A model generated the notes under the pieces. The model worked only from the letters and a program-made list of their open reading frames with translations. It had not been told where the DNA came from and did not search any database. From assembly GCA_900466875.1 (NCBI GenBank), contig UBNQ01000038.1, positions 1-64,000 of the forward strand: a DNA stretch of 64,000 nt, written 5' to 3'. This DNA is from Hyphomicrobiales bacterium. Its GTDB lineage: Bacteria > Pseudomonadota > Alphaproteobacteria > Rhizobiales > Rhizobiaceae. Of this stretch, positions 1 through 64,000 are shown piece by piece (the stretch's first letter is position 1; each line of letters opens with the position of its first letter). Both the position numbers and the translations under genes were made by a program.

Positions 1-60
1 CCCGAGGATCCAGACACAGATCCCTACAATGCTAGGATTGACGATACCCGAGCACGCCAT
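1..60. repeat. fragment of a rhizobial palindromic repeat arm
   Basis: The first 16 bases resemble the arm of a GGATCC/CCCGAGGATC-type palindromic element whose fuller relatives lie at 46236-46323 and 59938-60053. The window edge cuts it, so its partner arm is not visible. No gene is seen in this stretch. Confidence 0.3.
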
Positions 61-73
61 CATAGAGCGGGGC

Positions 74-119
74 ACGTCCCCTCGCCCCGCCTGCGGGGAG
101 AGGGTTAGGGTGAGGGGCC
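74..119. repeat. short palindromic intergenic repeat, copy 1
   Basis: The stretch contains CGTCCCCTCGCCCCGC, then GCGGGGAGAGGG, then TTAGGGTGAGGGGCC. A second copy with few differences is at 53602-53647. The two halves can fold into a hairpin of about 12 base pairs. The copy runs into the 3' end of the neighbouring DUF2161 gene and supplies its last few codons and stop. Confidence 0.7.
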
Positions 120-776
120 GATCTCGGCAGAAGCCGTCCACTGCCCGAGAGCCTTCGCCCCGCCTTCGCTCAAGCCATAGACACCCTTGTCGATCTTTTC
201 GAACCAGCCGTAATAGTTGTCGCGCAGCATCGCGCCGGCCTTGGGCGTGATGGCTTTGAGGTCGCGGGGCCGGAGTGGACCTTCGACAAGGGCGGCGGCG
301 CAGGCGAGAGCCTGCTGCCGGTAGGCGGTCATGATCGGGATTTTGGTCGAGCCGCCGAGCGCCGGATCGCCCTGGCGTTTGCGGTGTTCCCTGATGAGTT
401 TCGTGCGCCGTTTCGGATTGGTGCGCGGCATGGGCGAGACGGAGCTGACGAGGATGCTGACCTCTTCCTGATCCGAAACGCCGAGCATGCCGATGCCGAG
501 CCGGCGGCAGAGATCGCGGTAGCGCTTGTCGGTCTCGCGGCCCCTGCCTTTGGCCGAGACGCGGGCGGCGATCCAGACTTCGTCGGCGGCAGCCGCGCGA
601 TCGACGGCCTGCAGGATCAGTTCCAGGTTGAAGCTGAGTTTCAGCTCGCAGACGACCATCACGGTCGGGTCGCCGTCGCTCAGGCCCAGCATGTCGCAGC
701 CGCCGATCTCGCCCTTGACCGAATAACCGGCGGCTTCGAGGAACTGTTTGACGGGGAGATAGAGCGAGGTTTCCAT
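105..776 (-). CDS. DUF2161-family protein, putative PD-(D/E)xK nuclease fold
   Basis: The 223-residue product resembles the DUF2161 family, which is widespread in alphaproteobacteria and has no settled function. The N-terminal half shows a plausible PD-(D/E)xK core: Asp28 in GGCDML and Glu44-x-Lys46 in VVCELKL. The middle is very basic (RTNPKRRTKLIREHRKR, about residues 119-135), which would suit nucleic-acid contact. The C-terminal part looks like a small winged-helix region (KAITPKAGAMLRDNYYGWFE). The last residues (GPSP) and the stop codon are encoded by an intergenic repeat, so the tail is probably not conserved. Nuclease activity is an inference from the fold motif only. Confidence 0.6.
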   Translation of the reverse strand: METSLYLPVKQFLEAAGYSVKGEIGGCDMLGLSDGDPTVMVVCELKLSFNLELILQAVDRAAAADEVWIAARVSAKGRGRETDKRYRDLCRRLGIGMLGVSDQEEVSILVSSVSPMPRTNPKRRTKLIREHRKRQGDPALGGSTKIPIMTAYRQQALACAAALVEGPLRPRDLKAITPKAGAMLRDNYYGWFEKIDKGVYGLSEGGAKALGQWTASAEIGPSP

Positions 777-863
777 GCGCGCCTGAAATCGATGATCAGC
801 GACCGATAGCTGATTTGCGCAAGCGAACCCACCCCTTGTGGCGACCGCTGTCCGGCCAGGGCT

Positions 864-1304
864 TCACCGCGATGAAGGATCGTCTTCGGAGACCTCGTCT
901 TCCTCCTCCTGGTATTTGCTCTCATAGGGGAGCGTGAGAATGGCCGATGCCGCTACCGCCCCGCCGAACAGGGAGGCGAAAGGCACGAGGACAAGAAAAA
1001 GCGGCAGGGCGGGGTTTGCGGCCCGCGTGATCAGACCGCGCAGGCCGCCGATATCGAGCGCAATCAGGGCAATGCCGACGCCGATACCGATGACAACGCC
1101 CAGAAGTGCGTTGATGCCGAGAAACCGCAGCATCTCCCGATGATCGCGGCGCGCTTCCTCCGGGGTCAGTTTCGGTTTGCGGGAATTGTGGAGAATTGCG
1201 TCCCGCGCCCTTTGCCGGACGGTCCATCGTTTGAGCCAGCCGGGTTTCAGCCAGTCGAACGGATCGGGCAGTTTTGCCATCTGCAGCAGGAATGGGAGCG
1301 GCAT
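864..1304 (-). CDS. hypothetical inner-membrane protein with two membrane segments
   Basis: I do not recognise a named family. The 146-residue product has a basic, cytoplasmic-looking N-terminal part (residues 15-60), two hydrophobic helices (about 61-84 and 99-125) rich in Gly and Ala, and an acidic tail (YQEEEDEVSEDD). The ATG at 1304 is preferred over a TTG nine bases upstream because GAGGAG lies nine bases before it. It follows the NnrS-like gene by about 75 bases on the same strand, so it may be the distal part of the ubiD-ubiX-nnrS transcript. Confidence 0.6.
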   Translation of the reverse strand: MPLPFLLQMAKLPDPFDWLKPGWLKRWTVRQRARDAILHNSRKPKLTPEEARRDHREMLRFLGINALLGVVIGIGVGIALIALDIGGLRGLITRAANPALPLFLVLVPFASLFGGAVAASAILTLPYESKYQEEEDEVSEDDPSSR

Positions 1305-1379
1305 TGTATTCAACTCCTCATATGGGGGGCCATCTGTTCAAACGCCATTTGTCCATCGTCTCAATAAGCAGAGCTGAAA

Positions 1380-2489
1380 TCAACGCGCACAATCGGGCGT
1401 GTTGCGTCGGCGCAGAACCAGCACGGCATAACCGGCGAACCCGGCGAGCCAGAAGGCCTGGGCTGTGTGAAGCTGGCCCAGCCCATATTCGGGATAGAGT
1501 GCATAACCGACACGCTGGGCAAGCGCACAGGCAAGGCAGAAATAGGTGGCCGTGCCGAGAAGCGAGCGCTGGAAGGACTGGCCGTTGCGCTTCCGCACCA
1601 TCGAGGTTGCGATGGCAACGGCAAGCGAGGCGAGCCCGCCGATCGCCAGCACATGTTGCGGAACTGCGAGCGGCATCGTGCTTCCCGGCATCGCCTGGAT
1701 GAAAAGAAGCAGGAAACCGATGCGTTTCGACACCATGGCGAAGGTCATGAAGCTCACGCCGCCATAATGGAAGGCGTGCCAGGGTACGATCCGGATCAGC
1801 CAGAGCATACCGCTGATACCGGCAAGTGCTGCGGGCAGGGCATAGGGCAGGTCGAAAGCCCAGAGCAAGAGTGTCAGGAGACTGGTGATGCGCTGGGTGA
1901 GAGAAAGCCAGGCGGGCGGAAGAGGCCGCGACGGCCGGCCATCGCGTGTGCGGCCGGAATCGATCACCATCGGAAAAATGCGGTTGCCCACTTCGAAACA
2001 GATCGCAAGGATCAGGCAAAAACCGGGCATCGTGGCACCGGGCCAGAGATCGAAGGCGGCCACGATGCCGGTGCCGGCATGCGCGGTGGCCAGCGCGAGC
2101 AGTGGAAAGGCCTGTATTGCACGTGCCCGCATCGCGGTGATGGAGAGGGCCGCGACGCCTGCAAGGCCGATGATCGATCGCAGCTGCGCGCCAAGCGCGA
2201 GATCATGAAGACCCAGCAGAAAGGCCAATGCCTGGGCAGTCAGGAACAGCCGGATCAAGGGCGGCGAAAGGATCGGACGGCCGACCCAGCGCGGCAGCGC
2301 CTTCAGCATGAAACCGAACAGTTGCACCAGCATGAAGCCGAAAATCAGTTCATTGGCGTGACGGGAGTAGTCGCCCTGCCAGATTTCCGACGGAAACGCG
2401 ATCGCCCGGATAGCGGTGAGGGCTGCGAGAAAGAAGGCAATGCGGAAATAGTCGAATACCGCCCTGGTCGGCGTGGTCGGCTCAGGCAT
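1380..2489 (-). CDS. NnrS-family multi-pass membrane protein
   Basis: The 369-residue, roughly 12-helix membrane protein matches the NnrS family, haem/copper membrane proteins linked to nitric-oxide tolerance and denitrification. Two family landmarks are visible: SRHANELIFGFM around His44, and PQHVLAIGGLASLAVA around His279. The second departs from the usual motif ending in a TRATLGHTG-like stretch (here TSMVRKRNGQ), so this is a divergent member. The ATG at 2489 overlaps the end of ubiX by 8 bases, which predicts translational coupling. Its place behind ubiD and ubiX suggests co-expression with anaerobic ubiquinone synthesis. Nitric-oxide detoxification itself is inferred. Confidence 0.7.
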   Translation of the reverse strand: MPEPTTPTRAVFDYFRIAFFLAALTAIRAIAFPSEIWQGDYSRHANELIFGFMLVQLFGFMLKALPRWVGRPILSPPLIRLFLTAQALAFLLGLHDLALGAQLRSIIGLAGVAALSITAMRARAIQAFPLLALATAHAGTGIVAAFDLWPGATMPGFCLILAICFEVGNRIFPMVIDSGRTRDGRPSRPLPPAWLSLTQRITSLLTLLLWAFDLPYALPAALAGISGMLWLIRIVPWHAFHYGGVSFMTFAMVSKRIGFLLLFIQAMPGSTMPLAVPQHVLAIGGLASLAVAIATSMVRKRNGQSFQRSLLGTATYFCLACALAQRVGYALYPEYGLGQLHTAQAFWLAGFAGYAVLVLRRRNTPDCAR

Positions 2490-3054
2490 TGCCGTCCCAT
2501 TCGACGGCGAGTGGAGCTTGCCTGAGATCGAGCTGGTCGATGGCGCGGGCGGCAATGTGGGTGACGATATCCGCGATGGTTTTCGGACGTCGGTAGAAGG
2601 CAGGCACCGGCGGCATGATCGTGGCGCCCATTTCCGTGACCGAAACCATGTTGCGGAGATGACCGAGATGCAGCGGGGTTTCGCGGGCAAGCAGGATCAG
2701 CTTGCGGCGTTCCTTCAGATGCACGTCCGCGGCGCGGGTCAGGAGATTGTCGGAAAGGCCGGTGGCGATCGCTGCAAGCGAGCGCATGGAGCAGGGGGCG
2801 ACGATCATGCCGGCAGTTTTGAACGAGCCGCTGGCGATCGTTACACCGATGTCGTTAGCCGGGTAATGGTGGCGGGCGAATTTGGCGAGTTTGTCCAGCG
2901 CATCCGGCCCGATCTCGTGGGCGAGTGTTCGCTTTCCGGCCTCCGAGACGACGAGATGCAGTTCCACATCCGGCAGGCCGCAAAGCAGTTCGCCGATCCT
3001 CATCGCGATGGCCGCTCCAGAGGCACCGGCGACGCCGAGCACGACCCGCTTCAA
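2482..3054 (-). CDS. ubiX: flavin prenyltransferase UbiX
   Basis: UbiX attaches a dimethylallyl group to FMN, making the prenylated flavin cofactor that UbiD needs. The 190-residue product has the family start KRVVLGVAGASGAAIAMRI and the typical core VAPCSMRSLAAIATGLSDNLLTRAADV, then LARETPLHLGHLRNM. The best start is a TTG whose bases overlap the ubiD stop as TTGA; an in-frame GTG four codons further in is the alternative. The tight overlap on both sides (ubiD before it, nnrS-like after it) marks a coupled operon. The long open frame extending upstream over ubiD is a reading-frame shadow. Confidence 0.93.
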   Translation of the reverse strand: MKRVVLGVAGASGAAIAMRIGELLCGLPDVELHLVVSEAGKRTLAHEIGPDALDKLAKFARHHYPANDIGVTIASGSFKTAGMIVAPCSMRSLAAIATGLSDNLLTRAADVHLKERRKLILLARETPLHLGHLRNMVSVTEMGATIMPPVPAFYRRPKTIADIVTHIAARAIDQLDLRQAPLAVEWDGNA

Positions 3055-4592
3055 GGCGCGTCTCCGGCGGGACCGAGGCCGAGTTCGTCCCACATGGCGG
3101 AAACGCGGTCCTTGACCTCGGGTGTCATGGCAAGGACTTTGCCCCATTCGCGGTCCGTCTCGGAGCCGATCTTGTCGGTGGCGTCGAGACCCAGCTTGCC
3201 GCCGAGCCCGTGTTTCGGCGAGGCGAAGTCGAGATAGTCGATCGGCGTATTGTCGAGCACGATCATGTCGCGCGAGGCGTCGAAACGGGTGGACAGCGCC
3301 CAGATGACATCGGGCCAGTGGCGCACGTTGACATCGGGATCGACCGCGATGATCAGTTTCGTATAGCTGAACTGCGGCAGCATCGACCAGAGGCCGAGCA
3401 TGATCCGCCTTGCATGGCCGGGATAACGCTTGTCGATCGACACGACGATAGCGCGGTAGGAACAGGCTTCCGGCGGCAGCCACAGGTCGACGATTTCCGG
3501 GAACTGCTTTTTTACCAGCGGGATGAAGAGCTCGTTCATCGCTTCGCCCATGACCGAAGGTTCGTCCGGCGGACGGCCGGTATAGGTCGACAGATAGACG
3601 GGCGTCTTGCGCATGGTGATCGCGGTCACCTGCATGACCGGGAAACGATCCACCGCGTTGTAATAGCCGGTATGGTCGCCATAAGGCCCTTCGTCGGCCA
3701 TTTCGCTGGCCGAGACCGTGCCCTCGATGATGATTTCCGCGTTGGCCGGAACGTAGAGCGGCTGGGTTTTGGCCTTGACGACGCGGCTGCGGCGGCGGCG
3801 AAGGACGCCGGCGAAGGAAAGTTCGCTCATCCCCTCGGGCAGTGGCATGACGGCCGAAAGGATGGTCTGCGGGTCGGCACCTATGGCGATTGCGACCGGC
3901 ATGTCCTGTCCGGCCTTTTGCCATTGCCGGTGGTGTCCTGCACCGCCGCGATGGGCAAGCCAGCGCATGATCAGCCGGTCGCGGCCGAGTTTCTGCATCC
4001 GGTAGACGCCGAGATTGACGTCGTTTTCGTCCCCGAAGCCACGGGTGACGACGAGCGGCCATGTCATGAGCGGGGCAGGTTCTCCCGGCCAGCACCACTG
4101 GATCGGGATCTTGTCGAGGTCGATCTCGTCTCCGATCAGAAGCTGCTCCTGACAGCGTGCGGATGTGGCCTGGCGACGAACGCCGAGCGAGAGTGCTGCA
4201 CGCAGCATCGGCAGTTTTCCGACCGCATCCTTCAGCGAGGCCGGCGGCTTGGGTTCGCGCAGGTCTCCCAGAAGACTTGCAAGATCGCCGATCCGGCCCG
4301 GCTCCAGTCCGAAACCGAGTTCGATCCGCTCGCGGGTACCGAACAGGTTGGCGAGAAGCGGCATCGAGGCGACGTTTCCATCCGCATCGACCGGCTTTTC
4401 GAACCACAGGGCAGGGCCGGCGTCGGCCAGCACGCGGCGATGGATTTCCGTCACCTCGTGCACGAGGCTGACCGGACGCGAAATCCGCTTCAAAAGGCCG
4501 CGATTTTCGAGCTCCCGTGCAAAATGCTGCAGGTCGTCATAACGCCGAAGGGCTGGGGTCAAGGCTCGGGCAGAGGCGGGTGATTGGGTCAT
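3051..4592 (-). CDS. ubiD: UbiD family 4-hydroxy-3-polyprenylbenzoate decarboxylase
   Basis: UbiD removes the carboxyl group from 4-hydroxy-3-polyprenylbenzoate in ubiquinone synthesis, using the prenyl-FMN made by UbiX. The product of about 513 residues shows family signatures: LRRYDDLQHFARELE at the start, QWCWPGEPAPLMTWPLVVTRG in the middle, then EGPYGDHTGYYN and the late DDAT-like region IVLDNTPIDYLDFASP. The ATG at 4592 has AGAAAGG immediately before it; an in-frame TTG at 4619 with AAGGA upstream is the alternative. The gene is divergent from ubiT, and an FNR/FixK-type site lies in the shared promoter region. Confidence 0.93.
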   Translation of the reverse strand: MTQSPASARALTPALRRYDDLQHFARELENRGLLKRISRPVSLVHEVTEIHRRVLADAGPALWFEKPVDADGNVASMPLLANLFGTRERIELGFGLEPGRIGDLASLLGDLREPKPPASLKDAVGKLPMLRAALSLGVRRQATSARCQEQLLIGDEIDLDKIPIQWCWPGEPAPLMTWPLVVTRGFGDENDVNLGVYRMQKLGRDRLIMRWLAHRGGAGHHRQWQKAGQDMPVAIAIGADPQTILSAVMPLPEGMSELSFAGVLRRRRSRVVKAKTQPLYVPANAEIIIEGTVSASEMADEGPYGDHTGYYNAVDRFPVMQVTAITMRKTPVYLSTYTGRPPDEPSVMGEAMNELFIPLVKKQFPEIVDLWLPPEACSYRAIVVSIDKRYPGHARRIMLGLWSMLPQFSYTKLIIAVDPDVNVRHWPDVIWALSTRFDASRDMIVLDNTPIDYLDFASPKHGLGGKLGLDATDKIGSETDREWGKVLAMTPEVKDRVSAMWDELGLGPAGDAP

Positions 4593-4625
4593 GCCTTTCT
4601 GTGCCGAGAGATTTTCCAAACGTCC

Positions 4626-4639
4626 TTGTCATAGCTCAA
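4626..4639. promoter_or_regulatory. candidate FNR/FixK/Nnr-type binding site
   Basis: The site reads TTGT-CATAGC-TCAA and matches seven of the eight fixed positions of the TTGA-N6-TCAA consensus bound by FNR/FixK/DNR-family regulators. It lies between the divergent ubiD and ubiT genes, about 63 bases before the ubiT ATG and 34 before the preferred ubiD ATG. If it sits at the usual -41.5 position for ubiT, transcription would start near 4674. The position and the gene set support control by low oxygen or nitric oxide, but no binding has been shown here. Confidence 0.5.
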
Positions 4640-4702
4640 GTGGTTTCGCGGACCGGGGATTTACGGTCCATGGAACCCTGAAACGAAAAATGTCGTCCGC
4701 CC

Positions 4703-5227
4703 ATGCTGATACCGCCCATTCTTTCCGCGCCGCTCCATATGATCCCGATCCCGTTGATCGAGCGGATCTGCAGGCTGATGTTCGGCCGCATCGCCAAGGC
4801 GCATCCGGGTCTCTTTGAACGGCTGGACGAGCACCGGGAAAAGCGCTTTGCCTTCCTGCCGACCGACCTTCCGCTGGCTTTCGTCGTCGTGCCGGGAAAA
4901 CAGGAAATCTCGGTGCTGCGCCAGCCGGTGGACATCGTGGCGGATGCGGTGACGGAAGCGCCGCTCTTCCTGCTTTTAGGCCTGATGGAAGGGCGTTGTG
5001 ATGCCGACGCGCTGTTCTTCTCGCGTGATCTTTCGGTGACCGGTGACATGGAAGCGATGCTCGCCATGCGCAATGCACTCGATGCCAGCAATATCGATCT
5101 TCAGAAGGACCTGGCGAAACTTGCCGGTCCCTTTGCACCGATTGCGAGACGTGTGATCGGCGAGGTTCGTGACCGTGCGCTGAAAGATCAGATGAAGCCC
5201 GCAGGAGAAGCCGCAGCATGGAACTGA
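4703..5227 (+). CDS. ubiT: UbiT-like SCP2-domain lipid-binding protein
   Basis: In the UbiT-UbiU-UbiV system, UbiT is an SCP2-type lipid carrier required for oxygen-independent ubiquinone synthesis. The 174-residue product has a short amphipathic N-terminal part followed by an SCP2-like core (FLPTDLPLAFVVVPGKQEI, then ADALFFSRDLSVTGDMEAML), and ends in a basic helix. It overlaps the start of ubiU by 10 bases and leads the ubiTUV operon, which is the main support for the name. No strong ribosome site precedes the first ATG; a second in-frame ATG at 4739 is possible. Confidence 0.82.
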   Translation: MLIPPILSAPLHMIPIPLIERICRLMFGRIAKAHPGLFERLDEHREKRFAFLPTDLPLAFVVVPGKQEISVLRQPVDIVADAVTEAPLFLLLGLMEGRCDADALFFSRDLSVTGDMEAMLAMRNALDASNIDLQKDLAKLAGPFAPIARRVIGEVRDRALKDQMKPAGEAAAWN

Positions 5228-6195
5228 TCTGCCCCGCAGGCACGCCGGCAGCCTTTCACGAGGCCGTCGATGCCGGCGCTGATGCCGTTTATTGCGGTTT
5301 TCGCGATGAAACCAACGCCCGCAATTTTCCCGGTCTCAATTTCTCCCGCGAGGAACTGAGAGAATCGATTGCCTATGCAAAGCGGAAAGGCACGCAGACC
5401 TTCGTGGCGCTCAATACCTTCATGCGCGCAGGGTCTGAAGAGATCTGGTACAAGGGCGCGGCTGATGCCGTGGCGCTGGGCGCCGATGCGCTGATCCTCG
5501 CCGATTTCGGCCTGATGGCGCATGTGGCGGAAAAATATCCGCAGCAACGGCTGCATGTCTCGGTCCAGGCCTCCGCATCCAACCCGGATGCAATCAATTT
5601 CCTGGTCGACGCCTTCAACGCCCAGCGTGTCGTCCTGCCGCGCACCTTGACGATCGCCGACATCGCCCGGATCGGCAAGAATATCCGCTGCGAGATGGAA
5701 GTCTTTGTTTTCGGTGGGCTCTGCGTCATGGCGGAAGGCCGCTGTTCGCTCTCCTCCTATGCGACGGGCAAATCGCCCAACATGAACGGCGTCTGTTCGC
5801 CGGCAAGCCATGTGCGCTATCGCAAGGATGGCGGCGAACTCGTCTCCGAACTCGGTGAATTTACCATCAACCGTTTCCCCGCAGGTGAGGCGGCGGGTTA
5901 TCCGACTTTGTGCAAGGGTCGGTTCGATATTGCCGACAGCAATGGTTATGCCTTTGAGGACCCGGTCTCGCTCGACGTCATGGGTGAACTGGAGGCGCTG
6001 AAGGCAGCCGGCGTGAAGGCATTGAAGATCGAAGGCCGGCAGCGCGGCAAGGCCTATGTGGCCGAAGTCGTGTCGACCATGAAGGCGGCTCTGAACAGCC
6101 CGCCGGAACGCCGCGCACCGCTTCTGGCGCGTCTGCGCAGCATGAGCGAAGGACAGAAAACGACGTCCGGCGCCTATGAGAAACGCTGGAGATAG
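5218..6195 (+). CDS. ubiU: UbiU, U32-family Fe-S protein for anaerobic ubiquinone hydroxylation
   Basis: UbiU pairs with UbiV and carries out ring hydroxylations of ubiquinone synthesis without oxygen. The 325-residue product begins MELICPAGTPAAF, typical of U32 'peptidase' proteins. The four cysteines expected to hold a 4Fe-4S cluster are all present at Cys169, Cys176, Cys193 and Cys232 (GGLCVMAEGRC, NGVCSP, PTLCKG). Length and spacing match the well-studied enterobacterial protein. It sits between ubiT and ubiV with overlap or near contact on both sides. The hydroxylase role is family knowledge; peptidase activity is not expected. Confidence 0.92.
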   Translation: MELICPAGTPAAFHEAVDAGADAVYCGFRDETNARNFPGLNFSREELRESIAYAKRKGTQTFVALNTFMRAGSEEIWYKGAADAVALGADALILADFGLMAHVAEKYPQQRLHVSVQASASNPDAINFLVDAFNAQRVVLPRTLTIADIARIGKNIRCEMEVFVFGGLCVMAEGRCSLSSYATGKSPNMNGVCSPASHVRYRKDGGELVSELGEFTINRFPAGEAAGYPTLCKGRFDIADSNGYAFEDPVSLDVMGELEALKAAGVKALKIEGRQRGKAYVAEVVSTMKAALNSPPERRAPLLARLRSMSEGQKTTSGAYEKRWR

Positions 6196-6199
6196 ACCG

Positions 6200-7138
6200 A
6201 TGACGCAGACAAAGAAAACCAGCCTGACGCTTGGGCCGGTCTATTATCTCTGGGATGCGGAAAAATGGCGCGATTTCCATTTCCGCATAGCTGATGAAGC
6301 ACCGGTCGATCGGGTCGTGATCGGCGAGACCGTCTGTTCCAAACGCCAGCATTTCATCGAGCCGCATCTGGCCGATGTCGTCGAGCGCCTGGAAAGCGCC
6401 GGCAAGACGGTGATCCTGTCAACGCTGGCGCTGGTGACGCTCAACCGCGAGAGCAAACAGATCCGCGAGATGGCGGAGGTCAGCGAGCATCTGCTGGAAG
6501 CCAATGACCTCTCCGCGCTGGCGATCCTGAAGGACAAGCCGCATACCATCGGGCCGCTGGTCAACGTCTATAATGCACCGACCGCAAGGCTGCTCGCCGG
6601 TCGCGGCGCAAAGCGCATCTGCCTGCCGCCGGAACTGCCCTTCTCTTCGGTGAAGGAAATCGTTGCCGAATTCCCCGATATCGATTTCGAGGTTTTTGCC
6701 TTCGGCCGCATGCCGCTGGCGATCTCGGCACGCTGTGCACATGCGCGTTCCAAGGGCAAGATCAAGGACAATTGCCAGTTTGTCTGCCGCGAGGATCCGG
6801 ACGGGCTGCCGGTGCGCACGCTCGACCGCCAGTCTTTTCTGGCGCTGAACGGCGTGCAGACGGTATCGCATGCCTGCCAGTCCTTGCTGGGCGAGCTGGA
6901 TCATCTGGTTGAAGCCGGAGTGCGCTCGTTCCGCCTGTCGCCGCAGGATTGCGACATGGTGGCGGTGGCAAAGCTGCATCGCGCTGTTCTGGATGAGGTG
7001 GTGGATGCGGATGAGGGTGTTGCAAAACTTCGGCAGCTTTATGCCGCAGCGCCGCTTGCCAACGGTTTTCATCACGCAAAGGAAGGCGCCGTCTGGGTGG
7101 CGCGTACCCGCAGCCTGCAGGCGGCCTGGCCAGCCTAA
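6200..7138 (+). CDS. ubiV: UbiV, U32-family Fe-S partner of UbiU
   Basis: UbiV forms a heterodimer with UbiU and also carries a 4Fe-4S cluster. Cluster ligands are visible at Cys46 (GETVCSKR), Cys179, Cys192 and Cys196 (SARCAHARSKGKIKDNC..VC), closely matching the known spacing. The product is 312 residues from the ATG at 6200, which is preferred over an earlier in-frame codon because GGAGAT lies just upstream and it starts only five bases after the ubiU stop. It is the last gene of the ubiTUV operon; a hairpin follows before the convergent neighbour. Confidence 0.92.
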   Translation: MTQTKKTSLTLGPVYYLWDAEKWRDFHFRIADEAPVDRVVIGETVCSKRQHFIEPHLADVVERLESAGKTVILSTLALVTLNRESKQIREMAEVSEHLLEANDLSALAILKDKPHTIGPLVNVYNAPTARLLAGRGAKRICLPPELPFSSVKEIVAEFPDIDFEVFAFGRMPLAISARCAHARSKGKIKDNCQFVCREDPDGLPVRTLDRQSFLALNGVQTVSHACQSLLGELDHLVEAGVRSFRLSPQDCDMVAVAKLHRAVLDEVVDADEGVAKLRQLYAAAPLANGFHHAKEGAVWVARTRSLQAAWPA

Positions 7139-7197
7139 ACATCTCTATTGAAACTGGTCGCCGGTTTCGGGAGACATGTATACGAACATCACGCTGA

Positions 7198-7233
7198 AGC
7201 GCGGTGCGTGAATCGGAAAGATCGCACCGCGCT
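7198..7233. terminator. hairpin between convergent genes ubiV and a hypothetical gene
   Basis: The arms AGCGCGGTGCG and CGCACCGCGCT pair perfectly over 11 bases around a 14-base loop. There is no T-run on either side, so it is a structured end or pause site rather than a classic intrinsic terminator. Confidence 0.5.
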
Positions 7234-7246
7234 CTGGCGTCCCGGG

Positions 7247-7624
7247 TCAGATTTCGAAGAAGTTTTCGAACGATTCGGGGAAATTCTCGCGGGCGAGTTT
7301 TTCGTTGATGACCAGCATCGACTGATAGGACAGGGGATCGAAATCCTTGTCCGCCGGCAGCACTTCACGGCCGAACAGAAGGTTCAGACGAGCGGCATCC
7401 AGATTGCCGCGCTCGAACGGCTCAGGCCCGAAATGAAACCAGAGCGCATGCAGGAAGGCAGCATCGACCCGGTGTTCGGCCATGCCCGGGCGTTTCCGCC
7501 GCGGGATGGCCTTGATCGGTGTTACGCCTTTCGGATTGGCACGGCGGATGGTGAACTGGATCCCCGTGCTCGGCATGCCGCCCGGAAAACCGCGGTGTTT
7601 GGTCATTTCGGGCAGGTTTGCCAT
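7247..7624 (-). CDS. hypothetical conserved protein
   Basis: The 125-residue product is not one I can name. It is soluble, has no signal peptide or membrane segment, and has a basic middle section (KAIPRRKRPGM) and an aromatic, acidic C-terminal end (ENFPESFENFFEI). It has a good ribosome site (AAGGGA) and begins 11 bases after the stop of the upstream glutathione transferase gene, so the two are probably co-transcribed. It may assist or be co-regulated with that enzyme; no function is proposed. Confidence 0.6.
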   Translation of the reverse strand: MANLPEMTKHRGFPGGMPSTGIQFTIRRANPKGVTPIKAIPRRKRPGMAEHRVDAAFLHALWFHFGPEPFERGNLDAARLNLLFGREVLPADKDFDPLSYQSMLVINEKLARENFPESFENFFEI

Positions 7625-7635
7625 GTCGTGGTCCC

Positions 7636-8541
7636 TTAGATGTTGGCGACCTTGTCGGCCGTCTTTGTGTCGAAATCGGCAGCGTCGTGACGCTCGCGCA
7701 GCTGTTCGGCCGGCTCACCGGATGTCCGGTTGACCATGCGCCCGCGCTTCACCGCCGGCCGGGCGAAAACTTCCGCCGTCCAGCGCTGCAGGTTCCTATA
7801 GCTCTGAACGTCGAGGAAGTCACCGGCATCGCCGTAAGCCTGACCAAGTGCCAGATTGCCGTACCATGGCCAGATCGCCATGTCGGCGATCGTATATTCC
7901 TTGCCCGCCATGAACTGGTTGTCGGCAAGATGCCGGTCGAGCACGTCGAGCTGGCGCTTGGTCTCCATCGCATAACGGTCGATCGCATATTTGATCTTGA
8001 TCGGCGCATAGGCGTAGAAATGGCCGAAACCGCCGCCGACAAAGGGAGCCGAGCCCATCTGCCAGAACAACCAGTTCAAGGTCTCCGCCCGCGTGCGCAC
8101 GTCGGTCGGCAAAAAGGCACCGAATTTTTCAGCCAGATAGGTCATGATCGAAGCGGATTCGAACAGGCGGATCGGTTTTCCGCCATCCTTCGGCGCATGG
8201 TCCAGCATGGCCGGAATCTTGGAGTTCGGATTGATATCGACGAAGCCCGAACCGAACTGGTCGCCCTGACCGATATTGATCAGCCAGGCATCGTATTCCG
8301 CGCCGGAGTGTCCGGCCGCCAGAAGCTCTTCGAGCAGGATCGTGACTTTGACGCCGTTCGGCGTGCCGAGCGAATAAAGCTGCAGCGGATGTTTTCCGAC
8401 CGGCAGTTCCTTTTCCTGCGTCGGGCCGGCTATCGGCCGGTTGATGTTGGCGAACTGGCCGCCATTGCCTTTCTCCCAGGTCCAGACCTTTGCGGGTTCA
8501 TAACCTGCGGGGAAATTGTCGGCGGGGGATCTGTCGGTCAT
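7636..8541 (-). CDS. yghU: YghU-type glutathione transferase / disulfide-bond oxidoreductase
   Basis: YghU-family proteins are Nu-class glutathione transferases that reduce disulfides or organic peroxides using two glutathiones. The 301-residue product has the long N-terminal extension of the family (VWTWEKGNGGQFANINRPIA), the thioredoxin-like domain with LYSLGTPNGVKVTILLEEL, the glutathione-binding NPNSKIPAMLDH and FESASIMTYLAEKFG, then an all-helical C-terminal domain with YTIADMAIWPWYGN. AAGGA lies eight bases before the ATG. It is divergent from the polyol dehydrogenase gene. Confidence 0.9.
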   Translation of the reverse strand: MTDRSPADNFPAGYEPAKVWTWEKGNGGQFANINRPIAGPTQEKELPVGKHPLQLYSLGTPNGVKVTILLEELLAAGHSGAEYDAWLINIGQGDQFGSGFVDINPNSKIPAMLDHAPKDGGKPIRLFESASIMTYLAEKFGAFLPTDVRTRAETLNWLFWQMGSAPFVGGGFGHFYAYAPIKIKYAIDRYAMETKRQLDVLDRHLADNQFMAGKEYTIADMAIWPWYGNLALGQAYGDAGDFLDVQSYRNLQRWTAEVFARPAVKRGRMVNRTSGEPAEQLRERHDAADFDTKTADKVANI

Positions 8542-8848
8542 CGAAATCGGTCCTTGCTCATCGCGCCTTAAAAGCGGCTTGCGCCGGGGTCAATATAGGG
8601 ATTGGCCCGCAGCCTTCTACCGCTGACCTTTATAAAGATGACGGCTGTCAGGCGAGGCGCGTTTTTTCACCGAGTGCGAGCGAATGAGCAAAAGTTTCTT
8701 CTGCGAAATATTTCTCATTTGTCACGCGACGCCCGGTCGCGCGGCGGCTTTTGCGCGGCTATGGTTGTCGAGACTGGAATGAACACCCCATGACCTGAGC
8801 TGCCGAAAAGGCAGCCGGGCTGTTCCGGACAATAGGGAAGGAAAACAC
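8542..8848. promoter_or_regulatory. divergent promoter region, yghU / polyol dehydrogenase
   Basis: This 307-base gap holds no convincing gene. Near 8683-8719 AATGAG and CTCATT face each other around the perfect palindrome GAAATATTTC (8705-8714), which could be an operator for a sugar regulator. A hairpin GCTGCC-GAAAA-GGCAGC (8799-8815) lies in the leader of the dehydrogenase, and GGAAGGA precedes its ATG. The operator assignment is a guess from symmetry. Confidence 0.35.
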
Positions 8849-9886
8849 ATGCAGGCTCTTGTACTGGAGCAAAAAGGCAAGCTGACGCTGCGGGAGATCG
8901 ATCTCCCGCTGGATGTCGGCCCCGGCGACGTGAAGATCGAGATCGACACGGTCGGCGTCTGCGGCAGCGACGTGCATTATTACACCCACGGCGCGATCGG
9001 CCCTTACGTGCTGCGCCAACCGATGGTGTTGGGCCATGAGGCGGCCGGGATCGTGGTCGAAATCGGCTCCGAGGTGAAGAACCTCAAGGTCGGCGACCGC
9101 GTCTGCATGGAGCCGGGCATCCCCAACCTTTCGTCGCGCGCCTCTAAGCTCGGCCTTTATAATGTCGATCCGGACGTGCGTTTCTGGGCGACGCCGCCGA
9201 TCCATGGCGTGCTGGCGCCCTTCACCGTCCACCCTGCGGCCTTCACCTACAAGCTGCCCGACAACGTCTCCTTCGAGGAAGGTGCGATGGTCGAGCCGTT
9301 TGCGATCGGCATGCAGGCGGCGACCCGCGCCAGGCTGCAGCCGGGCGACGTGGCGGCCGTCATCGGCGCCGGTCCGATCGGTATCATGGTGGCGCTGGCG
9401 GCACTGGCGGGTGGTTGCGCTCGCGTCTTCATCTCTGACCTCAGCGCCGACAAGCTGAAGATCGCCGCGCAATATCCGGGCATCATCCCGGTCAATGTCC
9501 GCGAGCAGTCCTTTGCGGACGTGATTTCGGAAGCGACATCCGGCTGGGGCGCCGACGTGGTGTTCGAGGCAAGCGGCAGCCCGAAGGCCTATCAGGGCAT
9601 GCTCGATCTCGTGCGTCCCGGCGGCGCTTTCGTTCTCGTCGGCCTGCCGGTGGAGCCGGTGCCGTTCGACGCAGCAGGCGCGATTTCCAAGGAAGTGCGG
9701 ATCGAGACCGTGTTCCGTTATGCCAACATCTTTGACCGGGCGCTGGAATTGATTGCCTCGGGCAAGGTCGATCTGAAGCCTCTGATCACCGGCACGTTCG
9801 ATTTCAACCAATCGATCGCCGCCTTCGAACGCGCTGCCGCCGGACATGCGTCCGACGTCAAGCTGCAGATCAAGGTGAAGAGCTAA
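8849..9886 (+). CDS. zinc-dependent xylitol/polyol dehydrogenase (D-xylulose reductase type)
   Basis: This medium-chain dehydrogenase most likely oxidises a polyol such as xylitol or sorbitol to the ketose with NAD. The 345-residue product has catalytic zinc ligands Cys38 ([10 protein letters not shown]) and His63-Glu64 (GHEAAG), and the Rossmann motif GAGPIG near residue 173. The region after MEPG lacks the cysteine cluster of the structural zinc site, as in many sorbitol dehydrogenases. It stands alone with its own ribosome site (GAAGGA) and ends 7 bases from the convergent parA-like gene. The exact polyol cannot be read from sequence. Confidence 0.87.
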
Positions 9887-9893
9887 GAGCCGC

Positions 9894-10613
9894 TCAGGCC
9901 GCCTGCCAGAAACGGCGGGCGGTCGTCTGTTCCGAAATCGGCTTCGTGCCCCTTAGCGGCACATGCCGCAGCATTTCGAGCGCGAAGGCGCGGGCGTTCT
10001 GCCTTGCCTTGTCGAGATTGCTGATCCGGCCGTCTTCCATCGTGTGAAGCGTGCCGCCGAGATCGAAAATGTCGCGGAAGGCCGCGCGTTCGATGATCGG
10101 CGTGCCCAGCACTTCGACGCCGCGTTCCAGAAGCAGCATTTTTACCGCCAGCAGAGCGCGCGTCGTAACCATCGAATTGACGCGGGTGAGCACGACCGAA
10201 TGCGGAACCTTGATGCCCGCCTTGTCATCGAGGAAGCGCAAGAGTTCGAGCACATTGGCGCCGCCCTGGGCATCCATGGCGCAGCCCTGGATCGGGATCA
10301 GCACGTGGTCGGAAAGACCGATCGCCTTGGCGAGCAGCGGGCTTTGCGCGCCGGGAAGATCGACGATGAAATAATCCGTCGTGTAGCGATGCTCAGTGAT
10401 ATGCCGCTCGATCGACGCCTGCGTCACATAGGAGATCACATTGAGACGCGGCAGGGCCACCGAAAGCTGGTGCCAGCGCGAGATCCAGCGTTGCGGGTCG
10501 GCATCGAGCACGGTGACGCGGTAACCGAGCTGTGCAAGCTCGGTTGCGAGCAACAGCACCGCAGTCGTCTTGCCGGCGCCGCCCTTGGTATTGGCGAAAG
10601 TGATGACGGGCAT
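9894..10613 (-). CDS. orphan ParA/MinD-family ATPase
   Basis: The 239-residue product has a deviant Walker A motif KGGAGKTTAV (residues 10-19), an early Asp in LDADPQRWISRW, and DLPGAQSPLLAKAI as the switch region, so it is a ParA-type ATPase. No parB gene or recognisable centromere repeat lies beside it, and the short form without a DNA-binding N-terminal domain resembles orphan or VirC1-like ParA proteins of rhizobia that position other cargo. A role in plasmid or chromosome partition is therefore not assumed. It is convergent with the polyol dehydrogenase gene. Confidence 0.85.
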   Translation of the reverse strand: MPVITFANTKGGAGKTTAVLLLATELAQLGYRVTVLDADPQRWISRWHQLSVALPRLNVISYVTQASIERHITEHRYTTDYFIVDLPGAQSPLLAKAIGLSDHVLIPIQGCAMDAQGGANVLELLRFLDDKAGIKVPHSVVLTRVNSMVTTRALLAVKMLLLERGVEVLGTPIIERAAFRDIFDLGGTLHTMEDGRISNLDKARQNARAFALEMLRHVPLRGTKPISEQTTARRFWQAA

Positions 10614-10880
10614 GGATAAGGGACCTGTTCGGCTGCGAGCCGATGATGGTCATGGCTCTGACCGCACCCTCATGATGCGCGGGTCTATTGTTGGTGGATA
10701 TGGTTAATGTGAGATAAACTTGCATTGTTTTTTGCCCATTTAGTCTGCCTGGCAATGTCCCATTGCAGTCGATAGAGTTCTCCTTGCCGCGGCGGAGAGC
10801 GCGATACGCCGGTACTCTCCGCATCCCCTCATTTCGGCAACGTAAGTCCGTGGCGGGACCTACCCTCGCGGCAGAGTGCT
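10614..10880. promoter_or_regulatory. upstream region of the ParA-like gene with an inverted repeat
   Basis: No gene is supported in these 267 bases; the open frame crossing them leftwards is a shadow. A perfect inverted repeat GCATTG/CAATGC with a three-base centre (GCAATG-TCC-CATTGC) lies at 10752-10766 and an AT-rich stretch at 10690-10745 probably carries the parA-like promoter. Confidence 0.35.
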
Positions 10881-11324
10881 TCAAATTACTTGGTCACCGA
10901 TAATCTTGGAAACAAGTTCAGGCTTCCATTGGACATACTCGACCAAGCTACCGTCGGGATGGCGAATATAGTTAAACACTCCGGTCGATACGGTGGTTGC
11001 CGGTATGACGACATCAGCGCCGGCACTGACAACCAGTTCCGTAGTGCGTTGAAGATCGTCCACAATGACTGGTCCGGCAGCTTTGCGCGCAATGTCGAGA
11101 GCGCTATCGCTGCCGGCTATGACGAGGAAGTCTCCGATGGCGGCTTGTTCCACGACAAGGACCTCGGCAGGTAGGTCGTTATTGTTGCCGACGAGGGGAC
11201 AGAGCAGCTTTGGGTCGTCCGACCAAAATCGTAAATCGGCCGGACGGCCGACAAGCGCTTCAAGTACGGGTAATGCGTCGTCGAGAGACCGGACAAACAG
11301 GCGAGCATAAGTCTTAAGAATCAT
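10881..11324 (-). CDS. VOC-superfamily (glyoxalase-like) protein
   Basis: The product of about 147 residues has the paired beta-alpha-beta-beta-beta layout of the vicinal-oxygen-chelate superfamily, seen in ILKTYARLFVRSLDDALPVLEAL at the start and FNYIRHPDGSLVEYVQW near the end. Glu in the last motif and the early strand would supply metal or ligand contacts. The family covers glyoxalases, dioxygenases and antibiotic-binding proteins, so the substrate is unknown. It is divergent from an HxlR regulator with only 13 bases between start codons, which suggests that the regulator controls it. Confidence 0.78.
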   Translation of the reverse strand: MILKTYARLFVRSLDDALPVLEALVGRPADLRFWSDDPKLLCPLVGNNNDLPAEVLVVEQAAIGDFLVIAGSDSALDIARKAAGPVIVDDLQRTTELVVSAGADVVIPATTVSTGVFNYIRHPDGSLVEYVQWKPELVSKIIGDQVI

Positions 11325-11337
11325 AGGAGGGCCTTTC
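11325..11337. promoter_or_regulatory. 13-base gap with the HxlR ribosome-binding site between divergent starts
   Basis: The gap reads AGGAGGGCCTTTC. AGGAGG serves the rightward HxlR gene; on the other strand GAAAGG can serve the leftward VOC gene. Such a short gap means both promoters must lie inside the opposite gene. Confidence 0.6.
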
Positions 11338-11793
11338 ATGGTGAAGTCGCCATCATCCAACGAAGCAGCACTGCGCGACAGTACGCACTTTAAGGTGCGT
11401 GATCAGAAGGGTGAATCTCCGGTGTTCGATCCCGATAGTTCGGGTCAGTCTGATGACGATGGCAGTGCGCGGGCGGTCCGTATGTTGACCTTGTCAGCTG
11501 CAAAATGGTCGCTACCGGTGCTCGAAGCCCTGGAGGAGGGCGTTGTCCGCTTCAATGCCCTGCAACGCCATGTTCGCGGCATCCGTCATCGCCTGCTGGC
11601 GATGACACTTCAAAGATTTGTCGAAGATGGTCTCGTTGAACGGATCGAGTATGACGAAGCGGTTCTACATGTTGAGTATCACCTGACGGAGGCAGGACGT
11701 GATTTCCTGGCGACAGCCCATGGGTTTTGCAAATGGTCGGCGAGCTATCCACCGACGGTGCTCCAGGATTTAAAAGATCCACCGCCGCGATAA
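11338..11793 (+). CDS. HxlR-family winged-helix regulator
   Basis: HxlR proteins are small dimeric repressors or activators, often responding to electrophiles. The 151-residue product has a winged-helix core: KWSLPVLEALEEGVVRFNALQRHV (recognition region), RHRLLAMTLQRFVEDGLVERI, then the wing VEYHLTEAGRDFL. An extra N-terminal tail of about 45 polar residues precedes it, and the conserved redox cysteine at the N-terminus of many members is absent; the only cysteine is near the C-terminus (GFCKW). It probably controls the divergent VOC gene. AGGAGG lies seven bases before the ATG. Confidence 0.82.
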   Translation: MVKSPSSNEAALRDSTHFKVRDQKGESPVFDPDSSGQSDDDGSARAVRMLTLSAAKWSLPVLEALEEGVVRFNALQRHVRGIRHRLLAMTLQRFVEDGLVERIEYDEAVLHVEYHLTEAGRDFLATAHGFCKWSASYPPTVLQDLKDPPPR

Positions 11794-11853
11794 TCGCAAC
11801 TTGGCAATCAAGGCGATGATCCTGTGATAGCAACGCGTGATCTCGTCAGGCCT

Positions 11854-12936
11854 CTATCGTCGCTTGTCCGCCGCCAATATCTCCCGCGCAATCTGGTCAA
11901 GCGGCACGATGCGGTCGACGCCGCCATGAGCGATGGCTTCCTTCGGCATGCCGAACACGACCGAGCTTGCCTCGTCCTGCGCTACCGTGAAGGCACCGGC
12001 CTGGTGCATTTCGTTCATGCCGCGTGCGCCGTCGTCGCCCATGCCGGTCATGATCACGCCCATCGCGTTGGCGCCGGCTGAACGCGCGGCGGAACGGAAC
12101 AGCACGTCGACCGAAGGCCGGTGGCGGCTGACCAATGGCCCTTCCCGGACGGAAACCTCGTAGCGTGCGCCGCGGCGTTCCAGCAGCATGTGCTTGTCGC
12201 CCGGCGCGATCAGCACGTGGCCGCGCAGGACAGGGTCGCCGTTGACGGCTTCCTTCACTTCGACTTCGCAGAGACTGTTCAGCCGCTTGGCGAAGGCTGC
12301 GGTGAATTTTTCCGGCATGTGCTGGACGATGACCATGCCCGGCGAGTTTGCCGGCAACGTTTCGAGAAGTTCGCGCAGGGCCTCGGTTCCGCCGGTCGAC
12401 GCGCCGACGCAGACGACCATCTCCGTCGTCTTCGCCATCGCGCCGATCTTCGGCGGCGGCAGCACGGCATCGGCCGTCAGCTTGCCCTGGACGGGCCGTT
12501 CCCTCAAGCGGCTTGCCCGCAGTTTGGAAACGCTGGCGCGCGCCGCCCCCTTCACCGTCTGGCGGATCTGTTCGGCATGTTCGGCCAGATGGTCGGCGGC
12601 GCCGATTTTGGGTTTGAGGATGATGTCGACCGCACCGGCATCCAGCGCCTGCATCAGCGTCTCAGAACCGGTTTCGGTCAGTGACGAACACATCACCACC
12701 GGGATCGGATGTTGCGCCATCAGCTTGCGCAGGAAGGTGATGCCGTCCATCTGCGGCATCTCGACATCGAGGGTGATGACGTCGGGTATCTCCTCGCGCA
12801 GTTTCTTGGCGGCCATGAACGGGTCGTTGGCGACCCCCATGATCTCGATATCCGGGTCTTCCGATAGGAGGGTCGCGAGCGTCTGCCGCACGCTCGCCGA
12901 ATCGTCGACGATCAGGACACGAATCTTTCCACCCAT
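11854..12936 (-). CDS. cheB: chemotaxis protein-glutamate methylesterase CheB
   Basis: CheB removes methyl groups from receptors when phosphorylated by CheA and so drives adaptation. The 360-residue product has a receiver domain with phospho-acceptor Asp57 ([11 protein letters not shown]), a linker of about 50 residues, and a methylesterase domain with the triad Ser180 (GASTGGT), His206 (VQHMPEKFT) and Asp302 (MTGMGDDGA). It is the last gene of the leftward che operon, 7 bases after cheR. No cheD gene is found in the window. Confidence 0.95.
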
Positions 12937-12943
12937 GCTATGC

Positions 12944-13816
12944 CTATATCCGTTTGAAGATTGTGTTGGCGACCTGTCGGATCGGTAGATCGAAGCCGCT
13001 CACGGTTTCCGAATGGCCGATGAACAGATAACCGCCGGATACGAGGTTGTTGCACAGCCGGGTCAGAACCTTCTGCTGGGTCTGCTTGTCGAAATAGATC
13101 AGCACGTTGCGGCAGAAGATGATGTGCATCGGATCGCCGATCGGATATTTTGCATCCATCAGGTTCATGCGGGCAAAGCCGACCTTCTGGCGCAGGCTGG
13201 GGACGATCCGCATCTCCTGCCGATGCGCGTTCGCGGCTCGCATCACATAGCGGCGCATCATGTCGGGCGTCACTGGCGCCATTATGTCGGAAGAATAGAT
13301 GCCTTTCTGCGCCTTTTGCAGAACGTCGGTGGAAAGATCCGTCGCAAGGATGAAATAATCCCGATCCGGCGCCTGCGACTGGACGAAATCGGACAGCACC
13401 ATGGCCAGCGTATAGGGTTCGGCCCCCGTCGAGCAGGCAGAACTCCAGATACGGATGCGACGCTCGGGAAACTGCCGGACGATATCGCCAAGGGCGACGT
13501 CCCGCATGTAGTCGAAATGTTTCGGCTCGCGGAAGAAGTCGGTCTTGTTGGTCGTGACCACGTCGATCAGGTGGATGGCCTCGCGTTCGATGCCGCCCTG
13601 ATTGAACAGATAGTCGCAATAATCGTCGAAGGTGGCGATGCCTGTTACCCTCAACCGGCGGCGAAGCCGGCCTTCGAGCATGGTGGATTTGCTCAGCGGC
13701 ATCTTGATGCCGCTATAGCTATAGATGAATTTTGACAGCGCTTCAAAATCGCGCTTGCTGAGCCGGTCGTCCAGCGGTTGGGTTTTTAATGCTACGCTCA
13801 CACTGGGACCCGTCAT
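12944..13816 (-). CDS. cheR: chemotaxis receptor methyltransferase CheR
   Basis: CheR methylates glutamates on the chemoreceptors using S-adenosylmethionine, opposing CheB. The 290-residue product has the N-terminal helical domain ([29 protein letters not shown] region, residues 28-56) and the methyltransferase domain with [32 protein letters not shown] and the late [10 protein letters not shown]. Its ATG overlaps the stop of the preceding cheW as ATGA, so expression is coupled. Confidence 0.95.
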
Positions 13817-14301
13817 GCGACCTGCGAGGTCGGCGCGACGCCGGAAAGCGCCGGGCCGGTATCGGAAAACAGCCGGGCAAGATCGATGATGACGACGAAC
13901 CCGCCATCCTTGCGGACCACCCCGGCGATATAGTCGGATCGCCAGCGAATGCCGATATCGGGCGCATCCTCGATCTGTTCGGCGCGGAACGGCACGACTT
14001 CATAGACGCGGTCTGCGACGAGGCCGAGCGCCAGAACCTTGTCGCCGATCGGCACGTCGAGAACGAGCATGCGCGTATGCGGCGTCCGGGCAGTCGGGCT
14101 CATGCCGAGCCTGATCCGAAGATCAATGATCGGCACGCCCTGTCCGCGCACGTCGCGCAGGCCGAGAAGGTAGTCCGGCCCGTGCGGGATCTTGAAGGCG
14201 TCCTCATGATCGAGGATTTCCCGCACCACCTCGACAGGCACGGCGAAGATTTCTTCGCCGAGACTGAAGGTTACGAACTGGGATTCGGATGATGCGGCCA
14301 T
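13813..14301 (-). CDS. cheW: CheW-type coupling protein (receptor-proximal copy 1)
   Basis: CheW links receptors to the CheA kinase. The 162-residue product is a single CheW domain: QFVTFSLGEEIFAVPVEVVREIL, then GLRDVRGQGVPIIDLRIRLGM and a closing IDLARLFSDTG. It starts 3 bases after the stop of one receptor gene and overlaps cheR, so it belongs to the operon. A second cheW lies directly behind cheA. Two coupling proteins with two sister receptors may give two receptor-specific arrays. Confidence 0.93.
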   Translation of the reverse strand: MAASSESQFVTFSLGEEIFAVPVEVVREILDHEDAFKIPHGPDYLLGLRDVRGQGVPIIDLRIRLGMSPTARTPHTRMLVLDVPIGDKVLALGLVADRVYEVVPFRAEQIEDAPDIGIRWRSDYIAGVVRKDGGFVVIIDLARLFSDTGPALSGVAPTSQVA

Positions 14302-14304
14302 GGT

Positions 14305-16116
14305 TTAAGCGCTTTCCCGGAAATCGGCGTCGTCAGAGTCTGGTCCACCCATCGACATGTCGAGGGCAAAACCCTTGGCGCGCGCCTGCTGAGACTTGAT
14401 GTTGTTGCTCGCTGCCGGAGCAACGTTCCGCTGGTTCTGCTGGGCAGGCTTGTAGGCCGGCGCCCTTGCTGCCGGTGCAGCACGGTCACGGGAGTTGCCC
14501 GTATCGACCTTGAAGAAGGAGATCGACGCTTGAAGTTCTTCGGCCTGGGCGGCGAGCTCTTCCGACGTCGAGGACATTTCCTCGGACGAGCCGGCGTTCT
14601 GCTGGGTCACCTTGTCGAGCTGCTGGATGGCTTCGTTGATCTGGCTGGCACCGATATCCTGTTCGCGGCAGGCGGCGGAGATTTCCGAAACCAGTTCGGC
14701 GGTCTTGTGGATCGCTGGCACCAGCTTGTTCAGCATGTCGCCAGCCTCTGCAGCCGTCTGCACCGTCTCGCCGGAAAGTGAGCTGATTTCGGCAGCGGCA
14801 GCCTGGGACCGTTCGGCAAGCTTGCGGACTTCCGAAGCGACGACGGCAAAGCCCTTGCCGTGTTCGCCGGCACGTGCTGCCTCGACGGCTGCGTTCAAGG
14901 CCAGAAGGTCGGTCTGGCGGGCGATTTCCTGAACGATCGAGATTTTCTCGGCGATCGTGCGCATCGCGCCGACAGCGCGGGCAACCGCTTCGCCGGATGC
15001 TTCGGCATCCTTCGACGACTGACGGGCGATCTTTTCCGTCTGGGCGGCGTTGTCGGCATTCTGCTTGATGTTGGCGGCCATCTGCTCCATCGAGGCGGAA
15101 GCTTCTTCGGCCGAAGACGCCTGTTCGGTTGCCCCCTGCGAGAGCTGTTCGGAGCTGGAGGAGAGTTCCTGGCTGCCCGAGGAGACGTTGTCGGCGGCGG
15201 CAAGCGCGTCGGCCACGACGCCGCGCAAACGCTGGACCATGCTTTCGAGCGCGATGCCGAGCGTATCCTTGTCGGACGCCGGCTTCGGCGTGACGGTCAG
15301 GTTGCCGTTGGCAATCTGGTCGGCGATATCGGCGGTATTGCGCAGATTTGCGGTCATCACGTTGATGGTGTTGACCAGATCGCGGATCTCGTCATTGGTC
15401 TTGATCTCGACGTTCTGGTTGAGATCGCCGATCGAAACGGCCTCGGCTACGCCCATGATCTTGCGAAGACCGTTGCTGATGCTGAGAGCGATCCAAAGTG
15501 CTGCGACGACTGCGATGAGCAGTGCGATCGCGGCCAAGCCGACGATGAAGTTCCGGGTCGTCGTATACTGTTCGTTGGTATCGGCATCTGCCTTCTGCAT
15601 GGCGTCGCGGCTTGCATCTGCGCGTGCATTTGCCAATTCTTCGATCGCATCAACCGTTGTGCGGCCTTCGGTGGTTGCAAGACGGACGGCTTCGGCGCCG
15701 TTGCCGGATTTCGCCAGTTCGCGGATCCTGTCGTCAATCGCAAACAGCTTGTCGCCGAGATCTCCGACATCCTGCCAGGACTTGCGGCCCTGATCTGATG
15801 TGGAAGCGCCGACCAGCCAGGCGATCTCTTCCTTGAACTTCTGGCGGTTGGTGTCGCTTGCCTTGATGTAGCTGTCGACATCTGTCGAATTGGTGGCCGT
15901 CGCCATGTTCATCTGGGCGCGAACGATCCGCAGCTGCAATGCGCCGACATTCTGGGCATGTTCGAGCCGTTTGGCTGGGCCTGCAATGAGTTCGGAGATG
16001 GCGGTGTTGAGGTTGGAAAGGCTGAAGATGCCGTAGCCGGCGGTCAATGCCAGAAGGACGATCATCAGTCCGAAAGACAAAGCCAGCTTAAGTTTGATGG
16101 TAAAACGCAAGGTCAT
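14305..16116 (-). CDS. methyl-accepting chemotaxis protein with 4-helix sensor and double HAMP
   Basis: This 603-residue receptor has an N-terminal membrane helix (about residues 8-28), a periplasmic four-helix-bundle sensor region, a second helix ([23 protein letters not shown]), HAMP segments (the second near [22 protein letters not shown]) and a signalling domain whose tip contains [24 protein letters not shown]. The C-terminal tail [23 protein letters not shown] is shared, apart from a few residues, with the neighbouring receptor. The ATG at 16116 is preferred over an in-frame one 15 bases upstream because GGGG precedes it. Ligand unknown. Confidence 0.93.
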
Positions 16117-16255
16117 AACCCCGATATGCATGAATGGCGACGTGAAGCTTTCATCCTCAAGGGTGAAAGCCGAATGGATAGGTATTCGGGCAGAACATTC
16201 GCCCCGGGACCTGACTGAGAACCGGTCTTACGTCGTCGCATACACACGGCGGCGG

Positions 16256-16285
16256 TGGTCCGGGCCACCGAGGCAGCCCGGACCA
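16256..16285 (-). terminator. hairpin between the two receptor genes
   Basis: The arms TGGTCCGGGC and GCCCGGACCA pair over 10 bases around a 10-base loop, just after the stop of the upstream receptor gene. There is no T-run, so it may stabilise the upstream message or partly end transcription inside the operon. Confidence 0.4.
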
Positions 16286-16295
16286 GCTATTTGTC

Positions 16296-17978
16296 TCAAG
16301 CGCTTTCGCGGAAGTGTTGGTCGTCGGCGTCCGGACCGCCCATCGACATGTCGAGGGCAAAACCCTTGGCCTTGGCTTGTTGCGCATGAACGGAATGGCC
16401 AGCTTGGGCCGGAACCCTGTAGGCTGGCTTTGCCGCGGTGCGCTGGGCAGCGGCGACAGACCGTTTCGGTGCTGCTTTCTGACCGGCCTGATCAACCCGG
16501 AAGAAGGCGATCGAAGCCTGCAGTTCCTCGGCCTGGGACGCCAGTTCCTCGGAGGTTGCCGACATCTCTTCCGATGCGCCGGCATTCTGCTGGGTCACCT
16601 TGTCGAGCTGCTGGATCGCTTCGTTGATCTGGGAGGCACCGATATCCTGTTCGCGGCAGGCGGCGGAGATTTCCGAGACCAGTTCGGCGGTTTTCTGAAT
16701 GTCCGGCACGAGGCGGTTCAGCATTTCGCCGGCTTCGGTCGCCACCTGAACGGTATCGCCAGAGAGCGCGCTGATTTCGGCGGCGGCTGCCTGGGAGCGT
16801 TCGGCCAGCTTGCGCACTTCCGAGGCGACGACGGCAAAACCCTTGCCGTGTTCGCCGGCACGCGCAGCTTCGACGGCGGCGTTCAAGGCAAGTAGGTCGG
16901 TCTGGCGAGCGATTTCCTGCACGATCGAGATTTTTTCGGCGATCGTACGCATCGCACCGACGGCGCGGCTGACGGCCTGGCCGGAAAGCTCGGCATCCTT
17001 GGAGGACTGGCGGGCGATCTTTTCCGTCTGCGCTGCGTTGTCGGCATTCTGCTTGATGTTGGCGGCCATCTCTTCCATCGAGGCGGACGCCTCTTCGGCC
17101 GAAGACGCCTGTTCGGTTGCGCCCTGCGAGAGCTGTTCCGAGCTTGCCGAAAGTTCCTGGCTGCCGGAAGACACGTTGTCGGAAGCCGACAGCGCATCAC
17201 CGACAACGCCACGCAGGCGCTCGATCATGGTGTTGACATAGGTGAGCAGGTCGCCGATCTCGTCCTTGCTGGAAACGGTTGCAAAGCGGGTGAGATCACC
17301 TTCCGCAACATTCTGCACGGCGTTCACCGCATTGCGCAGGCCCTTGTTGATGCTGAGTGCGATCCAGGTTGCGGCAAGCGCTGCGATCAGCAAGGCTGCG
17401 GTGGCAACCGAGATCATCACGAGGCGGGTCTGTATATACCCTGCTTCAGCCTGCTGGCCAGCTTCAACGAGGCGACCGTCCTCAAGCTTCATGACTTCAT
17501 CGAGAAGTGTGTCGATTTCGTTGGTGACGGTGCGGGCCTCATTCGCCGAAATGCGCAGGGCGGCTTCGCTATTGCCCAAGAGCATCAGCCTGCGGATCTC
17601 GTCGTCCTGCTTGCGGAATTCGGCGGTCAGACCTTTCAGCTTGTTCCAGATCACCTTGCCTTGCTCGGTCGCCAGCGCTTCAACTGAGGTGAAGACCTGG
17701 TCGAAGGCCTGACGGGCGACGTCGCCCTTGTTGATCGAGGCCTGCATTTCACTGGAATTCTCGGCCAGCAGAAGGTTCTTCTGCTGGCGAATCTGCTGCA
17801 ATTGTTCGCCGCTCAAGTCCTGGGTAAGGTTGAGCCGGGCAGCCGGGCCTTGGAGAACGTCCTCCAGTGCAGCGTTGAGATTGCCGAGACTGAAGACGCC
17901 GTAACCGGCGGTGACCATCAGCATCAGGATGATGAAGCCGAAAGCCGAAGCAAGCTTGAGCTTGATCGAGGCACGCAT
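16296..17978 (-). CDS. methyl-accepting chemotaxis protein, sister of the adjacent receptor
   Basis: This 560-residue receptor shares the architecture and nearly identical signalling domain of its neighbour, so the pair arose by tandem duplication. It has a membrane helix (about residues 7-27), a four-helix sensor region, a second helix ([20 protein letters not shown]), a single HAMP ([20 protein letters not shown]) and the tip [24 protein letters not shown]. The sensor regions differ much more than the rest, which suggests different ligands. It ends in the shared tail with FRESA. It follows cheW within the operon. Confidence 0.93.
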
Positions 17979-18002
17979 GTGTTTATCTCCGTCGCAATAT
18001 GG

Positions 18003-18518
18003 TCAGCCGTGGGGTGTCGTGGCTGAGGCATGCTCATGTTTGGCTGAAAAGATGACCTGCAGGTTGGGAAGGATGATGAACTCACTTCCCCGCTTGACCA
18101 GGCAGTTGATGAAATCCGGGCGCCAGCGCATGCCCACGCTCGGCGGCGGTTCGCTGGCGGATTGCAGAAGCGTGGTGACTTCATTCACCTTGTCAGTGCG
18201 GATGCCGGCAAGCACCGGCTCTCCGTCGATTTCGATCTCGATGACGATGATCCGGCTGTCGATCGTCGGCTTCGTCGCCTCCATGCCGAAGGCGAGCCTG
18301 ATATCGGCAAGCGGAATGACCTTGCCGCGGAAGTTGATGACGGCGCCGACAAAGGCCTTGGCGCCCGGAACGCTGGTTTCCGGCAACAGATCCAGGATCT
18401 CCTGAACGATGAAGGCTTCCAGCGCAAAGGTTTCGCCGGCGATCTCGAAGGTCAGGACCTCCAGTTCGTCGCGTCCGTTCCATAGGTCTTCCGAGAGTTT
18501 TGCTATTGCCTGGTTCAT
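18003..18518 (-). CDS. cheW: CheW-type coupling protein (behind cheA)
   Basis: The 171-residue product is a second CheW domain protein: LEVLTFEIAGETFALEAFIVQEIL, GAVINFRGKVIPLADIRLAFGM and a closing FIILPNLQVIFSAKHE. Its ATG overlaps the cheA stop as ATGA. It is only distantly similar to the other CheW in this operon, so the two are not a recent duplication and may serve different receptor groups. Confidence 0.93.
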   Translation of the reverse strand: MNQAIAKLSEDLWNGRDELEVLTFEIAGETFALEAFIVQEILDLLPETSVPGAKAFVGAVINFRGKVIPLADIRLAFGMEATKPTIDSRIIVIEIEIDGEPVLAGIRTDKVNEVTTLLQSASEPPPSVGMRWRPDFINCLVKRGSEFIILPNLQVIFSAKHEHASATTPHG

Positions 18519-20500
18519 CCGGCTGCGCGCAGATGCGCCTCCTGCTGCTGGCCCTCGGCGACGAGGTGGCCGACATCGAGAATAAGCGCGACATCGCCGT
18601 CGCCTAAAATGGTGGCGCCCGAGAAGGTCGCCACGTCATGGTGAAGCTTCGACATGCCCTTGATCACCGTCTGGTGGTCGCCGATGATCTGGTCGACGAC
18701 CAGGCCGACACGCTCTGAACCGGTCGAGATGACGACGACCTTCTGGAATTGATCGGGCTTGGTGCCGGTGCGGAAGAGATCCCGAAGGCGAAGGAAGGGC
18801 ACGAGGCTGTCGCGCAGCGAGATGAAGCTGCGGCCGCGCGAACGCATGTCTTCCTCCACCGAAAGCTCGAGGCATTCCTCGACCGCCGAAAGAGGAATGA
18901 CATAGCGGCCGTTGCCGACCCGCACGAGCAGGCCGTCGATAATGGCGAGTGTCAGCGGAATGGCGAGCGAGATTTCAGACCCTTCGCCCGGGCGGCTGAC
19001 GACGTTGATCGTGCCGCGCAGAGCGTCGATGGTTCGTTTCACCACGTCCATGCCGACGCCGCGGCCGGACAGGTTGGTGACTTCGCTTGCGGTGGAAAAG
19101 CCCGGCTGGAAGATCAGCTGGTAGAGTTCCTGGTCGCTGAGGCTGGCGTTCGCCGTGATGAGGCCGGAGGATTCGGCCTTGGCGCGGACGCGATCCTTGT
19201 TGATGCCGCGGCCGTCGTCCTTGATCGTGATGATCACTTCACCGGCCTGCTGGCGGGCCGAAAGATGGATATGGCCGGCTTCCGTCTTGCCGCTGGCAAG
19301 ACGTTCGTCCGCGGTTTCCAGCCCGTGATCACAGGAATTGCGCACCAGATGGACGAGCGGATCGGCAAGGCGTTCGATGACGCTTTTGTCGACTTCCGTC
19401 GTTTCGCCCTCGGTGATGAGCTCGATCCGCTTGCCGGTTTCATTTGCCAGATCGTGCACCAGGCGGCGGAAGCGGCTGAACAGATGCGTCACCGGCACCA
19501 TGCGCAGCACCATCATCGTATCGCGCAGCTCGCCGGAAAGGCGTTCCACGTCTTCGGACACGGCGCGCAGCGTGAGATCGCCGCTACCGCCAGCCAGCTG
19601 GGAGAGCCGCGACTGGGCAATGACGAGTTCGCCGACCCGGTCCATCAGTTCGTCGAGCTTTTCGGCAGGAACGCGGACGTTTTCATTTGCCTTGGCGGCT
19701 TTGGCATCGCCCGGGGCCGGTGCGGCGAGTGCCGCCGCGGGTGCTGGCGTTTCGGCTGCGACGGGCGCTGCCGCAGGGCGTGTCGGTGCCGCCATGGCGG
19801 CTTCCGGCGCGGCGACGGCGATTTCCTCCACCGCAAGGTCCATATCGTCCATGACGAAGATGAACACGTCGTCGATTGCCGATCGCGGCTGATCGGTCAG
19901 CAGTTCGACATCCCAGGTGATGTGGAGATCGGTCGCGACGAGCGCGTCGAGCGCGGGAATGCCTGAACGGTCGGCAACGACCCGGCAGGTGCCGAGATCG
20001 CGCAACTCGTCGAGCAGTGGCAGCGGGTTCGTGCCATTCGCCATGCAATTGCGGGGCAGGCTGAAGCAGATTTTGAAAAGCGTCTGGGCCGGAGTTTTGG
20101 CCGCAGGCGCAGCGGCTGGATCGCCGCTGCCGTCGACCGCGTGACGCAGATTGAGGAGCAGGACCTCGCTCATCGCTTCATGGTCGCCGGAAGGCGTCTC
20201 CACCAGCGCGCGCATATGGTCCTTGGCTTCGAGGACCGCGGTGACGAGTGCGTGGGTCGCAGGAACCTCGCCCTTGCGCACCCGGTCGAAGGCCGTTTCG
20301 CAATGGTGGGTGAAGGCTGCAAGCGCCTCGAAGCCGAACATGGCGCCGGAGCCCTTGAGCGTATGGAGGCCGCGGAAAACCGCGTCGACCTGATCCTTGT
20401 CGCCGAGATTCACATTGAGATCGAGAAGCCCCGCTTCGATCTGTTCCAGAAGTTCGGCCGCTTCTGTCCTGAAAACCGCGATAGGATCAGGGAAACTCAT
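18515..20500 (-). CDS. cheA: chemotaxis histidine kinase CheA
   Basis: CheA autophosphorylates in response to receptors and passes phosphate to CheY and CheB. The 661-residue product starts MSFPDPIAVF. It has the HPt domain with His46 (LHTLKGSGAMFGFE), a P2-like segment (NGTNPLPLLDELRDLGTCRV), an Ala/Pro-rich linker, the dimerisation and ATPase domains (LVRNSCDHGLE, DDGRGINKDRV, SGRGVGMDVVK) and a CheW-like regulatory domain. The ATG at 20500 overlaps the cheY stop; a longer open frame running through cheY and the STAS gene is an artefact of reading frame. Confidence 0.95.
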   Translation of the reverse strand: MSFPDPIAVFRTEAAELLEQIEAGLLDLNVNLGDKDQVDAVFRGLHTLKGSGAMFGFEALAAFTHHCETAFDRVRKGEVPATHALVTAVLEAKDHMRALVETPSGDHEAMSEVLLLNLRHAVDGSGDPAAAPAAKTPAQTLFKICFSLPRNCMANGTNPLPLLDELRDLGTCRVVADRSGIPALDALVATDLHITWDVELLTDQPRSAIDDVFIFVMDDMDLAVEEIAVAAPEAAMAAPTRPAAAPVAAETPAPAAALAAPAPGDAKAAKANENVRVPAEKLDELMDRVGELVIAQSRLSQLAGGSGDLTLRAVSEDVERLSGELRDTMMVLRMVPVTHLFSRFRRLVHDLANETGKRIELITEGETTEVDKSVIERLADPLVHLVRNSCDHGLETADERLASGKTEAGHIHLSARQQAGEVIITIKDDGRGINKDRVRAKAESSGLITANASLSDQELYQLIFQPGFSTASEVTNLSGRGVGMDVVKRTIDALRGTINVVSRPGEGSEISLAIPLTLAIIDGLLVRVGNGRYVIPLSAVEECLELSVEEDMRSRGRSFISLRDSLVPFLRLRDLFRTGTKPDQFQKVVVISTGSERVGLVVDQIIGDHQTVIKGMSKLHHDVATFSGATILGDGDVALILDVGHLVAEGQQQEAHLRAAG

Positions 20501-20865
20501 TTGCCGAGGACCTTCCTGGCAATCTTGACCAGGCTTTCCGGATCGAAGGGCTTGGTCAGCCAGCCGGTAGCGCCGGCAGCCTTGGCCTGCTGCTTGATTT
20601 CGCCGTCGGATTCGGTGGTGAGGAAGATGACCGGAACACCCGTATGCGCGGGCAGCTTGCGCAGCTCGCGGATCATCGTCAGGCCGTCCATGTTGGGCAT
20701 GTTGAGGTCGGTGATGACCAGGTCGAACTGGCCGGCATTGAGCTTGGCGATGCCATCGACACCGTCGACTGCTTCGGTGACCTGGTAGCCGGCATTGGTC
20801 AGCGCGACCCGCGTCGTCAGGCGAATGCTCGCCGAATCGTCGACGGTCAGGATATTGGCACTCAT
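20497..20865 (-). CDS. cheY: chemotaxis response regulator CheY
   Basis: The 122-residue single-receiver protein has the acidic pair in TVDDSASIR, phospho-acceptor Asp53 (VITDLNMPNMDG), the switch Thr in FLTTES and Lys in LTKPFDPE. Phosphorylated CheY would bind the flagellar motor or act as a phosphate sink. Its start overlaps the STAS gene stop and its stop overlaps cheA, so the three are translationally coupled. Confidence 0.95.
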   Translation of the reverse strand: MSANILTVDDSASIRLTTRVALTNAGYQVTEAVDGVDGIAKLNAGQFDLVITDLNMPNMDGLTMIRELRKLPAHTGVPVIFLTTESDGEIKQQAKAAGATGWLTKPFDPESLVKIARKVLGK

Positions 20866-21191
20866 TGAATTTTTCCTTGGTGAAGCCAGAATTTCGCGTC
20901 GTCGTCCGACATGCCTTCCAGGAAGCCGCTTCTGCGAAGCGTTTCGAGAAGCGCACCGCTTGCCGGCTGTGCAAGCGCGATGTGCTTGCCGGCCGTTCCC
21001 GCATAAATGCGGGCGGACTCGACCATCTGGATGAAGCTGATGTCGACCTGCACATCATCCGCCAGCTCGATCGTGGCGGCCTCGTGTGCGTCAATGAATT
21101 TCAGCATGTCTTCGCGCACGGGCATAATAGCCCGGACCGTCAGATTTTCGGGCAAGCGGAGGCATGCTTCGTTTAGGCCTGCAATATTCAT
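20862..21191 (-). CDS. STAS-domain protein, first gene of the che operon
   Basis: The 109-residue product has a STAS-type (anti-sigma antagonist-like) layout: short strands around AATIELADDVQVDISFIQMVESARIY, then GKHIALAQPASGALLETLRRSGFLE. Small STAS proteins often lead rhizobial and other alphaproteobacterial che operons. The usual phosphorylatable Ser at the loop is not clear here; SFIQMVESA occupies that place. The ATG at 21191 has GGAGCAGGT before it, while the longer open frame would run into the promoter. Function in the pathway is unknown. Confidence 0.75.
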   Translation of the reverse strand: MNIAGLNEACLRLPENLTVRAIMPVREDMLKFIDAHEAATIELADDVQVDISFIQMVESARIYAGTAGKHIALAQPASGALLETLRRSGFLEGMSDDDAKFWLHQGKIQ

Positions 21192-21514
21192 ACCTGCTCC
21201 AAAAGCCTTAGAATATGCTGAAATAGCCTGCCAAATTTGGGCCATCATGCTTAACCGGAAGTTAATTGGCGCCAGTGAGTTTTCATGTGCATTAGTCGTA
21301 TTTGGCGTTTAGCTCATGTTCATATCTCCCGAAAATTAACCACGAGCGGTGAAACCAACAGGCTGTTTTGTCCCGGTTAACCGTCGCCGACGCAGAGTGT
21401 CGTCATGTGAGGACGACCCGTGCCAGGCTTTGCCGCCCGGCGGAGAGTTGTCCCAGAATGAACAGGGCAAATCGGTGTCGGTAAGGGTGAAAAACCTCCG
21501 GCAGAGCATGAAGG
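21192..21514. promoter_or_regulatory. divergent promoter region of the che cluster
   Basis: These 323 bases hold no gene. The left half (21200-21390) is AT-richer than its surroundings and carries a CtrA-type box (listed separately) and two isolated TTAACC half-sites near 21335 and 21379. The right half is the leader of the 579-residue protein gene, which has a weak AAGG directly before its GTG start. Confidence 0.5.
21251..21265. promoter_or_regulatory. candidate CtrA box
   Basis: TTAA-CCGGAAG-TTAA fits the TTAA-N7-TTAA core of the CtrA recognition site on both strands. It is about 60 bases upstream of the STAS-cheY-cheA operon start. CtrA commonly controls motility and chemotaxis genes in alphaproteobacteria; binding here is inferred. 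Confidence 0.5.
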
Positions 21515-23254
21515 GTGGCCGAAGTGGCAGTTGCGGCAGTTTTGGTGAATGGGGCGGAGCTTTTTGAAGGATCGGCCCCGGTTTCCGGTCTTGTGGACCG
21601 GATGGAAACGGCCAGATCCCGCATCGAAGAGCGCTTCCTCGACGGCGGCGCGGCCCTTCTTTCGGTTCTCGACGTCCTCAATAAGCTGACCGGCTCGCTC
21701 GACCAGATCACCGGCTCGCTTGACGAGGAAACCGCAGCCAGGACCATGGCCGAATTGCAGCAGACGGTCGGTCGTCTATCCCAACTCAGCGCCATCGAAA
21801 CCGCGCGTCAGGCCGGTTTCGTCGATATCTCGGGGGCGGAGCGCAATCTTCGACCACATGTCGCGGACATGCAGGAAACCATGCGGTATCTGCGCACATT
21901 TGCGGTAACGGCAAAGATAACCGGAGCAGGCATTGCCGATTTTGCCGGATTTGCCGAAGAAATCCTCGAACGCATCCAGACCGGTACGCGGCAGGTGAAC
22001 GAGTTCGGCGACAAGCTGAAGTCTCTCGGATCCGGCCTTGGCTCGGTCATGGAACGCGGCATGGCAACGATCGAGCGCTATGAAGCGACCATTCCGGGCA
22101 TCGTTACAGGGCTTTCGACCGGCGGCGCCGAAATCAGCGCGCAGCAGAAGACGCTTGTCGAGCGGGCGGCGCGGGTTCGCAAGATCGCCGCAGGCATTCA
22201 GGGCAAGCTCGCGTCCGTTCTCTCCGCCATGCAGATCGGCGACATTACCCGCCAGCGCATCGAGCATTGCCAAAGCACGCTGACCCTTCTTCAAACCTAT
22301 TTGGAAACAGAGGCCGGGATGCTGAAGGCGGACGACCGGGCAAACCTGTCGTCGATCATCACCAACCTCGTTGCCCTGCAGCTCAGCCAGTCGATCGACG
22401 ATTTCGACCGTGACACGGCCAAGATTGTCGCGACCGTCGCAAGCTTCCGTTCCGACCTTGCGGAAATCGACGGCCTGCGCCGGACGATGACCGAAGGCGG
22501 TGGCGACAACGCGATGCGCCGCCTCGAAGGCAATGTCGGCGTGGCGCGCGAGGCGGTCAGGGAGATCGAGGCGGTGTCGCAGGAGGCCGGTGCACTCACC
22601 CGCTCGACCGGGACAACGGTTCGCGAACTCATCAACGGCGTCGGACTGCTGCAGCTGGTGCGTACCGACATCCACTACATGGCACTCAACACCAATCTTC
22701 GCTGCGGCAAGATCGGAGAACAGGGCAAGGCACTCAACGTCGTCACCGCGGAACTGCGCAATTTTGCAGCCCGACTGGATGGAACCGCGGAAAACGTCCT
22801 GGTCGAACTGCAGACGCTGGAAACCGCTTCCGACAAGCTGAATATCGGCCATGAAGACGACAGCCAGGAGCTGCTGGACGATCGTCTGGCGAGGGCGATG
22901 CAGAGCATCCGCGATGTCGGCGACCGGATGGACTGCGAAATCGATGCGCTGAGCGAGCAGAGCGGGGTCGCCATCGATCAGATGGAGAATGCTCTGTCGC
23001 GCCTCGATTTCAAGGCGGAACTCGGCGAAGTCCTGCGCGACTGCGCCGACGAGATAGCGATGGTCGAGGCGCCGGAACCGTCTGCCGGTCTGGAGCCGGC
23101 TCTGGCCGATCTCGGCACCCGGATTGGAAAGCTTTACACCATGGTCTCGGAACGTGAGCTGCATGCAGCGGTTCTCGGGACCACGGCTCCGGTCGAAACA
23201 GCTGCCATTGCCACGGTCATGAGCGATGACGACATTGACGATGCGCTGTTCTGA
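21515..23254 (+). CDS. soluble helical chemotaxis-associated protein with receptor-like and CheZ-like motifs
   Basis: I do not know a name for this 579-residue protein. It has no membrane segment and is predicted almost wholly helical. A degenerate receptor tip is visible at residues 390-416 (ALNTNLRCGKIGEQGKALNVV), aligned with the tip of the neighbouring receptors. At 239-250, MQIGDITRQRIE resembles the active-site helix of CheZ with its Asp-x-x-x-Gln (here Asp243, Gln247). The extreme C-terminus DDDIDDALF resembles the CheY-binding tail of CheZ. It is divergent from the che operon across a shared promoter. A CheY-phosphate phosphatase or cytoplasmic receptor are the two best guesses. A GTG at 21524 could be the start instead. 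Confidence 0.75.
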   Translation: MAEVAVAAVLVNGAELFEGSAPVSGLVDRMETARSRIEERFLDGGAALLSVLDVLNKLTGSLDQITGSLDEETAARTMAELQQTVGRLSQLSAIETARQAGFVDISGAERNLRPHVADMQETMRYLRTFAVTAKITGAGIADFAGFAEEILERIQTGTRQVNEFGDKLKSLGSGLGSVMERGMATIERYEATIPGIVTGLSTGGAEISAQQKTLVERAARVRKIAAGIQGKLASVLSAMQIGDITRQRIEHCQSTLTLLQTYLETEAGMLKADDRANLSSIITNLVALQLSQSIDDFDRDTAKIVATVASFRSDLAEIDGLRRTMTEGGGDNAMRRLEGNVGVAREAVREIEAVSQEAGALTRSTGTTVRELINGVGLLQLVRTDIHYMALNTNLRCGKIGEQGKALNVVTAELRNFAARLDGTAENVLVELQTLETASDKLNIGHEDDSQELLDDRLARAMQSIRDVGDRMDCEIDALSEQSGVAIDQMENALSRLDFKAELGEVLRDCADEIAMVEAPEPSAGLEPALADLGTRIGKLYTMVSERELHAAVLGTTAPVETAAIATVMSDDDIDDALF

Positions 23255-23441
23255 TCAGGCATAACGCCGTCATCTCGTAAGCTGGAAGCCTGCGTCCTGC
23301 GATGGCGGGACGCGATTTGTCGGCATCTGCGCCTTGACCTTTGGCCGGCTCTGGGTCATTTGACGCCTCTTGATTGAAAAGGCGCCCAAGGGTTTCACCC
23401 TGGCGGGACGAACCCCGGCGGCGTTAGCAAAGAGATTAAAC

Positions 23442-23849
23442 ATGGCAAAGGCTACATCTTCGGCGCCGTCCCAGCGCATGCTTCGCGTTGGCGAACAGGT
23501 TCGCGCCGCCATCACCCAGATCCTGCAGCGCGGTGAAGTGCGCGACGACCTGATCGAAAAGACAGTCATCTCCGTATCGGAAGTGCGCATGTCGCCCGAT
23601 CTGAAGATCGCAACCGCATATGTGACGCCGCTCGGCCTGCCCAATCATGAGGCGGTCATCGAGGCGCTTAACCGGCATGCGAAATATATCCGCGGCCGGC
23701 TCGGTGGTCCGCTGAGGCAGATGAAATACATGCCGGAAGTCCGCTTCCGTGACGACACGAGCTTCGACAATTACAAGAAGATCGACGAACTGCTCCGTTC
23801 GCCGGAGGTCCAGAGGGATCTCGGCGAGGCGAAGAGCGACGACGAATAA
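23442..23849 (+). CDS. rbfA: 30S ribosome-binding factor RbfA
   Basis: RbfA helps mature the 16S rRNA 5' end and 30S subunit, notably in the cold. The 135-residue product shows [42 protein letters not shown]-like core ([19 protein letters not shown]) and [20 protein letters not shown]. The ATG at 23442 fits the family start. In most rhizobia infB lies directly upstream; here the chemotaxis-associated gene does. truB follows 22 bases later. Confidence 0.95.
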
Positions 23850-23871
23850 CAAGCACAATCTGAAAGAACGC

Positions 23872-24801
23872 ATGTCCAAACCACGCAAACCCAAGGGCCG
23901 GGCGGTTTCCGGCTGGCTGATCCTCGACAAGCCGGTGGATTTCGGCTCGACCGAAGCCGTGTCCAAGATCAAGTGGCTGTTCAACGCCCAGAAGGCCGGC
24001 CATGCCGGCACGCTCGATCCGTTGGCCTCCGGCATGCTGCCGATTGCCCTGGGTGATGCGACGAAGACCGTGCCTTATGTCATGGACGGCCGTAAGATCT
24101 ACGAATTCACCGTAAGCTGGGGCGAAGAACGCTCGACCGACGATCTCGAGGGCGAAGTGACGGCGTCGTCCGATACGCGCCCGGCCGAGCAGGCGATCCG
24201 CGATCTCCTGCCGGGCTATACCGGCGTCATCCAGCAAATTCCGCCGCAGTTTTCCGCCATCAAGATCGCCGGCGAACGTGCCTATGATCTCGCCCGCGAA
24301 GGCGAAACGGTCGAGATCCCCTCGCGCGAAGTGGAAGTTTTTCGCCTGACGCTGCTTGGCGTGGGCGAAAACGAGGCGCATTTCGAGGTCGAATGTGGCA
24401 AGGGCACCTATGTGCGCTCGCTCGCCCGCGATTTCGGCCGCGATCTCGGCTGCTATGGCCACATTTCCAATCTGCGCCGCACCTTCGTGGCACCCTTCGG
24501 CGAAGACAAGATGGTCCCGCTTGCCGATCTCGTGGCGCTGGAAGAGATCGAGGACCGCGACGAACGTCTCGCAGCACTCGATGCCTACCTGATCGATACC
24601 GCCGAAGCGCTGTCGTCTCTTCCGCATCTGCCGATCACCGACGAGCAGGCGCATCGCATCAAGATGGGCAACCCGATCATCCTGCGCGGCAACTCGGCCC
24701 CGGTCGAAGAACCGGAAGCTTATGCGACCGTGCGCGGCCGGCTGGTCGCCATCGGCGAGATCGGACAGGGCGAATTCCGCCCGAAGCGCGTGTTCGGCTA
24801 A
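23872..24801 (+). CDS. truB: tRNA pseudouridine-55 synthase TruB
   Basis: TruB makes pseudouridine 55 in the T-loop of tRNAs. The 309-residue product shows [21 protein letters not shown], the catalytic Asp in [14 protein letters not shown], and [17 protein letters not shown], then [14 protein letters not shown]. The C-terminal part is the PUA-like extension typical of alphaproteobacterial forms. It starts soon after the rbfA stop and is probably in the same transcript. Confidence 0.95.
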
Positions 24802-24839
24802 TATCACTGCACGGTTCCGCGCTTGCCGCGGAGCCGCCT

Positions 24840-24953
24840 CTATCGCCGCCGCGTCTCGCCGATATCTGACATCTTGCCATCGCGCCACGGCGCGGTTTGC
24901 CAGGTTGCGACGCGCAGTGCGTCCAGCATGACCTTCAAAACATCCTTCCACAT
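24840..24953 (-). CDS. 37-residue small protein divergent from a LysR gene
   Basis: This short gene starts MWKDVLKVMLDALRVATWQ and ends SDIGETRRR. An excellent ribosome site, AAAGGAGAT, lies eight bases before the ATG, which is the main reason to accept it. The product is a short amphipathic, basic helix. The end SDIGETRRR and its position beside a LysR regulator recall the small DUF1127-type proteins controlled by VtlR-like regulators in Rhizobiales, but the family match is not clear. Probably regulated by the divergent LysR gene. Confidence 0.6.
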   Translation of the reverse strand: MWKDVLKVMLDALRVATWQTAPWRDGKMSDIGETRRR

Positions 24954-25043
24954 GACGGCATCTCCTTTGCCGCCATGTGAGCCCTATTGCCGAGGACGCT
25001 CAAACGAGTTTATCGTCGCCATTGGATGACTTGAGGTTATGCG

Positions 25044-25928
25044 ATGAAACGTGGCCGCCTGCCTTTGACAGCCCTGCGCAGTTTCGAGGTGGCGGGCCGC
25101 CTTAAAAGCTTTACCGGCGCGGCCGATGAGCTTTTCATTTCCCAGGCCGTCGTCAGCCGCCAGATCCGTGAACTGGAAACGACGCTGGGACGGCCGCTTT
25201 TCGAACGTGGGCATCGACGGGTGGAGCTGACACCGGCCGGCGAGGCGCTTTTGGCGACGCTCACGCCATCATTCGATGCGATCGGTGATCGTCTGGACGA
25301 GATCCGCACCGAAGGTCATGGCAACGTGATTGCCGTCAATGCCGAACCATCCTTTGCCACCTGCTGGCTCATACCGCATCTCGGCGGGTTTCAGGCAGAA
25401 AACCCGACGATCGATGTGAATGTGGAAGCGGATTCCCGGCTCAGCGAATTTCGTGGCCATGAGGCCCTGATCGCCATACGCCACAGTCTCTCGGAAACGT
25501 CCTGGCCGCGTGTGGAGAGCCGGCATCTCGCCAATTCCCGGCTGACGCCGGTCATGTCGCCTATGCTCGTCGAAAGCGAGGGAATGCCGTCGACGCCGGC
25601 CGATCTGTTGAACCACACTCTTCTGCATGAAGACCGGCGCGAGACCTGGCAGCAATGGTTTGCAAAGGCGGGGCTGCCCGACACGCCGTCGGCGCGTGGG
25701 CCTCTCTATACCGACGAGGGGCTGACATTGCAGGCTGCATTGCGGGGGCAGGGCGTCGCCCTTCTGGATGAGAATTTTGCCGAAGAAGATGTGAGGGCCG
25801 GCAGGCTGGTTCGCCCCTTCGGCATTTCGATCGACCATGGCGCCTATTGGATCGTGGCCCGCCGGTTTGATCGTCTGCCCGCCTCGGCGCTGCGCCTGGT
25901 GGATTGGCTCGGGCGCAGTCTTGCCTGA
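25044..25928 (+). CDS. LysR-family regulator, GcvA-like subgroup
   Basis: The 294-residue product has an N-terminal helix-turn-helix (PLTALRSFEVAGRLKSFTGA, then LFISQAVVSRQIRELE and LGRPLFERGHRRVELT) and a substrate-binding domain with GVALLDENFAEEDVRAGRLVRPFG near the end. The GcvA/VtlR subgroup commonly controls small genes and amino-acid or virulence-related functions. It is divergent from the 37-residue gene across about 90 bases, the normal arrangement for a LysR protein and its target. The effector is unknown. Confidence 0.88.
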   Translation: MKRGRLPLTALRSFEVAGRLKSFTGAADELFISQAVVSRQIRELETTLGRPLFERGHRRVELTPAGEALLATLTPSFDAIGDRLDEIRTEGHGNVIAVNAEPSFATCWLIPHLGGFQAENPTIDVNVEADSRLSEFRGHEALIAIRHSLSETSWPRVESRHLANSRLTPVMSPMLVESEGMPSTPADLLNHTLLHEDRRETWQQWFAKAGLPDTPSARGPLYTDEGLTLQAALRGQGVALLDENFAEEDVRAGRLVRPFGISIDHGAYWIVARRFDRLPASALRLVDWLGRSLA

Positions 25929-26141
25929 CATTCGCAACCGCCTGCAGCCCGGCCACAGCTGTTTGCATGTCAGCTTCGATCGAGGCGGATGGCGAGCCTC
26001 TTCCAATTGCAGGCTGAATGGTCTATAGGCAGCGCCAGCCAAAGGGCTGCCTTCGGGCAACACTTTGCATTCACGGCCAAGGCTGGACGACATCCCGGCC
26101 TTTGGCGACCCTATTTCCTCTCCACTATAAAGGATCAGACG

Positions 26142-26411
26142 ATGTCGATCACTGCAGAGCGCAAGGCCGAACTCATCAAGGAATACGCAACCGTTGAAGG
26201 CGATACCGGTTCTCCGGAAGTCCAGGTTGCCATCCTTACCGAGCGGATCAACAATCTGACGGAACACTTCAAGGGTCACAAGAAGGACAACCACTCCCGT
26301 CGTGGCCTTCTGACCATGGTTTCGAGCCGCCGTTCGCTTCTCGACTACCTGAAGAAGAAGGACGAAGCCCGTTACACCAAGCTGATCACCAGCCTGGGCG
26401 TGCGCCGCTAA
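26142..26411 (+). CDS. rpsO: 30S ribosomal protein S15
   Basis: S15 binds 16S rRNA early in small-subunit assembly. The 89-residue product has the full family sequence, including [33 protein letters not shown] and [14 protein letters not shown]. The ATG follows AAGGATCAGACG. As in many bacteria, pnp lies next downstream and the leader between them is structured. Confidence 0.97.
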
Positions 26412-26420
26412 CAAGTTCTC

Positions 26421-26448
26421 GGCGGGTTCCTCCTCGGAAGAACCCGCC
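26421..26448 (+). terminator. hairpin after rpsO
   Basis: GGCGGGTTC and GAACCCGCC pair perfectly around a 10-base loop starting nine bases after the rpsO stop. Only a short TATTT follows, so it may attenuate or protect the rpsO message rather than stop all readthrough into pnp. Confidence 0.6.
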
Positions 26449-26556
26449 GGATCGCTATTTCGGCGCCTTTTGGGGTGCCAGACTGAGGCGGACCCGGATG
26501 GGCCGGTTTCGCCACCAAAACCAGACCTGTCATGGGGCAGGATTGCAGGATGCTTT

Positions 26557-26584
26557 TGACCGGAGCCGAAAACGGCTTCGGTCA
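26557..26584 (+). promoter_or_regulatory. long leader hairpin upstream of pnp
   Basis: TGACCGGAGCCG and CGGCTTCGGTCA form a 12-base-pair stem (one G-U pair) closed by an AAAA loop. No T-run follows, so it is not an intrinsic terminator. It lies about 120 bases before the pnp ATG. In enterobacteria a pnp leader stem is cut by RNase III and used for autoregulation; the same role is inferred here. Confidence 0.55.
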
Positions 26585-26706
26585 GTTCAAAAAGCCTCTC
26601 GTTGTCTTGCCCGTGATGTGTCGCAATGACTGCGGTGAAGTGTGTTGCCGCCCCTTAGCTGGAAAAGCCGGGGCGAGACGCCGTTTCCCGCGTTGAAGGA
26701 CAATAT

Positions 26707-28842
26707 ATGTTCAATACCCACTCCGTCGAAATCGAATGGGCCGGCCGTACGCTGAAGCTGGAAACGGGCAAGATCGCCCGCCAGGCTGACGGCGCCGTTC
26801 TCGCTACCTACGGCGAAACCGTCGTTCTCGCCACTGTCGTTTCGGCCAAGGCGCCGAAGCCGGGCCAGGACTTCTTCCCGCTGACCGTCAACTACCAGGA
26901 AAAGACCTATGCCGCCGGCAAGATCCCGGGTGGCTACTTCAAGCGTGAAGGTCGTCCTTCGGAAAAGGAAACGCTGGTTTCCCGCCTGATCGACCGTCCG
27001 ATCCGTCCGCTTTTCCCGGAAGGCTACAAGAACGACACCCAGGTCGTCGTCACCGTCGTTCAGCACGACCTTGAGAACGATCCGGACGTATTGTCGATGG
27101 TTGCCGCTTCGGCTGCCCTGACGCTCTCCGGCGTTCCCTTCATGGGCCCGGTCGGCGGCGCACGCGTCGGCTACATCAACGGCGAATACATCCTGAACCC
27201 GCATCTCGACGAGATGGAAGAGTCGGTTCTCGATCTGGTCGTCGCAGGCACCCAGGACGCCGTCCTGATGGTTGAATCGGAAGCCAAGGAACTGAACGAA
27301 GACGTCATGCTCGGCGCCGTCATGTTCGGCCACCGTGGTTTCCAGCCGGTCATCGACGCGATCATCAAGCTCGCCGAAGTGGCTGCCAAGGAACCGCGCG
27401 ACTTCCAGCCGGAAGATCATTCCGAACTCGAAGCCGAAATGCTGAAGCATTTCGAAGCCGAGCTGCGCACCGCTTACAAGAACACCCAGAAGGCTGAACG
27501 CTACGCTGCCGTCGATGCAGTCAAGGCAAAGGTCAAGGCTCACTTCTTCCCGGAAGGCGCCGAGCCGAAGTACACTGCCGAAGTCATCGGCGCGATCTTC
27601 AAGCACCTGCAAGCGAAAATCGTTCGCTGGAATATTCTCGACACCAAGAGCCGCATCGATGGCCGTGACCTCGAAACGGTACGTGCGATCGTCTCGGAAG
27701 TCGGCCTCCTGCCGCGCACCCACGGTTCGGCTCTCTTCACCCGCGGTGAAACGCAGGCGATCGTTGTTGCCACGCTCGGTACCGGCGAAGACGAACAGTA
27801 TGTCGATAGCCTCACGGGCATGTACAAGGAGCGCTTCCTGCTCCATTACAACTTCCCGCCCTATTCCGTTGGCGAAACCGGCCGCATGGGCTCCCCGGGC
27901 CGCCGCGAAATCGGTCACGGCAAGCTCGCATGGCGCGCTATCCGCCCGATGCTGCCGTCTGCTGAACAGTTCCCCTACACGCTGCGCGTCGTCTCCGAGA
28001 TCACCGAGTCCAACGGCTCGTCTTCGATGGCAACCGTCTGCGGCACCTCGCTCGCTCTGATGGATGCCGGCGTTCCTTTGGCAAAGCCGGTTGCCGGTAT
28101 CGCCATGGGCCTGATCCTCGAAGGTGAACGCTTTGCCGTTCTCTCCGACATCCTCGGCGACGAAGACCACCTCGGCGACATGGACTTCAAGGTTGCAGGT
28201 ACCGCCGACGGCATCACTTCGCTGCAGATGGACATCAAGATCGCCGGCATCACCGAAGAGATCATGAAGGTCGCACTTGCTCAGGCACAGGGCGGTCGTA
28301 CCCACATCCTCGGCGAAATGGCCAATGCCATCTCCGAAGGCCGTTCGCAGCTCGGCGAATTCGCACCGCGCATCGAAGTGATGAACATCCCGGTCGACAA
28401 GATCCGTGAAGTTATCGGTTCGGGCGGCAAGGTCATCCGCGAAATCGTCGAAAAGACCGGCGCCAAGATCAACATCGAAGACGACGGCACCGTGAAGATC
28501 GCATCTTCCTCGGGCAAGGAAATCGAAGCGGCCCGCAAGTGGATCCACTCGATCGTTGCCGAGCCGGAAGTCGGCGTGATCTACGAAGGCACCGTTGTGA
28601 AGACCGCCGATTTCGGCGCCTTCGTCAACTTCTTCGGCGCCCGCGACGGTCTGGTCCATATCTCGCAGCTCGCTTCCGAGCGTGTTGCCAAGACGTCTGA
28701 CGTCGTCAAGGAAGGCGACAAGGTCTGGGTCAAGCTGATGGGCTTCGACGAACGCGGCAAGGTTCGCCTGTCGATGAAGGTCGTCGACCAGGCCACCGGC
28801 CAGGAAGTCAAGAAGGCCGACGGCGACGCAGCTGCCGAATAA
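26707..28842 (+). CDS. pnp: polynucleotide phosphorylase
   Basis: PNPase degrades RNA from the 3' end with phosphate and is part of the RNA-decay machinery. The 711-residue product has two RNase PH-like domains (start [21 protein letters not shown]; second core [20 protein letters not shown] and [19 protein letters not shown]), a KH domain ([20 protein letters not shown]) and an S1 domain ([20 protein letters not shown]). The protein is complete. A structured leader and a strong terminator flank the gene. Confidence 0.98.
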
Positions 28843-28865
28843 GCTTTCGCCGGATTGAAATGAGG

Positions 28866-28899
28866 GGCGCGGAAGTTTCTTCTTCCGCGCCTTTTCTTT
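28866..28899 (+). terminator. intrinsic terminator after pnp
   Basis: GGCGCGGAAG and CTTCCGCGCC form a 10-base-pair stem with a six-base loop, followed by TTTTCTTTA. This is a textbook Rho-independent terminator. Confidence 0.85.
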
Positions 28900-28939
28900 A
28901 TTCGTAGACGTACACACTACTCACTTAAGGTCCGCACCC

Positions 28940-29947
28940 ATGAGCCGCGACGCCCTGAAAACCCTCTTCCATCCCTTCGTCACCGATGCCGTGCCCATGC
29001 CCGGCGAAGGCGAGCGGGTGATCTTTCTCGGCGCCGAAGCCGGCAATGCAAGGCCGGAAGGCTTTGACGCGGAAATCACCTCCGTACAGCCGTTCCGTCC
29101 GCTCTTCCGCTCCCTGCGCGACAACGCCTTTCCAGAACCTGAGGGCGAGGATTACGACGGCGCGCTGGTTCTGTGCGGCAAACATCGCGGCGACAACGAG
29201 AACCGCATCGCCGAGGCTCTGGCCCGCGTGAAGGTCGGCGGCCTGATCGTCGTCGCCGGTGGCAAGGAAGACGGCATCCAGCCGATCCGCACCATGCTGC
29301 TGAAGCTCGGCATCATCCTCGATTACGCGCCCAAATATCACGGCGTCGCCATCTGGTTCGCACGGCCGGAAGATGCCGGCGATGCGATCAAGGCGCTGCA
29401 GAAAGCCGCTATAACCGTCGAGGGACGCTTCCAGGCGGCTCCGGGCATGTTCTCCCATGATCGCGTCGATGCAGGCTCCGAGCTGCTCGCAACCCGCTTC
29501 CCGACCGATTTCGACGGCAATGTCGCCGACTTCGGCGCCGGCTGGGGGTATCTTTCGGTGATGCTGGCGGAAAAGTCGCCGCGGGTAAACCGCATCGACC
29601 TGTTCGAGGCCGATTACCGGGCGCTGGAATTTGCCAAGCAGAACCTGGCGCACAATTCCCCGGATCTTCAGGCGCGCTTCTTCTGGCAGGACCTCGGAGC
29701 CGAGCCGCCGAAGGAAAAATACGATATGGTCATCATGAACCCGCCCTTCCACGAGGCGCAGGCCGCCGACCCGGAACTGGGTCGTACGATGATCCGCACC
29801 GCAGCCGCTGCGCTGAAGCAGGGCGGCCGCCTGATGATGGTCGCCAATCGCGGCCTGCCTTACGAGCCGGTGCTTGCCGAAGCCTTCCGCGAATACGGCG
29901 AGACTTGCCGTAACTCGAAGTTCAAGGTGATGTGGGGCAAGAAGTAA
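28940..29947 (+). CDS. RsmC-like 16S rRNA guanine-N2 methyltransferase
   Basis: The 335-residue product has two related halves as in RsmC/RlmG: an N-terminal degenerate methyltransferase-like domain and a C-terminal active one. The active part has the S-adenosylmethionine motif DFGAGWGYLSVML (near residue 197), the acidic DLFEADYRALEFAKQNL and the catalytic NPPFHE, typical of base N-methyltransferases acting on guanine N2. RsmC methylates G1207 of 16S rRNA; the exact site here is inferred. It stands alone after pnp. Confidence 0.82.
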   Translation: MSRDALKTLFHPFVTDAVPMPGEGERVIFLGAEAGNARPEGFDAEITSVQPFRPLFRSLRDNAFPEPEGEDYDGALVLCGKHRGDNENRIAEALARVKVGGLIVVAGGKEDGIQPIRTMLLKLGIILDYAPKYHGVAIWFARPEDAGDAIKALQKAAITVEGRFQAAPGMFSHDRVDAGSELLATRFPTDFDGNVADFGAGWGYLSVMLAEKSPRVNRIDLFEADYRALEFAKQNLAHNSPDLQARFFWQDLGAEPPKEKYDMVIMNPPFHEAQAADPELGRTMIRTAAAALKQGGRLMMVANRGLPYEPVLAEAFREYGETCRNSKFKVMWGKK

Positions 29948-29996
29948 GCGCCAGGCGCTTCGAGAAAGCTCGATCGTTTCCATCTCTTGCCTAATT

Positions 29997-30027
29997 CACC
30001 GAATGCAAATTAAGGTTGCATTCGGTG
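29997..30027. repeat. perfect 12-base inverted repeat before the Sel1-repeat gene
   Basis: CACCGAATGCAA and TTGCATTCGGTG face each other around ATTAAGG. It lies 50 bases after the methyltransferase stop and 16 before the next ATG. With no T-run it may be an operator or leader hairpin rather than a terminator. Confidence 0.5.
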
Positions 30028-30042
30028 GTGTGGGGCGCGTGA

Positions 30043-30687
30043 ATGAAACGGTTGATCGCGGTTCTTGTTATATGGCTTGCCGCCACCAACGCGGCCTTTT
30101 CCGATTCCGCGCGTATCACCTGGGAATGGTATAATGCCGCCGAGCTCCATCAGGGACGCAAGGCGGCAGGCCCGGCTGACAAGAAGCTTGCCGCCCACTA
30201 TTTCCGGCTTGCCGCAGAAAAGGGCAATATAGCTGCCGCCTACAAGCTCGGTGAGATCTACGAAAACGGTCAGGGCGTCGCTCCCGACCCCATGCAGGCC
30301 TTCTCCTGGTACATGAAGGCGGCGGCCAGGAACGACAAGCACGGCCAGCTCAAGGTCGGCTGGTGTTACCAGAAGGGGATCGCCGTCACAGCCGAACCCG
30401 CAATCGCCGCCATCTGGTATCGCATCGCGGCCGAAAACGACAATATCTGGGGCTATCACATGCTGGCCTTCATGCTTGCCGATGGCGAAGGCATGAAGCA
30501 GGACGTCGCCTTGGCGCGACGTTATCTCGAGCTCAGCCTGCCGAAGACGCAGGACCATTGGGCCAAGTGGAAGCTCGCCCATCTGGTGGAAGCGGAAGAT
30601 CCAAAACGGGCAAAGCTGTTGCTGAAGGAAGCAGCCGCCGCCGGGAACGTCCAGGCGGCCGAGGACTTGAACCAGAAGAGAGACTAG
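30043..30687 (+). CDS. exported Sel1-repeat (SLR) protein
   Basis: The 214-residue product has an N-terminal signal peptide (MKRLIAVLVIWLAATNAAFS) and at least four Sel1-like repeats, seen in ADKKLAAHYFRLAAEKGNIA, AAYKLGEIYENGQGV, PMQAFSWYMKAAARND and AIAAIWYRIAAENDN. Such alpha-solenoid proteins act as scaffolds in the periplasm; in rhizobia several affect envelope signalling, for example exopolysaccharide control. No partner is encoded nearby, so the role remains open. Confidence 0.82.
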   Translation: MKRLIAVLVIWLAATNAAFSDSARITWEWYNAAELHQGRKAAGPADKKLAAHYFRLAAEKGNIAAAYKLGEIYENGQGVAPDPMQAFSWYMKAAARNDKHGQLKVGWCYQKGIAVTAEPAIAAIWYRIAAENDNIWGYHMLAFMLADGEGMKQDVALARRYLELSLPKTQDHWAKWKLAHLVEAEDPKRAKLLLKEAAAAGNVQAAEDLNQKRD

Positions 30688-30730
30688 GCGGCTTCGGTCT
30701 GCAGTTGGCTGGCCAGTATCCCTGAAACGC

Positions 30731-30764
30731 AAGACGGGTGCGCATCATGATGCGCACCCGTCTT
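30731..30764. terminator. 34-base perfect palindrome between convergent genes
   Basis: The arms AAGACGGGTGCGCATCA and TGATGCGCACCCGTCTT are exact complements with no loop bases to spare, so the RNA hairpin forms on both strands. AA/TT at the ends and TTTG beyond it suit a two-way terminator for the Sel1-repeat gene and fabB. Confidence 0.75.
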
Positions 30765-30795
30765 TGATCAGCCAGTAGAGGCAATCCGTTTGGGG

Positions 30796-32019
30796 TTATC
30801 CGTTGTAACGCTGGAAAACGAGCGTTGCGTTGGTGCCGCCGAAACCGAACGAGTTGGACAGAACCGTGTCGATCTTGGCATTGTCGATGCGCTTGCGCAC
30901 GATCGGAACGCCGTCGAATTCCGGATCGAGGGTCTGGATATGCGCGCTTTCGCCGATGAAGCCGGCCTGCATCATAAGAAGGCCGTAGATCGATTCCTGC
31001 ACGCCGGCAGCACCCAGCGAATGGCCAGTCAGCGACTTGGTCGACTGGATATGCGGGATCTTGTCCTTGAAGACTTCGCGGATCGCGCCGATTTCCTTCG
31101 AATCGCCCACCGGCGTCGAGGTGCCGTGGGTGTTGATGTAGTCGACTTCGCCCTTCACGGTGGACAGTGCCTGGCGCATGCAGCGGATGGCACCTTCGCC
31201 CGACGGAGCGACCATGTCGTAACCGTCGGAAGTGGCACCGTAACCGGTGATTTCCGCATAGATCTTGGCGCCGCGAGCCTTAGCATGTTCCAGTTCTTCG
31301 AGAACCAGAACGCCCGCACCGCCGGCGATGACGAAACCGTCGCGATCGGCGTCATAGGCGCGCGATGCATTGGCTGCGTTGTCGTTATACTTCGACGACA
31401 TGGCGCCCATGGCATCGAACAGGTTCGACATGGTCCAGTCGAGATCTTCGTGGCCGCCGGCGAACATGATGTCCTGCTTGCCCCACTGGATCATCTCTGC
31501 GGCATTGCCGATGCAATGTGCCGAGGTCGAGCAGGCCGACGAGATCGAGTAGTTGACGCCGTGGATCTTGAACCAGGTGGCAAGTGTTGCCGATGCCGTC
31601 GAGGACATGGCCTTCGGCACGGCAAACGGGCCGATGCGCTTCGGGCTGTTGTTCTTGATCGTGATATCGGCGGCTTCGATCAGCGTGCGGGTGGAAGGAC
31701 CACCCGAACCCATGATGATGCCGGTACGCTCGTTTTCGGCGTAGTCCTTCTCTTCCAGGCCACTGTCGGCCAGCGCCTGCTTCATCGCGACGTGGTTCCA
31801 GGCGCCGCCCTGAGAGAGAAAGCGCATGGCGCGGCGATCGACGAGGTCCGTCGCATCGATATTCGGCTTTCCCCAGACCTGGCACTTGAAGCCGTGCTCC
31901 GCGAAATCGGGAGAGAAGGAGATACCGGATTTCGCAGCTCGCAAGGATTCGGTGACTTCGCCTGCGTCGTTACCGATCGAGGACACGATACCGAGGCCCG
32001 TGACAACTACCCGTCTCAT
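30796..32019 (-). CDS. fabB: beta-ketoacyl-ACP synthase I FabB
   Basis: FabB elongates unsaturated acyl chains in fatty-acid synthesis. The 407-residue product has the catalytic Cys163 (SSACSTSAH), His298 ([12 protein letters not shown]) and His333 ([11 protein letters not shown]) at the same numbers as the enterobacterial enzyme. It follows fabA by 44 bases on the same strand, the standard fabAB operon that makes unsaturated fatty acids anaerobically. A strong palindrome ends the transcript. Confidence 0.96.
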
Positions 32020-32063
32020 TTGCTGTAACCCTTGTTGTTTCCGTCAGTTGGCCTGAGTTCAGC

Positions 32064-32579
32064 TCAGGCCGTCTTGTCCTTGGACAGGCCGACGCGAAGG
32101 TCGGTTGCCTGATAGATAGTTTCTCCGTCGGCCTTCAGCCAGCCGTCCGCTGTGCCGAGCACGAGCCGGCCCTTCATGACGCGCTTGAAGTCGATGCCGA
32201 ATTCGAGAAGTTTGGTTGTCGGGCGGATCATGCCCTTGAACTTCACTTCGCCGGTCGAAAGCGCCATGCCGCGGCCTTCTTCGCCCAGCCAGCCGAGGAA
32301 GAAGCCGGTCAGCTGCCACATGCCGTCAAGGCCGAGGCAGCCAGGCATGATCGGGTTGCCTTCGAAATGGCAAGGAAAATACCAGTCATCCGGCTTCACA
32401 TCGTATTCGGCACGGATGTAGCCCTTGTCGAAGGCACCACCGGTTTCGGAAATGTCGGTGATACGGTGGACCATCAGCATGGGCGGCAGCGGCAATTGCG
32501 CGTTACCCGGTCCGAAGAGTTCACCGTGCGCGCAAGAGATGATTTCTTCGTAGCTGAAGCTGGACTGTCTGGTGGTCAT
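32064..32579 (-). CDS. fabA: 3-hydroxydecanoyl-ACP dehydratase/isomerase FabA
   Basis: FabA dehydrates 3-hydroxydecanoyl-ACP and isomerises the double bond, the entry point to unsaturated fatty acids. The 171-residue product has the active-site His71 ([19 protein letters not shown]) and Asp85 in the same segment. It is divergent from irr across about 290 bases, a gene pair conserved in Rhizobiaceae. Confidence 0.96.
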
Positions 32580-32871
32580 CGAATTCCGCGTTCCCCTATG
32601 ATCGCTAGGTCAGGCGGGCCAAGCCTGATTGAGGCACGGCCATGATTGAAGCGTTCAACATTAATAAGCCCCAAGTATTGGGCCTCAAAACGTCGTTTTG
32701 TCACGTTCGCATATAGGAACCGAAGCGTGCAAACCAGAGGGACGGGCATAAAATCCGAATATTTGAGGCGCCTCGCGCGCATCCGACGCGGGAAACTGTT
32801 GAAACTCAAGCCGCCAAAAGTTATATCCGGAACTTGAGAAGTATCGCGAGTTGCAGGAGCTGCAGATCAGA
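32580..32871. promoter_or_regulatory. fabA/irr divergent regulatory region
   Basis: No gene is seen in these 292 bases. Around 32669-32683 an imperfect inverted repeat CCCCAAGTATTGGGC overlaps the probable fabA promoter (AT-rich ATTAATAAG next to it). I see no clear iron-control element of the TTTAGAA-N-TTCTAAA kind. AGGAG precedes the irr ATG. Confidence 0.35.
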
Positions 32872-33288
32872 ATGGCAGAAGCCATGCCCGAAATCGAAGT
32901 GAAGTTGCGCCATCATGGCTTGCGGCCGACACGTCAGCGCGTCGCGCTGGGCGATCTTCTTTTCGCCAAGGGTGACCGCCACCTGACGGTCGAGGAGCTG
33001 CACGAAGAAGCGATCATTGCGGGCGTACCGGTGTCGCTGGCCACCGTCTACAATACGCTTCACCAGTTTACCGAAGCCGGCCTGATCCGCGTTCTCGCTG
33101 TCGAAGGCGCAAAAACCTATTTCGATACGAATACGTCGGATCACCATCACTTCTTCGTCGAAGGACGCAACGAAGTGCTGGACGTGCCGATTGGCAATCT
33201 GGAGATCGGCAACCTTCCTGAACCTCCGGAAGGCATGGAAATCGCCCATGTGGATGTCGTCATCCGCCTGCGCGAAAAACGCTCCTAG
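32872..33288 (+). CDS. irr: iron response regulator Irr (Fur family)
   Basis: Irr controls iron-uptake and haem genes in Rhizobiales and is destabilised or inactivated by haem. The 138-residue product from the ATG at 32872 shows the Fur-type winged helix (LRHHGLRPTRQRVALGDLLF, VSLATVYNTLHQFTEAGLI) and the Irr-specific His cluster SDHHHFFVEG (His91-93), which binds haem. The Cys-Pro haem motif of Bradyrhizobium Irr is missing, as in other Rhizobiaceae. An in-frame TTG seven codons upstream is an alternative start. Confidence 0.93.
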   Translation: MAEAMPEIEVKLRHHGLRPTRQRVALGDLLFAKGDRHLTVEELHEEAIIAGVPVSLATVYNTLHQFTEAGLIRVLAVEGAKTYFDTNTSDHHHFFVEGRNEVLDVPIGNLEIGNLPEPPEGMEIAHVDVVIRLREKRS

Positions 33289-33944
33289 CGCTTTTTCCTT
33301 CTTTTACTCGATTTGAGGGCTTCTTCAGGAGGCCGGCCCGGCCGCGACATGTAGCGCGGCAGGGTCCAGCCGTAGTGAAGCGCGCCACCGCGCAATGCAA
33401 ACGAGATAACCACGCCGAAGCCTGCGCTGACGATCAGCGGCTGCCCCATCATATGGACGGCCGTGAACGCCCCGGCGCCTGCCAGTGCGGAGGTAATGTA
33501 GATTTCCGGTCGCAAAAGCACGGACTGTTCATTCGCCAGAACATCGCGCAACACGCCGCCGAGTGTTGCAGTCATCACGCCGGTGACCATCGCAATCGTC
33601 GGGGAGCCGGTTGCGGCCATGCCCTTGGCGGCACCGAGCACGCAATAGGCCGCAAGACCGATCGCATCGAGCCACAAAAGCAGCTTGTAACGCGACTCCA
33701 CGTAATAGGCGGTGAAATAGACGAAGGCGCCGGTCGCTACGCAGATGAGGATGTAGACCGGGTCCATGACCCAGAAGACGGGCCGACCGAGAATGAGGTC
33801 ACGCACGGTTCCTCCGCCCGATCCCGTCACCGCCGCAAAGAACAGGAAACCGATGAAATCGAGTTCCTTGCGCGAGGCGGCAAGCGCGCCGGTCGCTGCA
33901 AAGACCGCAACGCCCGCATAATCGAGTATCATCAGCAGGGACAT
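33285..33944 (-). CDS. UPF0126 / TRIC-like seven-helix membrane protein
   Basis: The 219-residue product is a membrane protein with two repeats of three helices, each beginning with a Gly-rich motif: FFAAVTGSGGGTVRDLILG and VMTATLGGVLRDVLANE. This is the UPF0126 family, related to trimeric intracellular cation channels, with some members reported as glycine transporters. Its basic C-terminus (KSSKRRKKR) should face the cytoplasm. Its stop overlaps that of the convergent irr gene by 4 bases. The substrate is not known. Confidence 0.85.
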   Translation of the reverse strand: MSLLMILDYAGVAVFAATGALAASRKELDFIGFLFFAAVTGSGGGTVRDLILGRPVFWVMDPVYILICVATGAFVYFTAYYVESRYKLLLWLDAIGLAAYCVLGAAKGMAATGSPTIAMVTGVMTATLGGVLRDVLANEQSVLLRPEIYITSALAGAGAFTAVHMMGQPLIVSAGFGVVISFALRGGALHYGWTLPRYMSRPGRPPEEALKSSKRRKKR

Positions 33945-34065
33945 GTGGTTCTCCAGCGTCGCGCAAGTGCTTGGGGCTAAGGGGTGAGGATATAGTCCGT
34001 GCCGTGTCTACACGTCATCCGTGCCACGGCATCATGAACAGATCAATTTTTCCGTGGTGGGAACC

Positions 34066-34542
34066 GTGAAAAAGCATTTTGTCGCGATAATCCAGGCCAT
34101 TGCCCTTATGGTGATGATGCCCGTCATGGCATCGGCCCAGCAGCAATTGCTGCAGGACCCGGAAATGTTCGAAAAGGGCTTTTTCCGCAAGAGCTGCAAG
34201 ACGGTCGATTTCGGACCGAATTTCGTCAAGCGCTTCGATATCAACAACGACAATATCCAGGACGTCGTCATCGACCACAGCGCGCTCACCTGCGACGGCG
34301 TTCGCGGGCCGAGATGCAATCAGGACGGCTGCCCGCAGAATTTCTATGTCCAGGCCAAGGAGGGCGGTTACATCATGATCGCCACCGCCCAGGTCTACGG
34401 ATATGATTTCGTCCTGTATTTCGGCAACATGGTCTTCATGTTCAAAATGCATCCGCGTTTCTGCGAACGCACCGATGCGGTGCCGTGCGAAATGCGCGTG
34501 CGCGTTCGGGGCACGAAATTCGTCACGATCTCCAAGAAGTAG
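34066..34542 (+). CDS. hypothetical secreted six-cysteine protein with a calcium-loop-like motif
   Basis: The 158-residue product starts at a GTG preceded by GGTGGG; an earlier in-frame GTG at 34021 would put extra polar residues before the signal peptide. The signal peptide (VKKHFVAIIQAIALMVMMP, ending in ASA-Q) is followed by a mature protein with six cysteines (44, 76, 84, 89, 133, 141), enough for three disulfides. FDINNDNIQDVVID (Asp58, Asn60, Asp62, Asp66) resembles EF-hand or FG-GAP calcium loops. I do not recognise a family and propose no function. Confidence 0.65.
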   Translation: MKKHFVAIIQAIALMVMMPVMASAQQQLLQDPEMFEKGFFRKSCKTVDFGPNFVKRFDINNDNIQDVVIDHSALTCDGVRGPRCNQDGCPQNFYVQAKEGGYIMIATAQVYGYDFVLYFGNMVFMFKMHPRFCERTDAVPCEMRVRVRGTKFVTISKK

Positions 34543-35331
34543 CTATCCCGGGAAGAACCTGTCGATTCGGCCCGTCAAGTAATAGGCGGTGAGGCTCATC
34601 CATTCTCGTACCGCGGTCGTGGTGATCTGGGCATTAAGCGCCGGCTGGGTGAAGTCGAGGCCGGGTTTAACCACACCGCTCGTGCGATAATCGACCGGCC
34701 AGGGCGTGACGGTGATGCCGGCTTTGCGGAACAGGCCGACCGAGCGCGGCATGTGGAATGCCGAGGTAATCAGCAGGCAGTTTTCAAGCCCCCGAGACTT
34801 CAGGAGTTCGGCCGTGTTGAGGCTGTTCTCGTAAGTCGTGCGCGAAGTGTTTTCCTTGATCAACCGGTCGGAAGAAATGCCGAAGGCCGAGAAGAAACGT
34901 TCCGCCGTCTGAGCCTCACCCTCGAATGTGCCGCTGATCGACCCGTCGCCCCCGGAAACCAGGATACGTGCCTCAGGATAATTGCGGGCGAGCCTGAGGG
35001 CTTCGACGAAGCGGTCGGCTGACTGGTTGAGTTCCATGCCGCCGCGCGCCGTATTGATCTCGTTGTCGAAGGCACCGCCGAGGATGATCATGCAGGTGAC
35101 CTGGGCGGGGTCGGTTGCAGATTTGCCAAAGCGCGCCTCCAGAACCTGCAGCGCCACCGTGCCGGTTGTCGTAAAAAGCGTGATGAAAAGCGTGAGCGCG
35201 GCGAGAAAAGCCGAGACGCCGGAAAGCCGTTGCCAGCCGATAAAGGCAAGCACTGCCGCAAGGGCGGCGAGCAGAAAGGCAAGGGAGAGAGGCTGGGCAA
35301 AAACCCAGAACAGCTTGGAAAGAAGAAACAT
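34543..35331 (-). CDS. YdcF-family membrane protein (DUF218)
   Basis: The 262-residue product has two N-terminal membrane helices (about residues 4-28 and 37-60) followed by the YdcF/ElyC domain, with IILGGAFDNEI, RILVSGGDGS and LITSAFHMPRSVGLF. ElyC-type members affect peptidoglycan or envelope polymer synthesis at the outer face of the inner membrane. The stop touches that of the convergent secreted-protein gene. Role in the envelope is inferred from the family. Confidence 0.82.
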   Translation of the reverse strand: MFLLSKLFWVFAQPLSLAFLLAALAAVLAFIGWQRLSGVSAFLAALTLFITLFTTTGTVALQVLEARFGKSATDPAQVTCMIILGGAFDNEINTARGGMELNQSADRFVEALRLARNYPEARILVSGGDGSISGTFEGEAQTAERFFSAFGISSDRLIKENTSRTTYENSLNTAELLKSRGLENCLLITSAFHMPRSVGLFRKAGITVTPWPVDYRTSGVVKPGLDFTQPALNAQITTTAVREWMSLTAYYLTGRIDRFFPG

Positions 35332-35361
35332 AAGGGCTCGCGAATTCGATTCGCGGCCAGT

Positions 35362-36078
35362 CTACATTGCGTCGCGGCGCCGGTGAACGATCGGTTGCTG
35401 GAAATGCAGGTGAAGCGGACGCGGCAGCGCCCTTGTGGCGAGCGCAACGATGATCGTCAGCAGGGCAACGATCGAGAGTGCGTCCTTGCCCATGTAATGG
35501 GTCGCGAAGGCTCCGCTCACGGCGCCGGCGGCCATGCCGGTCCAGGGCACGGTCTGGATCAGCCAGCCGCGCGGATTGCGGTCGCCGATCATCCACCGCC
35601 CGATGCCGCGGCCGAAGCGGGACAAGGCACCGGTAATATAGGTCAGGCCGATCGGCAGGCCTTCGATCTGCTCCACGGTCGCGTTGATCATGCCCATCGA
35701 AAGCACGACGAGATAGAATTGCACCCGAAGGTGATCGGACGGTAACACCGAGGCGCCTGCGAGCAGGATGGCAACGGTCGAAAGCACCACGAAGGCGCGC
35801 CGCGCCGACACGCGATGGGCAAGCACGATACCGAGCGCATTGCCGAGGACGAAGACCCATATCGCGCCGAACAGGGTCAGCGCATGGGCGTAATTGCCAT
35901 CGACAAACGAAATTGCCGCGCGCGTCGTGTTGCCGCTCATGAACGAGACGAAATCGCCGGACAGGATGAGGCCGATGGCATCCGTCATGCCGGCGATGAA
36001 GGAGATCGCGGCGACGAGCATCAAACCGGTCGTGGTCCGCCGTTTGCGGATGAGGTGTCGACGTCTCTGGCGTGTCAT
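35362..36078 (-). CDS. YoaK/DUF1275-family membrane protein
   Basis: The product of about 238 residues has six to seven hydrophobic helices. The family mark is TGLMLVAAISFIAGMTDAIG followed by LSGDFVSFMSGNTTRAAI and, later, LPIGLTYITGALSRFGRGIG. DUF1275 proteins are annotated as possible permeases with no proven substrate. I chose the ATG before TRQRRRHLIRKRR; one at 36138 is possible and neither has a strong ribosome site. Confidence 0.78.
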   Translation of the reverse strand: MTRQRRRHLIRKRRTTTGLMLVAAISFIAGMTDAIGLILSGDFVSFMSGNTTRAAISFVDGNYAHALTLFGAIWVFVLGNALGIVLAHRVSARRAFVVLSTVAILLAGASVLPSDHLRVQFYLVVLSMGMINATVEQIEGLPIGLTYITGALSRFGRGIGRWMIGDRNPRGWLIQTVPWTGMAAGAVSGAFATHYMGKDALSIVALLTIIVALATRALPRPLHLHFQQPIVHRRRDAM

Positions 36079-36183
36079 TTGACGAGCGTGATTGGGGTGT
36101 CTTTTCGCGCAATCTGCCGCAAAACCGCTTGGCGGCATTGATCCATGACAATAGCGGGCGAAAGGGCCGCAGTCCTGTCGAAA

Positions 36184-37395
36184 CTAACGGTCTGACAGCC
36201 AGTCCTGGATCCCGTGCGCGGCGGCCCGTCCGGTCGCGAAGCAGGCGGTGAGCAGGTACCCGCCGGTCGGTGCTTCCCAGTCGATCATTTCTCCGGCCGA
36301 AAACAGTCCGGGACGGGATTTCAGCATGTAGCGCTCGTCGATTTCGCTCCACGCGATGCCGCCGGCAGCGGAAATCGCTTCGGCAATCGGGCGGGGGCGC
36401 AAAACCGGGATCGGCAGTGCCTTGATGCGTGTTGCCAACTGTTCGGTGGACATCCGATTGGCATCCGCAGACAGTTCGCGCAGGAGTGCGGCTTTCACGC
36501 CATCCAGTCCGGCCCCTTTGCGCAGCCGGTTGGAAAAGCTCGCCTTTGTATCCTGCCTCGCAAGATCACGGGCGAGGCGTTCCATCGTTCGTCCCGGCAT
36601 CAGGTCGACGATGAGCGCCGCGTTTCCGTCACGGCGAAGTCGGTCGCGCAGTGCCGCCGAATGAGCGTAAACGAGACTGCCTTCGATCCCGTGTTTCGAG
36701 ATGACGAATTCGCCCGGATATGTGCCGGCATCGGATGTGGTGGAGACGGATTTCAGCGGTGCGCCGGCAAAGCGCTCGACGAAGACGTTGCTCCAGGCGA
36801 CATCGAAACCGCAATTGGCGGGCTGCAGGTCGTGTACGGCTATGACCTGCTCTTTCAGCCACGGCACCCAGGCGGCATCCGAGCCGAGCCGCGGCCAGCT
36901 GGCGCCGCCGAGTGCAAGAAGCGTGGCGTCGGGTTGGATGGTGATTTCGCCATCGGGTGTCGTGAAGCGGAAGCCGTTACCGTCAAAGCCTGTCCAGCGA
37001 TGCCGGGTCTTGAGCGTGACTCCCTGCGCCTCCAGACGCTTCATCCATGCGCGCAGCAGCGGAGAGGCTTTCATTGCCTTCGGGAAAACCCGGCCGGATG
37101 TGCCGACAAACGTTTCCGTGCCAAGTTCGGCGGCCCATTGCCGGACGTCCTGCGGCGTAAACGCATCGAGCGCCGGACGCAGACGGGGCGAAGCGCTGCC
37201 GAAACGGTCTGCGAAGCGGGTAAAATCTTCCGAATGGGTGATATTCAGCCCCGACTTGCCGGCAAGCAGGAATTTTCGCGCGAAGGTGGGCATCGCGTCG
37301 TAGACGGTGACGCAAAGCCCGGTCGCGGAAAGCACATCCGCCGCCATCAGTCCCGCCGGCCCGCCGCCGATGATTGCCACCTGTTTCGTCATCAT
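36184..37395 (-). CDS. HI0933-like flavoprotein (TIGR03862 type)
   Basis: The 403-residue product is an FAD-binding oxidoreductase: the N-terminal Rossmann motif VAIIGGGPAGLMAADVL, then the family marks ARKFLLAGKSGLNITHSE and TLLALGGASWPRLGSD, and the closing GLFSAGEMIDWEAPTGGYLL. Members are flavoproteins of unproven substrate; the GKSGLNIT segment separates them from other FAD enzymes. It overlaps nothing but follows the hydrolase gene by 47 bases on the same strand, so co-transcription is likely. Confidence 0.85.
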   Translation of the reverse strand: MMTKQVAIIGGGPAGLMAADVLSATGLCVTVYDAMPTFARKFLLAGKSGLNITHSEDFTRFADRFGSASPRLRPALDAFTPQDVRQWAAELGTETFVGTSGRVFPKAMKASPLLRAWMKRLEAQGVTLKTRHRWTGFDGNGFRFTTPDGEITIQPDATLLALGGASWPRLGSDAAWVPWLKEQVIAVHDLQPANCGFDVAWSNVFVERFAGAPLKSVSTTSDAGTYPGEFVISKHGIEGSLVYAHSAALRDRLRRDGNAALIVDLMPGRTMERLARDLARQDTKASFSNRLRKGAGLDGVKAALLRELSADANRMSTEQLATRIKALPIPVLRPRPIAEAISAAGGIAWSEIDERYMLKSRPGLFSAGEMIDWEAPTGGYLLTACFATGRAAAHGIQDWLSDR

Positions 37396-37442
37396 CTCCG
37401 GTTACGGCAGATCGTAGCGCTTTTCCAGAGGTCCCCGCATCT

Positions 37443-38267
37443 TCAGGTCAGCAATGCCTCCGTCAGCGGATGATGCGGATCGGCAAGTCCGTCGAGAATG
37501 TTGAAATGGTGGCGGTCGGGTTCCTCGACGCAATCCGTCTCGGCGCCCAGCCCCTTCCAGATATTGGCGAGAAGCGCGTTCTGGCGCAGGAATTCCGAAC
37601 GCTCCGCGGCGCCGACCCAGCAGGTGACACGGCTGCGAAACAGCGGTTCGAGAAGGGCAGGACTTTCGAGATAGGCTTCCTCGATGTCGATCCGCTGCGT
37701 TTCGTTCATCTGCGTGTTGATGAGTGGCCGCAGGTCGTGAACGCCGGAGATCGATACGACATTGACGATCCGTTTGCGGATGTCTTCCGGCAGGGGAGAT
37801 GAGGCGCTGACCATGCGGGTGACGAGATGGCCGCCGGCCGAATGCCCTGCCAGCCGGATCGGGCCGGAGACGATTTCTGCTGCGGCCTCGATGGCCTTCC
37901 CGATCTCCTGCGTGATCTGCGAAATCCGCTTTTCCGGCGCGAGCGTATAGGTCGGCACCGCGACGGCATAACCGGTTTCCACGGCGCCATGGGCGAGATG
38001 CGAAAAATAGCTGTTGTCGAGCCTGATCCAGAAGCCGCCATGCACCAGCACGACCAGACCGATCGGATCGCCGGCAGGCACGAACAGATCGAAACGGTTG
38101 CGCGGCTTTTCGCCGTAACTCAGGTTGAGCTTCGCCTGTCCGGTTTCCGTCATGCGCTCGCGATACGCCTTTGCCGGTTCTGCCCATGCGCCCGGCCAGA
38201 GATCGCCCTGCGCAATGTTGATGCCGTTGGCATAGGCGTCGTCCCAGTCGGTGATCTTGTGGCGCAT
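37443..38267 (-). CDS. alpha/beta hydrolase, kynurenine-formamidase/esterase type
   Basis: The 274-residue product has the HGG oxyanion motif (VVLVHGGFWIRLDNSYFSH), the nucleophile elbow GHSAGGHL (Ser in the centre), and a late His in EEPDRHHFNILDGL with the acidic partner nearby. This pattern fits esterase/lipase-like and kynurenine-formamidase-like hydrolases. The substrate is not readable from sequence. It is divergent from the acyl-CoA ligase gene, so it could take part in the same aromatic or ester catabolism. Confidence 0.8.
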   Translation of the reverse strand: MRHKITDWDDAYANGINIAQGDLWPGAWAEPAKAYRERMTETGQAKLNLSYGEKPRNRFDLFVPAGDPIGLVVLVHGGFWIRLDNSYFSHLAHGAVETGYAVAVPTYTLAPEKRISQITQEIGKAIEAAAEIVSGPIRLAGHSAGGHLVTRMVSASSPLPEDIRKRIVNVVSISGVHDLRPLINTQMNETQRIDIEEAYLESPALLEPLFRSRVTCWVGAAERSEFLRQNALLANIWKGLGAETDCVEEPDRHHFNILDGLADPHHPLTEALLT

Positions 38268-38377
38268 GCGGCTCTCCTGACCTGCTTCTTTCTCTCAAGA
38301 CATACCGCATCGGTGGCCTCTGACCAGCCCTTTCATCGGAAAGAATGACGCGAAAACAGGCGCTTCCGAAAAATATT

Positions 38378-38401
38378 ACAAACTTAAAATTTCTCTCTTG
38401 T
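38378..38401. promoter_or_regulatory. possible MarR-type operator before the CoA ligase gene
   Basis: An AT-rich stretch starts ACAAAC and ends TCTTGT, giving ACAA/TTGT ends in opposite orientation in a locally AT-rich promoter region. The MarR gene at the end of this cluster is the obvious candidate to bind it. The symmetry is weak. Confidence 0.25.
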
Positions 38402-38474
38402 CAGCATCGGAAACCGGTGCAATTCTGGACAAAAGGCAAAAAGCCACATCGATAAGAATAATGGGAACGTGATT

Positions 38475-40100
38475 ATGCTGGGACCGTCAGGCCATCAGGA
38501 TACCTATGCCCGCGACAACCTTCCGCCCTTCGAAGAATGGCCGGAAATCAGGCTCGATGGCTTCGAATACCCCGAATGGATGAATGCCGGCGTCGAGCTG
38601 ACCGACCGTATGGTCGAGCGTGGTTTCGGCGATCATACGGCGCTGATCGGCAATGGAAGGCGGCGCACCTATAAGGAGCTGACGGACTGGACGAACCGCA
38701 TCGCCCGGGCGCTGACCGAGGATTACGGGGTCAGGCCAGGTAACAGGATTTTGATCCGCTCGGCCAACAATCCGGCCATGGTCGCCTGCTGGCTGGCCGC
38801 GACCAAGGCCGGTGCCGTGGTCGTCAACACAATGCCGATGCTGCGCGCCGGGGAACTCGCCAAGATCATCGATAAGGCGCAGGTGACGCTGGCGCTGTGC
38901 GACACGCGGCTGATGGACGAACTGGTCGCTGCCGCCAAGGAAAGCGATTTCTTGACCCAGGTAATCGGCTTCGACGGCACCGCCAATCACGATGCCGAAC
39001 TGGACCGCGCGGCGCTCAACAAGCAGGTGAAGTTCGAGGCGGTGAAGACCGGCCGCGACGACGTGGCGCTGCTCGGCTTCACCTCCGGTTCGACCGGCGT
39101 GCCCAAGGCGACCATGCATTTCCATCGCGATATCCTGATCATCGCCGATGCCTATGCCAAGGAAGTTTTGGGCGTTCGCCCGGACGACGTGTTCGTCGGC
39201 TCTCCGCCGCTCGCCTTCACCTTCGGGCTTGGCGGCCTGGCCGTTTTCCCGCTGCGTTTCGGTGCCAGCGCCGCGCTTCTTGAAAACGCCGCCCCGCCGA
39301 AAATGATCGAGATCATCGAGACGCATAAGGCGACGATCTGTTTCACCGCGCCGACCGCCTATCGCGCCATGCTGTCGGCCATGGACGACGGTGCCGATCT
39401 GTCTTCGCTCAGGATCGCGGTGTCCGCCGGCGAAACGCTGCCGGGACCGGTTTTCGACGAGTGGATGAGAAAGACCGGAACGCCGATCCTCGACGGGATC
39501 GGCGGCACTGAAATGCTGCATATCTTCATCTCCAACCGGTTGAACGATTTCCGTGCGTCCAGCACCGGAAAGCCGCTGATGGGCTATCAGGCGAAGGTGG
39601 TCGATGACGATCTGAATGAAGTGCCGCGCGGCACGCCCGGCCATCTCGTCGTGCGCGGCCCGATCGGCTGCCGCTATCTCGCCGACGATCGGCAGAAAAA
39701 CTTCGTGCGCGGCGGCTGGAATGTCACCGGCGACACGTTCGTAGAGGATGCGGACGGCTATTTCCACTTCGCCGCCCGCTCCGACGACATGATCGTCTCG
39801 GGCGGCTACAACATCGCCGGTCCGGAAGTGGAGGCGGCGCTTCTGAAGCACGAGGCGGTGCAGGAATGCGCGGTGATCGGCGTGCCGGACGAGGATCGCG
39901 GCATGATCGTCGAGGCGCATGTGGTGCTGGTGCCGGGGTCGGACCCGTGCGACGCCATGGCGAAGCTTTTGCAGGAGCATGTGAAGGCGGTGATCGCACC
40001 CTACAAATATCCGCGCTCGGTCGTCTTCACCAATACCCTGCCGAAGACCGAAACCGGCAAGATACAGCGCTTCCGGTTGAAGCAAGCTCTTTCGGCGTAA
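38475..40100 (+). CDS. aromatic-acid type acyl-CoA ligase (benzoate/2-aminobenzoate-CoA ligase group)
   Basis: This enzyme activates a carboxylic acid to its CoA thioester with ATP. The product of about 541 residues has the AMP-binding loop LLGFTSGSTGVPKATMHFH (near residues 200-218), the adenylate motif DGIGGTEMLHIF, the hinge GYFHFAARSDDMIVSGGYNI and the catalytic Lys in LPKTETGKIQRF. The N-terminal style YARDNLPPFEEWPEI is typical of benzoate/2-aminobenzoate-CoA ligases. The adjoining ABC transporter and MarR gene suit uptake and activation of an aromatic acid. The ATG at 38475 is preferred to a GTG six bases before. The exact substrate is not known. Confidence 0.85.
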   Translation: MLGPSGHQDTYARDNLPPFEEWPEIRLDGFEYPEWMNAGVELTDRMVERGFGDHTALIGNGRRRTYKELTDWTNRIARALTEDYGVRPGNRILIRSANNPAMVACWLAATKAGAVVVNTMPMLRAGELAKIIDKAQVTLALCDTRLMDELVAAAKESDFLTQVIGFDGTANHDAELDRAALNKQVKFEAVKTGRDDVALLGFTSGSTGVPKATMHFHRDILIIADAYAKEVLGVRPDDVFVGSPPLAFTFGLGGLAVFPLRFGASAALLENAAPPKMIEIIETHKATICFTAPTAYRAMLSAMDDGADLSSLRIAVSAGETLPGPVFDEWMRKTGTPILDGIGGTEMLHIFISNRLNDFRASSTGKPLMGYQAKVVDDDLNEVPRGTPGHLVVRGPIGCRYLADDRQKNFVRGGWNVTGDTFVEDADGYFHFAARSDDMIVSGGYNIAGPEVEAALLKHEAVQECAVIGVPDEDRGMIVEAHVVLVPGSDPCDAMAKLLQEHVKAVIAPYKYPRSVVFTNTLPKTETGKIQRFRLKQALSA

Positions 40101-40238
40101 ATAGCGCTGCCACCGGCGAAATCGTCTTGGGCGAGGTGGACGTTTTTTTGGGAATGTGGAAGGTAACGGTTCCGTCGTGGCGACAGGCAAAGATGCACGC
40201 CACGCGGGACAGGGGAACAAAAAAAGGGGAGTACCGCA

Positions 40239-41375
40239 ATGAAGAAAATGTTGGCAGCCGCCACGATGGCGCTCAGCCTCGGAGCATCGGGTCTGGCGAT
40301 GGCCGAGCCGCTCAAGATCGGTATGATCACCACGCTTTCGGGCGGCGGTGCAGGCCTCGGAGTCGATACCCGAGATGGCTTCATGCTGGCGATCAAGCAG
40401 TCCGGCAACAAGGACATTACCGTCGTCACCGAAGACGACGCGCAGAAGCCGGAGCTTGCCGTCCAGATCGCCGACAAGATGATCCAGAGCGACCAGGTCG
40501 ACGTGCTGACCGGCATCGTCTGGTCGAACCTTCTGATGGCGGTCGTGCCGGGCGCGGTCGCGCAGGGCAAATTCTACGTGTCCACCAATGCGGCGCCTGC
40601 GGCACTCGCCGGCCAGGGCTGCAACAAGCTCTATTTCAACGCCGCCTACCAGAACGACAATCTTCATGAGGCAATGGGCGAATACGCCGCCAAAACCTAC
40701 AAGAAGATGTTCATCCTCGCCCCGAACTATCCGGCCGGCAAGGATAGTCTCACCGGCTTCAAGCGTTATTACAAGGGCGAGCTGGCCGGCGAAGTCTATA
40801 CCAAGGTCGGCCAGACGGATTACGCCGCCGAAATCGCCCAGATGCGTGCATCCGGTGCCGATGGCATCTTCGTCTTCCTGCCGGGCGGCATGGGCATTTC
40901 CTTCATGAAGCAGTTCGCCCAGTCGGGCGTAAAAATCCCGGTCATGGGCCCGGGCTTCTCCTTCAGCCAGGACGTTCTGCCGGCAATCGGTGATGCGGCG
41001 CTCGGTGCCAAGGCATCCGGCCAGTGGGCGCCTGATTTCGATACCGACGTTAGCAAGAAGTTCCTCGCCGACTTCCAGAAGGAATATAACCGTCTTCCGT
41101 CGATCTATGCCGTTCAGGCCTATGATGCGGCACAGCTGATCGTGTCGGCTGCCGGAAAGGCCAGTGTCAAGGATGCCGATGCATTCCGCAACGAACTCCT
41201 GAAGGCCGACATCCAGTCGCCGCGTGGAAACTTCAAGTTCAACACCAACCAGCATCCGATCCAGGACATCTACCTGACGGAAGTGGTGAAGAAGGACGGC
41301 GTTCTGACCAACAAGACGGTCGAAAAGATCTTCACCGATCATGGTGATGCCTATGCCAAAGACTGCAAGATCTAA
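40239..41375 (+). CDS. periplasmic binding protein of a branched-chain-type ABC transporter
   Basis: The 378-residue product has a signal peptide (MKKMLAAATMALSLGASGL, cut after AMA) and the type I periplasmic-binding fold: LKIGMITTLSGGGAGLGVD, DDAQKPELAVQIADKMIQ, FYVSTNAAPAALAGQGC. It belongs to the LivK-like group, many of which bind aromatic acids rather than amino acids. It follows the CoA ligase and leads the livHMGF-type transporter genes, so the ligand is probably the ligase substrate. Confidence 0.9.
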   Translation: MKKMLAAATMALSLGASGLAMAEPLKIGMITTLSGGGAGLGVDTRDGFMLAIKQSGNKDITVVTEDDAQKPELAVQIADKMIQSDQVDVLTGIVWSNLLMAVVPGAVAQGKFYVSTNAAPAALAGQGCNKLYFNAAYQNDNLHEAMGEYAAKTYKKMFILAPNYPAGKDSLTGFKRYYKGELAGEVYTKVGQTDYAAEIAQMRASGADGIFVFLPGGMGISFMKQFAQSGVKIPVMGPGFSFSQDVLPAIGDAALGAKASGQWAPDFDTDVSKKFLADFQKEYNRLPSIYAVQAYDAAQLIVSAAGKASVKDADAFRNELLKADIQSPRGNFKFNTNQHPIQDIYLTEVVKKDGVLTNKTVEKIFTDHGDAYAKDCKI

Positions 41376-41384
41376 GGCTTAGAT

Positions 41385-42308
41385 GTGACTACCGCACTTG
41401 CTCTCGAGCAGTTGCTGAACGGCATCCAGCTCGGCGTCATGTTGTTTCTCATGGCAGCCGGGCTGACGCTGATCTTCGGCGTCATGGGCCTCATCAACCT
41501 TGCTCACGGTTCGCTCTACATGGTCGGCGCATTTGCCTGCGCGACTGTCGCCGCCTGGACGGGATCGTTCTGGCTCGGCCTGATTGCCAGCCTCGCCTGT
41601 GCCGCCGCGGCCGGCGCCATCGTCGAGCTTGCCGTCATCCGCAGGCTTTATGACCGCGATCATCTCGATCAGGTTCTGGCGACCTTCGCGCTGATCCTGA
41701 TCTTTTCCGAAGGCACCCGCTGGCTGTTCGGCGATTTCCCGCTCTATCTCGATATTCCCGCCCTGCTGCAGGGCGTCGTCACTCTTCCGGGAGACGCGAG
41801 CTATCCGGTCTACCGTCTGGCGATCATCGCCGTCGGCGCACTGATCGCGCTCGGCCTTTACCTGCTGATCGGAAAAACCCGTCTCGGCATGCGCATTCGT
41901 GCCGGCGAAAGCGACCGCGAGATGATCGGCGCACTCGGCGTCGATATCCGCACGCTTTACACGCTGGTCTTCGCGCTAGGATCGGCGCTCGCAGGCCTTG
42001 CCGGAGCACTCGTCGGTGCGCTGCAATCGGTGCAGGTCGGCATGGGTGAGCCGGTGCTGATCCTCGCCTTTGTCGTCATCGTCATCGGCGGTATCGGCTC
42101 GATCAAGGGCGCGCTTTACGGCGCGCTACTGGTCGGCGTGACGGATACGCTCGGGCGTTTTCTTCTGCCGCAGTTTCTGGCGCTGTTCGTCGATCCCTCT
42201 GAAGCCGGCATGATCGGCGGGGCGATGGCCTCAATGCTGATCTATGTCGTCATGGCCGTCATCCTGGCCGTTAAACCGCGCGGGCTTTTCCCGCCAGCAC
42301 ATGCGTGA
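41385..42308 (+). CDS. ABC permease, LivH type
   Basis: The 307-residue integral membrane protein has about eight helices and the LivH signature VMLFLMAAGLTLIFGVMGL at the start, with the coupling loop GESDREMIGALGVDIRTLYT. It pairs with the LivM-type permease that follows. A GTG start, nine bases after the binding-protein stop, is the best one. Part of a five-gene transporter. Confidence 0.9.
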   Translation: MTTALALEQLLNGIQLGVMLFLMAAGLTLIFGVMGLINLAHGSLYMVGAFACATVAAWTGSFWLGLIASLACAAAAGAIVELAVIRRLYDRDHLDQVLATFALILIFSEGTRWLFGDFPLYLDIPALLQGVVTLPGDASYPVYRLAIIAVGALIALGLYLLIGKTRLGMRIRAGESDREMIGALGVDIRTLYTLVFALGSALAGLAGALVGALQSVQVGMGEPVLILAFVVIVIGGIGSIKGALYGALLVGVTDTLGRFLLPQFLALFVDPSEAGMIGGAMASMLIYVVMAVILAVKPRGLFPPAHA

Positions 42309-42317
42309 GGGCAAAAA

Positions 42318-43292
42318 ATGCTGACACGCGAAAATACAGTCAATCTTGTGCTTGCCCTTCTGCTGCTGGTCGCTCCATTGGCGGCCAATGCGCTCGGTCA
42401 GCCTTTTTATGTCACGCTCGCCACCCGCATCGCCATTCTGGCGCTGGCGGCGCTGGGGCTTAATCTGGCGTTGGGTCTCGGTGGCCTCGTCTCCTTCGGA
42501 CACGCCGCCTTCTTCGGCATCGGCGGATATGCGGCGGGTATACTGTCCAGCCACGCGCTCTCCTACGAGCCGATGATGTTTGGTCTGTCCGGCACGGTGC
42601 AGATGCCGATCATCTGGATCGTTGCAGCGATCGCTGCGGGCCTTGTGGCCCTGGCGATCGGGGCAATCAGCCTGCGGACTTCGGGCGTCTACTTCATCAT
42701 GATCACGCTCGCCTTTGCCCAGATGGTCTATTATTTTGCCATCTCCTGGCCGGCCTATGGCGGCGAGGACGGGCTGTCGATCCTGGTGCGCAACCAGTTT
42801 CCTGGGCTGAATACGATGAAGCCCCTGAGCTTCTTCCTCGTCTGTTATGTCGTGCTGCTCGCCAGTATCGGTCTTTTCGCCCTGATCCGCGCCTCGCGTT
42901 TCGGTGCTGCACTACAGGCGGCAAGGCAGAACGAGACACGTGTCGCCACCGTCGGCATCCATCCCTATCGTATCCGGCTGACGGGTTTCGTCATCTCGGC
43001 GATGGTGACCGCGCTTGCCGGTGCGCTCTATGCCGATCTCAACCGCTTCGTCAGCCCGTCCATGCTCTCCTGGCACATGTCGGGTGAGCTGATCGTACTG
43101 ATCATTCTCGGCGGCACCGGGCGGCTGTTCGGGCCCTTAGCGGGAGCCGCGCTTTATGTCGCCTTCGAATTTGCGCTTGGTGGACTGACGGAACGCTGGC
43201 AGTTCTTCCTTGGCCTCATCCTCCTCGGTGTCGTGCTGTTTGCGCGAGGCGGCCTGCTTGGTCTTCTGGCCGGAAAGGCGAAACATGGTTGA
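42318..43292 (+). CDS. ABC permease, LivM type
   Basis: The 324-residue membrane protein shows LivM features: ALAALGLNLALGLGGLVSFGHAAFFGIGGY in the first third and the coupling loop RQNETRVATVGIHPYRIRLT. It begins nine bases after livH and its 3' end overlaps the ATP-binding gene by 8 bases, so translation is coupled. Confidence 0.9.
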   Translation: MLTRENTVNLVLALLLLVAPLAANALGQPFYVTLATRIAILALAALGLNLALGLGGLVSFGHAAFFGIGGYAAGILSSHALSYEPMMFGLSGTVQMPIIWIVAAIAAGLVALAIGAISLRTSGVYFIMITLAFAQMVYYFAISWPAYGGEDGLSILVRNQFPGLNTMKPLSFFLVCYVVLLASIGLFALIRASRFGAALQAARQNETRVATVGIHPYRIRLTGFVISAMVTALAGALYADLNRFVSPSMLSWHMSGELIVLIILGGTGRLFGPLAGAALYVAFEFALGGLTERWQFFLGLILLGVVLFARGGLLGLLAGKAKHG

Positions 43293-44034
43293 GCCGGTTC
43301 TCCAGATAGACAATCTCGTCAAGGCATTCGGTGCCTTGCGCGCCACCGACGGCGTTTCTCTCGATCTTCGACCGGGCGAAATCCACGCGCTGATCGGCCC
43401 GAACGGGGCAGGCAAGTCGACGCTGATCCACCAGATCTGCGGTACGGTGAGGCCGGATAGTGGCACGATCCGGTTTGCCGGTGAGGATATCGGCGCGCTG
43501 AACACAGCCGAACGGGCGCAAAAAGGCCTCGGCCGGACCTTTCAGGTCTCGTCGCTGGCACCGGAATTTTCCGCGCTCAGGAATGTCATGCTGGCCGTGC
43601 AGGCCAAGCAGGGTTCCAGCTTCGGTTTCTTCAGGCCGGTGATGCGGGATAGTTCATTGGTCGACCCGGCAATGGCGATCCTCGAACGGGTTGGGCTGGC
43701 CGACCGCGCGCGCCTGCCGGCAGCCGAACTTTCCCACGGCGAGCGCCGCCAGCTGGAAATTGCCATGGCGCTTGCACTGCAATCCAAGGCCTTTCTGCTC
43801 GACGAGCCGATGGCCGGCATGGGGCCGGAAGGTTCCAAAAGGCTGACGGGCTTCCTCGACGAATTACGCAAGGAAGCGCCGATATTGCTGGTCGAACACG
43901 ATATGGATGCGGTCTTTGCTTTGGCCGATCGGATTTCGGTGCTCGTTTACGGCAAGGTCATCGCGACCGGCACGGTGGATGAAATCCGCAGCAACCCGAC
44001 GGTGCGCACCGCCTATCTGGGGGATCACGCCTGA
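43285..44034 (+). CDS. ABC ATP-binding protein, LivG type
   Basis: The 249-residue ATPase has Walker A GPNGAGKST, the signature in LSHGERRQLEIAMAL (LSHGE in place of the usual LSGGQ), Walker B AFLLDEPMAGM and the LivG-type C-terminal RTAYLGDHA. It starts inside the livM-type gene and its stop shares a base with the next ATG (TGATG). A longer open frame that starts upstream is the livM overlap. Confidence 0.92.
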   Translation: MVEPVLQIDNLVKAFGALRATDGVSLDLRPGEIHALIGPNGAGKSTLIHQICGTVRPDSGTIRFAGEDIGALNTAERAQKGLGRTFQVSSLAPEFSALRNVMLAVQAKQGSSFGFFRPVMRDSSLVDPAMAILERVGLADRARLPAAELSHGERRQLEIAMALALQSKAFLLDEPMAGMGPEGSKRLTGFLDELRKEAPILLVEHDMDAVFALADRISVLVYGKVIATGTVDEIRSNPTVRTAYLGDHA

Positions 44035-44717
44035 TGCTTCTGGATGTACAGGATATCACCACCTACTACGGCGCAAGCCAGGCACTTTTCGGCGTCGAAT
44101 TCCGTATCGATGAAGGCGAGGTCGTGGCGCTGATGGGCCGCAACGGCATGGGCAAGTCGACGACGATCAAGTCGATCTGTAATTTGATGCCGCCGAAAAC
44201 CGGCCGTATCCTGTTCGGTGGCAACGCCACTGAACGGCTGGCGCCTTACAAGGTGGCACGGCTTGGCGTCGGTCTGGTGCCGGAAGGGCGCCGTTGTTTC
44301 CCCAATCTCTCCGTCCACGAGAACCTTGTGGCTGCTGCAAGGCCCGGCTCCTGGACGCTGGACAAGGTCAATGCGCTTTTCCCGCGGCTGGAGGAGCGGC
44401 ATGCGCAGATGTCGAAATCGCTGTCGGGTGGCGAACAGCAGATGCTGGCGATCGGCCGTGCGTTGATGACCAATCCGCGTCTGCTGATCCTTGACGAGGC
44501 GACGGAAGGGCTTGCCCCGGTTATCCGGCAGGATATCTGGCGGGCGATCCGGCAGCTGAAGGCGGAAGGCCTGTCCATTCTCGTGGTGGACAAGACGCTT
44601 TCGGAGCTTTTGCCGGTTGCGGACCGTTGCGTCATCCTCGAAAACGGGCGAAGCGTCTGGCAGGGATCAAGCGGCGATGTGTCGGCCGATATCCAGGATC
44701 GCTATCTCGGAGTATGA
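44034..44717 (+). CDS. ABC ATP-binding protein, LivF type
   Basis: The 227-residue ATPase has Walker A GRNGMGKST, the signature LSGGEQQMLAIGRAL, Walker B LLILDEATEGLAP and the LivF-type end DIQDRYLGV. It completes the heteromeric ATPase pair with LivG. Its stop overlaps the start of the MarR gene as ATGA, so the regulator is translated with the transporter. Confidence 0.92.
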   Translation: MLLDVQDITTYYGASQALFGVEFRIDEGEVVALMGRNGMGKSTTIKSICNLMPPKTGRILFGGNATERLAPYKVARLGVGLVPEGRRCFPNLSVHENLVAAARPGSWTLDKVNALFPRLEERHAQMSKSLSGGEQQMLAIGRALMTNPRLLILDEATEGLAPVIRQDIWRAIRQLKAEGLSILVVDKTLSELLPVADRCVILENGRSVWQGSSGDVSADIQDRYLGV

Positions 44718-45226
44718 CAATGGAAGCGGCAAGCGCGGATCTCGAGCTTATCGTTCACGACGCCCACGGCAACAACAAGCCGGAGACGAGGCTGTGGCTG
44801 CGCATGCTCTCGACCACCAAGCTGATCACCAACGAGATTCGCCGCCGCCTGCGCGCTGAATTCGGCGCGACGCTGCCGCAGTTCGACCTTCTGGCGCAGC
44901 TCTATCGCGAGCGTGAAGGCCTGCGTCTCGGCGAGCTGTCGAAGCGCACCATGGTGACCAACGGCAATGTCACCGGTCTGGTGGAGCGGCTGGAGGCGGA
45001 TGGGTATGTGGAGCGCGTCACGCCCCATGCCGACCGCCGTGTGACAGTTGCAAGGCTGACGCCAGCGGGTATCGATTTCTTCACCGGCATGGCCGCGGCG
45101 CATGAACGCTGGCTGAAAGACATCATGGCGGATGTCGATCCGGACATGGTCGCTTCGCTCTGGAGCGAGATCGGCGCGGTCAAGGCATCCGCCAGCAATC
45201 ACCTTTCCGGCAGCGCCGACGAATAG
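44714..45226 (+). CDS. MarR-family regulator of the aromatic-acid cluster
   Basis: The 170-residue product has a MarR winged helix: LPQFDLLAQLYREREGLRLGELSKR, TNGNVTGLVERLEADGYVER and the wing VTPHADRRVTVARLTPAG. It overlaps the livF-type gene by 4 bases, which fits feedback control by the imported or activated acid. Such regulators often respond to aromatic acids or their CoA esters. An ATG two codons in (44720) could also be used. Confidence 0.87.
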   Translation: MTMEAASADLELIVHDAHGNNKPETRLWLRMLSTTKLITNEIRRRLRAEFGATLPQFDLLAQLYREREGLRLGELSKRTMVTNGNVTGLVERLEADGYVERVTPHADRRVTVARLTPAGIDFFTGMAAAHERWLKDIMADVDPDMVASLWSEIGAVKASASNHLSGSADE

Positions 45227-45289
45227 GGGCTTTTCATCGGCCCCGAAAACACTCTAGGTGTTTTGAAAAACATTGTTCCCGGAGCCGCA

Positions 45290-46222
45290 ATGACAGACGA
45301 CCTGCAGGCAATCGTCGATGAAATTCATGTGAAGCTGCAGGCGCGGCTGGGTGAAGGCAAGGTGGCCGATTACATCCCCCAGCTTGCCCATATCGATCCG
45401 AAAAAATTCGGCATCGCGGTTGTTACCGTCGACGGCAAGGTGCACAGCGCCGGCGATTGCAACGAGCCGTTTTCGATCCAGAGCGTCTCCAAAGTATTCA
45501 CGCTGACCCTGGCGCTCGGCAAGCACGGCGAGACGACCTGGAACCGCGTCGGCCGCGAACCTTCGGGATCGGCCTTCAACTCCATCGTTCAGCTGGAGCA
45601 GGAGGAAGGCAAGCCGCGTAATCCTTTCATCAATGCCGGCGCGATTGCCGTCAGCGATCTCGTGCTCGCCGGCCACACGCCGCGAGAGGCGATCGGAGAA
45701 ATCCTGCGTTTCGTCCGTTATCTGGCGGATGACGAGGAGATCGCGATCGATCCCGCCGTGGCGAAATCGGAAGAGGCGACCGGTTATCGCAATTTTGCGC
45801 TTGCCAATTTCATGCGCTCCTTCGGCAAGCTCACCCATCCGGTCGAACATGTGCTCGGCGTCTATTTCCACCATTGCGCCATCGCCATGACCTGTACCCA
45901 GCTTGCGCGCGCCGGACTTTTTCTGGCTGCTAACGGCCGCAATCCGACGACCAGCCACACGGTCGTGTCGAGCCAGCGGGCGCGACGCATCAATGCACTG
46001 ATGCTGACCTGCGGACATTATGACGGGTCGGGTGAATTCGCCTATCGCGTCGGCCTGCCGGGCAAGAGCGGCGTCGGCGGCGGCATCATGGCCGTCGCAC
46101 CGGGCCGCGCCTCGATCGCCGTCTGGTCGCCGGGGCTCAATCACAACGGCAATTCGCTGGTCGGGTCGCTGGCATTGGAGATGCTGGCAGATCGGACAGG
46201 CTGGTCGGTGTTCGGGCATTGA
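45290..46222 (+). CDS. glsA: glutaminase A
   Basis: Glutaminase hydrolyses glutamine to glutamate and ammonia. The 310-residue product has the serine-lysine active site in [11 protein letters not shown] (Ser65, Lys68), [11 protein letters not shown], and [14 protein letters not shown] as the third motif. CGGAG precedes the ATG at 45290; an earlier TTG is less likely. It stands alone after the aromatic-acid cluster; no link of function is apparent. Confidence 0.95.
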
Positions 46223-46235
46223 AACACCAAACTGG

Positions 46236-46323
46236 CGTCATCCTCGGGCTTGTCCCTAGGATCTATTGACCTATCGGTTTTGGAAACGTGGTTAGATCCT
46301 TGGCACAAGGCCAAGGATGACGG
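46236..46323. repeat. imperfect palindromic element between glsA and tctA
   Basis: The left arm CGTCATCCTCGGGCTTGTCC (46236-46264) and right arm AGATCCTTGGCACAAGGCCA (46294-46323) pair with several mismatches around a 29-base centre. The arm sequence recalls the widespread rhizobial repeat that yields spurious DPRDKPEDD-like peptides. It holds no gene. Confidence 0.6.
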
Positions 46324-46337
46324 CGTTCTACAAAATA

Positions 46338-46376
46338 AAAAAGCCCGGCACCTCTTATCGAAGTGCCGGGCTTTTT
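46338..46376. terminator. two-way intrinsic terminator between glsA and tctA
   Basis: AAAAAGCCCGGCAC and GTGCCGGGCTTTTT form a long stem with A-run and T-run on opposite sides, so it acts on both strands and ends both convergent transcripts. Confidence 0.85.
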
Positions 46377-46394
46377 CGTCCTGGGAGGACTTGT

Positions 46395-47912
46395 TCAGTC
46401 TTCGCTGGCCGCCATCTGCTTCAGCACGTCGCCGCGTCCGCGCAGGCGAAGTACCAGAGGCAGGATCAGGGCAGTCGCTGCGAGCAGCAGCAATACCGCT
46501 GCGATCGGCGAGGTGAACAGCACGGTGAAGTCGCCCTGGCTGATCGACAGTGCACGACGCAACTGCTGTTCCGCCAGCGGGCCGAGAATCAGACCGACGA
46601 TGACCGGCGCGATCGGATAATCGAACACGCGCATGACATAGGCGATCAGGCCGAAGACCAGCAGCATGCCGAGTTCGAACACCGAGGGGTTGGCGCCGAT
46701 CGTGCCGAGCGTCGCGAACACCAGAATGCCGGCATAGAGCCAAGGCTTCGGGATCGTCAGCAGCTTTACCCACAGGCCGACCAGCGGCAGGTTGAGAACC
46801 AGCAGCATCAGGTTGGCGATCAGCAGCGAGGCGATCAGGCCCCAGACGAGCTGCGGATTGGTCGCAAACAGAAGCGGACCCGGCTGCAAGCCGTATTGCT
46901 GGAAGCCGGCCAGCATGATTGCGGCCGTTGCAGAGGTCGGCAGGCCGAGCGTCAGGAGCGGCACGAGCGTACCGGCGGCGGACGCATTGTTGGCGGCTTC
47001 CGGTCCGGCGACGCCTTCGATTGCGCCATTGCCGAATTCTTCCGGATGCTTGGACAGCTTCTTTTCGGTCGCGTAGGACAGGAAGGTGCCGATTTCAGCA
47101 CCACCGGCCGGCATGGCGCCGATCGGAAAACCGATTACGGTGCCGCGCAGCCAGGCTTTCCACGAGCGCGACCAATCCTTCGCCGTCATCCAGACTGAAC
47201 CCTTGATCGCTTCCACCTTGTCGGGTGCCTGCGCGCCCTGGGCGGCGATGAACAGCGTTTCGCCGATTGCAAACATGGCAACCGCCATGGTCGTGACTTC
47301 GATCCCGTCAAGCAGGTCCGGCACGCCGAAGGACAGGCGGTTCTGGCCGGTCAACTGGTCGATGCCGACAAGCGACAGCGCAAGGCCGATGAACAGCGAG
47401 GTGAGGCCACGCAGCGTCGAGTTGCCGAAGGCGGACGAGACGGTAACGAAGGCGAGCACCATCAGCGCGAAATATTCGCGAGGGCCGAAGACCAGCGCCA
47501 GCTTGACGATGTAAGGCGCGATGAAGGCGAGCGCGAGCGTCGCGATCAGGCCTGCAACGAAGGAGCCGATGGCAGCCGTTGCCAGTGCCGGACCGCCGCG
47601 TCCGGCGCGGGCCATCTTGTTACCCTCGAGCGCGGTGACGATCGAGGCGCTTTCGCCGGGCGTGTTCAGGAGGATCGACGTCGTCGAGCCACCATACATG
47701 CCGCCGTAATAGATGCCGGCGAACATGATCAGCGAACCGGTGGCGTCGAGCTGGTAGGTGACCGGCAAGAGAAGCGCCACGGTGGTCGCAGGCCCGATGC
47801 CCGGCAACACGCCAACCATGGTGCCGAGCGTCACGCCGATCAGCGCATAAAGCAGGTTCATCGGCTCTGCAGCGGATGCCAGGCCCTGGAGGAGGAATTC
47901 GAATGTGCTCAT
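46395..47912 (-). CDS. tctA: tripartite tricarboxylate transporter large permease TctA
   Basis: TctA is the large membrane component of a tripartite tricarboxylate transporter. The 505-residue product has about 12 helices and the family marks [39 protein letters not shown] and [20 protein letters not shown]. It is the last gene of tctC-tctB-tctA and ends at a strong terminator. The substrate could be citrate or another carboxylate; TctC decides it. Confidence 0.95.
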
Positions 47913-47932
47913 GGGTTTACTCTCCGGCTCCG

Positions 47933-48424
47933 TTACAGGAACAGGTTTTCAAGCGGGCCGGCGGGAAGCGAGAGCTGCAAGACGCCCGCAAACAGCCACC
48001 AGATGGCAAGACAGATGACGATGCCGATCGGAATGCTGATATGCAGTTTTCGTGCGCCGAAACCGCGGGCAGCAAAGCCGAACAGCAGGCCGGTGGCGAT
48101 GGAAAAGCCGGCGAAGCGGATCAGGATCATCTGGGCAAGAAGACCGCCGACGACCCAGAGAACCGGGCTGATTTCCTGGCGTTCCCGCTCGGGAAAATCA
48201 TGACGGAAAGCCGCGAATACCGTCCAGATGGCAAGGCCGATCAGGCCGAAGCCGATCCAGTAGGGAACCGAGGCGGGGCCTACTGGCGAATAGCCGGTCG
48301 TAGCCGTCAGACGGGACACGTCAACGAAGATGACGACGGCAACGATGGCGAGAACGGCTGCGATGACAAGCGCCGCCCAGTCAGGGCGGCGCTCGCTCGA
48401 GCTTTTAGGGGTGGTAAGGCTCAT
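47933..48424 (-). CDS. tctB: tripartite tricarboxylate transporter small permease TctB
   Basis: The 163-residue product has four hydrophobic helices (starting [20 protein letters not shown]) and the TctB-type middle AAGGLLFGF-like segment ([20 protein letters not shown]). Its start overlaps the tctC stop as ATGA; tctA follows after 20 bases. Together they form the transporter. Confidence 0.9.
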
Positions 48425-49365
48425 TTAACCAGTCCGATTTCTTTCAGGATCGTCTCCGTGGAGGCGATGTCCTTGGCAAGCTGTTCGTCGAAGGCCGCAC
48501 CCGAAAGATAGGTATCCATCCAGCCCTTGGTCTTCAGGTTCTCCTGCCAGCCGGCGGACTTGGAGAGCTTCTCGATGTCGGTTGCGATCGCCTTTTTCTG
48601 CTCTTCGGTAATGCCCGGAGCAGCAGCAACCATGCGCCAGTTCTGCAGCACGACGTCGATACCGCTTTCCTTCAGGGTCGGAGCGTCGATGCCGTCGATC
48701 TTTTCGGCGGACGAGATCGCCAGAAGACGCAGCGAACCGGCCTTGATCTGGCTTTCGAACTCGCCGTAGGACGAGATGCCCGCGGTCACCTGGCTGCCCA
48801 GGATCGCGGCCAGTGCTTCGCCGCCGCCGGAGAATGCGATGTAGTTGATCTTGGTCGGATCGACGCCGGCAGCCTTCGCAATCAGGCCTGCACCGATATG
48901 GTCGGTACCGCCGGCCGAGCCGCCGCCCCAGGAAACCGAACCCGGATCAGCCTTCAGCTTGGCAACCAGATCGCCGATCGACTTGATGTCGGACGAGGTC
49001 GGAACGACGATGACTTCGTATTCGCCGGTCAGCCGCGCGATCGGGGTGACGTCCTTCAGCGTGACAGGCGACTTGTTGGTGAGGATCGCGCCGACCATGA
49101 CGTAACCGCCGACCATCAGCGCGTTCGGGTTGCCCTTCTGCTGGCTGGCGAACTGCGCGATGCCGATCGTGCCGCCGGCGCCCGGTACGTTCATGACCTG
49201 AACGCGGTTGGAGATCTTTTCCTTCTGCAGCACGGTCTGCATCGTGCGCGCGGTCTGGTCCCAGCCGCCGCCCGGGGCTGCCGGCGCCATGATCGAATAG
49301 TCGGCAGCGGCCACAGGAAGGGCGACTGCACCCGCGAGGAAGGAAGCGAGCAGGAAATGTTTCAA
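48421..49365 (-). CDS. tctC: periplasmic tricarboxylate-binding protein TctC
   Basis: The 314-residue product has a signal peptide ([19 protein letters not shown], cut before ADYSIMA) and the Bug/TctC fold with [29 protein letters not shown] and [17 protein letters not shown]. The best start is a TTG with GGAGG eight bases upstream; upstream open frame to 49521 has no start with such support. It leads the tctCBA operon. A direct-repeat site for a response regulator lies about 150 bases upstream. Confidence 0.92.
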
Positions 49366-49590
49366 GGGTATGTCCTCCGTTGTCGTCCCGCGGGACGGAT
49401 TGTTTTTCGCAACGGAAGGATGATGGCGTGCAGGCGCTCTCCGCCTGTCTTCCCCTCCCGTTATCGCCGGCCCCACCTCCATGGGTTCCGAATGCCTTAA
49501 GCGATCACAGGAACCTGACATTTACCTGACATCGCTTGACGGCTGTCATTCTTGCAGCAAGCGCAACGAAGGCGCCAGCTTTTTCAAGTT
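49366..49590 (-). promoter_or_regulatory. promoter region of tctCBA
   Basis: The gap holds no gene. It contains the TGAC direct repeats (listed separately) and GGAGG that decides the TTG start of tctC. The likely promoter lies between the repeats and tctC. Confidence 0.5.
49513..49540. promoter_or_regulatory. TGAC direct repeats, candidate TctD (or PhoB-like) binding site
   Basis: ACCTGACATT and ACCTGACATC follow each other exactly 11 bases apart; a third TGAC comes ten bases later and GCTGTCATT lies just beyond. One-turn direct repeats are the usual target of OmpR/PhoB-family regulators such as TctD, encoded 2 kb away. Similarity to Pho boxes (CTGTCAT repeats) leaves phosphate control as an alternative. 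Confidence 0.5.
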
Positions 49591-50676
49591 CTATTGATGT
49601 CGCAGTTCCTCATTCCATTTCGAGATCAGCCGTGCCCGTTTGACCTGATCCAGATAGACCATCAGCCCGAGGCTGACCGGCACTGGCTTCAACTGTCCGC
49701 CGAGCATTTCGCGCATCGTCGTCGCCGTGTTGTTGCCGGCGACTTCCGGGCTGACGGCAGGGATTTGCAGCTCGCGCGCCATGATCGTCTGGCCCTCTTT
49801 CGACATGAAGAATTCGAGGTAACGCTTGCCGAGATCCGAACGGGCGGCCGCCTGCGGCACCAGCCCGATGCGCGACATGACGACGGTATAGTCCTTCGGC
49901 AGGACGATCCCGACATTCGGGCTGCGCGAGGCCCAGTCGGCGGCATAGGAACCGACGATATTGTAGCCGAGCATGAAGCGCCCGTCCGCCACCCGTTCGA
50001 GAATGGCGCCGCTGGTCGAATAAAGCTTGACGCCGGCAGACCCCATGGCCCGCACTACGGACCAGATATCACCGAACTGTTCCTGATCGCGCGACATGAA
50101 CAGGAAGCCGACCCCGGACCGCTCGATGTCATAGGTACCGATCCGTCCATGGATCGAATCGCCGTGCTTTTTCAGGAACTCTATGAACTCGGCGCGGGTG
50201 GAGGGCGGTGCTTCGTGCTGAAAACTCGGTTTGTTGTAGACGAAGACGGCGGGCTCGAAGGTCAGCGCGTAGACGGTGTTGCGCCAGTTCGCCCATTCCG
50301 GCCACCGGTCGCTCATCGGCAGGTCGCTCGCCTGGGCATAACCGTCATTGGCGAGCTTCACCTGCAGGTCCATGGCCGACGAAAAGGCGAAGTCGGCCGT
50401 TTTCTTGCCCGCATCCGTCTCGCGCACGATCCGGTCGTAAATCTCGCCGGTCAGCATGTCCTCGTAGGAAACGGCCACATCCGGGTTGGCCGCCTGGAAA
50501 CCGTCGATCATCGGTTTTGCCAGCGGTTCGTCGAGCGAGGAATAGACCGTCAGCAGCGGTGCATCCTTTTTGCCGGAAAGGGCAGGAAACATCAGCACTT
50601 CCGCCGCGGCGGGGCCGGGCGGGGCGACGGGACAGAGCCCGGCGAGACAGAGACAGAGGACAACAAACCGCATCAT
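49591..50676 (-). CDS. extra periplasmic solute-binding protein in the tct locus
   Basis: The product of about 361 residues has a signal peptide (MRFVVLCLCLAGLCPVAPPG, cut near AAA) and the type II binding fold of the iron/spermidine group: LLTVYSSLDEPLAKPMIDGFQ, DFAFSSAMDLQVKLANDGY, SGAILERVADGRFMLGYNIVGS. It has no permease or ATPase genes of its own. It sits between tctCBA and tctDE, so it may act as a sensor partner for TctE rather than a transport component; this is inferred from position. Two adjacent ATGs are possible starts. Confidence 0.8.
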   Translation of the reverse strand: MMRFVVLCLCLAGLCPVAPPGPAAAEVLMFPALSGKKDAPLLTVYSSLDEPLAKPMIDGFQAANPDVAVSYEDMLTGEIYDRIVRETDAGKKTADFAFSSAMDLQVKLANDGYAQASDLPMSDRWPEWANWRNTVYALTFEPAVFVYNKPSFQHEAPPSTRAEFIEFLKKHGDSIHGRIGTYDIERSGVGFLFMSRDQEQFGDIWSVVRAMGSAGVKLYSTSGAILERVADGRFMLGYNIVGSYAADWASRSPNVGIVLPKDYTVVMSRIGLVPQAAARSDLGKRYLEFFMSKEGQTIMARELQIPAVSPEVAGNNTATTMREMLGGQLKPVPVSLGLMVYLDQVKRARLISKWNEELRHQ

Positions 50677-50842
50677 GATTGAAGAATGCCCGACGCCGCC
50701 GGTTGCGGCAAGCCGCCGCAGTTGATGAGCTTCCGGCAATGGTTGCCGGAGTTTCATCCGACCTGCCTTGTTTCGTGACGTGAGCGGACTATCTGAGGGC
50801 GACCTTATCCGCTCATGCCACCCTCAACGAGGTCAGATTCCC

Positions 50843-51349
50843 ATGTCGCTTTCGCTTTATGACGTCTCCGTGCCGGCTTTCCTGCGCGGCTTTGCCAACC
50901 TCACTGAAATCCTGAAAAAGGCAGAGGCGTTTGCCGACGAAAACGGCATTGCCCACAAGGAGCTTCTCGAAGCGCGGCTGATCGAGGACATGTTGCCGTT
51001 GACCGGCCAGATCCAGCGGGCGAGCGATGCCGCCAAATTCGTGCCGGTCCGTCTCGGTGCCGTTGAAAATGTCTCGATGGCCGACGAGGAAGTCACCTTC
51101 GCCGATCTGCACGCCCGCATCGACAAGACCGTCGCCTTCCTGAAGGATGTCGTTCCCGCCGGCATGGCGGATCGCGACGACATCGATGTCGTGGTCAAGA
51201 CCCGTTCGGGCGAAACGGCCTTTACCGGCAAGAGCTATGTTCTGGGTTTCGCGCTGCCGAACTTTTATTTCCATGTGACCACGGCCTACGCGATCCTGCG
51301 CCACAAGGGCGTGCCGATCGGCAAGATGGATTATCTCGGCCGTCCCTGA
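50843..51349 (+). CDS. DUF1993-family protein
   Basis: The 168-residue product has the family opening SLSLYDVSVPAFLRGFANLTEIL, ARLIEDMLPLTGQIQRASD, and LPNFYFHVTTAYAILRHKGV near the end. DUF1993 proteins are four-helix bundles of the DinB-like fold and have no known activity. GAGGT lies before the ATG at 50843; the upstream start codons run through the promoter. It is divergent from the extra binding-protein gene and precedes tctD by about 70 bases. Confidence 0.8.
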   Translation: MSLSLYDVSVPAFLRGFANLTEILKKAEAFADENGIAHKELLEARLIEDMLPLTGQIQRASDAAKFVPVRLGAVENVSMADEEVTFADLHARIDKTVAFLKDVVPAGMADRDDIDVVVKTRSGETAFTGKSYVLGFALPNFYFHVTTAYAILRHKGVPIGKMDYLGRP

Positions 51350-51421
51350 CGATAACCGCCGCGCCATCGTGACATCCCTCCGCTTCACCGATTATAGTCG
51401 GCGCGTCAGCGGGGGGATTTC

Positions 51422-52111
51422 GTGCGCATACTTCTGGTCGAGGATAATCTGGCTTTGGCCGAAGGCTTGCAGGCCATTTTGCGCGGCAGCGGTTATGTCG
51501 TCGATTTCGTCGCCGATGGCGCCTCTGCAGAGGCCGCGACTGCAGCACAGGCTTACGATCTCGTCATTCTCGATCTGAACCTGCCGGAAATGGACGGGCT
51601 CGACGTGTTGCGCGCCATGCGCGCCCGGCAGAACCGTGCCGCGGTGATGATCCTCACCGCACGTGGCCTGCCGGAAGAACGGGTGCGCGGGCTCGATCTC
51701 GGCGCCGACGACTACATGATCAAACCCTTCGACGTACCGGAATTCGAGGCGCGTATCCGGGTTCTGCTGCGTCGTCAGGCCGGCTTGCGCAGCTCGGTCA
51801 TCAGTCATGGCGGCGTGACCTTCGACCTCACCTCGCGCACCTTTTCATGCAGCGGCACGCCGCTCGACATCCCGGCCCGCGAGATCGCGCTTCTCGAACT
51901 GCTGTTCCTCCGAATGGGCAAAGTCGTCTCCAAGGAAGCGATCGTCGCCTCACTGACCGGCTTTGACGACGACCTGTCGGCCAATGCGATCGAGCAATAT
52001 GTGAGCCGGCTAAGAAAGCGCCTGATGCCGCACGGGCTGACCGTGAAGACGGCGCGCGGCATTGGTTATTATCTCGAAGCGGCGAGTGTTGCGCCGAGTG
52101 GGGCCGCATGA
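51422..52111 (+). CDS. tctD: OmpR-family response regulator TctD
   Basis: The 229-residue product has a receiver domain with phospho-acceptor Asp51 (VILDLNLPEMDG) and Lys in MIKPFDVPEFEAR, then an OmpR winged-helix domain (IPAREIALLELLFLRMGKVVSKE, NAIEQYVSRLRKRL). It starts at a GTG and overlaps tctE by 4 bases. With TctE it should control tctCBA in response to external carboxylates; TGAC direct repeats in front of tctC are candidate targets. Confidence 0.9.
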   Translation: MRILLVEDNLALAEGLQAILRGSGYVVDFVADGASAEAATAAQAYDLVILDLNLPEMDGLDVLRAMRARQNRAAVMILTARGLPEERVRGLDLGADDYMIKPFDVPEFEARIRVLLRRQAGLRSSVISHGGVTFDLTSRTFSCSGTPLDIPAREIALLELLFLRMGKVVSKEAIVASLTGFDDDLSANAIEQYVSRLRKRLMPHGLTVKTARGIGYYLEAASVAPSGAA

Positions 52112-53496
52112 CGGCGGCGGTTCCGAGCGCCTATTCGCTGCGAAGACGGCTGCTCGCCTGGCTGCTGGTTTCAACGGCCGTGATCGGCGCGATCGCCATG
52201 ATCGATACCTGGGACGAGGCGGTCGATACCGCCAATGAGGTTTCCGATCGCGTGCTTGCCGGCTCGGCACTCGCCATCGCGGAGCGGGTAATCGTCGCGG
52301 AAGACGGCTCGCTGGAAGTCGATATTCCCTATGTCGCGCTGGAAATGCTGACTTCTGCCGCGCAGGACCGGGTTTTCTACCGGGTCGACGGGCCGCCCGG
52401 CACCTTTGTCACCGGCTACCAGAACCTTCCGTCGATCCCACGGCGCGAGGGACAGGCGGCGGCTTTCGGAGATGCCAGTTTTCGCGGCGATCCGATCCGG
52501 GTGGCGGCGCTGGCGCGCTCGGCCTCGACCGGCATCAATTCGGTACCCTTCACGGTGACGGTGGCCGAAACGACAATCGCCCGCCAGCAGTTGACCCACG
52601 CCATCCTGCTGCGCTCGGCCTTGCGTATTCTTTTCATGATCCTAGGCGCCGCCGCGATCGTCTGGGTCGCCGTCACGCTGTCGCTGCGGCCGCTCTACCG
52701 CTTCAGCGAAGCGCTGTCTGAGCGCAGCCCGGACGATCTGCATCCGATTACGGAGCGGGTTCCGAACGAGGTCCAGGGATTGGTCGATACGGTCAATTCC
52801 TTCATGGTCCGGCTTGAAGGCGCGCTCGATGCGCTGCGCCATTTCACCGGCAATGCCGGCCACCAGTTGCGCACCCCGCTCGCAATCGTCCGGACTCAGC
52901 TGACCCTTGCCAGACGCTCGGATAATCTGGAGGAGGTTCAGCAGGCGGCGGAAAAGGCCGATGAGGCCGTAGGTGATGCCGAGCGCATCCTGGCGCAGCT
53001 TCTGCTGATGGCACGCATCGATGCCGCGGCGCGTTCAACCGCGATGCGCGAAGTGGATCTCGCTGACCTTGCCCGCGCGGTCACGGCCGAACACGTGCCG
53101 AGGGCAGCAGAGGCGGGTATCGATCTGGGTTTCGAAGGAGAGGGCGAGGTGATGACCATCGCCGAACCCATCCTGATCGGCGAACTTGTGAAAAATCTGA
53201 TCTCCAACGCCCTGCTTTACGCCGGCACGGGCGCAGAGGTGACGGTTCGCGTCGGTGCGCAGGCCGGTGGGGCGGTTCTGGAAGTCGAGGACAACGGGCC
53301 GGGCATTCCACGCGACCGCCGCGAGGCCGTGCTGAAGCGCTTCGAGCGTGGCGAAGCGGGAGAAAGGCCTGGCTCCGGATTGGGTCTGCCCATCGTCGAA
53401 GAGATCGCGAGGTTGCACGGCGCCAGCCTCGTTCTTGCCGAAGGAGGTGAAGGCAAGGGCCTAAAGGTCGGGATCTCTTTTGCCGTTGCGAAATAG
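52108..53496 (+). CDS. tctE: sensor histidine kinase TctE
   Basis: The 462-residue product has two membrane helices (about residues 12-31 and 168-194) around a periplasmic domain, the phospho-acceptor His252 (FTGNAGHQLRTPLAIVRTQL), and the ATPase motifs LISNALLYAG, DNGPGIPRDRR and GSGLGLPIVEEIARLHGA. The periplasmic part (about 130 residues) is the TctE-type sensor. It overlaps tctD by 4 bases. It may sense its ligand with help from the neighbouring binding protein. Confidence 0.9.
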   Translation: MTAAVPSAYSLRRRLLAWLLVSTAVIGAIAMIDTWDEAVDTANEVSDRVLAGSALAIAERVIVAEDGSLEVDIPYVALEMLTSAAQDRVFYRVDGPPGTFVTGYQNLPSIPRREGQAAAFGDASFRGDPIRVAALARSASTGINSVPFTVTVAETTIARQQLTHAILLRSALRILFMILGAAAIVWVAVTLSLRPLYRFSEALSERSPDDLHPITERVPNEVQGLVDTVNSFMVRLEGALDALRHFTGNAGHQLRTPLAIVRTQLTLARRSDNLEEVQQAAEKADEAVGDAERILAQLLLMARIDAAARSTAMREVDLADLARAVTAEHVPRAAEAGIDLGFEGEGEVMTIAEPILIGELVKNLISNALLYAGTGAEVTVRVGAQAGGAVLEVEDNGPGIPRDRREAVLKRFERGEAGERPGSGLGLPIVEEIARLHGASLVLAEGGEGKGLKVGISFAVAK

Positions 53497-53523
53497 GTGG
53501 CGGTAGCCCCTCATCCGGCTGCC

Positions 53524-53557
53524 GCCACCTTCTCCCCGCAGGCGGGGAGAAGGTGGC
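53524..53557. repeat. 16-base-pair perfect hairpin in the tctE/nagA repeat region
   Basis: GCCACCTTCTCCCCGC and GCGGGGAGAAGGTGGC pair exactly with a two-base loop. It lies 27 bases after the tctE stop and can work as a two-way stop between tctE and nagA. Its core CTCCCCGC..GCGGGGAG is shared with the other repeats of this region. Confidence 0.7.
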
Positions 53558-53601
53558 AAGCCTTCAGCGTCTCCGACCCTCCGCAACGTTGAGCGTGAGG
53601 C

Positions 53602-53647
53602 GCGTCCCCTTTCCCCGTTTACGGGGAGAGGGCTAGGGTGAGGGGCC
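53602..53647. repeat. short palindromic intergenic repeat, copy 2
   Basis: CGTCCCCTTTCCCCGTTT followed by ACGGGGAGAGGGCTAGGGTG and AGGGGCC matches the repeat at 74-119. CCCTTTCCCCGT and ACGGGGAGAGGG pair over 12 bases with one G-U. It sits ten bases beyond the nagA stop. Confidence 0.7.
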
Positions 53648-53656
53648 AACCTCACG

Positions 53657-54814
53657 TCAAGCCCGATACACTTCCACACCGCCGATCCATGTGCTCTGCG
53701 TATGCAGACTGGCGTCCAGTACCACGAAATCGGCGTCGAGGCCCGGCCTGATCGATCCCTTGGTCTCGGCGATCTGGACGGCTTCCGCCGGATAGGTGGA
53801 GGCCATGCGCAATGCTTCCTCAAACGGCAGGCCGAGCGTTTCATGAACCAGCCGCACAGACGAGGCCATGTCGATATCGGCACCCGCCAATGTGCCGTCC
53901 GCAAGCGTCAGCCGTCCGTCCTGGCGCAGGATTTCGCGGCCATTGAGGGTGAAGGAGGTCATGTCGGTGCCGATCGGCGACATCGCGTCGGTCACAAGAA
54001 AAATCCTGCCCGGTCCGTTCTTGGCGCGCAACGCTGCCGCCATAGCGGCCGGATGCACATGCAGGCCGTCGGCGATCAGGCCCGCATGCAGGTTTTTCGT
54101 ATCGAGCGCCGCACCGACCATGCCGGGTTCGCGGTGACCGAGCGGGCTCATGGCGTTGAACAGATGGGTCACAGTCCGCGCGCCGGCCGTGGCGTAGAGG
54201 CGAGCCGTGTCATAGCTTGCTTCCGTATGGCCGAGGCTGACGGTAATGCCGGCGCGTGCGAGGGTGTTGACCTGTTCGGGAGAGACGCTTTCGGGCGCGA
54301 TCGTCACCATCAGCGCATCAAGCGCCTCGCCGCAGGAAAGGATCATTTCGAGATCCTGATCTTCCATCGGCCGGATCAGCGCCGGGTCATGCGCGCCCTT
54401 TCGGGCAATCGAGAGATGCGGGCCTTCCAGATGCAGGCCCAGAAAGCCGGGAACGCCGAGCCTCTTCGCCTCGATGCCCGCGGTAACCGTGCGGCTGGTG
54501 ATCTCAAACGTATCGGTGATCAGTGTCGGCAGAAGGGACGTCGTACCGAATTTCGCATGCGCGGCGCAGATCGTTGTCAGGCCTTCGACCGTCGGTTCCT
54601 CGTTCAAAAGCACCCCGCCGCCGCCATTCACCTGCAGATCGATGAAACCGGGCGCGATGATTTCGCCACACTCGATCTTTTCGATCTCCGGCGCGAGCTG
54701 CGCGACCGGCAGAATTGCCGTGATCCTGCCGCCTTCGAAAACGACTGCAGCATTCTCATGCCAGTCCGTGCCGTCGAAAATGCGTTGGCCGATAAGTGCT
54801 TTTGTCCCGGTCAT
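53657..54814 (-). CDS. nagA: N-acetylglucosamine-6-phosphate deacetylase NagA
   Basis: NagA removes the acetyl group from GlcNAc-6-phosphate. The 385-residue product has the amidohydrolase layout with APGFIDLQVNGGGGVLLNEE (first metal region), GLHLEGPHLS (Glu ligand), TVSLGHTEASYDTARLY (His), VTHLFNAMSPLGHREPGMVG and the catalytic Asp in LVTDAMSPIG. Its ATG overlaps the stop of the SIS-domain gene as ATGA, making it the last gene of the leftward operon. Confidence 0.94.
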   Translation of the reverse strand: MTGTKALIGQRIFDGTDWHENAAVVFEGGRITAILPVAQLAPEIEKIECGEIIAPGFIDLQVNGGGGVLLNEEPTVEGLTTICAAHAKFGTTSLLPTLITDTFEITSRTVTAGIEAKRLGVPGFLGLHLEGPHLSIARKGAHDPALIRPMEDQDLEMILSCGEALDALMVTIAPESVSPEQVNTLARAGITVSLGHTEASYDTARLYATAGARTVTHLFNAMSPLGHREPGMVGAALDTKNLHAGLIADGLHVHPAAMAAALRAKNGPGRIFLVTDAMSPIGTDMTSFTLNGREILRQDGRLTLADGTLAGADIDMASSVRLVHETLGLPFEEALRMASTYPAEAVQIAETKGSIRPGLDADFVVLDASLHTQSTWIGGVEVYRA

Positions 54815-55833
54815 AGCGTTTCCGTGACCTTTTTCAGAGCTGCAGGCTGGTCGGGATCAAAACCCTTTGAACGGGACCATGCTTCGACGAAACCGTAGAA
54901 CGGCACGATCAGCGTCAGGGCATCGGTGAGCGGATGGCCCGTTGCGACGAAAGGCAGCTTGTGGGCGGCTTTGACCTTGTCGGACGTGGCGAAAGCCAAT
55001 GCCCGTCTGACGGCAAGGCTGTCGACGATCTCCACGATCGAGGCCTCGGCTGCGTCGCGGGCGGCAAAGGCGAGCAGCGGGAACCTGTCCTCCACCAGCG
55101 CCACCGGCCCATGCAGCACTTCGGCCGCCGAATAAGCCTCGGCATGCATGTTGGAGGTTTCCTTGAATTTCAGTGCCGCCTCGCTGGCAATCGCCAGCGC
55201 CGGGCCGCGGCCGAGCATGTAGAGCGATTCCGCATCACCGAGCTGGCCGGCGAATTCGTTCCAGTCGAGCGTGACGGCCTTTTCCAGATGGCCTGGCAGA
55301 GCGCGAACGGCAGCCTTCAACGCCTCGTCACCAGTCCATTCCGACAGAAGTGCCAGACCGGCCACAATCGAATTGACGAAGGATTTCGTTGCTGCGACGG
55401 CAAGTTCGGGACCGGCGCTGATATCCACAGCATGCAGCGAGGCTTCTGCGATCGGCGATGGCAGGGTGTTTGTAAGCGCGATCGTTACCGCACCGCTTTT
55501 CGTTGCCGCATCGGCCATGGCGACGATGTCGGGGCTTTTGCCCGACTGCGAGATGGCGATGGCCGCGCCGCCGCCGAGCTTCAGGTCGGCGCCGTAGATA
55601 GAGGCGAGCGATGGCCCGAGCGAGGCGACCGGCCGGCCGGCCGTCAGTTCGATCGCATATTTGATGAAGGTCGCGGCATGGTCGGAAGAGCCGCGTGCGA
55701 TCGTCACCAGAAAGGCCGGGTCTTTCTCCCGCAGTGCGTGACCGGCTTTGGCAAGATCCGCGGCCGATCGGTCGAGCAGGCGAGCCGCTGCTTCCGGTAT
55801 CTCGTTGATCTCCTGGCGCATATGGGTCTGCAT
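54811..55833 (-). CDS. SIS-domain glucosamine-6-phosphate deaminase (NagB-II/AgaS type)
   Basis: The 340-residue product has two SIS domains: ARGSSDHAATFIKYAIE with AIAISQSGKSPDIVAMA, and YMLGRGPALAIASEAALKFKE with AEAYSAAEVLHGPVALVE. It matches the isomerase half of GlmS without the glutamine-hydrolysing part, as in NagB-II or AgaS deaminases. Beside nagA it most likely turns glucosamine-6-phosphate into fructose-6-phosphate and ammonia. The start has GAGG eight bases upstream. Confidence 0.87.
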   Translation of the reverse strand: MQTHMRQEINEIPEAAARLLDRSAADLAKAGHALREKDPAFLVTIARGSSDHAATFIKYAIELTAGRPVASLGPSLASIYGADLKLGGGAAIAISQSGKSPDIVAMADAATKSGAVTIALTNTLPSPIAEASLHAVDISAGPELAVAATKSFVNSIVAGLALLSEWTGDEALKAAVRALPGHLEKAVTLDWNEFAGQLGDAESLYMLGRGPALAIASEAALKFKETSNMHAEAYSAAEVLHGPVALVEDRFPLLAFAARDAAEASIVEIVDSLAVRRALAFATSDKVKAAHKLPFVATGHPLTDALTLIVPFYGFVEAWSRSKGFDPDQPAALKKVTETL

Positions 55834-55851
55834 CTTACGGTCCTCGAAGTG

Positions 55852-56616
55852 TCAGTTTTCACCGAGCGAGAGCTCGGCCACGAAATCATAGGCGTCGCCG
55901 CGATAGAGCGAGCGTGTCAGTTCCACCACCCGGCCGGACGCCAGATATGAAACCCGTTCGATTGACAGGCCGGCAGCTTCGATCGGCACTTCCAGCAGCC
56001 CGGCATCGGTCTTCTTCATGTTGGTGGCGGAAATCCGCTGGATGGCGCGCACAGGCCGCGCATCCTTTTTTTCCAGTTCCGCATAAAGCGAACCCGCAAG
56101 CGAAGTCGGGTCGGGCAGGAATTCGGCGGAAATGCTGGCCCGCTCGATTGCAAGCGGCATGTCGTTGCCGAAACGCAGGCGGCCGATCCGCGCCACCATC
56201 GTGCCGGGCGCCAGACCCAGCATCATCATCTCTTCCGGCGACGGATGGAAGAGCCCGCGTTCCAGCCACTCGGACCGGGAAACGAGCCCACGCCGCGCCA
56301 TATCCTCGGTGAACGAGGTGAGTTTCGTCAGCGGCTGCTCGACGCGCGACAGCGGTCTGACCACGAACGTGCCGGACCCGTGCCTGCGCGTCAGAAGCCC
56401 ATCCCTGACGAGATCGTCGACCGCCTTGCGTACGGTCACACGGCTGACATTGGCATAATCGGCGAGATCGCGTTCGGCCGGCAACGCATCGCCATGACCG
56501 AGTTTGCCGGAAAGAATGGCGTCTTCGAGACTTTGCCGCAGTTTTAGATAAAGCGGACCCGATCCGGCCGATTGCAGCCCGTCGAGGGGAAGGATGGCGG
56601 TCAGCGTATCGCTCAT
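55852..56616 (-). CDS. GntR-family regulator (HutC/NagR-type, UTRA domain)
   Basis: The 254-residue product has an N-terminal winged helix (GDALPAERDLADYANVSRVT, VRKAVDDLVRDGLLTRRHGSGTF) and a UTRA effector domain (residues ~90-245) with GTMVARIGRLRFGNDMPLAIER and the late RVSYLASGRVVELTRSLYRG. Related proteins (NagR, DasR) bind GlcNAc-6P or GlcN-6P and repress amino-sugar genes. It lies between the SIS gene and the kinase gene, with a 4-base overlap with the kinase. It probably binds the direct-repeat operators at the far end of the operon. Confidence 0.9.
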   Translation of the reverse strand: MSDTLTAILPLDGLQSAGSGPLYLKLRQSLEDAILSGKLGHGDALPAERDLADYANVSRVTVRKAVDDLVRDGLLTRRHGSGTFVVRPLSRVEQPLTKLTSFTEDMARRGLVSRSEWLERGLFHPSPEEMMMLGLAPGTMVARIGRLRFGNDMPLAIERASISAEFLPDPTSLAGSLYAELEKKDARPVRAIQRISATNMKKTDAGLLEVPIEAAGLSIERVSYLASGRVVELTRSLYRGDAYDFVAELSLGEN

Positions 56617-57500
56617 GCGCGCACCCCCGATTTCTCCGCATAAGCCTTCACGGCCAGCTCGACGGCACCTGTCAACGCGTCGGCGCGGGGTTCGGAAAGA
56701 CGTGTCCGGTGTCGTTCGGCCAGATAGGGCGGATAAAGCGGTGCCAGACCACCGAGCAGGCAGAGTTTGCCCGTTGTCCCGGTGATGGCATGAACCGCAT
56801 CCAGCGCCTCATCGACGCCGCTGGCGCCGACTTTCAGAATCCGCAGCGCGGTTTCATCGCCCCGCTCGGCCAATTCGAAGACCTTCGGTGTATAGCGGCC
56901 GAAATCGCCGGGTTTTGCCAGCCGCGCGAAATCGACGATCAGTTCCGGATTGCCGTCGAATTCCGCAAGGATCACCTCGGCCAGATGGCTCATCGGCCGG
57001 ATCTTGTCGAATGCGAGCAGTGTTTCCTGCAGCGCGAGCTGCCCGAGCCTTGCGCCGCTGCCGAGGTCGCTGACCTGGAAACCCCAGCCGGCTATGGATC
57101 TGAACTGGCCTTGGTCGCGGATGATGTAGACGGTTCCGGTTCCGACGATGCCGATGGCTCCGTCCTCGTCGCCGATCGCACCCTGCAACGCGATCACACC
57201 GTCGGAGACGATCTGCGAGCGGGCAAACGGCAGGCGGGTCGTCACATAACCAACCGCATCGCCGACATTGTTGCCGGCAAGTCCGAGAATGGCCTGTGTC
57301 GCGTCGAGCTGCGGTTTCAGTCCCGCATCCTCGAAGGCAAGCCTTGCGGCCTCGGTAATGTGCTTGAGGGCGGTATCGGGGTCGGTCAGGATATTGGATG
57401 CGCCGCTCTTGCCGCGGCCCAGCATTACGCCGTCCGCATCCGCCAGTGCCGCCCGGCAGCTTGTACCACCGCCATCTATCCCAAGAATGAAACCCGTCAT
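56613..57500 (-). CDS. BadF/BadG-type N-acetylhexosamine kinase (GlcNAc, possibly MurNAc)
   Basis: The product of 295 residues has an ASKHA kinase fold: phosphate-1 loop FILGIDGGGTSCRAALAD, AILGLAGNNVGDAVG, AIGIVGTGTVYI and LCLLGGLAPLYPPYL. The BadF/BadG group contains GlcNAc kinases and, in Clostridium, a kinase (MurK) that phosphorylates both MurNAc and GlcNAc. With murQ divergent from it, this dual role is plausible. GGAGGT just before the ATG at 57500 decides the start. It is the first gene of the leftward operon. Confidence 0.87.
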   Translation of the reverse strand: MTGFILGIDGGGTSCRAALADADGVMLGRGKSGASNILTDPDTALKHITEAARLAFEDAGLKPQLDATQAILGLAGNNVGDAVGYVTTRLPFARSQIVSDGVIALQGAIGDEDGAIGIVGTGTVYIIRDQGQFRSIAGWGFQVSDLGSGARLGQLALQETLLAFDKIRPMSHLAEVILAEFDGNPELIVDFARLAKPGDFGRYTPKVFELAERGDETALRILKVGASGVDEALDAVHAITGTTGKLCLLGGLAPLYPPYLAERHRTRLSEPRADALTGAVELAVKAYAEKSGVRA

Positions 57501-57517
57501 CGGTACCTCCACGGAAA

Positions 57518-57538
57518 TGATACCAAAAAAATACCATT
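57518..57538. promoter_or_regulatory. operator-like site O1: ATACCA direct repeats
   Basis: The site holds ATACCA at 57520-57525 and again at 57531-57536, 11 bases apart, with AAAAA between. It lies right beside the kinase start. The same motif, reversed, occurs as O2 beside murQ. A regulator such as the GntR protein or a LacI/ROK-type factor is a candidate. Confidence 0.55.
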
Positions 57539-57663
57539 TACCAAGGATGAAATGACGAAATTACAAAATTCGAGCGTAACAGCCCAGTTTTCCTAATGTT
57601 TTAGCTGGTTGGAGCGCTCGCATGGCCGGACTTGGTAACAATCATTAATTTCCCGCTGGACAA

Positions 57664-57683
57664 TTGGTATTTTTTTGGCATCA
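57664..57683. promoter_or_regulatory. operator-like site O2: inverted copy of O1
   Basis: The site reads TGGTATTTTTTTGGCAT on the plus strand, that is ATGCCA and ATACCA 11 bases apart on the minus strand. The 23-base core differs from O1 in very few positions. It overlaps the probable -35 region of murQ. Confidence 0.55.
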
Positions 57684-57705
57684 TTTTAACTAGAGGGAGA
57701 AACGG

Positions 57706-58629
57706 ATGAGCCAAAAAGCCACCGAAGCCAAGCATGGAAAAGCGGACGGCCTCGATACGAGCGCGCCGGAGGACATTCTTGCGCTTCTGGCATCAGGCCA
57801 GCAGGACGCGGCCCGTGCGGTGGATGCTGCGATCCCGGCTTTGGCTCAGGCGGCGGAACTGGTTTCCACATCGATACGGGCAGGTCGCAAGCTTGTGTAT
57901 GTCGGTGCCGGCAGTTCCGGTCTGATGGCAATGGCCGATGCGCTCGAACTGCCCGGAACCTACGGGATAGCCCGAGAGCAGATCGCGCTTCTGCTTGCCG
58001 GTGGCGTATCGAGCCTTTCCGACATGGAAGGCGCTCCGGAAGACGATGTGGTGCTTGCCGAAAAAGACGCTTCCGTCATCGCGGAAGGTGATTGCGTGCT
58101 TGCCGTTTCCGCAAGCGGCTCTACCCCATATGTGCTGAAAATTGCCGAAATCGCCCGCAGTCGTGGCGCAAAGGTCGTGGCGCTCGCCAATAATCCGGGT
58201 GCGCAGCTTTTCGAGGGCGCAGACGTGTCCGTCCTGCTCGAAACGCCGCCGGAAGTGGTGGCCGGTTCGACGCGCATGGGCGCCGGCACGGCTCAGAAAC
58301 TTGCCTTCAACATGCTGTCCACGCTCGCGGCCATCAAGCTCGGCCATGTGCATGACGGCCACATGGTCAATTTGCGTGCCGATAACGAGAAACTGCGCAT
58401 CCGCGCTGTCGCAATGGTGGCCGAGATTGCCGGTATCGGCTTTGATGAAGCTCGCAAGTGGTTTGGTCAGGCGGATGGGTCGGTCAAGGTGGCCGTGCTG
58501 CTGGCCGCCGGTGCAGCCGATGCGGCTATCGCAAGAGAATTGCTGAATCGTTCCGAACAGGTGTTGAGGAAAGCACTGGCGGAACTGAACATGACGGAAA
58601 ATACCGTGAAATGCGCCTCAGGGCGCTAA
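57706..58629 (+). CDS. murQ: N-acetylmuramic acid 6-phosphate etherase MurQ
   Basis: MurQ cleaves the lactyl ether of MurNAc-6-phosphate to give GlcNAc-6-phosphate and D-lactate. The 307-residue product has a SIS domain with LVYVGAGSSGLMAMADALEL and catalytic Glu81 and Glu112 (ELPGTYG; GAPEDD) where the known enzyme has Glu83 and Glu114, then AVSASGSTPYVLKIAEIA and GSTRMGAGTAQKLAFNML. It is the first gene of the rightward operon and links the transporter to nagA on the other strand. Confidence 0.92.
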   Translation: MSQKATEAKHGKADGLDTSAPEDILALLASGQQDAARAVDAAIPALAQAAELVSTSIRAGRKLVYVGAGSSGLMAMADALELPGTYGIAREQIALLLAGGVSSLSDMEGAPEDDVVLAEKDASVIAEGDCVLAVSASGSTPYVLKIAEIARSRGAKVVALANNPGAQLFEGADVSVLLETPPEVVAGSTRMGAGTAQKLAFNMLSTLAAIKLGHVHDGHMVNLRADNEKLRIRAVAMVAEIAGIGFDEARKWFGQADGSVKVAVLLAAGAADAAIARELLNRSEQVLRKALAELNMTENTVKCASGR

Positions 58630-58645
58630 CAACAGGGAGAACATC

Positions 58646-59902
58646 ATGACCCGTCTACTGAAAGGCATGTTTTTCGCCACGACCATGTTTGCTCCGGCAG
58701 GCGCGGCTCTGGCGCAGGACGCATCGCTGACCATCGAAAGCTGGCGCAATGACGACCTGTCGATCTGGCAGGAAAAGCTGATCCCGGCCTTCGAAGCGAA
58801 GAACCCCGGCATCAAGGTGACCTTCGCACCGATGGCGCCGACCGAATACAATTCCGCCGTCAACGCCAAGCTGGAAGCCGGCACCGCCGGCGATCTCATC
58901 ACCTGCCGCCCGTTCGACCTGTCGCTTGCCATGTTCCAGAAGGGCCAGCTCGCACCGCTGAACGATCTCGACGGCATCAAGAATTTCTCCGACACGGCCA
59001 AGTCCGCCTGGACCACGGACGACGGCAAGACGACCTTCTGCGTGCCGATGGCATCGGTCATCCACGGCTTCATCTACAACAAGAAGGCGTTCGAAGAGCT
59101 GAAGGTCGAAGTGCCGAAGACCGAAGACGAGTTCTTCGCGCTCTTGGACAAGATCAAGGCCGACGGCAACTACATCCCCCTGGCCATGGGCACCAAGGAC
59201 CAGTGGGAAGCCGCGACCATGGGCTATTACAATATCGGTCCGAACGACTGGAAGGGCGAGGAAGGCCGCAAGGCGCTGATTGCCGGCACACAGAAGCTGA
59301 CCGATGCCGACTGGGTCGAGCCCTACAAGACGCTCGCCAAGTGGAAGCCTTATCTCGGCGACGGTTTCGAAGCCCAGACCTATCCGGACAGCCAAAACCT
59401 GTTCACGCTCGGTCGTGCCGCGATCTATCCCGCCGGTTCCTGGGAAATCGCGCCGTTCAAGGCGCAGGCTGATTTCGAAATGGGCGCCTTCCCGCCGCCG
59501 GTGAAGAAGGCCGGCGATACCTGCTACATTTCCGACCATAACGACATCGGCATCGGTTTGAACGCCAAGGGCAAGAACCCGGAAGCGGCAAAGAAATTCC
59601 TCGCCTGGGTCGCTTCGCCGGAATTCGCCACGCTTTACGCCAATTCGCTGCCGGGCTTCTTCAGCCTGAATTCGACGGCGGTGAAGATGGAAGATCCGCT
59701 GGCCCAGGAATTCGTCTCCTGGCGGCAGAACTGCAAGCCGACCATCCGCCCGAGCGCGGCAATCGTCGGCCGCGGCCAGCCGAACCTCGATCTGGAAATG
59801 TGGCGCGTCTCGGCCAATGTCATCAATGGCAGCGAGACGCCGGAACAGGCGGCGGCAGAGACCCAGAAGGGTTTGGACAGCTGGTACAAGCCGGCGAAGT
59901 GA
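58646..59902 (+). CDS. sugar ABC transporter periplasmic binding protein
   Basis: The 418-residue product has a signal peptide (MTRLLKGMFFATTMFAPAGA, cut after ALA) and the type II sugar-binding fold: SLTIESWRNDDLSIWQEKLI, FDLSLAMFQKGQLAPLNDLD, RAAIYPAGSWEIAPFK. Two cysteines near Cys126 and around 290 may form a disulfide. Its place behind murQ suggests binding of MurNAc, GlcNAc or a muropeptide sugar. A large palindromic element lies between it and the permeases. Confidence 0.9.
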   Translation: MTRLLKGMFFATTMFAPAGAALAQDASLTIESWRNDDLSIWQEKLIPAFEAKNPGIKVTFAPMAPTEYNSAVNAKLEAGTAGDLITCRPFDLSLAMFQKGQLAPLNDLDGIKNFSDTAKSAWTTDDGKTTFCVPMASVIHGFIYNKKAFEELKVEVPKTEDEFFALLDKIKADGNYIPLAMGTKDQWEAATMGYYNIGPNDWKGEEGRKALIAGTQKLTDADWVEPYKTLAKWKPYLGDGFEAQTYPDSQNLFTLGRAAIYPAGSWEIAPFKAQADFEMGAFPPPVKKAGDTCYISDHNDIGIGLNAKGKNPEAAKKFLAWVASPEFATLYANSLPGFFSLNSTAVKMEDPLAQEFVSWRQNCKPTIRPSAAIVGRGQPNLDLEMWRVSANVINGSETPEQAAAETQKGLDSWYKPAK

Positions 59903-59937
59903 AGCGTTAAGTCTAGGAGGGCTGCTCCAAATGCAGC

Positions 59938-60053
59938 CCTCATCCCTGTGCTTGTCACAGGGATCCAGTAGCGTCGCGTTTGCGACGCGAGAGACTCCTT
60001 TCACGCGAAAGACTTCGCGTGGCTGGATTCCTGTGACAAGCACAGGAATGAGG
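59938..60053. repeat. three-hairpin palindromic element inside the sugar ABC operon
   Basis: Outer arms CCTCATCCCTGTGCTTGTCA (59938-59968) and its complement at 60023-60053 pair over 31 bases with two changes that still allow G-U pairs. Inside are two more hairpins: GCGTCGC-GTTT-GCGACGC (59971-59988) and CACGCGAA-AGAC-TTCGCGTG (60002-60021). The whole forms a cloverleaf or cruciform of 116 bases. Its location after the binding-protein gene fits an mRNA-stabilising or attenuating element that lets the binding protein exceed the permeases. Confidence 0.75.
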
Positions 60054-60082
60054 AGTGTTAAGCCGCAAGCCCGGAGCAATCG

Positions 60083-61027
60083 ATGACCGACGTGCCACCT
60101 ACAGACGCGCTAGCGATCAAGCGTCCCTTCCGCTGGCACATTCTCGTGTTCCTGGCGCCGGCTTTTCTTGTCTACACGGCAATCATGATCCTGCCGCTGG
60201 TCGAGACGCTGCGGCTGTCGCTTTACAATCTGGTCGACGGCAAGACCGTCTTTGTCGGCCTTAACAATTTCATCACCCTGTTTTCCGATCCGCGACTGGC
60301 AGCCAATTTCTGGAATGCGCTCTGGAACAACCTGATCTTCTTCGTCATCCATATGCTGGTGCAGAACCCGATCGGGGTCGCGCTTGCCGCCATGCTGTCG
60401 GTGCCGAAACTGCGGTTCGCCACCTTCTACCGCACCGCCATCTTCGTGCCGACGCTTCTCTCCTTCGTCATCGTCGGTTTCATCTGGAAGCTGATCCTTT
60501 CGCCGATCTGGGGCATTGCGCCGGGCATGATGGATTGGGTCGGGCTGAAATGGATGTTTGCTCCCTGGCTCGGCAAGCCGGAAAGCGCTTTGATCACCGT
60601 GTCGCTGATTTCCGTCTGGCAATATGTCGGCATCCCGATGATGCTGATCTATGCGGCGCTTCTGAATATTCCCGACGAAGTACTGGAAGCTGCCGAATGT
60701 GACGGAATTACCGGCTGGAGTCAGTTCTGGAAGATCAAGCTGCCGCTGATCCTGCCCTCGATCGGCATCATCTCGATCCTCACCTTCGTCGGCAATTTCA
60801 ACGCCTTCGATCTGGTCTATACGGTGCAGGGCGCGCTTGCGGGGCCTGACGGCTCCACGGATATTCTTGGCACGCTTCTCTACCGCACCTTCTTCGGCTT
60901 TCAGAACCAGATGGGTGACCGCTCCATGGGGGCGACGATCGCCACCGTGATGTTCCTGATCATTCTCGCCGGCGTTTCGCTGTATCTCTTCGTCATCCAG
61001 CGGCGTATCCGTCGCTACCAGTTCTGA
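60083..61027 (+). CDS. sugar ABC transporter permease (MalF type)
   Basis: The 314-residue product has six or more membrane helices, starting FRWHILVFLAPAFLVYTAIM, and the permease coupling motif EAAECDGITGWSQFWKIKLPL (EAAxxDG). It pairs with the second permease 11 bases downstream. The first TGT-rich part follows the palindromic element. Part of the MurNAc/GlcNAc-linked transporter. Confidence 0.9.
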   Translation: MTDVPPTDALAIKRPFRWHILVFLAPAFLVYTAIMILPLVETLRLSLYNLVDGKTVFVGLNNFITLFSDPRLAANFWNALWNNLIFFVIHMLVQNPIGVALAAMLSVPKLRFATFYRTAIFVPTLLSFVIVGFIWKLILSPIWGIAPGMMDWVGLKWMFAPWLGKPESALITVSLISVWQYVGIPMMLIYAALLNIPDEVLEAAECDGITGWSQFWKIKLPLILPSIGIISILTFVGNFNAFDLVYTVQGALAGPDGSTDILGTLLYRTFFGFQNQMGDRSMGATIATVMFLIILAGVSLYLFVIQRRIRRYQF

Positions 61028-61038
61028 GGAGGCTGACC

Positions 61039-61878
61039 ATGGCCAAGGCCCGCACCTCATACCTGCGCAGCGGATTGATCCATCTCGCACTGATCAGCTA
61101 CACGCTGATCGCGCTCTTCCCGGTCTTCCTGACGCTGGTCAACTCGTTCAAGACCCGCAACGCCATCTTCCGCGAGCCGATGGCGATCCCGACACCCTCG
61201 ACCTTCAGCCTTGTCGGCTACGAGACCGTGCTGAAACAGGGCGATTTCATCGGCTATTTCCAGAACAGCCTGATCGTCACCGTCGTGTCGATCGCGCTCG
61301 TCCTGCTGTTCGGCGCAATGGCCGCTTTCGCGCTGTCGGAATATCGCTTTCGCGGCAACCTGGTGATGGGGCTTTATCTGGCGCTCGGCATCATGATCCC
61401 GATTCGATTGGGCACTGTCGCCATCCTGCAGGGCATGGTGGCCGCCGGTCTCGTCAACACGCTGACGGCGCTGGTGCTGGTCTATACGGCGCAAGGACTG
61501 CCGCTCGCCATCTTCATCCTGTCGGAATTCATGCGAACCGTGTCCGACGATCTGAAAAATGCCGGACGTATCGACGGCCTGTCGGAATACGCGATCTTCT
61601 TCCGCCTCGTTCTGCCACTCGTTAGGCCCGCCATGGCGACGGTTGCCGTTTTCACCATGATCCCGATCTGGAACGACCTGTGGTTCCCGCTGATCCTCGC
61701 ACCGGGTGAGGAGACCAAGACGGTGACGCTCGGCGCGCAGATGTTCATCGGCCAGTTCGTCACCAACTGGAATGCGGTCCTCTCGGCACTCTCGCTTGCC
61801 ATCCTTCCGGTCCTGGTTCTCTACGTCATCTTCTCACGCCAGCTGATCCGCGGCATCACCTCGGGAGCGGTCAAATGA
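61039..61878 (+). CDS. sugar ABC transporter permease (MalG type)
   Basis: The 279-residue product has six helices, the MalG-type opening IALFPVFLTLVNSFKTRNAI, and the coupling motif KNAGRIDGLSEYAIFFRLVLPL. Its stop overlaps the oxidoreductase start as ATGA. With the preceding permease it forms the membrane channel. Confidence 0.9.
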   Translation: MAKARTSYLRSGLIHLALISYTLIALFPVFLTLVNSFKTRNAIFREPMAIPTPSTFSLVGYETVLKQGDFIGYFQNSLIVTVVSIALVLLFGAMAAFALSEYRFRGNLVMGLYLALGIMIPIRLGTVAILQGMVAAGLVNTLTALVLVYTAQGLPLAIFILSEFMRTVSDDLKNAGRIDGLSEYAIFFRLVLPLVRPAMATVAVFTMIPIWNDLWFPLILAPGEETKTVTLGAQMFIGQFVTNWNAVLSALSLAILPVLVLYVIFSRQLIRGITSGAVK

Positions 61879-62936
61879 GTGAGCAGAAGCCGATCCGCGT
61901 CCTCGTCGCCGGCCTTGGCAATATGGGGCGCAGCCATGCACTCGCCTATCACAACGATCCGGGCTTCGAGATCGTCGGCCTGGTCAACCGTTCGACGCCG
62001 AAGCTCGATCCGGCGCTGTCTAACTACAAGATCCACCCGGATTTTCTGACCGCACTCACGGAGCTGAAGCCGGATCTCTGCGCGATCTGCACATATTCCG
62101 ATAGCCATGCGGATTATGCCGTTGCCGCTTTCGAGGCCGGCTGCCACGTCTTCGTCGAAAAGCCTCTGGCGACCACGGTCGCCGATGCCGAACGGGCCGT
62201 GGCAGCCGCGAAGGCTGCGGGGAAAAAACTGGTGATCGGTTATATCCTGCGCCACCACCCATCCTGGATCCGGCTGATCGAGGAGGCCCGAAAGCTGGGG
62301 CCTCCCTTCGTCTTTCGCATGAACCTCAACCAGCAGTCCTCCGGCCCGACCTGGGACGTGCACAAGGCGCTGATGAACACGACGCCGCCGATCGTCGATT
62401 GCGGCGTGCATTATGTCGATGTCATGTGCCAGATCACCGATGCAAAGCCTGTCGAGGTTCGCGGCATGGGCCTGCGCCTCTCCGACGAGATTGCACCGGA
62501 CATGTATAATTACGGCCATCTTCAGGTGATCTTCGACGACAAGTCCCTCGGCTGGTACGAGGCCGGCTGGGGACCGATGATTTCGGAAACTGCTTTCTTC
62601 GTAAAAGATGTGATGTCGCCAAAAGGCTCGGTGTCGATTGTCATGGATCCGAATGCGAAATCGGACGATATCGACACCCATACGAAAACCTCGGTCATCC
62701 GCCTGCACAGCGCCGAAACCGGTCCGGATGGAAAATTCCTGTCGCCCGATGAGGACATGAAGATGGCCGGCGAGCCGGGCCATCAGCAGCTCTGCGATCT
62801 GGAACAGGCCTATATGCTGAAGGCCATCATCGAAAATATCGATCTCAGCCGACATATGGACGACGCGGTGCAATCGCTGCGTATATGCCTTGCGGCGGAC
62901 GAAAGTGCCCGTATCGGCAAGCCGGTCTATCTTTAA
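61875..62936 (+). CDS. Gfo/Idh/MocA-family oxidoreductase
   Basis: The 353-residue product has the dinucleotide motif [19 protein letters not shown], the conserved EKPLATT (catalytic Lys) and [10 protein letters not shown], followed by the C-terminal beta-sheet domain with [20 protein letters not shown]. Such enzymes oxidise sugars or hydrolyse sugar-acid links with NAD. It is embedded in the transporter operon, overlapping the permease gene, so it likely modifies the imported sugar; the reaction is unknown. Confidence 0.88.
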
Positions 62937-62949
62937 AGGAATTAAGCTC

Positions 62950-63951
62950 TTGGGTTCGCTGCAACTGTCATCCATCCGCAAGGCCTTTGGCGACCATGAG
63001 GTGCTCAAGGGCATCGATCTCGACGTCAAGGAAGGCGAATTCGTCATCTTCGTCGGACCGTCCGGTTGCGGCAAGTCCACGCTGCTGCGGGTCATTGCCG
63101 GTCTCGAGGATGCAAGTTCCGGCTCGATCCGCATCGACGGTCAGGAAGTAGCAACCGTGCCGCCCGCCAAGCGCGGCATCGCCATGGTCTTCCAGTCCTA
63201 TGCGCTGTATCCGCACCTGACGGTGAAGGACAATATGGGCCTGGGCCTCAAGCAGGCCGGAACGCCCAAACCGGAGATCGAGGAGCGCGTGGCGAAAGCC
63301 TCGTCGATGCTGTCGCTTGATCCCTATCTCGCCCGCCGCCCGGCGGAGCTTTCCGGTGGCCAGCGGCAGCGCGTCGCGATCGGCCGTGCCATCGTGCGGG
63401 AGCCGAGCCTGTTTCTTTTCGACGAGCCTCTGTCCAATCTGGATGCCGCCCTGCGTGTCCAGACGCGGCTCGAGATCGCCCGCCTGCACCGGCGCCTGAA
63501 GGCAACGATGATCTACGTCACGCATGACCAGGTCGAGGCGATGACGCTTGCCGACAAGATCGTCGTGCTCAATGCCGGGGCAATCGAGCAGATCGGCTCG
63601 CCGATGGATCTCTACAACAAACCTGCCAACATCTTCGTCGCCGGTTTCATCGGCTCGCCGCAAATGAATTTTATCCCGGCGGAGAAGCTGGGGGAGGCTG
63701 GAGCCAGGACAATAGGCATCCGGCCCGAACATATCGCCCTCTCGCGCGAAAACGGCGAGTGGAAGGGCAAGGTCGTGCATGCCGAACATCTCGGCGCCGA
63801 TACGATCCTTTATCTCGAAACGGAGACGGCCGGTCTTATAACCGTGCGCCTGTTCGGCGAACACCGGTATGGCCCGGACGATATCGTTTTCGCGACCCCC
63901 GACAAGGCATCCATGCATCGATTCGACGTGAATGACCGAGCAATCGCATAA
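62950..63951 (+). CDS. sugar ABC transporter ATP-binding protein (MsmK/UgpC type)
   Basis: The 333-residue ATPase has Walker [10 protein letters not shown], the signature [20 protein letters not shown], Walker [17 protein letters not shown] and the C-terminal OB-fold regulatory region (about 235-333). A TTG start is preferred, since AAGGA lies nine bases before it and the longer open frame overlaps the oxidoreductase. It completes the transporter. Little follows: 49 bases to the window end with no gene. Confidence 0.9.
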
Positions 63952-64000
63952 AAGCCGGAGATGACCAAAAACCGATCCGGTTGCGGCCATCACTGATCCG

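Follow-up and report, generated by a model that had tools for sequence, protein, structure and literature searches.

Among the questions raised by this locus, the central one is what ends the signal of a chemosensory cluster that encodes a CheY, in a genome where no match to the CheZ family (PF04344) was found, and whether P0001, the receptor-like protein encoded beside the cluster, could do so. The window, a stretch of 64,000 nucleotides from a Hyphomicrobiales bacterium (contig UBNQ01000038.1), had been read from its letters alone, and the original prediction left a choice between a CheZ-like phosphatase fused to a receptor-like body and a plain cytoplasmic receptor. Our comparative analysis favours, with a probability of about 0.54, P0001 as a receptor-derived, single-chain CheY-P phosphatase, which would be the signal-termination protein of its F8-class system.

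An open frame beside a class F8 cluster

P0001 is encoded divergently from a series of genes on the opposite strand, which are arranged in the window as follows.

21515..23254, plus strand: P0001, double-hairpin protein of 579 aa, an open frame with a GTG start; candidate CheY-P phosphatase
20862..21248, minus strand: STAS-domain protein, the divergent neighbour (STAS_2, E 4.9e-5, below the cut-off)
20497..20865, minus strand: CheY of the cluster, the proposed substrate (Response_reg, E 1.9e-28)
18515..20494 (5′ end approximate), minus strand: CheA kinase (Hpt, H-kinase_dim, HATPase_c, CheW)
18003..18518, minus strand: CheW (CheW, E 9e-25)
16296..17978, minus strand: membrane chemoreceptor (4HB_MCP, HAMP, MCPsignal)
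14305..16131, minus strand: membrane chemoreceptor (4HB_MCP, HAMP, MCPsignal)
13813..14301, minus strand: second CheW (CheW, E 1.6e-31)
12944..13816, minus strand: CheR
11854..12936, minus strand: CheB

The P0001 gene belongs to this class F8 (Che2-type) cluster. Its start codon is uncertain, because the conserved sequence begins only near residue 31. The translated CheY of the cluster has DD at residues 9-10, an ITD-LNMP acceptor and KP at 105. Among 79 loci of the P0001 family, the cheA and cheY of the cluster were found in 76 (the loci without cheA are L050, L072 and L109), and in 74 of these 76 the family gene lies next to the STAS gene and points away from it, L052 and L056 showing another arrangement. 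Of 18 loci in other genera, 16 have it next to the cluster, either upstream of the STAS gene or beyond cheB, with no adjacent cluster at L204 and L219; in Sphingomonas it comes after the order STAS-RR-CheA...CheR-CheB. Across 100 genomes, the family gene and the F8 CheA occur together in 49 and are both missing from 48, with CheA only in two and the gene only in one. In G033 the family gene is present and no F8 CheA match was found, and in G012 the F8 cheA lies at a contig edge, which limits how the absence of the family gene there can be read.

Of 100 relatives, 57 have a homolog of P0001 at E<=0.001, and in 50 of the 57 it reaches E<=1e-10. Wider searches, with 3 or 4 candidates scored per genome, gave matches in 166 of 337 genomes of the class (E<=1e-8) and in 232 of 299 genomes of the phylum, mostly partial matches to receptors. 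Those spanning most of the profile were few among the matches listed (G000, G093, G515 and G521 in the class search, where the match in G758, also among those listed, covers less of the profile); G093 holds a family member by profile search.

That rhizobia have no CheZ and rely on a second CheY as a phosphate sink has been published for Che1-type systems (PMC8429497), but the premise calls for qualification. Azorhizobium has a CheZ, according to PMC7750401, and S. meliloti has CheT, a DxxxQ protein reported in the review PMC12654446 to speed the dephosphorylation of one of its two CheYs. The genome studied here likewise encodes a CheT-like protein (L170:11086-11481), which lies within a Che1 cluster with two cheY genes (L170), so that the single CheY originally described is true of the F8 cluster and not of the genome.

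Two predicted receptor-like hairpins in one chain

Scans of P0001 against Pfam and NCBIfam returned weak matches only, the best of them to MCPs. The proposed CheZ-like character found no echo in the corresponding profile (PF04344, no match to P0001 at E<=10), and the likeness to MCPsignal amounted to a weak match of 17.4 bits, under the cut-off of 34.6. With this match, the degenerate receptor tip originally placed at residues 390-416 is recovered as a somewhat longer stretch, the second of two tips in the chain.

21869..21985, plus strand: first hairpin tip, residues 119-157, a strongly degenerate receptor tip; helix turn at 137-140 in the model
22667..22777, plus strand: second hairpin tip, residues 385-421, a degenerate MCP signalling tip; turn at 401-402

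The weaker first tip had gone unnoticed in the original prediction. In the second, hardly any of residues 385-397 varies among Rhizobiaceae homologs, and R396 stands where the ‘NAAVEAAR’ of Tsr has E in the alignment, a reversal of charge. Half 2 of P0001 matches the receptors of its own cluster with profile scores of 75-76. The methylation consensus has no match in P0001, against five in each of these receptors; the Pfam scan and the hydropathy profile revealed neither a HAMP match nor a strongly hydrophobic segment, the maximum hydropathy over 19 residues being 1.35, compared with 1.94-2.26 in six of the single-hairpin proteins introduced below. P0001 is predicted from its sequence to be a soluble single chain.

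The AlphaFold2 model of P0001 (mean pLDDT 82.7) is nearly all helix. Its residues 264-522 superpose on Tsr 254-515 (Z 9.2, rmsd 6.1, 255 residues aligned), and for half 1 the model aligns with Tsr 271-516 over 240 residues (Z 12.9, rmsd 6.1), level with an Smc coiled coil (Z 13.2); the nine best Foldseek rows for half 1 are all chemoreceptors. For the whole model there was no Foldseek match at E<=0.001, and in the VIA rows TTYH channels (Z up to 16.5), axonemal proteins and ClyA outrank receptors (Z about 9). These non-receptor matches were set aside as common helical arrangements. As to the CheZ four-helix bundle, where the lack of a structural match was named as refuting the original prediction, the matches listed for the models are to chemoreceptor hairpins and further bundles of helices; CheZ is not among these, an absence that says nothing either way. 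Both halves of P0001 are predicted by the models to fold as receptor hairpins.

Compared directly with each other, the two halves give no significant sign of an internal duplication (26.4 versus 26.8 for the reversed comparison, and 31.1 versus 26.1 in a second run), so the duplication reading rests on the predicted fold and on relatives that both halves share. These relatives are single-hairpin proteins with a normal receptor tip, a CheZ-like FQDxxxQ and a tail similar to that of P0001. Their family matches half 1 with a score of 103.6 (P 1.5e-14; at most 38.7 for shuffles, 36.3 reversed) and half 2 with 154.8 (P 1.7e-21; at most 42.9 for shuffles, 23.9 reversed), and on these profile comparisons both halves are homologous to the single-hairpin proteins. 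The members counted come from the 18 of 30 loci that passed a filter for a receptor tip plus FQ[DE]xxxQ, the other 12 being left out; the spacing from tip to D is 112-114 residues in 17 of the 18, and in L271 the pattern caught another string. Their genes adjoin cheY in 14 of 16 loci, regions that we chose among the matches (13 have a cheY-like frame at <=600 bases by script, and L298, whose frame the length filter had excluded, was added by inspection); as for the exceptions, L297 follows cheB and L301 has no che gene.

By gene order and description, the single-hairpin family appears to be that of the McpA-like (24H) receptors, such as PA0180/CttP/McpA and VCA1088, which PMC7184735 and PMC7534058 describe as having a receptor signalling domain and a transmembrane region, without a CheR pentapeptide, and as encoded beside an F7 cheY-cheA cluster. 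In PMC7184735, the role of their highly conserved C-terminus is called ‘important yet unclear’, and cheY is present and cheZ absent in F7 clusters of stages 1-2.

A CheZ-like helix and an acidic tail

Four short elements of P0001 lie outside the tips.

22220..22273, plus strand: CheZ-like motif LSAMQIGDITRQRIEHCQ, residues 236-253 (D243 codon 22241-22243, Q247 codon 22253-22255)
23003..23035, plus strand: degenerate second motif copy LDFKAELGEVL, residues 497-507, D/Q pair absent
23135..23164, plus strand: YTM..ER..H helix, residues 541-550
23222..23251, plus strand: C-terminal acidic-hydrophobic tail SDDDIDDALF, residues 570-579, CheZ-like

Residues 239-250, MQIGDITRQRIE, contain D243 and Q247, the sole DxxxQ in P0001, and the resemblance of this helix to that of CheZ, noticed from the outset, is backed by the conservation of the pair, which is found in all 94 distinct homologs from Rhizobiaceae (the window’s own among them), in 25 of 25 distant homologs, in every row of a diverse alignment (24/24) and in nine of nine more strong homologs (L222-L224, L257, L258, L261-L264). 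The pair is invariant across homologs with about 20% identity. All 24 diverse rows also share G242, R246, R248, E250 and H251 around D243 and Q247, as well as Y541, T542, E546, R547 and H550 of the YTM..ER..H helix, which is common to P0001 and part of the single-hairpin family. The end DDDIDDALF, also proposed to be CheZ-like, can be set beside SQDDIDALFD, which ends two CheZ proteins of the same bacterial order. Its pattern is kept in 91 of 94 Rhizobiaceae and 24 of 25 distant homologs; the exceptions are two near variants (L101, DLFAGALF; L130, DLDALMF), a gene split by a frame break that leaves the tail on the next piece (L022) and a loss (L109). The receptor-like tip drifts in distant genera, where both the D/Q motif and the tail are retained, and the CheZ-like motif on a receptor-like body proves to be a conserved architecture and no one-off.

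Canonical receptors provide the control, drawn from 179 receptor-like ORFs of the same loci, of which 169 are 400 aa or longer and have a tip that can be recognised (the ten without such a tip or shorter were left out). Since any plain DxxxQ at 85-140 residues after the tip is found in 164 of these 169, the D/Q pair alone proves little, and its context, position and company are what tell. Within the same interval, [FYIVL][QG]DxxxQ occurs in none of the 169, and a single tail pattern applied to all finds 18 of 18 single-hairpin proteins and again none of the receptors. The DxxxQ of the cluster’s two receptors reads LDKVTQQNA and lies at +90 from the tip; the profile alignment does not place it on the FQDxxxQ at +112-114, although coiled-coil alignments can slip. 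Measured from the hydrophobic face of their helix, D243 and Q247 lie at 144 and 176 degrees and the CheZ pair at 177 and 143, angles derived from weak hydrophobic moments (0.38 and 0.70). This helical phase puts both residues, by prediction, on the outward face, roughly opposite the hydrophobic one as in CheZ.

How far the likeness to CheZ extends can be judged from the profiles. P0001 homologs have I/V-G directly before the catalytic-type D (IGD in P0001) and not the FQD of CheZ, whose AXXFQ motif puts F-Q directly before the catalytic D (PMC7750401); this F-Q is present in the single-hairpin relatives. Their FQDxxxQ aligns in register with CheZ at a score of 39.8 (at most 25.9 for shuffles, 21.9 reversed), which falls to 23.6, within the shuffle range, once the motif is masked, so that the CheZ likeness is limited to the motif, where convergence or chance is possible. 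The wide P0001 family aligns best with CheZ (40.0) through half 2, which has no D/Q pair; for half 1 taken by itself the score at the motif is 20.8. LDFKAELGEVL is aligned with QDFQDLTGQVI of CheZ and lies near the FQDxxxQ of the single-hairpin family. A match of the narrow P0001 family to CheZ, with the motif in register (26.2), was discounted because it scores no higher than reversed profiles (26.4 and 29.8).

Competing readings and known systems

On another reading P0001 would simply be a cytoplasmic receptor that has degenerated, or a component of the array; as a soluble hairpin protein it would bind CheW/CheA or cap receptor arrays and use its DxxxQ for packing. Half 2 shows homology to the signalling domain of receptors, both halves are predicted receptor hairpins, plain DxxxQ strings are the rule at this distance from canonical tips, and the near invariance of residues 385-397 in Rhizobiaceae implies that the tip binds something. 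We nevertheless hold this account to be unlikely, given a protein with no HAMP match, strongly hydrophobic segment or methylation consensus, a charged tip residue reversed to R396, a tip that drifts in distant genera where the D/Q motif and tail persist, and a DxxxQ in the FQD/GD context that is absent from 169 of 169 receptors, the LDKVTQ of the cluster’s own being at +90 and not +112.

The CheZ-like tail and the predicted outward-facing pair would also suit a protein that binds CheY-P (or CheB-P) through its tail as a sink, tether or localiser, with no catalysis and with the CheZ-like residues as a binding surface only; the changes from F-Q to I-G before the D and from G to R246 do alter the CheZ site. 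Binding alone need not require, however, that both catalytic residues be invariant at about 20% identity, and we consider this account quite improbable. That the pair and the tail are coincidental, in a conserved coiled coil with another F8 role such as a scaffold for the STAS protein or for a nearby ParA-like ATPase, would fit the conserved residues beyond the needs of CheZ (Q240, G242, R246, R248, E250, H251 and YTM..ER..H) and the loss of the CheZ signal on masking, but it is made highly improbable by a motif, a tail and a linkage to cheY that are conserved together, and by the complete FQDxxxQ that the single-hairpin relatives carry.

In CheZ, D and Q enter the active site of CheY, and Q positions the water that attacks the phosphoryl group. 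If P0001 is the phosphatase that we favour, its two chemoreceptor-like hairpins would fold within one chain into a pseudo-dimeric four-helix bundle, where the CheZ-type site (D243, Q247) would survive on the outward side of half 1, some 105 residues away from the tip of that half, and half 2 would have lost that site while retaining the C-terminal helix and tail. CheY-P would be docked by the acidic tail, D243 and Q247 would enter its active site, Q247 would position the water for attack on the phosphoryl group, and the degenerate tips could either place P0001 at the receptor array or insulate it from the array. CheY binding, catalysis, the cluster’s own CheY as substrate and the array link are what we infer.

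More tentatively, and at somewhat less than even odds, the 24H McpA-like proteins (F7) and the F8 double-hairpin proteins could be one receptor-derived family of CheY-P phosphatases and not receptors, in which an alphaproteobacterial tandem fusion turned a homodimer into one chain, of whose two sites one is live and the other dead. No report of a CheZ-type site in either group was found among the open-licence papers searched. If true, the family would supply signal termination to chemosensory systems with cheY and without cheZ, giving one testable answer both for F7 clusters without cheZ and for the conserved C-terminus of McpA-like proteins, and reaching as far as F8 systems, among them the R. 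leguminosarum Che2 with its effect on bacteroid development (PMC7617929). It would also suggest that some proteins annotated as receptors work downstream of the kinase, not upstream, and would offer a clear example of a receptor stalk on which an enzyme site has been built.

Set against known systems, P0001 shares with CheZ a DxxxQ on the outer helix face (predicted for P0001), an acidic C-terminal tail and linkage to cheY, and differs in its receptor-like body, its single-chain double hairpin, its want of a Pfam match and its R246 and R248 (24/24 rows), both absent from CheZ. It has the DxxxQ in common with CheT, whose copy in this genome bears an acidic-aromatic tail (DFDFF) and serves the other che cluster; CheT has 131 aa against 579 and shows no sequence similarity to P0001 (score 16.3, P 0.27). 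With MCPs (PF00015) it shares the predicted hairpin fold of both halves and a second tip related by sequence, and it differs from them in falling below the Pfam cut-off, in having no HAMP, membrane span or methylation consensus, and in carrying the FQD/GD-type DxxxQ together with the tail. Its model and hydropathy do not show the one hairpin plus transmembrane region of McpA-like (24H) receptors, P0001 being predicted soluble, with two hairpins per chain and in F8 clusters; the likeness to these receptors lies in the single-hairpin family, which fits their description and to which both halves of P0001 are homologous.

The motif and tail are conserved, and the gene is linked to a che cluster

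P0001, the candidate phosphatase of phosphorylated CheY (CheY-P), is encoded beside a Che2-type cluster (class F8), which lies on the opposite strand in the order STAS-cheY-cheA-cheW-mcp-mcp-cheW-cheR-cheB. The genes discussed here are:

21515-23254 (+), P0001, 579 residues
20862-21248 (-), STAS-domain protein adjoining cheY
16296-17978 (-), cluster receptor
14305-16131 (-), cluster receptor
9894-10613 (-), ParA/MinD-like ATPase past cheB

The features described in the original prediction are all present: the CheZ-like stretch MQIGDITRQRIE at residues 239-250, a receptor tip at about residues 385-421, and the C-terminal DDDIDDALF. The MCPsignal score (17.4 bits, cut-off 34.6) agrees with the tip being degenerate. 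D243-Q247, the sole DxxxQ of P0001, is kept in 94/94 distinct Rhizobiaceae homologs, in 25/25 distant ones drawn from other genera and families within the order, and in 9/9 further strong homologs, which include proteins of Sphingomonas, Novosphingobium and Azospirillum. Of the first two sets, 91 of 94 and 24 of 25 also keep the tail pattern, and at the sequence level the conservation of both elements exceeds chance. A diverse alignment of 24 rows has among its invariant residues G242, D243, R246, Q247, R248, E250 and H251, as well as N392 and G401 at the second tip and Y541, T542, E546, R547 and H550 near the C-terminus; beyond those rows, G242 is lost in one homolog (L224) and R246 in another (L264). 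Homologs on plasmids NZ_CP093339.1 and CP132317.1 are annotated as 'type VII secretion target', a label probably due to a chance WXG100-like match.

Among 79 loci from named records, the fetched flank includes the cluster's cheA and cheY in 76, and the P0001-family gene stands next to and divergent from the STAS gene in 74 of those. In other genera it lies upstream of STAS on the same strand, or past cheB, and adjoins the cluster in 16/18 loci; on a Sphingomonas plasmid, STAS, a response regulator, CheA, CheW, three receptors, CheW, CheR and CheB are followed by the family gene, annotated 'hypothetical protein'. Presence or absence of the gene (E<=1e-10) matches that of F8-type CheA (E<=1e-100) in 97 of 100 related genomes, with both in 49 and neither in 48; two genomes have CheA only and one the gene only. 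Of these discordant genomes, G093 holds a distant family member that a profile search found, the locus of G012 is cut short at a contig edge, and G033 has the gene beside truB-rpsO-pnp without an adjacent F8 cluster, an orphan that could reveal what the protein does alone. The ortholog of Rhizobium leguminosarum 3841 also adjoins a che cluster, taken to be its Che2 (class F8); in the passages of PMC7617929 on Che2 (RL4036 to RL4028), the listed start is cheY3 and a P0001-type gene is not named.

The STAS protein is conserved in F8 clusters, and the ATPase has relatives close to this cluster in several further loci (L050, L052, L056, L218, L313); a ParA family protein separates the P0001-family gene from cheB in Agrobacterium leguminum. 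In Aliirhizobium terrae (L043/L022), frame breaks split both cheA and the family gene in the assembly, through either sequencing error or decay of the cluster.

That only one CheY is encoded, as originally stated, holds for this cluster and fails for the genome, whose Che1 cluster (L170) has two cheY genes; no Pfam CheZ match was found in the genome. The Che1 cluster has its own CheT-like gene (11086-11481 of L170; 131 aa, DLAVQ, ending DFDFF), so each of the cell's che clusters may have a DxxxQ protein, and the two would differ in origin. Relatives of the CheT-like protein occur in 36/60 related genomes; its gene sits between cheD and a frame that is fliF-like by appearance.

Single-hairpin relatives and the makeup of P0001

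Phylum-wide searches returned proteins whose single receptor tip is of the ordinary kind, encoded in open frames of 383 to 533 residues; most come from outside the class and three from inside (G168, G259, G411). Eighteen passed a filter of receptor tip plus FQ[DE]xxxQ. In 17 of them the D of FQDxxxQ lies 112-114 residues past the tip, the exception being a pattern miscall, and all 18 end with an acidic residue and two hydrophobics within a few places (DITFF, DVTFF, NIELF). Their profile matched both that of half 1 of the P0001 family, the first predicted hairpin (103.6, P 1.5e-14; shuffles at most 38.7, reversed 36.3), and that of half 2 with the C-terminus (154.8, P 1.7e-21; shuffles at most 42.9, reversed 23.9), aligning the motifs with each other and YTM..ER..H with its counterpart; ordinary receptors matched only half 2 (75.8; half 1, 23.0). 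Because both halves align with this family, P0001 resembles a single chain of two such units, of which the first has retained the D/Q site and the second the tail, as judged from profiles. Direct half-to-half comparison of P0001 gave no proof of this makeup.

The single-hairpin gene adjoins a cheY-like gene in 14/16 loci examined. Pseudomonas sp. HR96 and Aeromonas sp. BC14 have single-hairpin proteins with FQDRVSQ 110 residues past the tip and the ends NDITFF and ADVTFF. In both, the order is single-hairpin gene, response regulator, STAS, CheA, receptor, CheW ... CheR, CheD, CheB; the STAS protein is thus found in these two gammaproteobacterial clusters also. By gene order and description, the family fits the McpA-like (24H) receptors PA0180/CttP and VCA1088. 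Passages of PMC7184735 and PMC7534058 describe McpA-like receptors as an uncategorised class (or 24H), neighbours of F7 clusters, dispensable for array formation and without the CheR pentapeptide, with a conserved C-terminus of unclear role; they give PA0180 a valine at the second position of the pentapeptide site, which would suit an end of the -DVTFF type, and F7 stage 1-2 clusters a cheY and no cheZ. A receptor role is favoured by the link of CttP, in passages of PMC7534058, to taxis towards trichloroethylene and to clustering with the F6 system.

Canonical receptors and predicted structure

The loci of the P0001 homologs yielded 169 canonical receptor ORFs. In the stretch 85-140 residues past the tip, [FYIVL][QG]DxxxQ occurred in none of them, and a P0001-type tail was likewise absent from all. 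Plain DxxxQ occurs there in 164/169, which cautions against over-reading DxxxQ by itself. Both cluster receptors have LDKVTQQNA 90 residues past the tip, and in the profile alignment it does not coincide with the FQDxxxQ of the single-hairpin proteins.

The fold and the exposure of D243 and Q247 are predicted. An AlphaFold2 model built on 49 sequences (mean pLDDT 82.7, pTM 0.56) is nearly all helix, with turns at 137-140, 401-402 and 266-271, and D243 about 105 residues past the first. In superpositions, residues 264-522 matched Tsr 254-515 over 255 aligned residues (Z 9.2, rmsd 6.1), and residues 7-274 matched a Thermotoga receptor over 261 (Z 9.1, rmsd 5.7). With the whole model, receptors rank below unrelated helical proteins, among which TTYH channels reach Z 16.5, and no Foldseek match had E<=0.001. 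When half 1 was modelled alone (24-268; pLDDT 85.0), the top nine Foldseek rows were all chemoreceptors (best E 1.5e-4); its superposition on Tsr 271-516 covered 240 residues (Z 12.9, rmsd 6.1), level with that on an Smc coiled coil (Z 13.2). Such values are usual for long helical hairpins, so the profile evidence weighs more than the superpositions. By helical phase, D and Q face away from the hydrophobic side in all three families compared: their angles from the hydrophobic face were 144 and 176 degrees in the P0001 family and 135 and 175 in the single-hairpin family, both with a weak moment, and 177 and 143 in CheZ.

Comparison with CheZ

Single-hairpin and CheZ profiles scored 39.8 over 70 columns with FQDxxxQ in register (shuffles at most 25.9, reversed 21.9), and the Pfam CheZ model matched 3 of 12 single-hairpin proteins scanned, under cut-off (E 4e-5 to 2e-3). 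With the motif masked the score drops to 23.6, within the shuffle range, so CheZ ancestry beyond the motif is not shown. The wide P0001 family scored 40.0 against CheZ (shuffles at most 24.1, reversed 26.4 and 29.8), on half 2 and without the D/Q pair.

In E. coli CheZ, D143 and Q147 enter the CheY active site. The tail of P0001 would recruit CheY-P, into whose active site D243 and Q247 would likewise enter; for P0001 we infer CheY binding, catalysis and target, and the cluster's CheY has the acidic pair, acceptor aspartate and lysine, each in its usual context. Counter-signs to a CheZ-like mechanism are IGD where CheZ has FQD, the conserved R246 and R248, the one D/Q site per chain and the DxxxQ that ordinary receptors also carry. 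P0001 probably works like CheZ, as opposed to being a CheZ.
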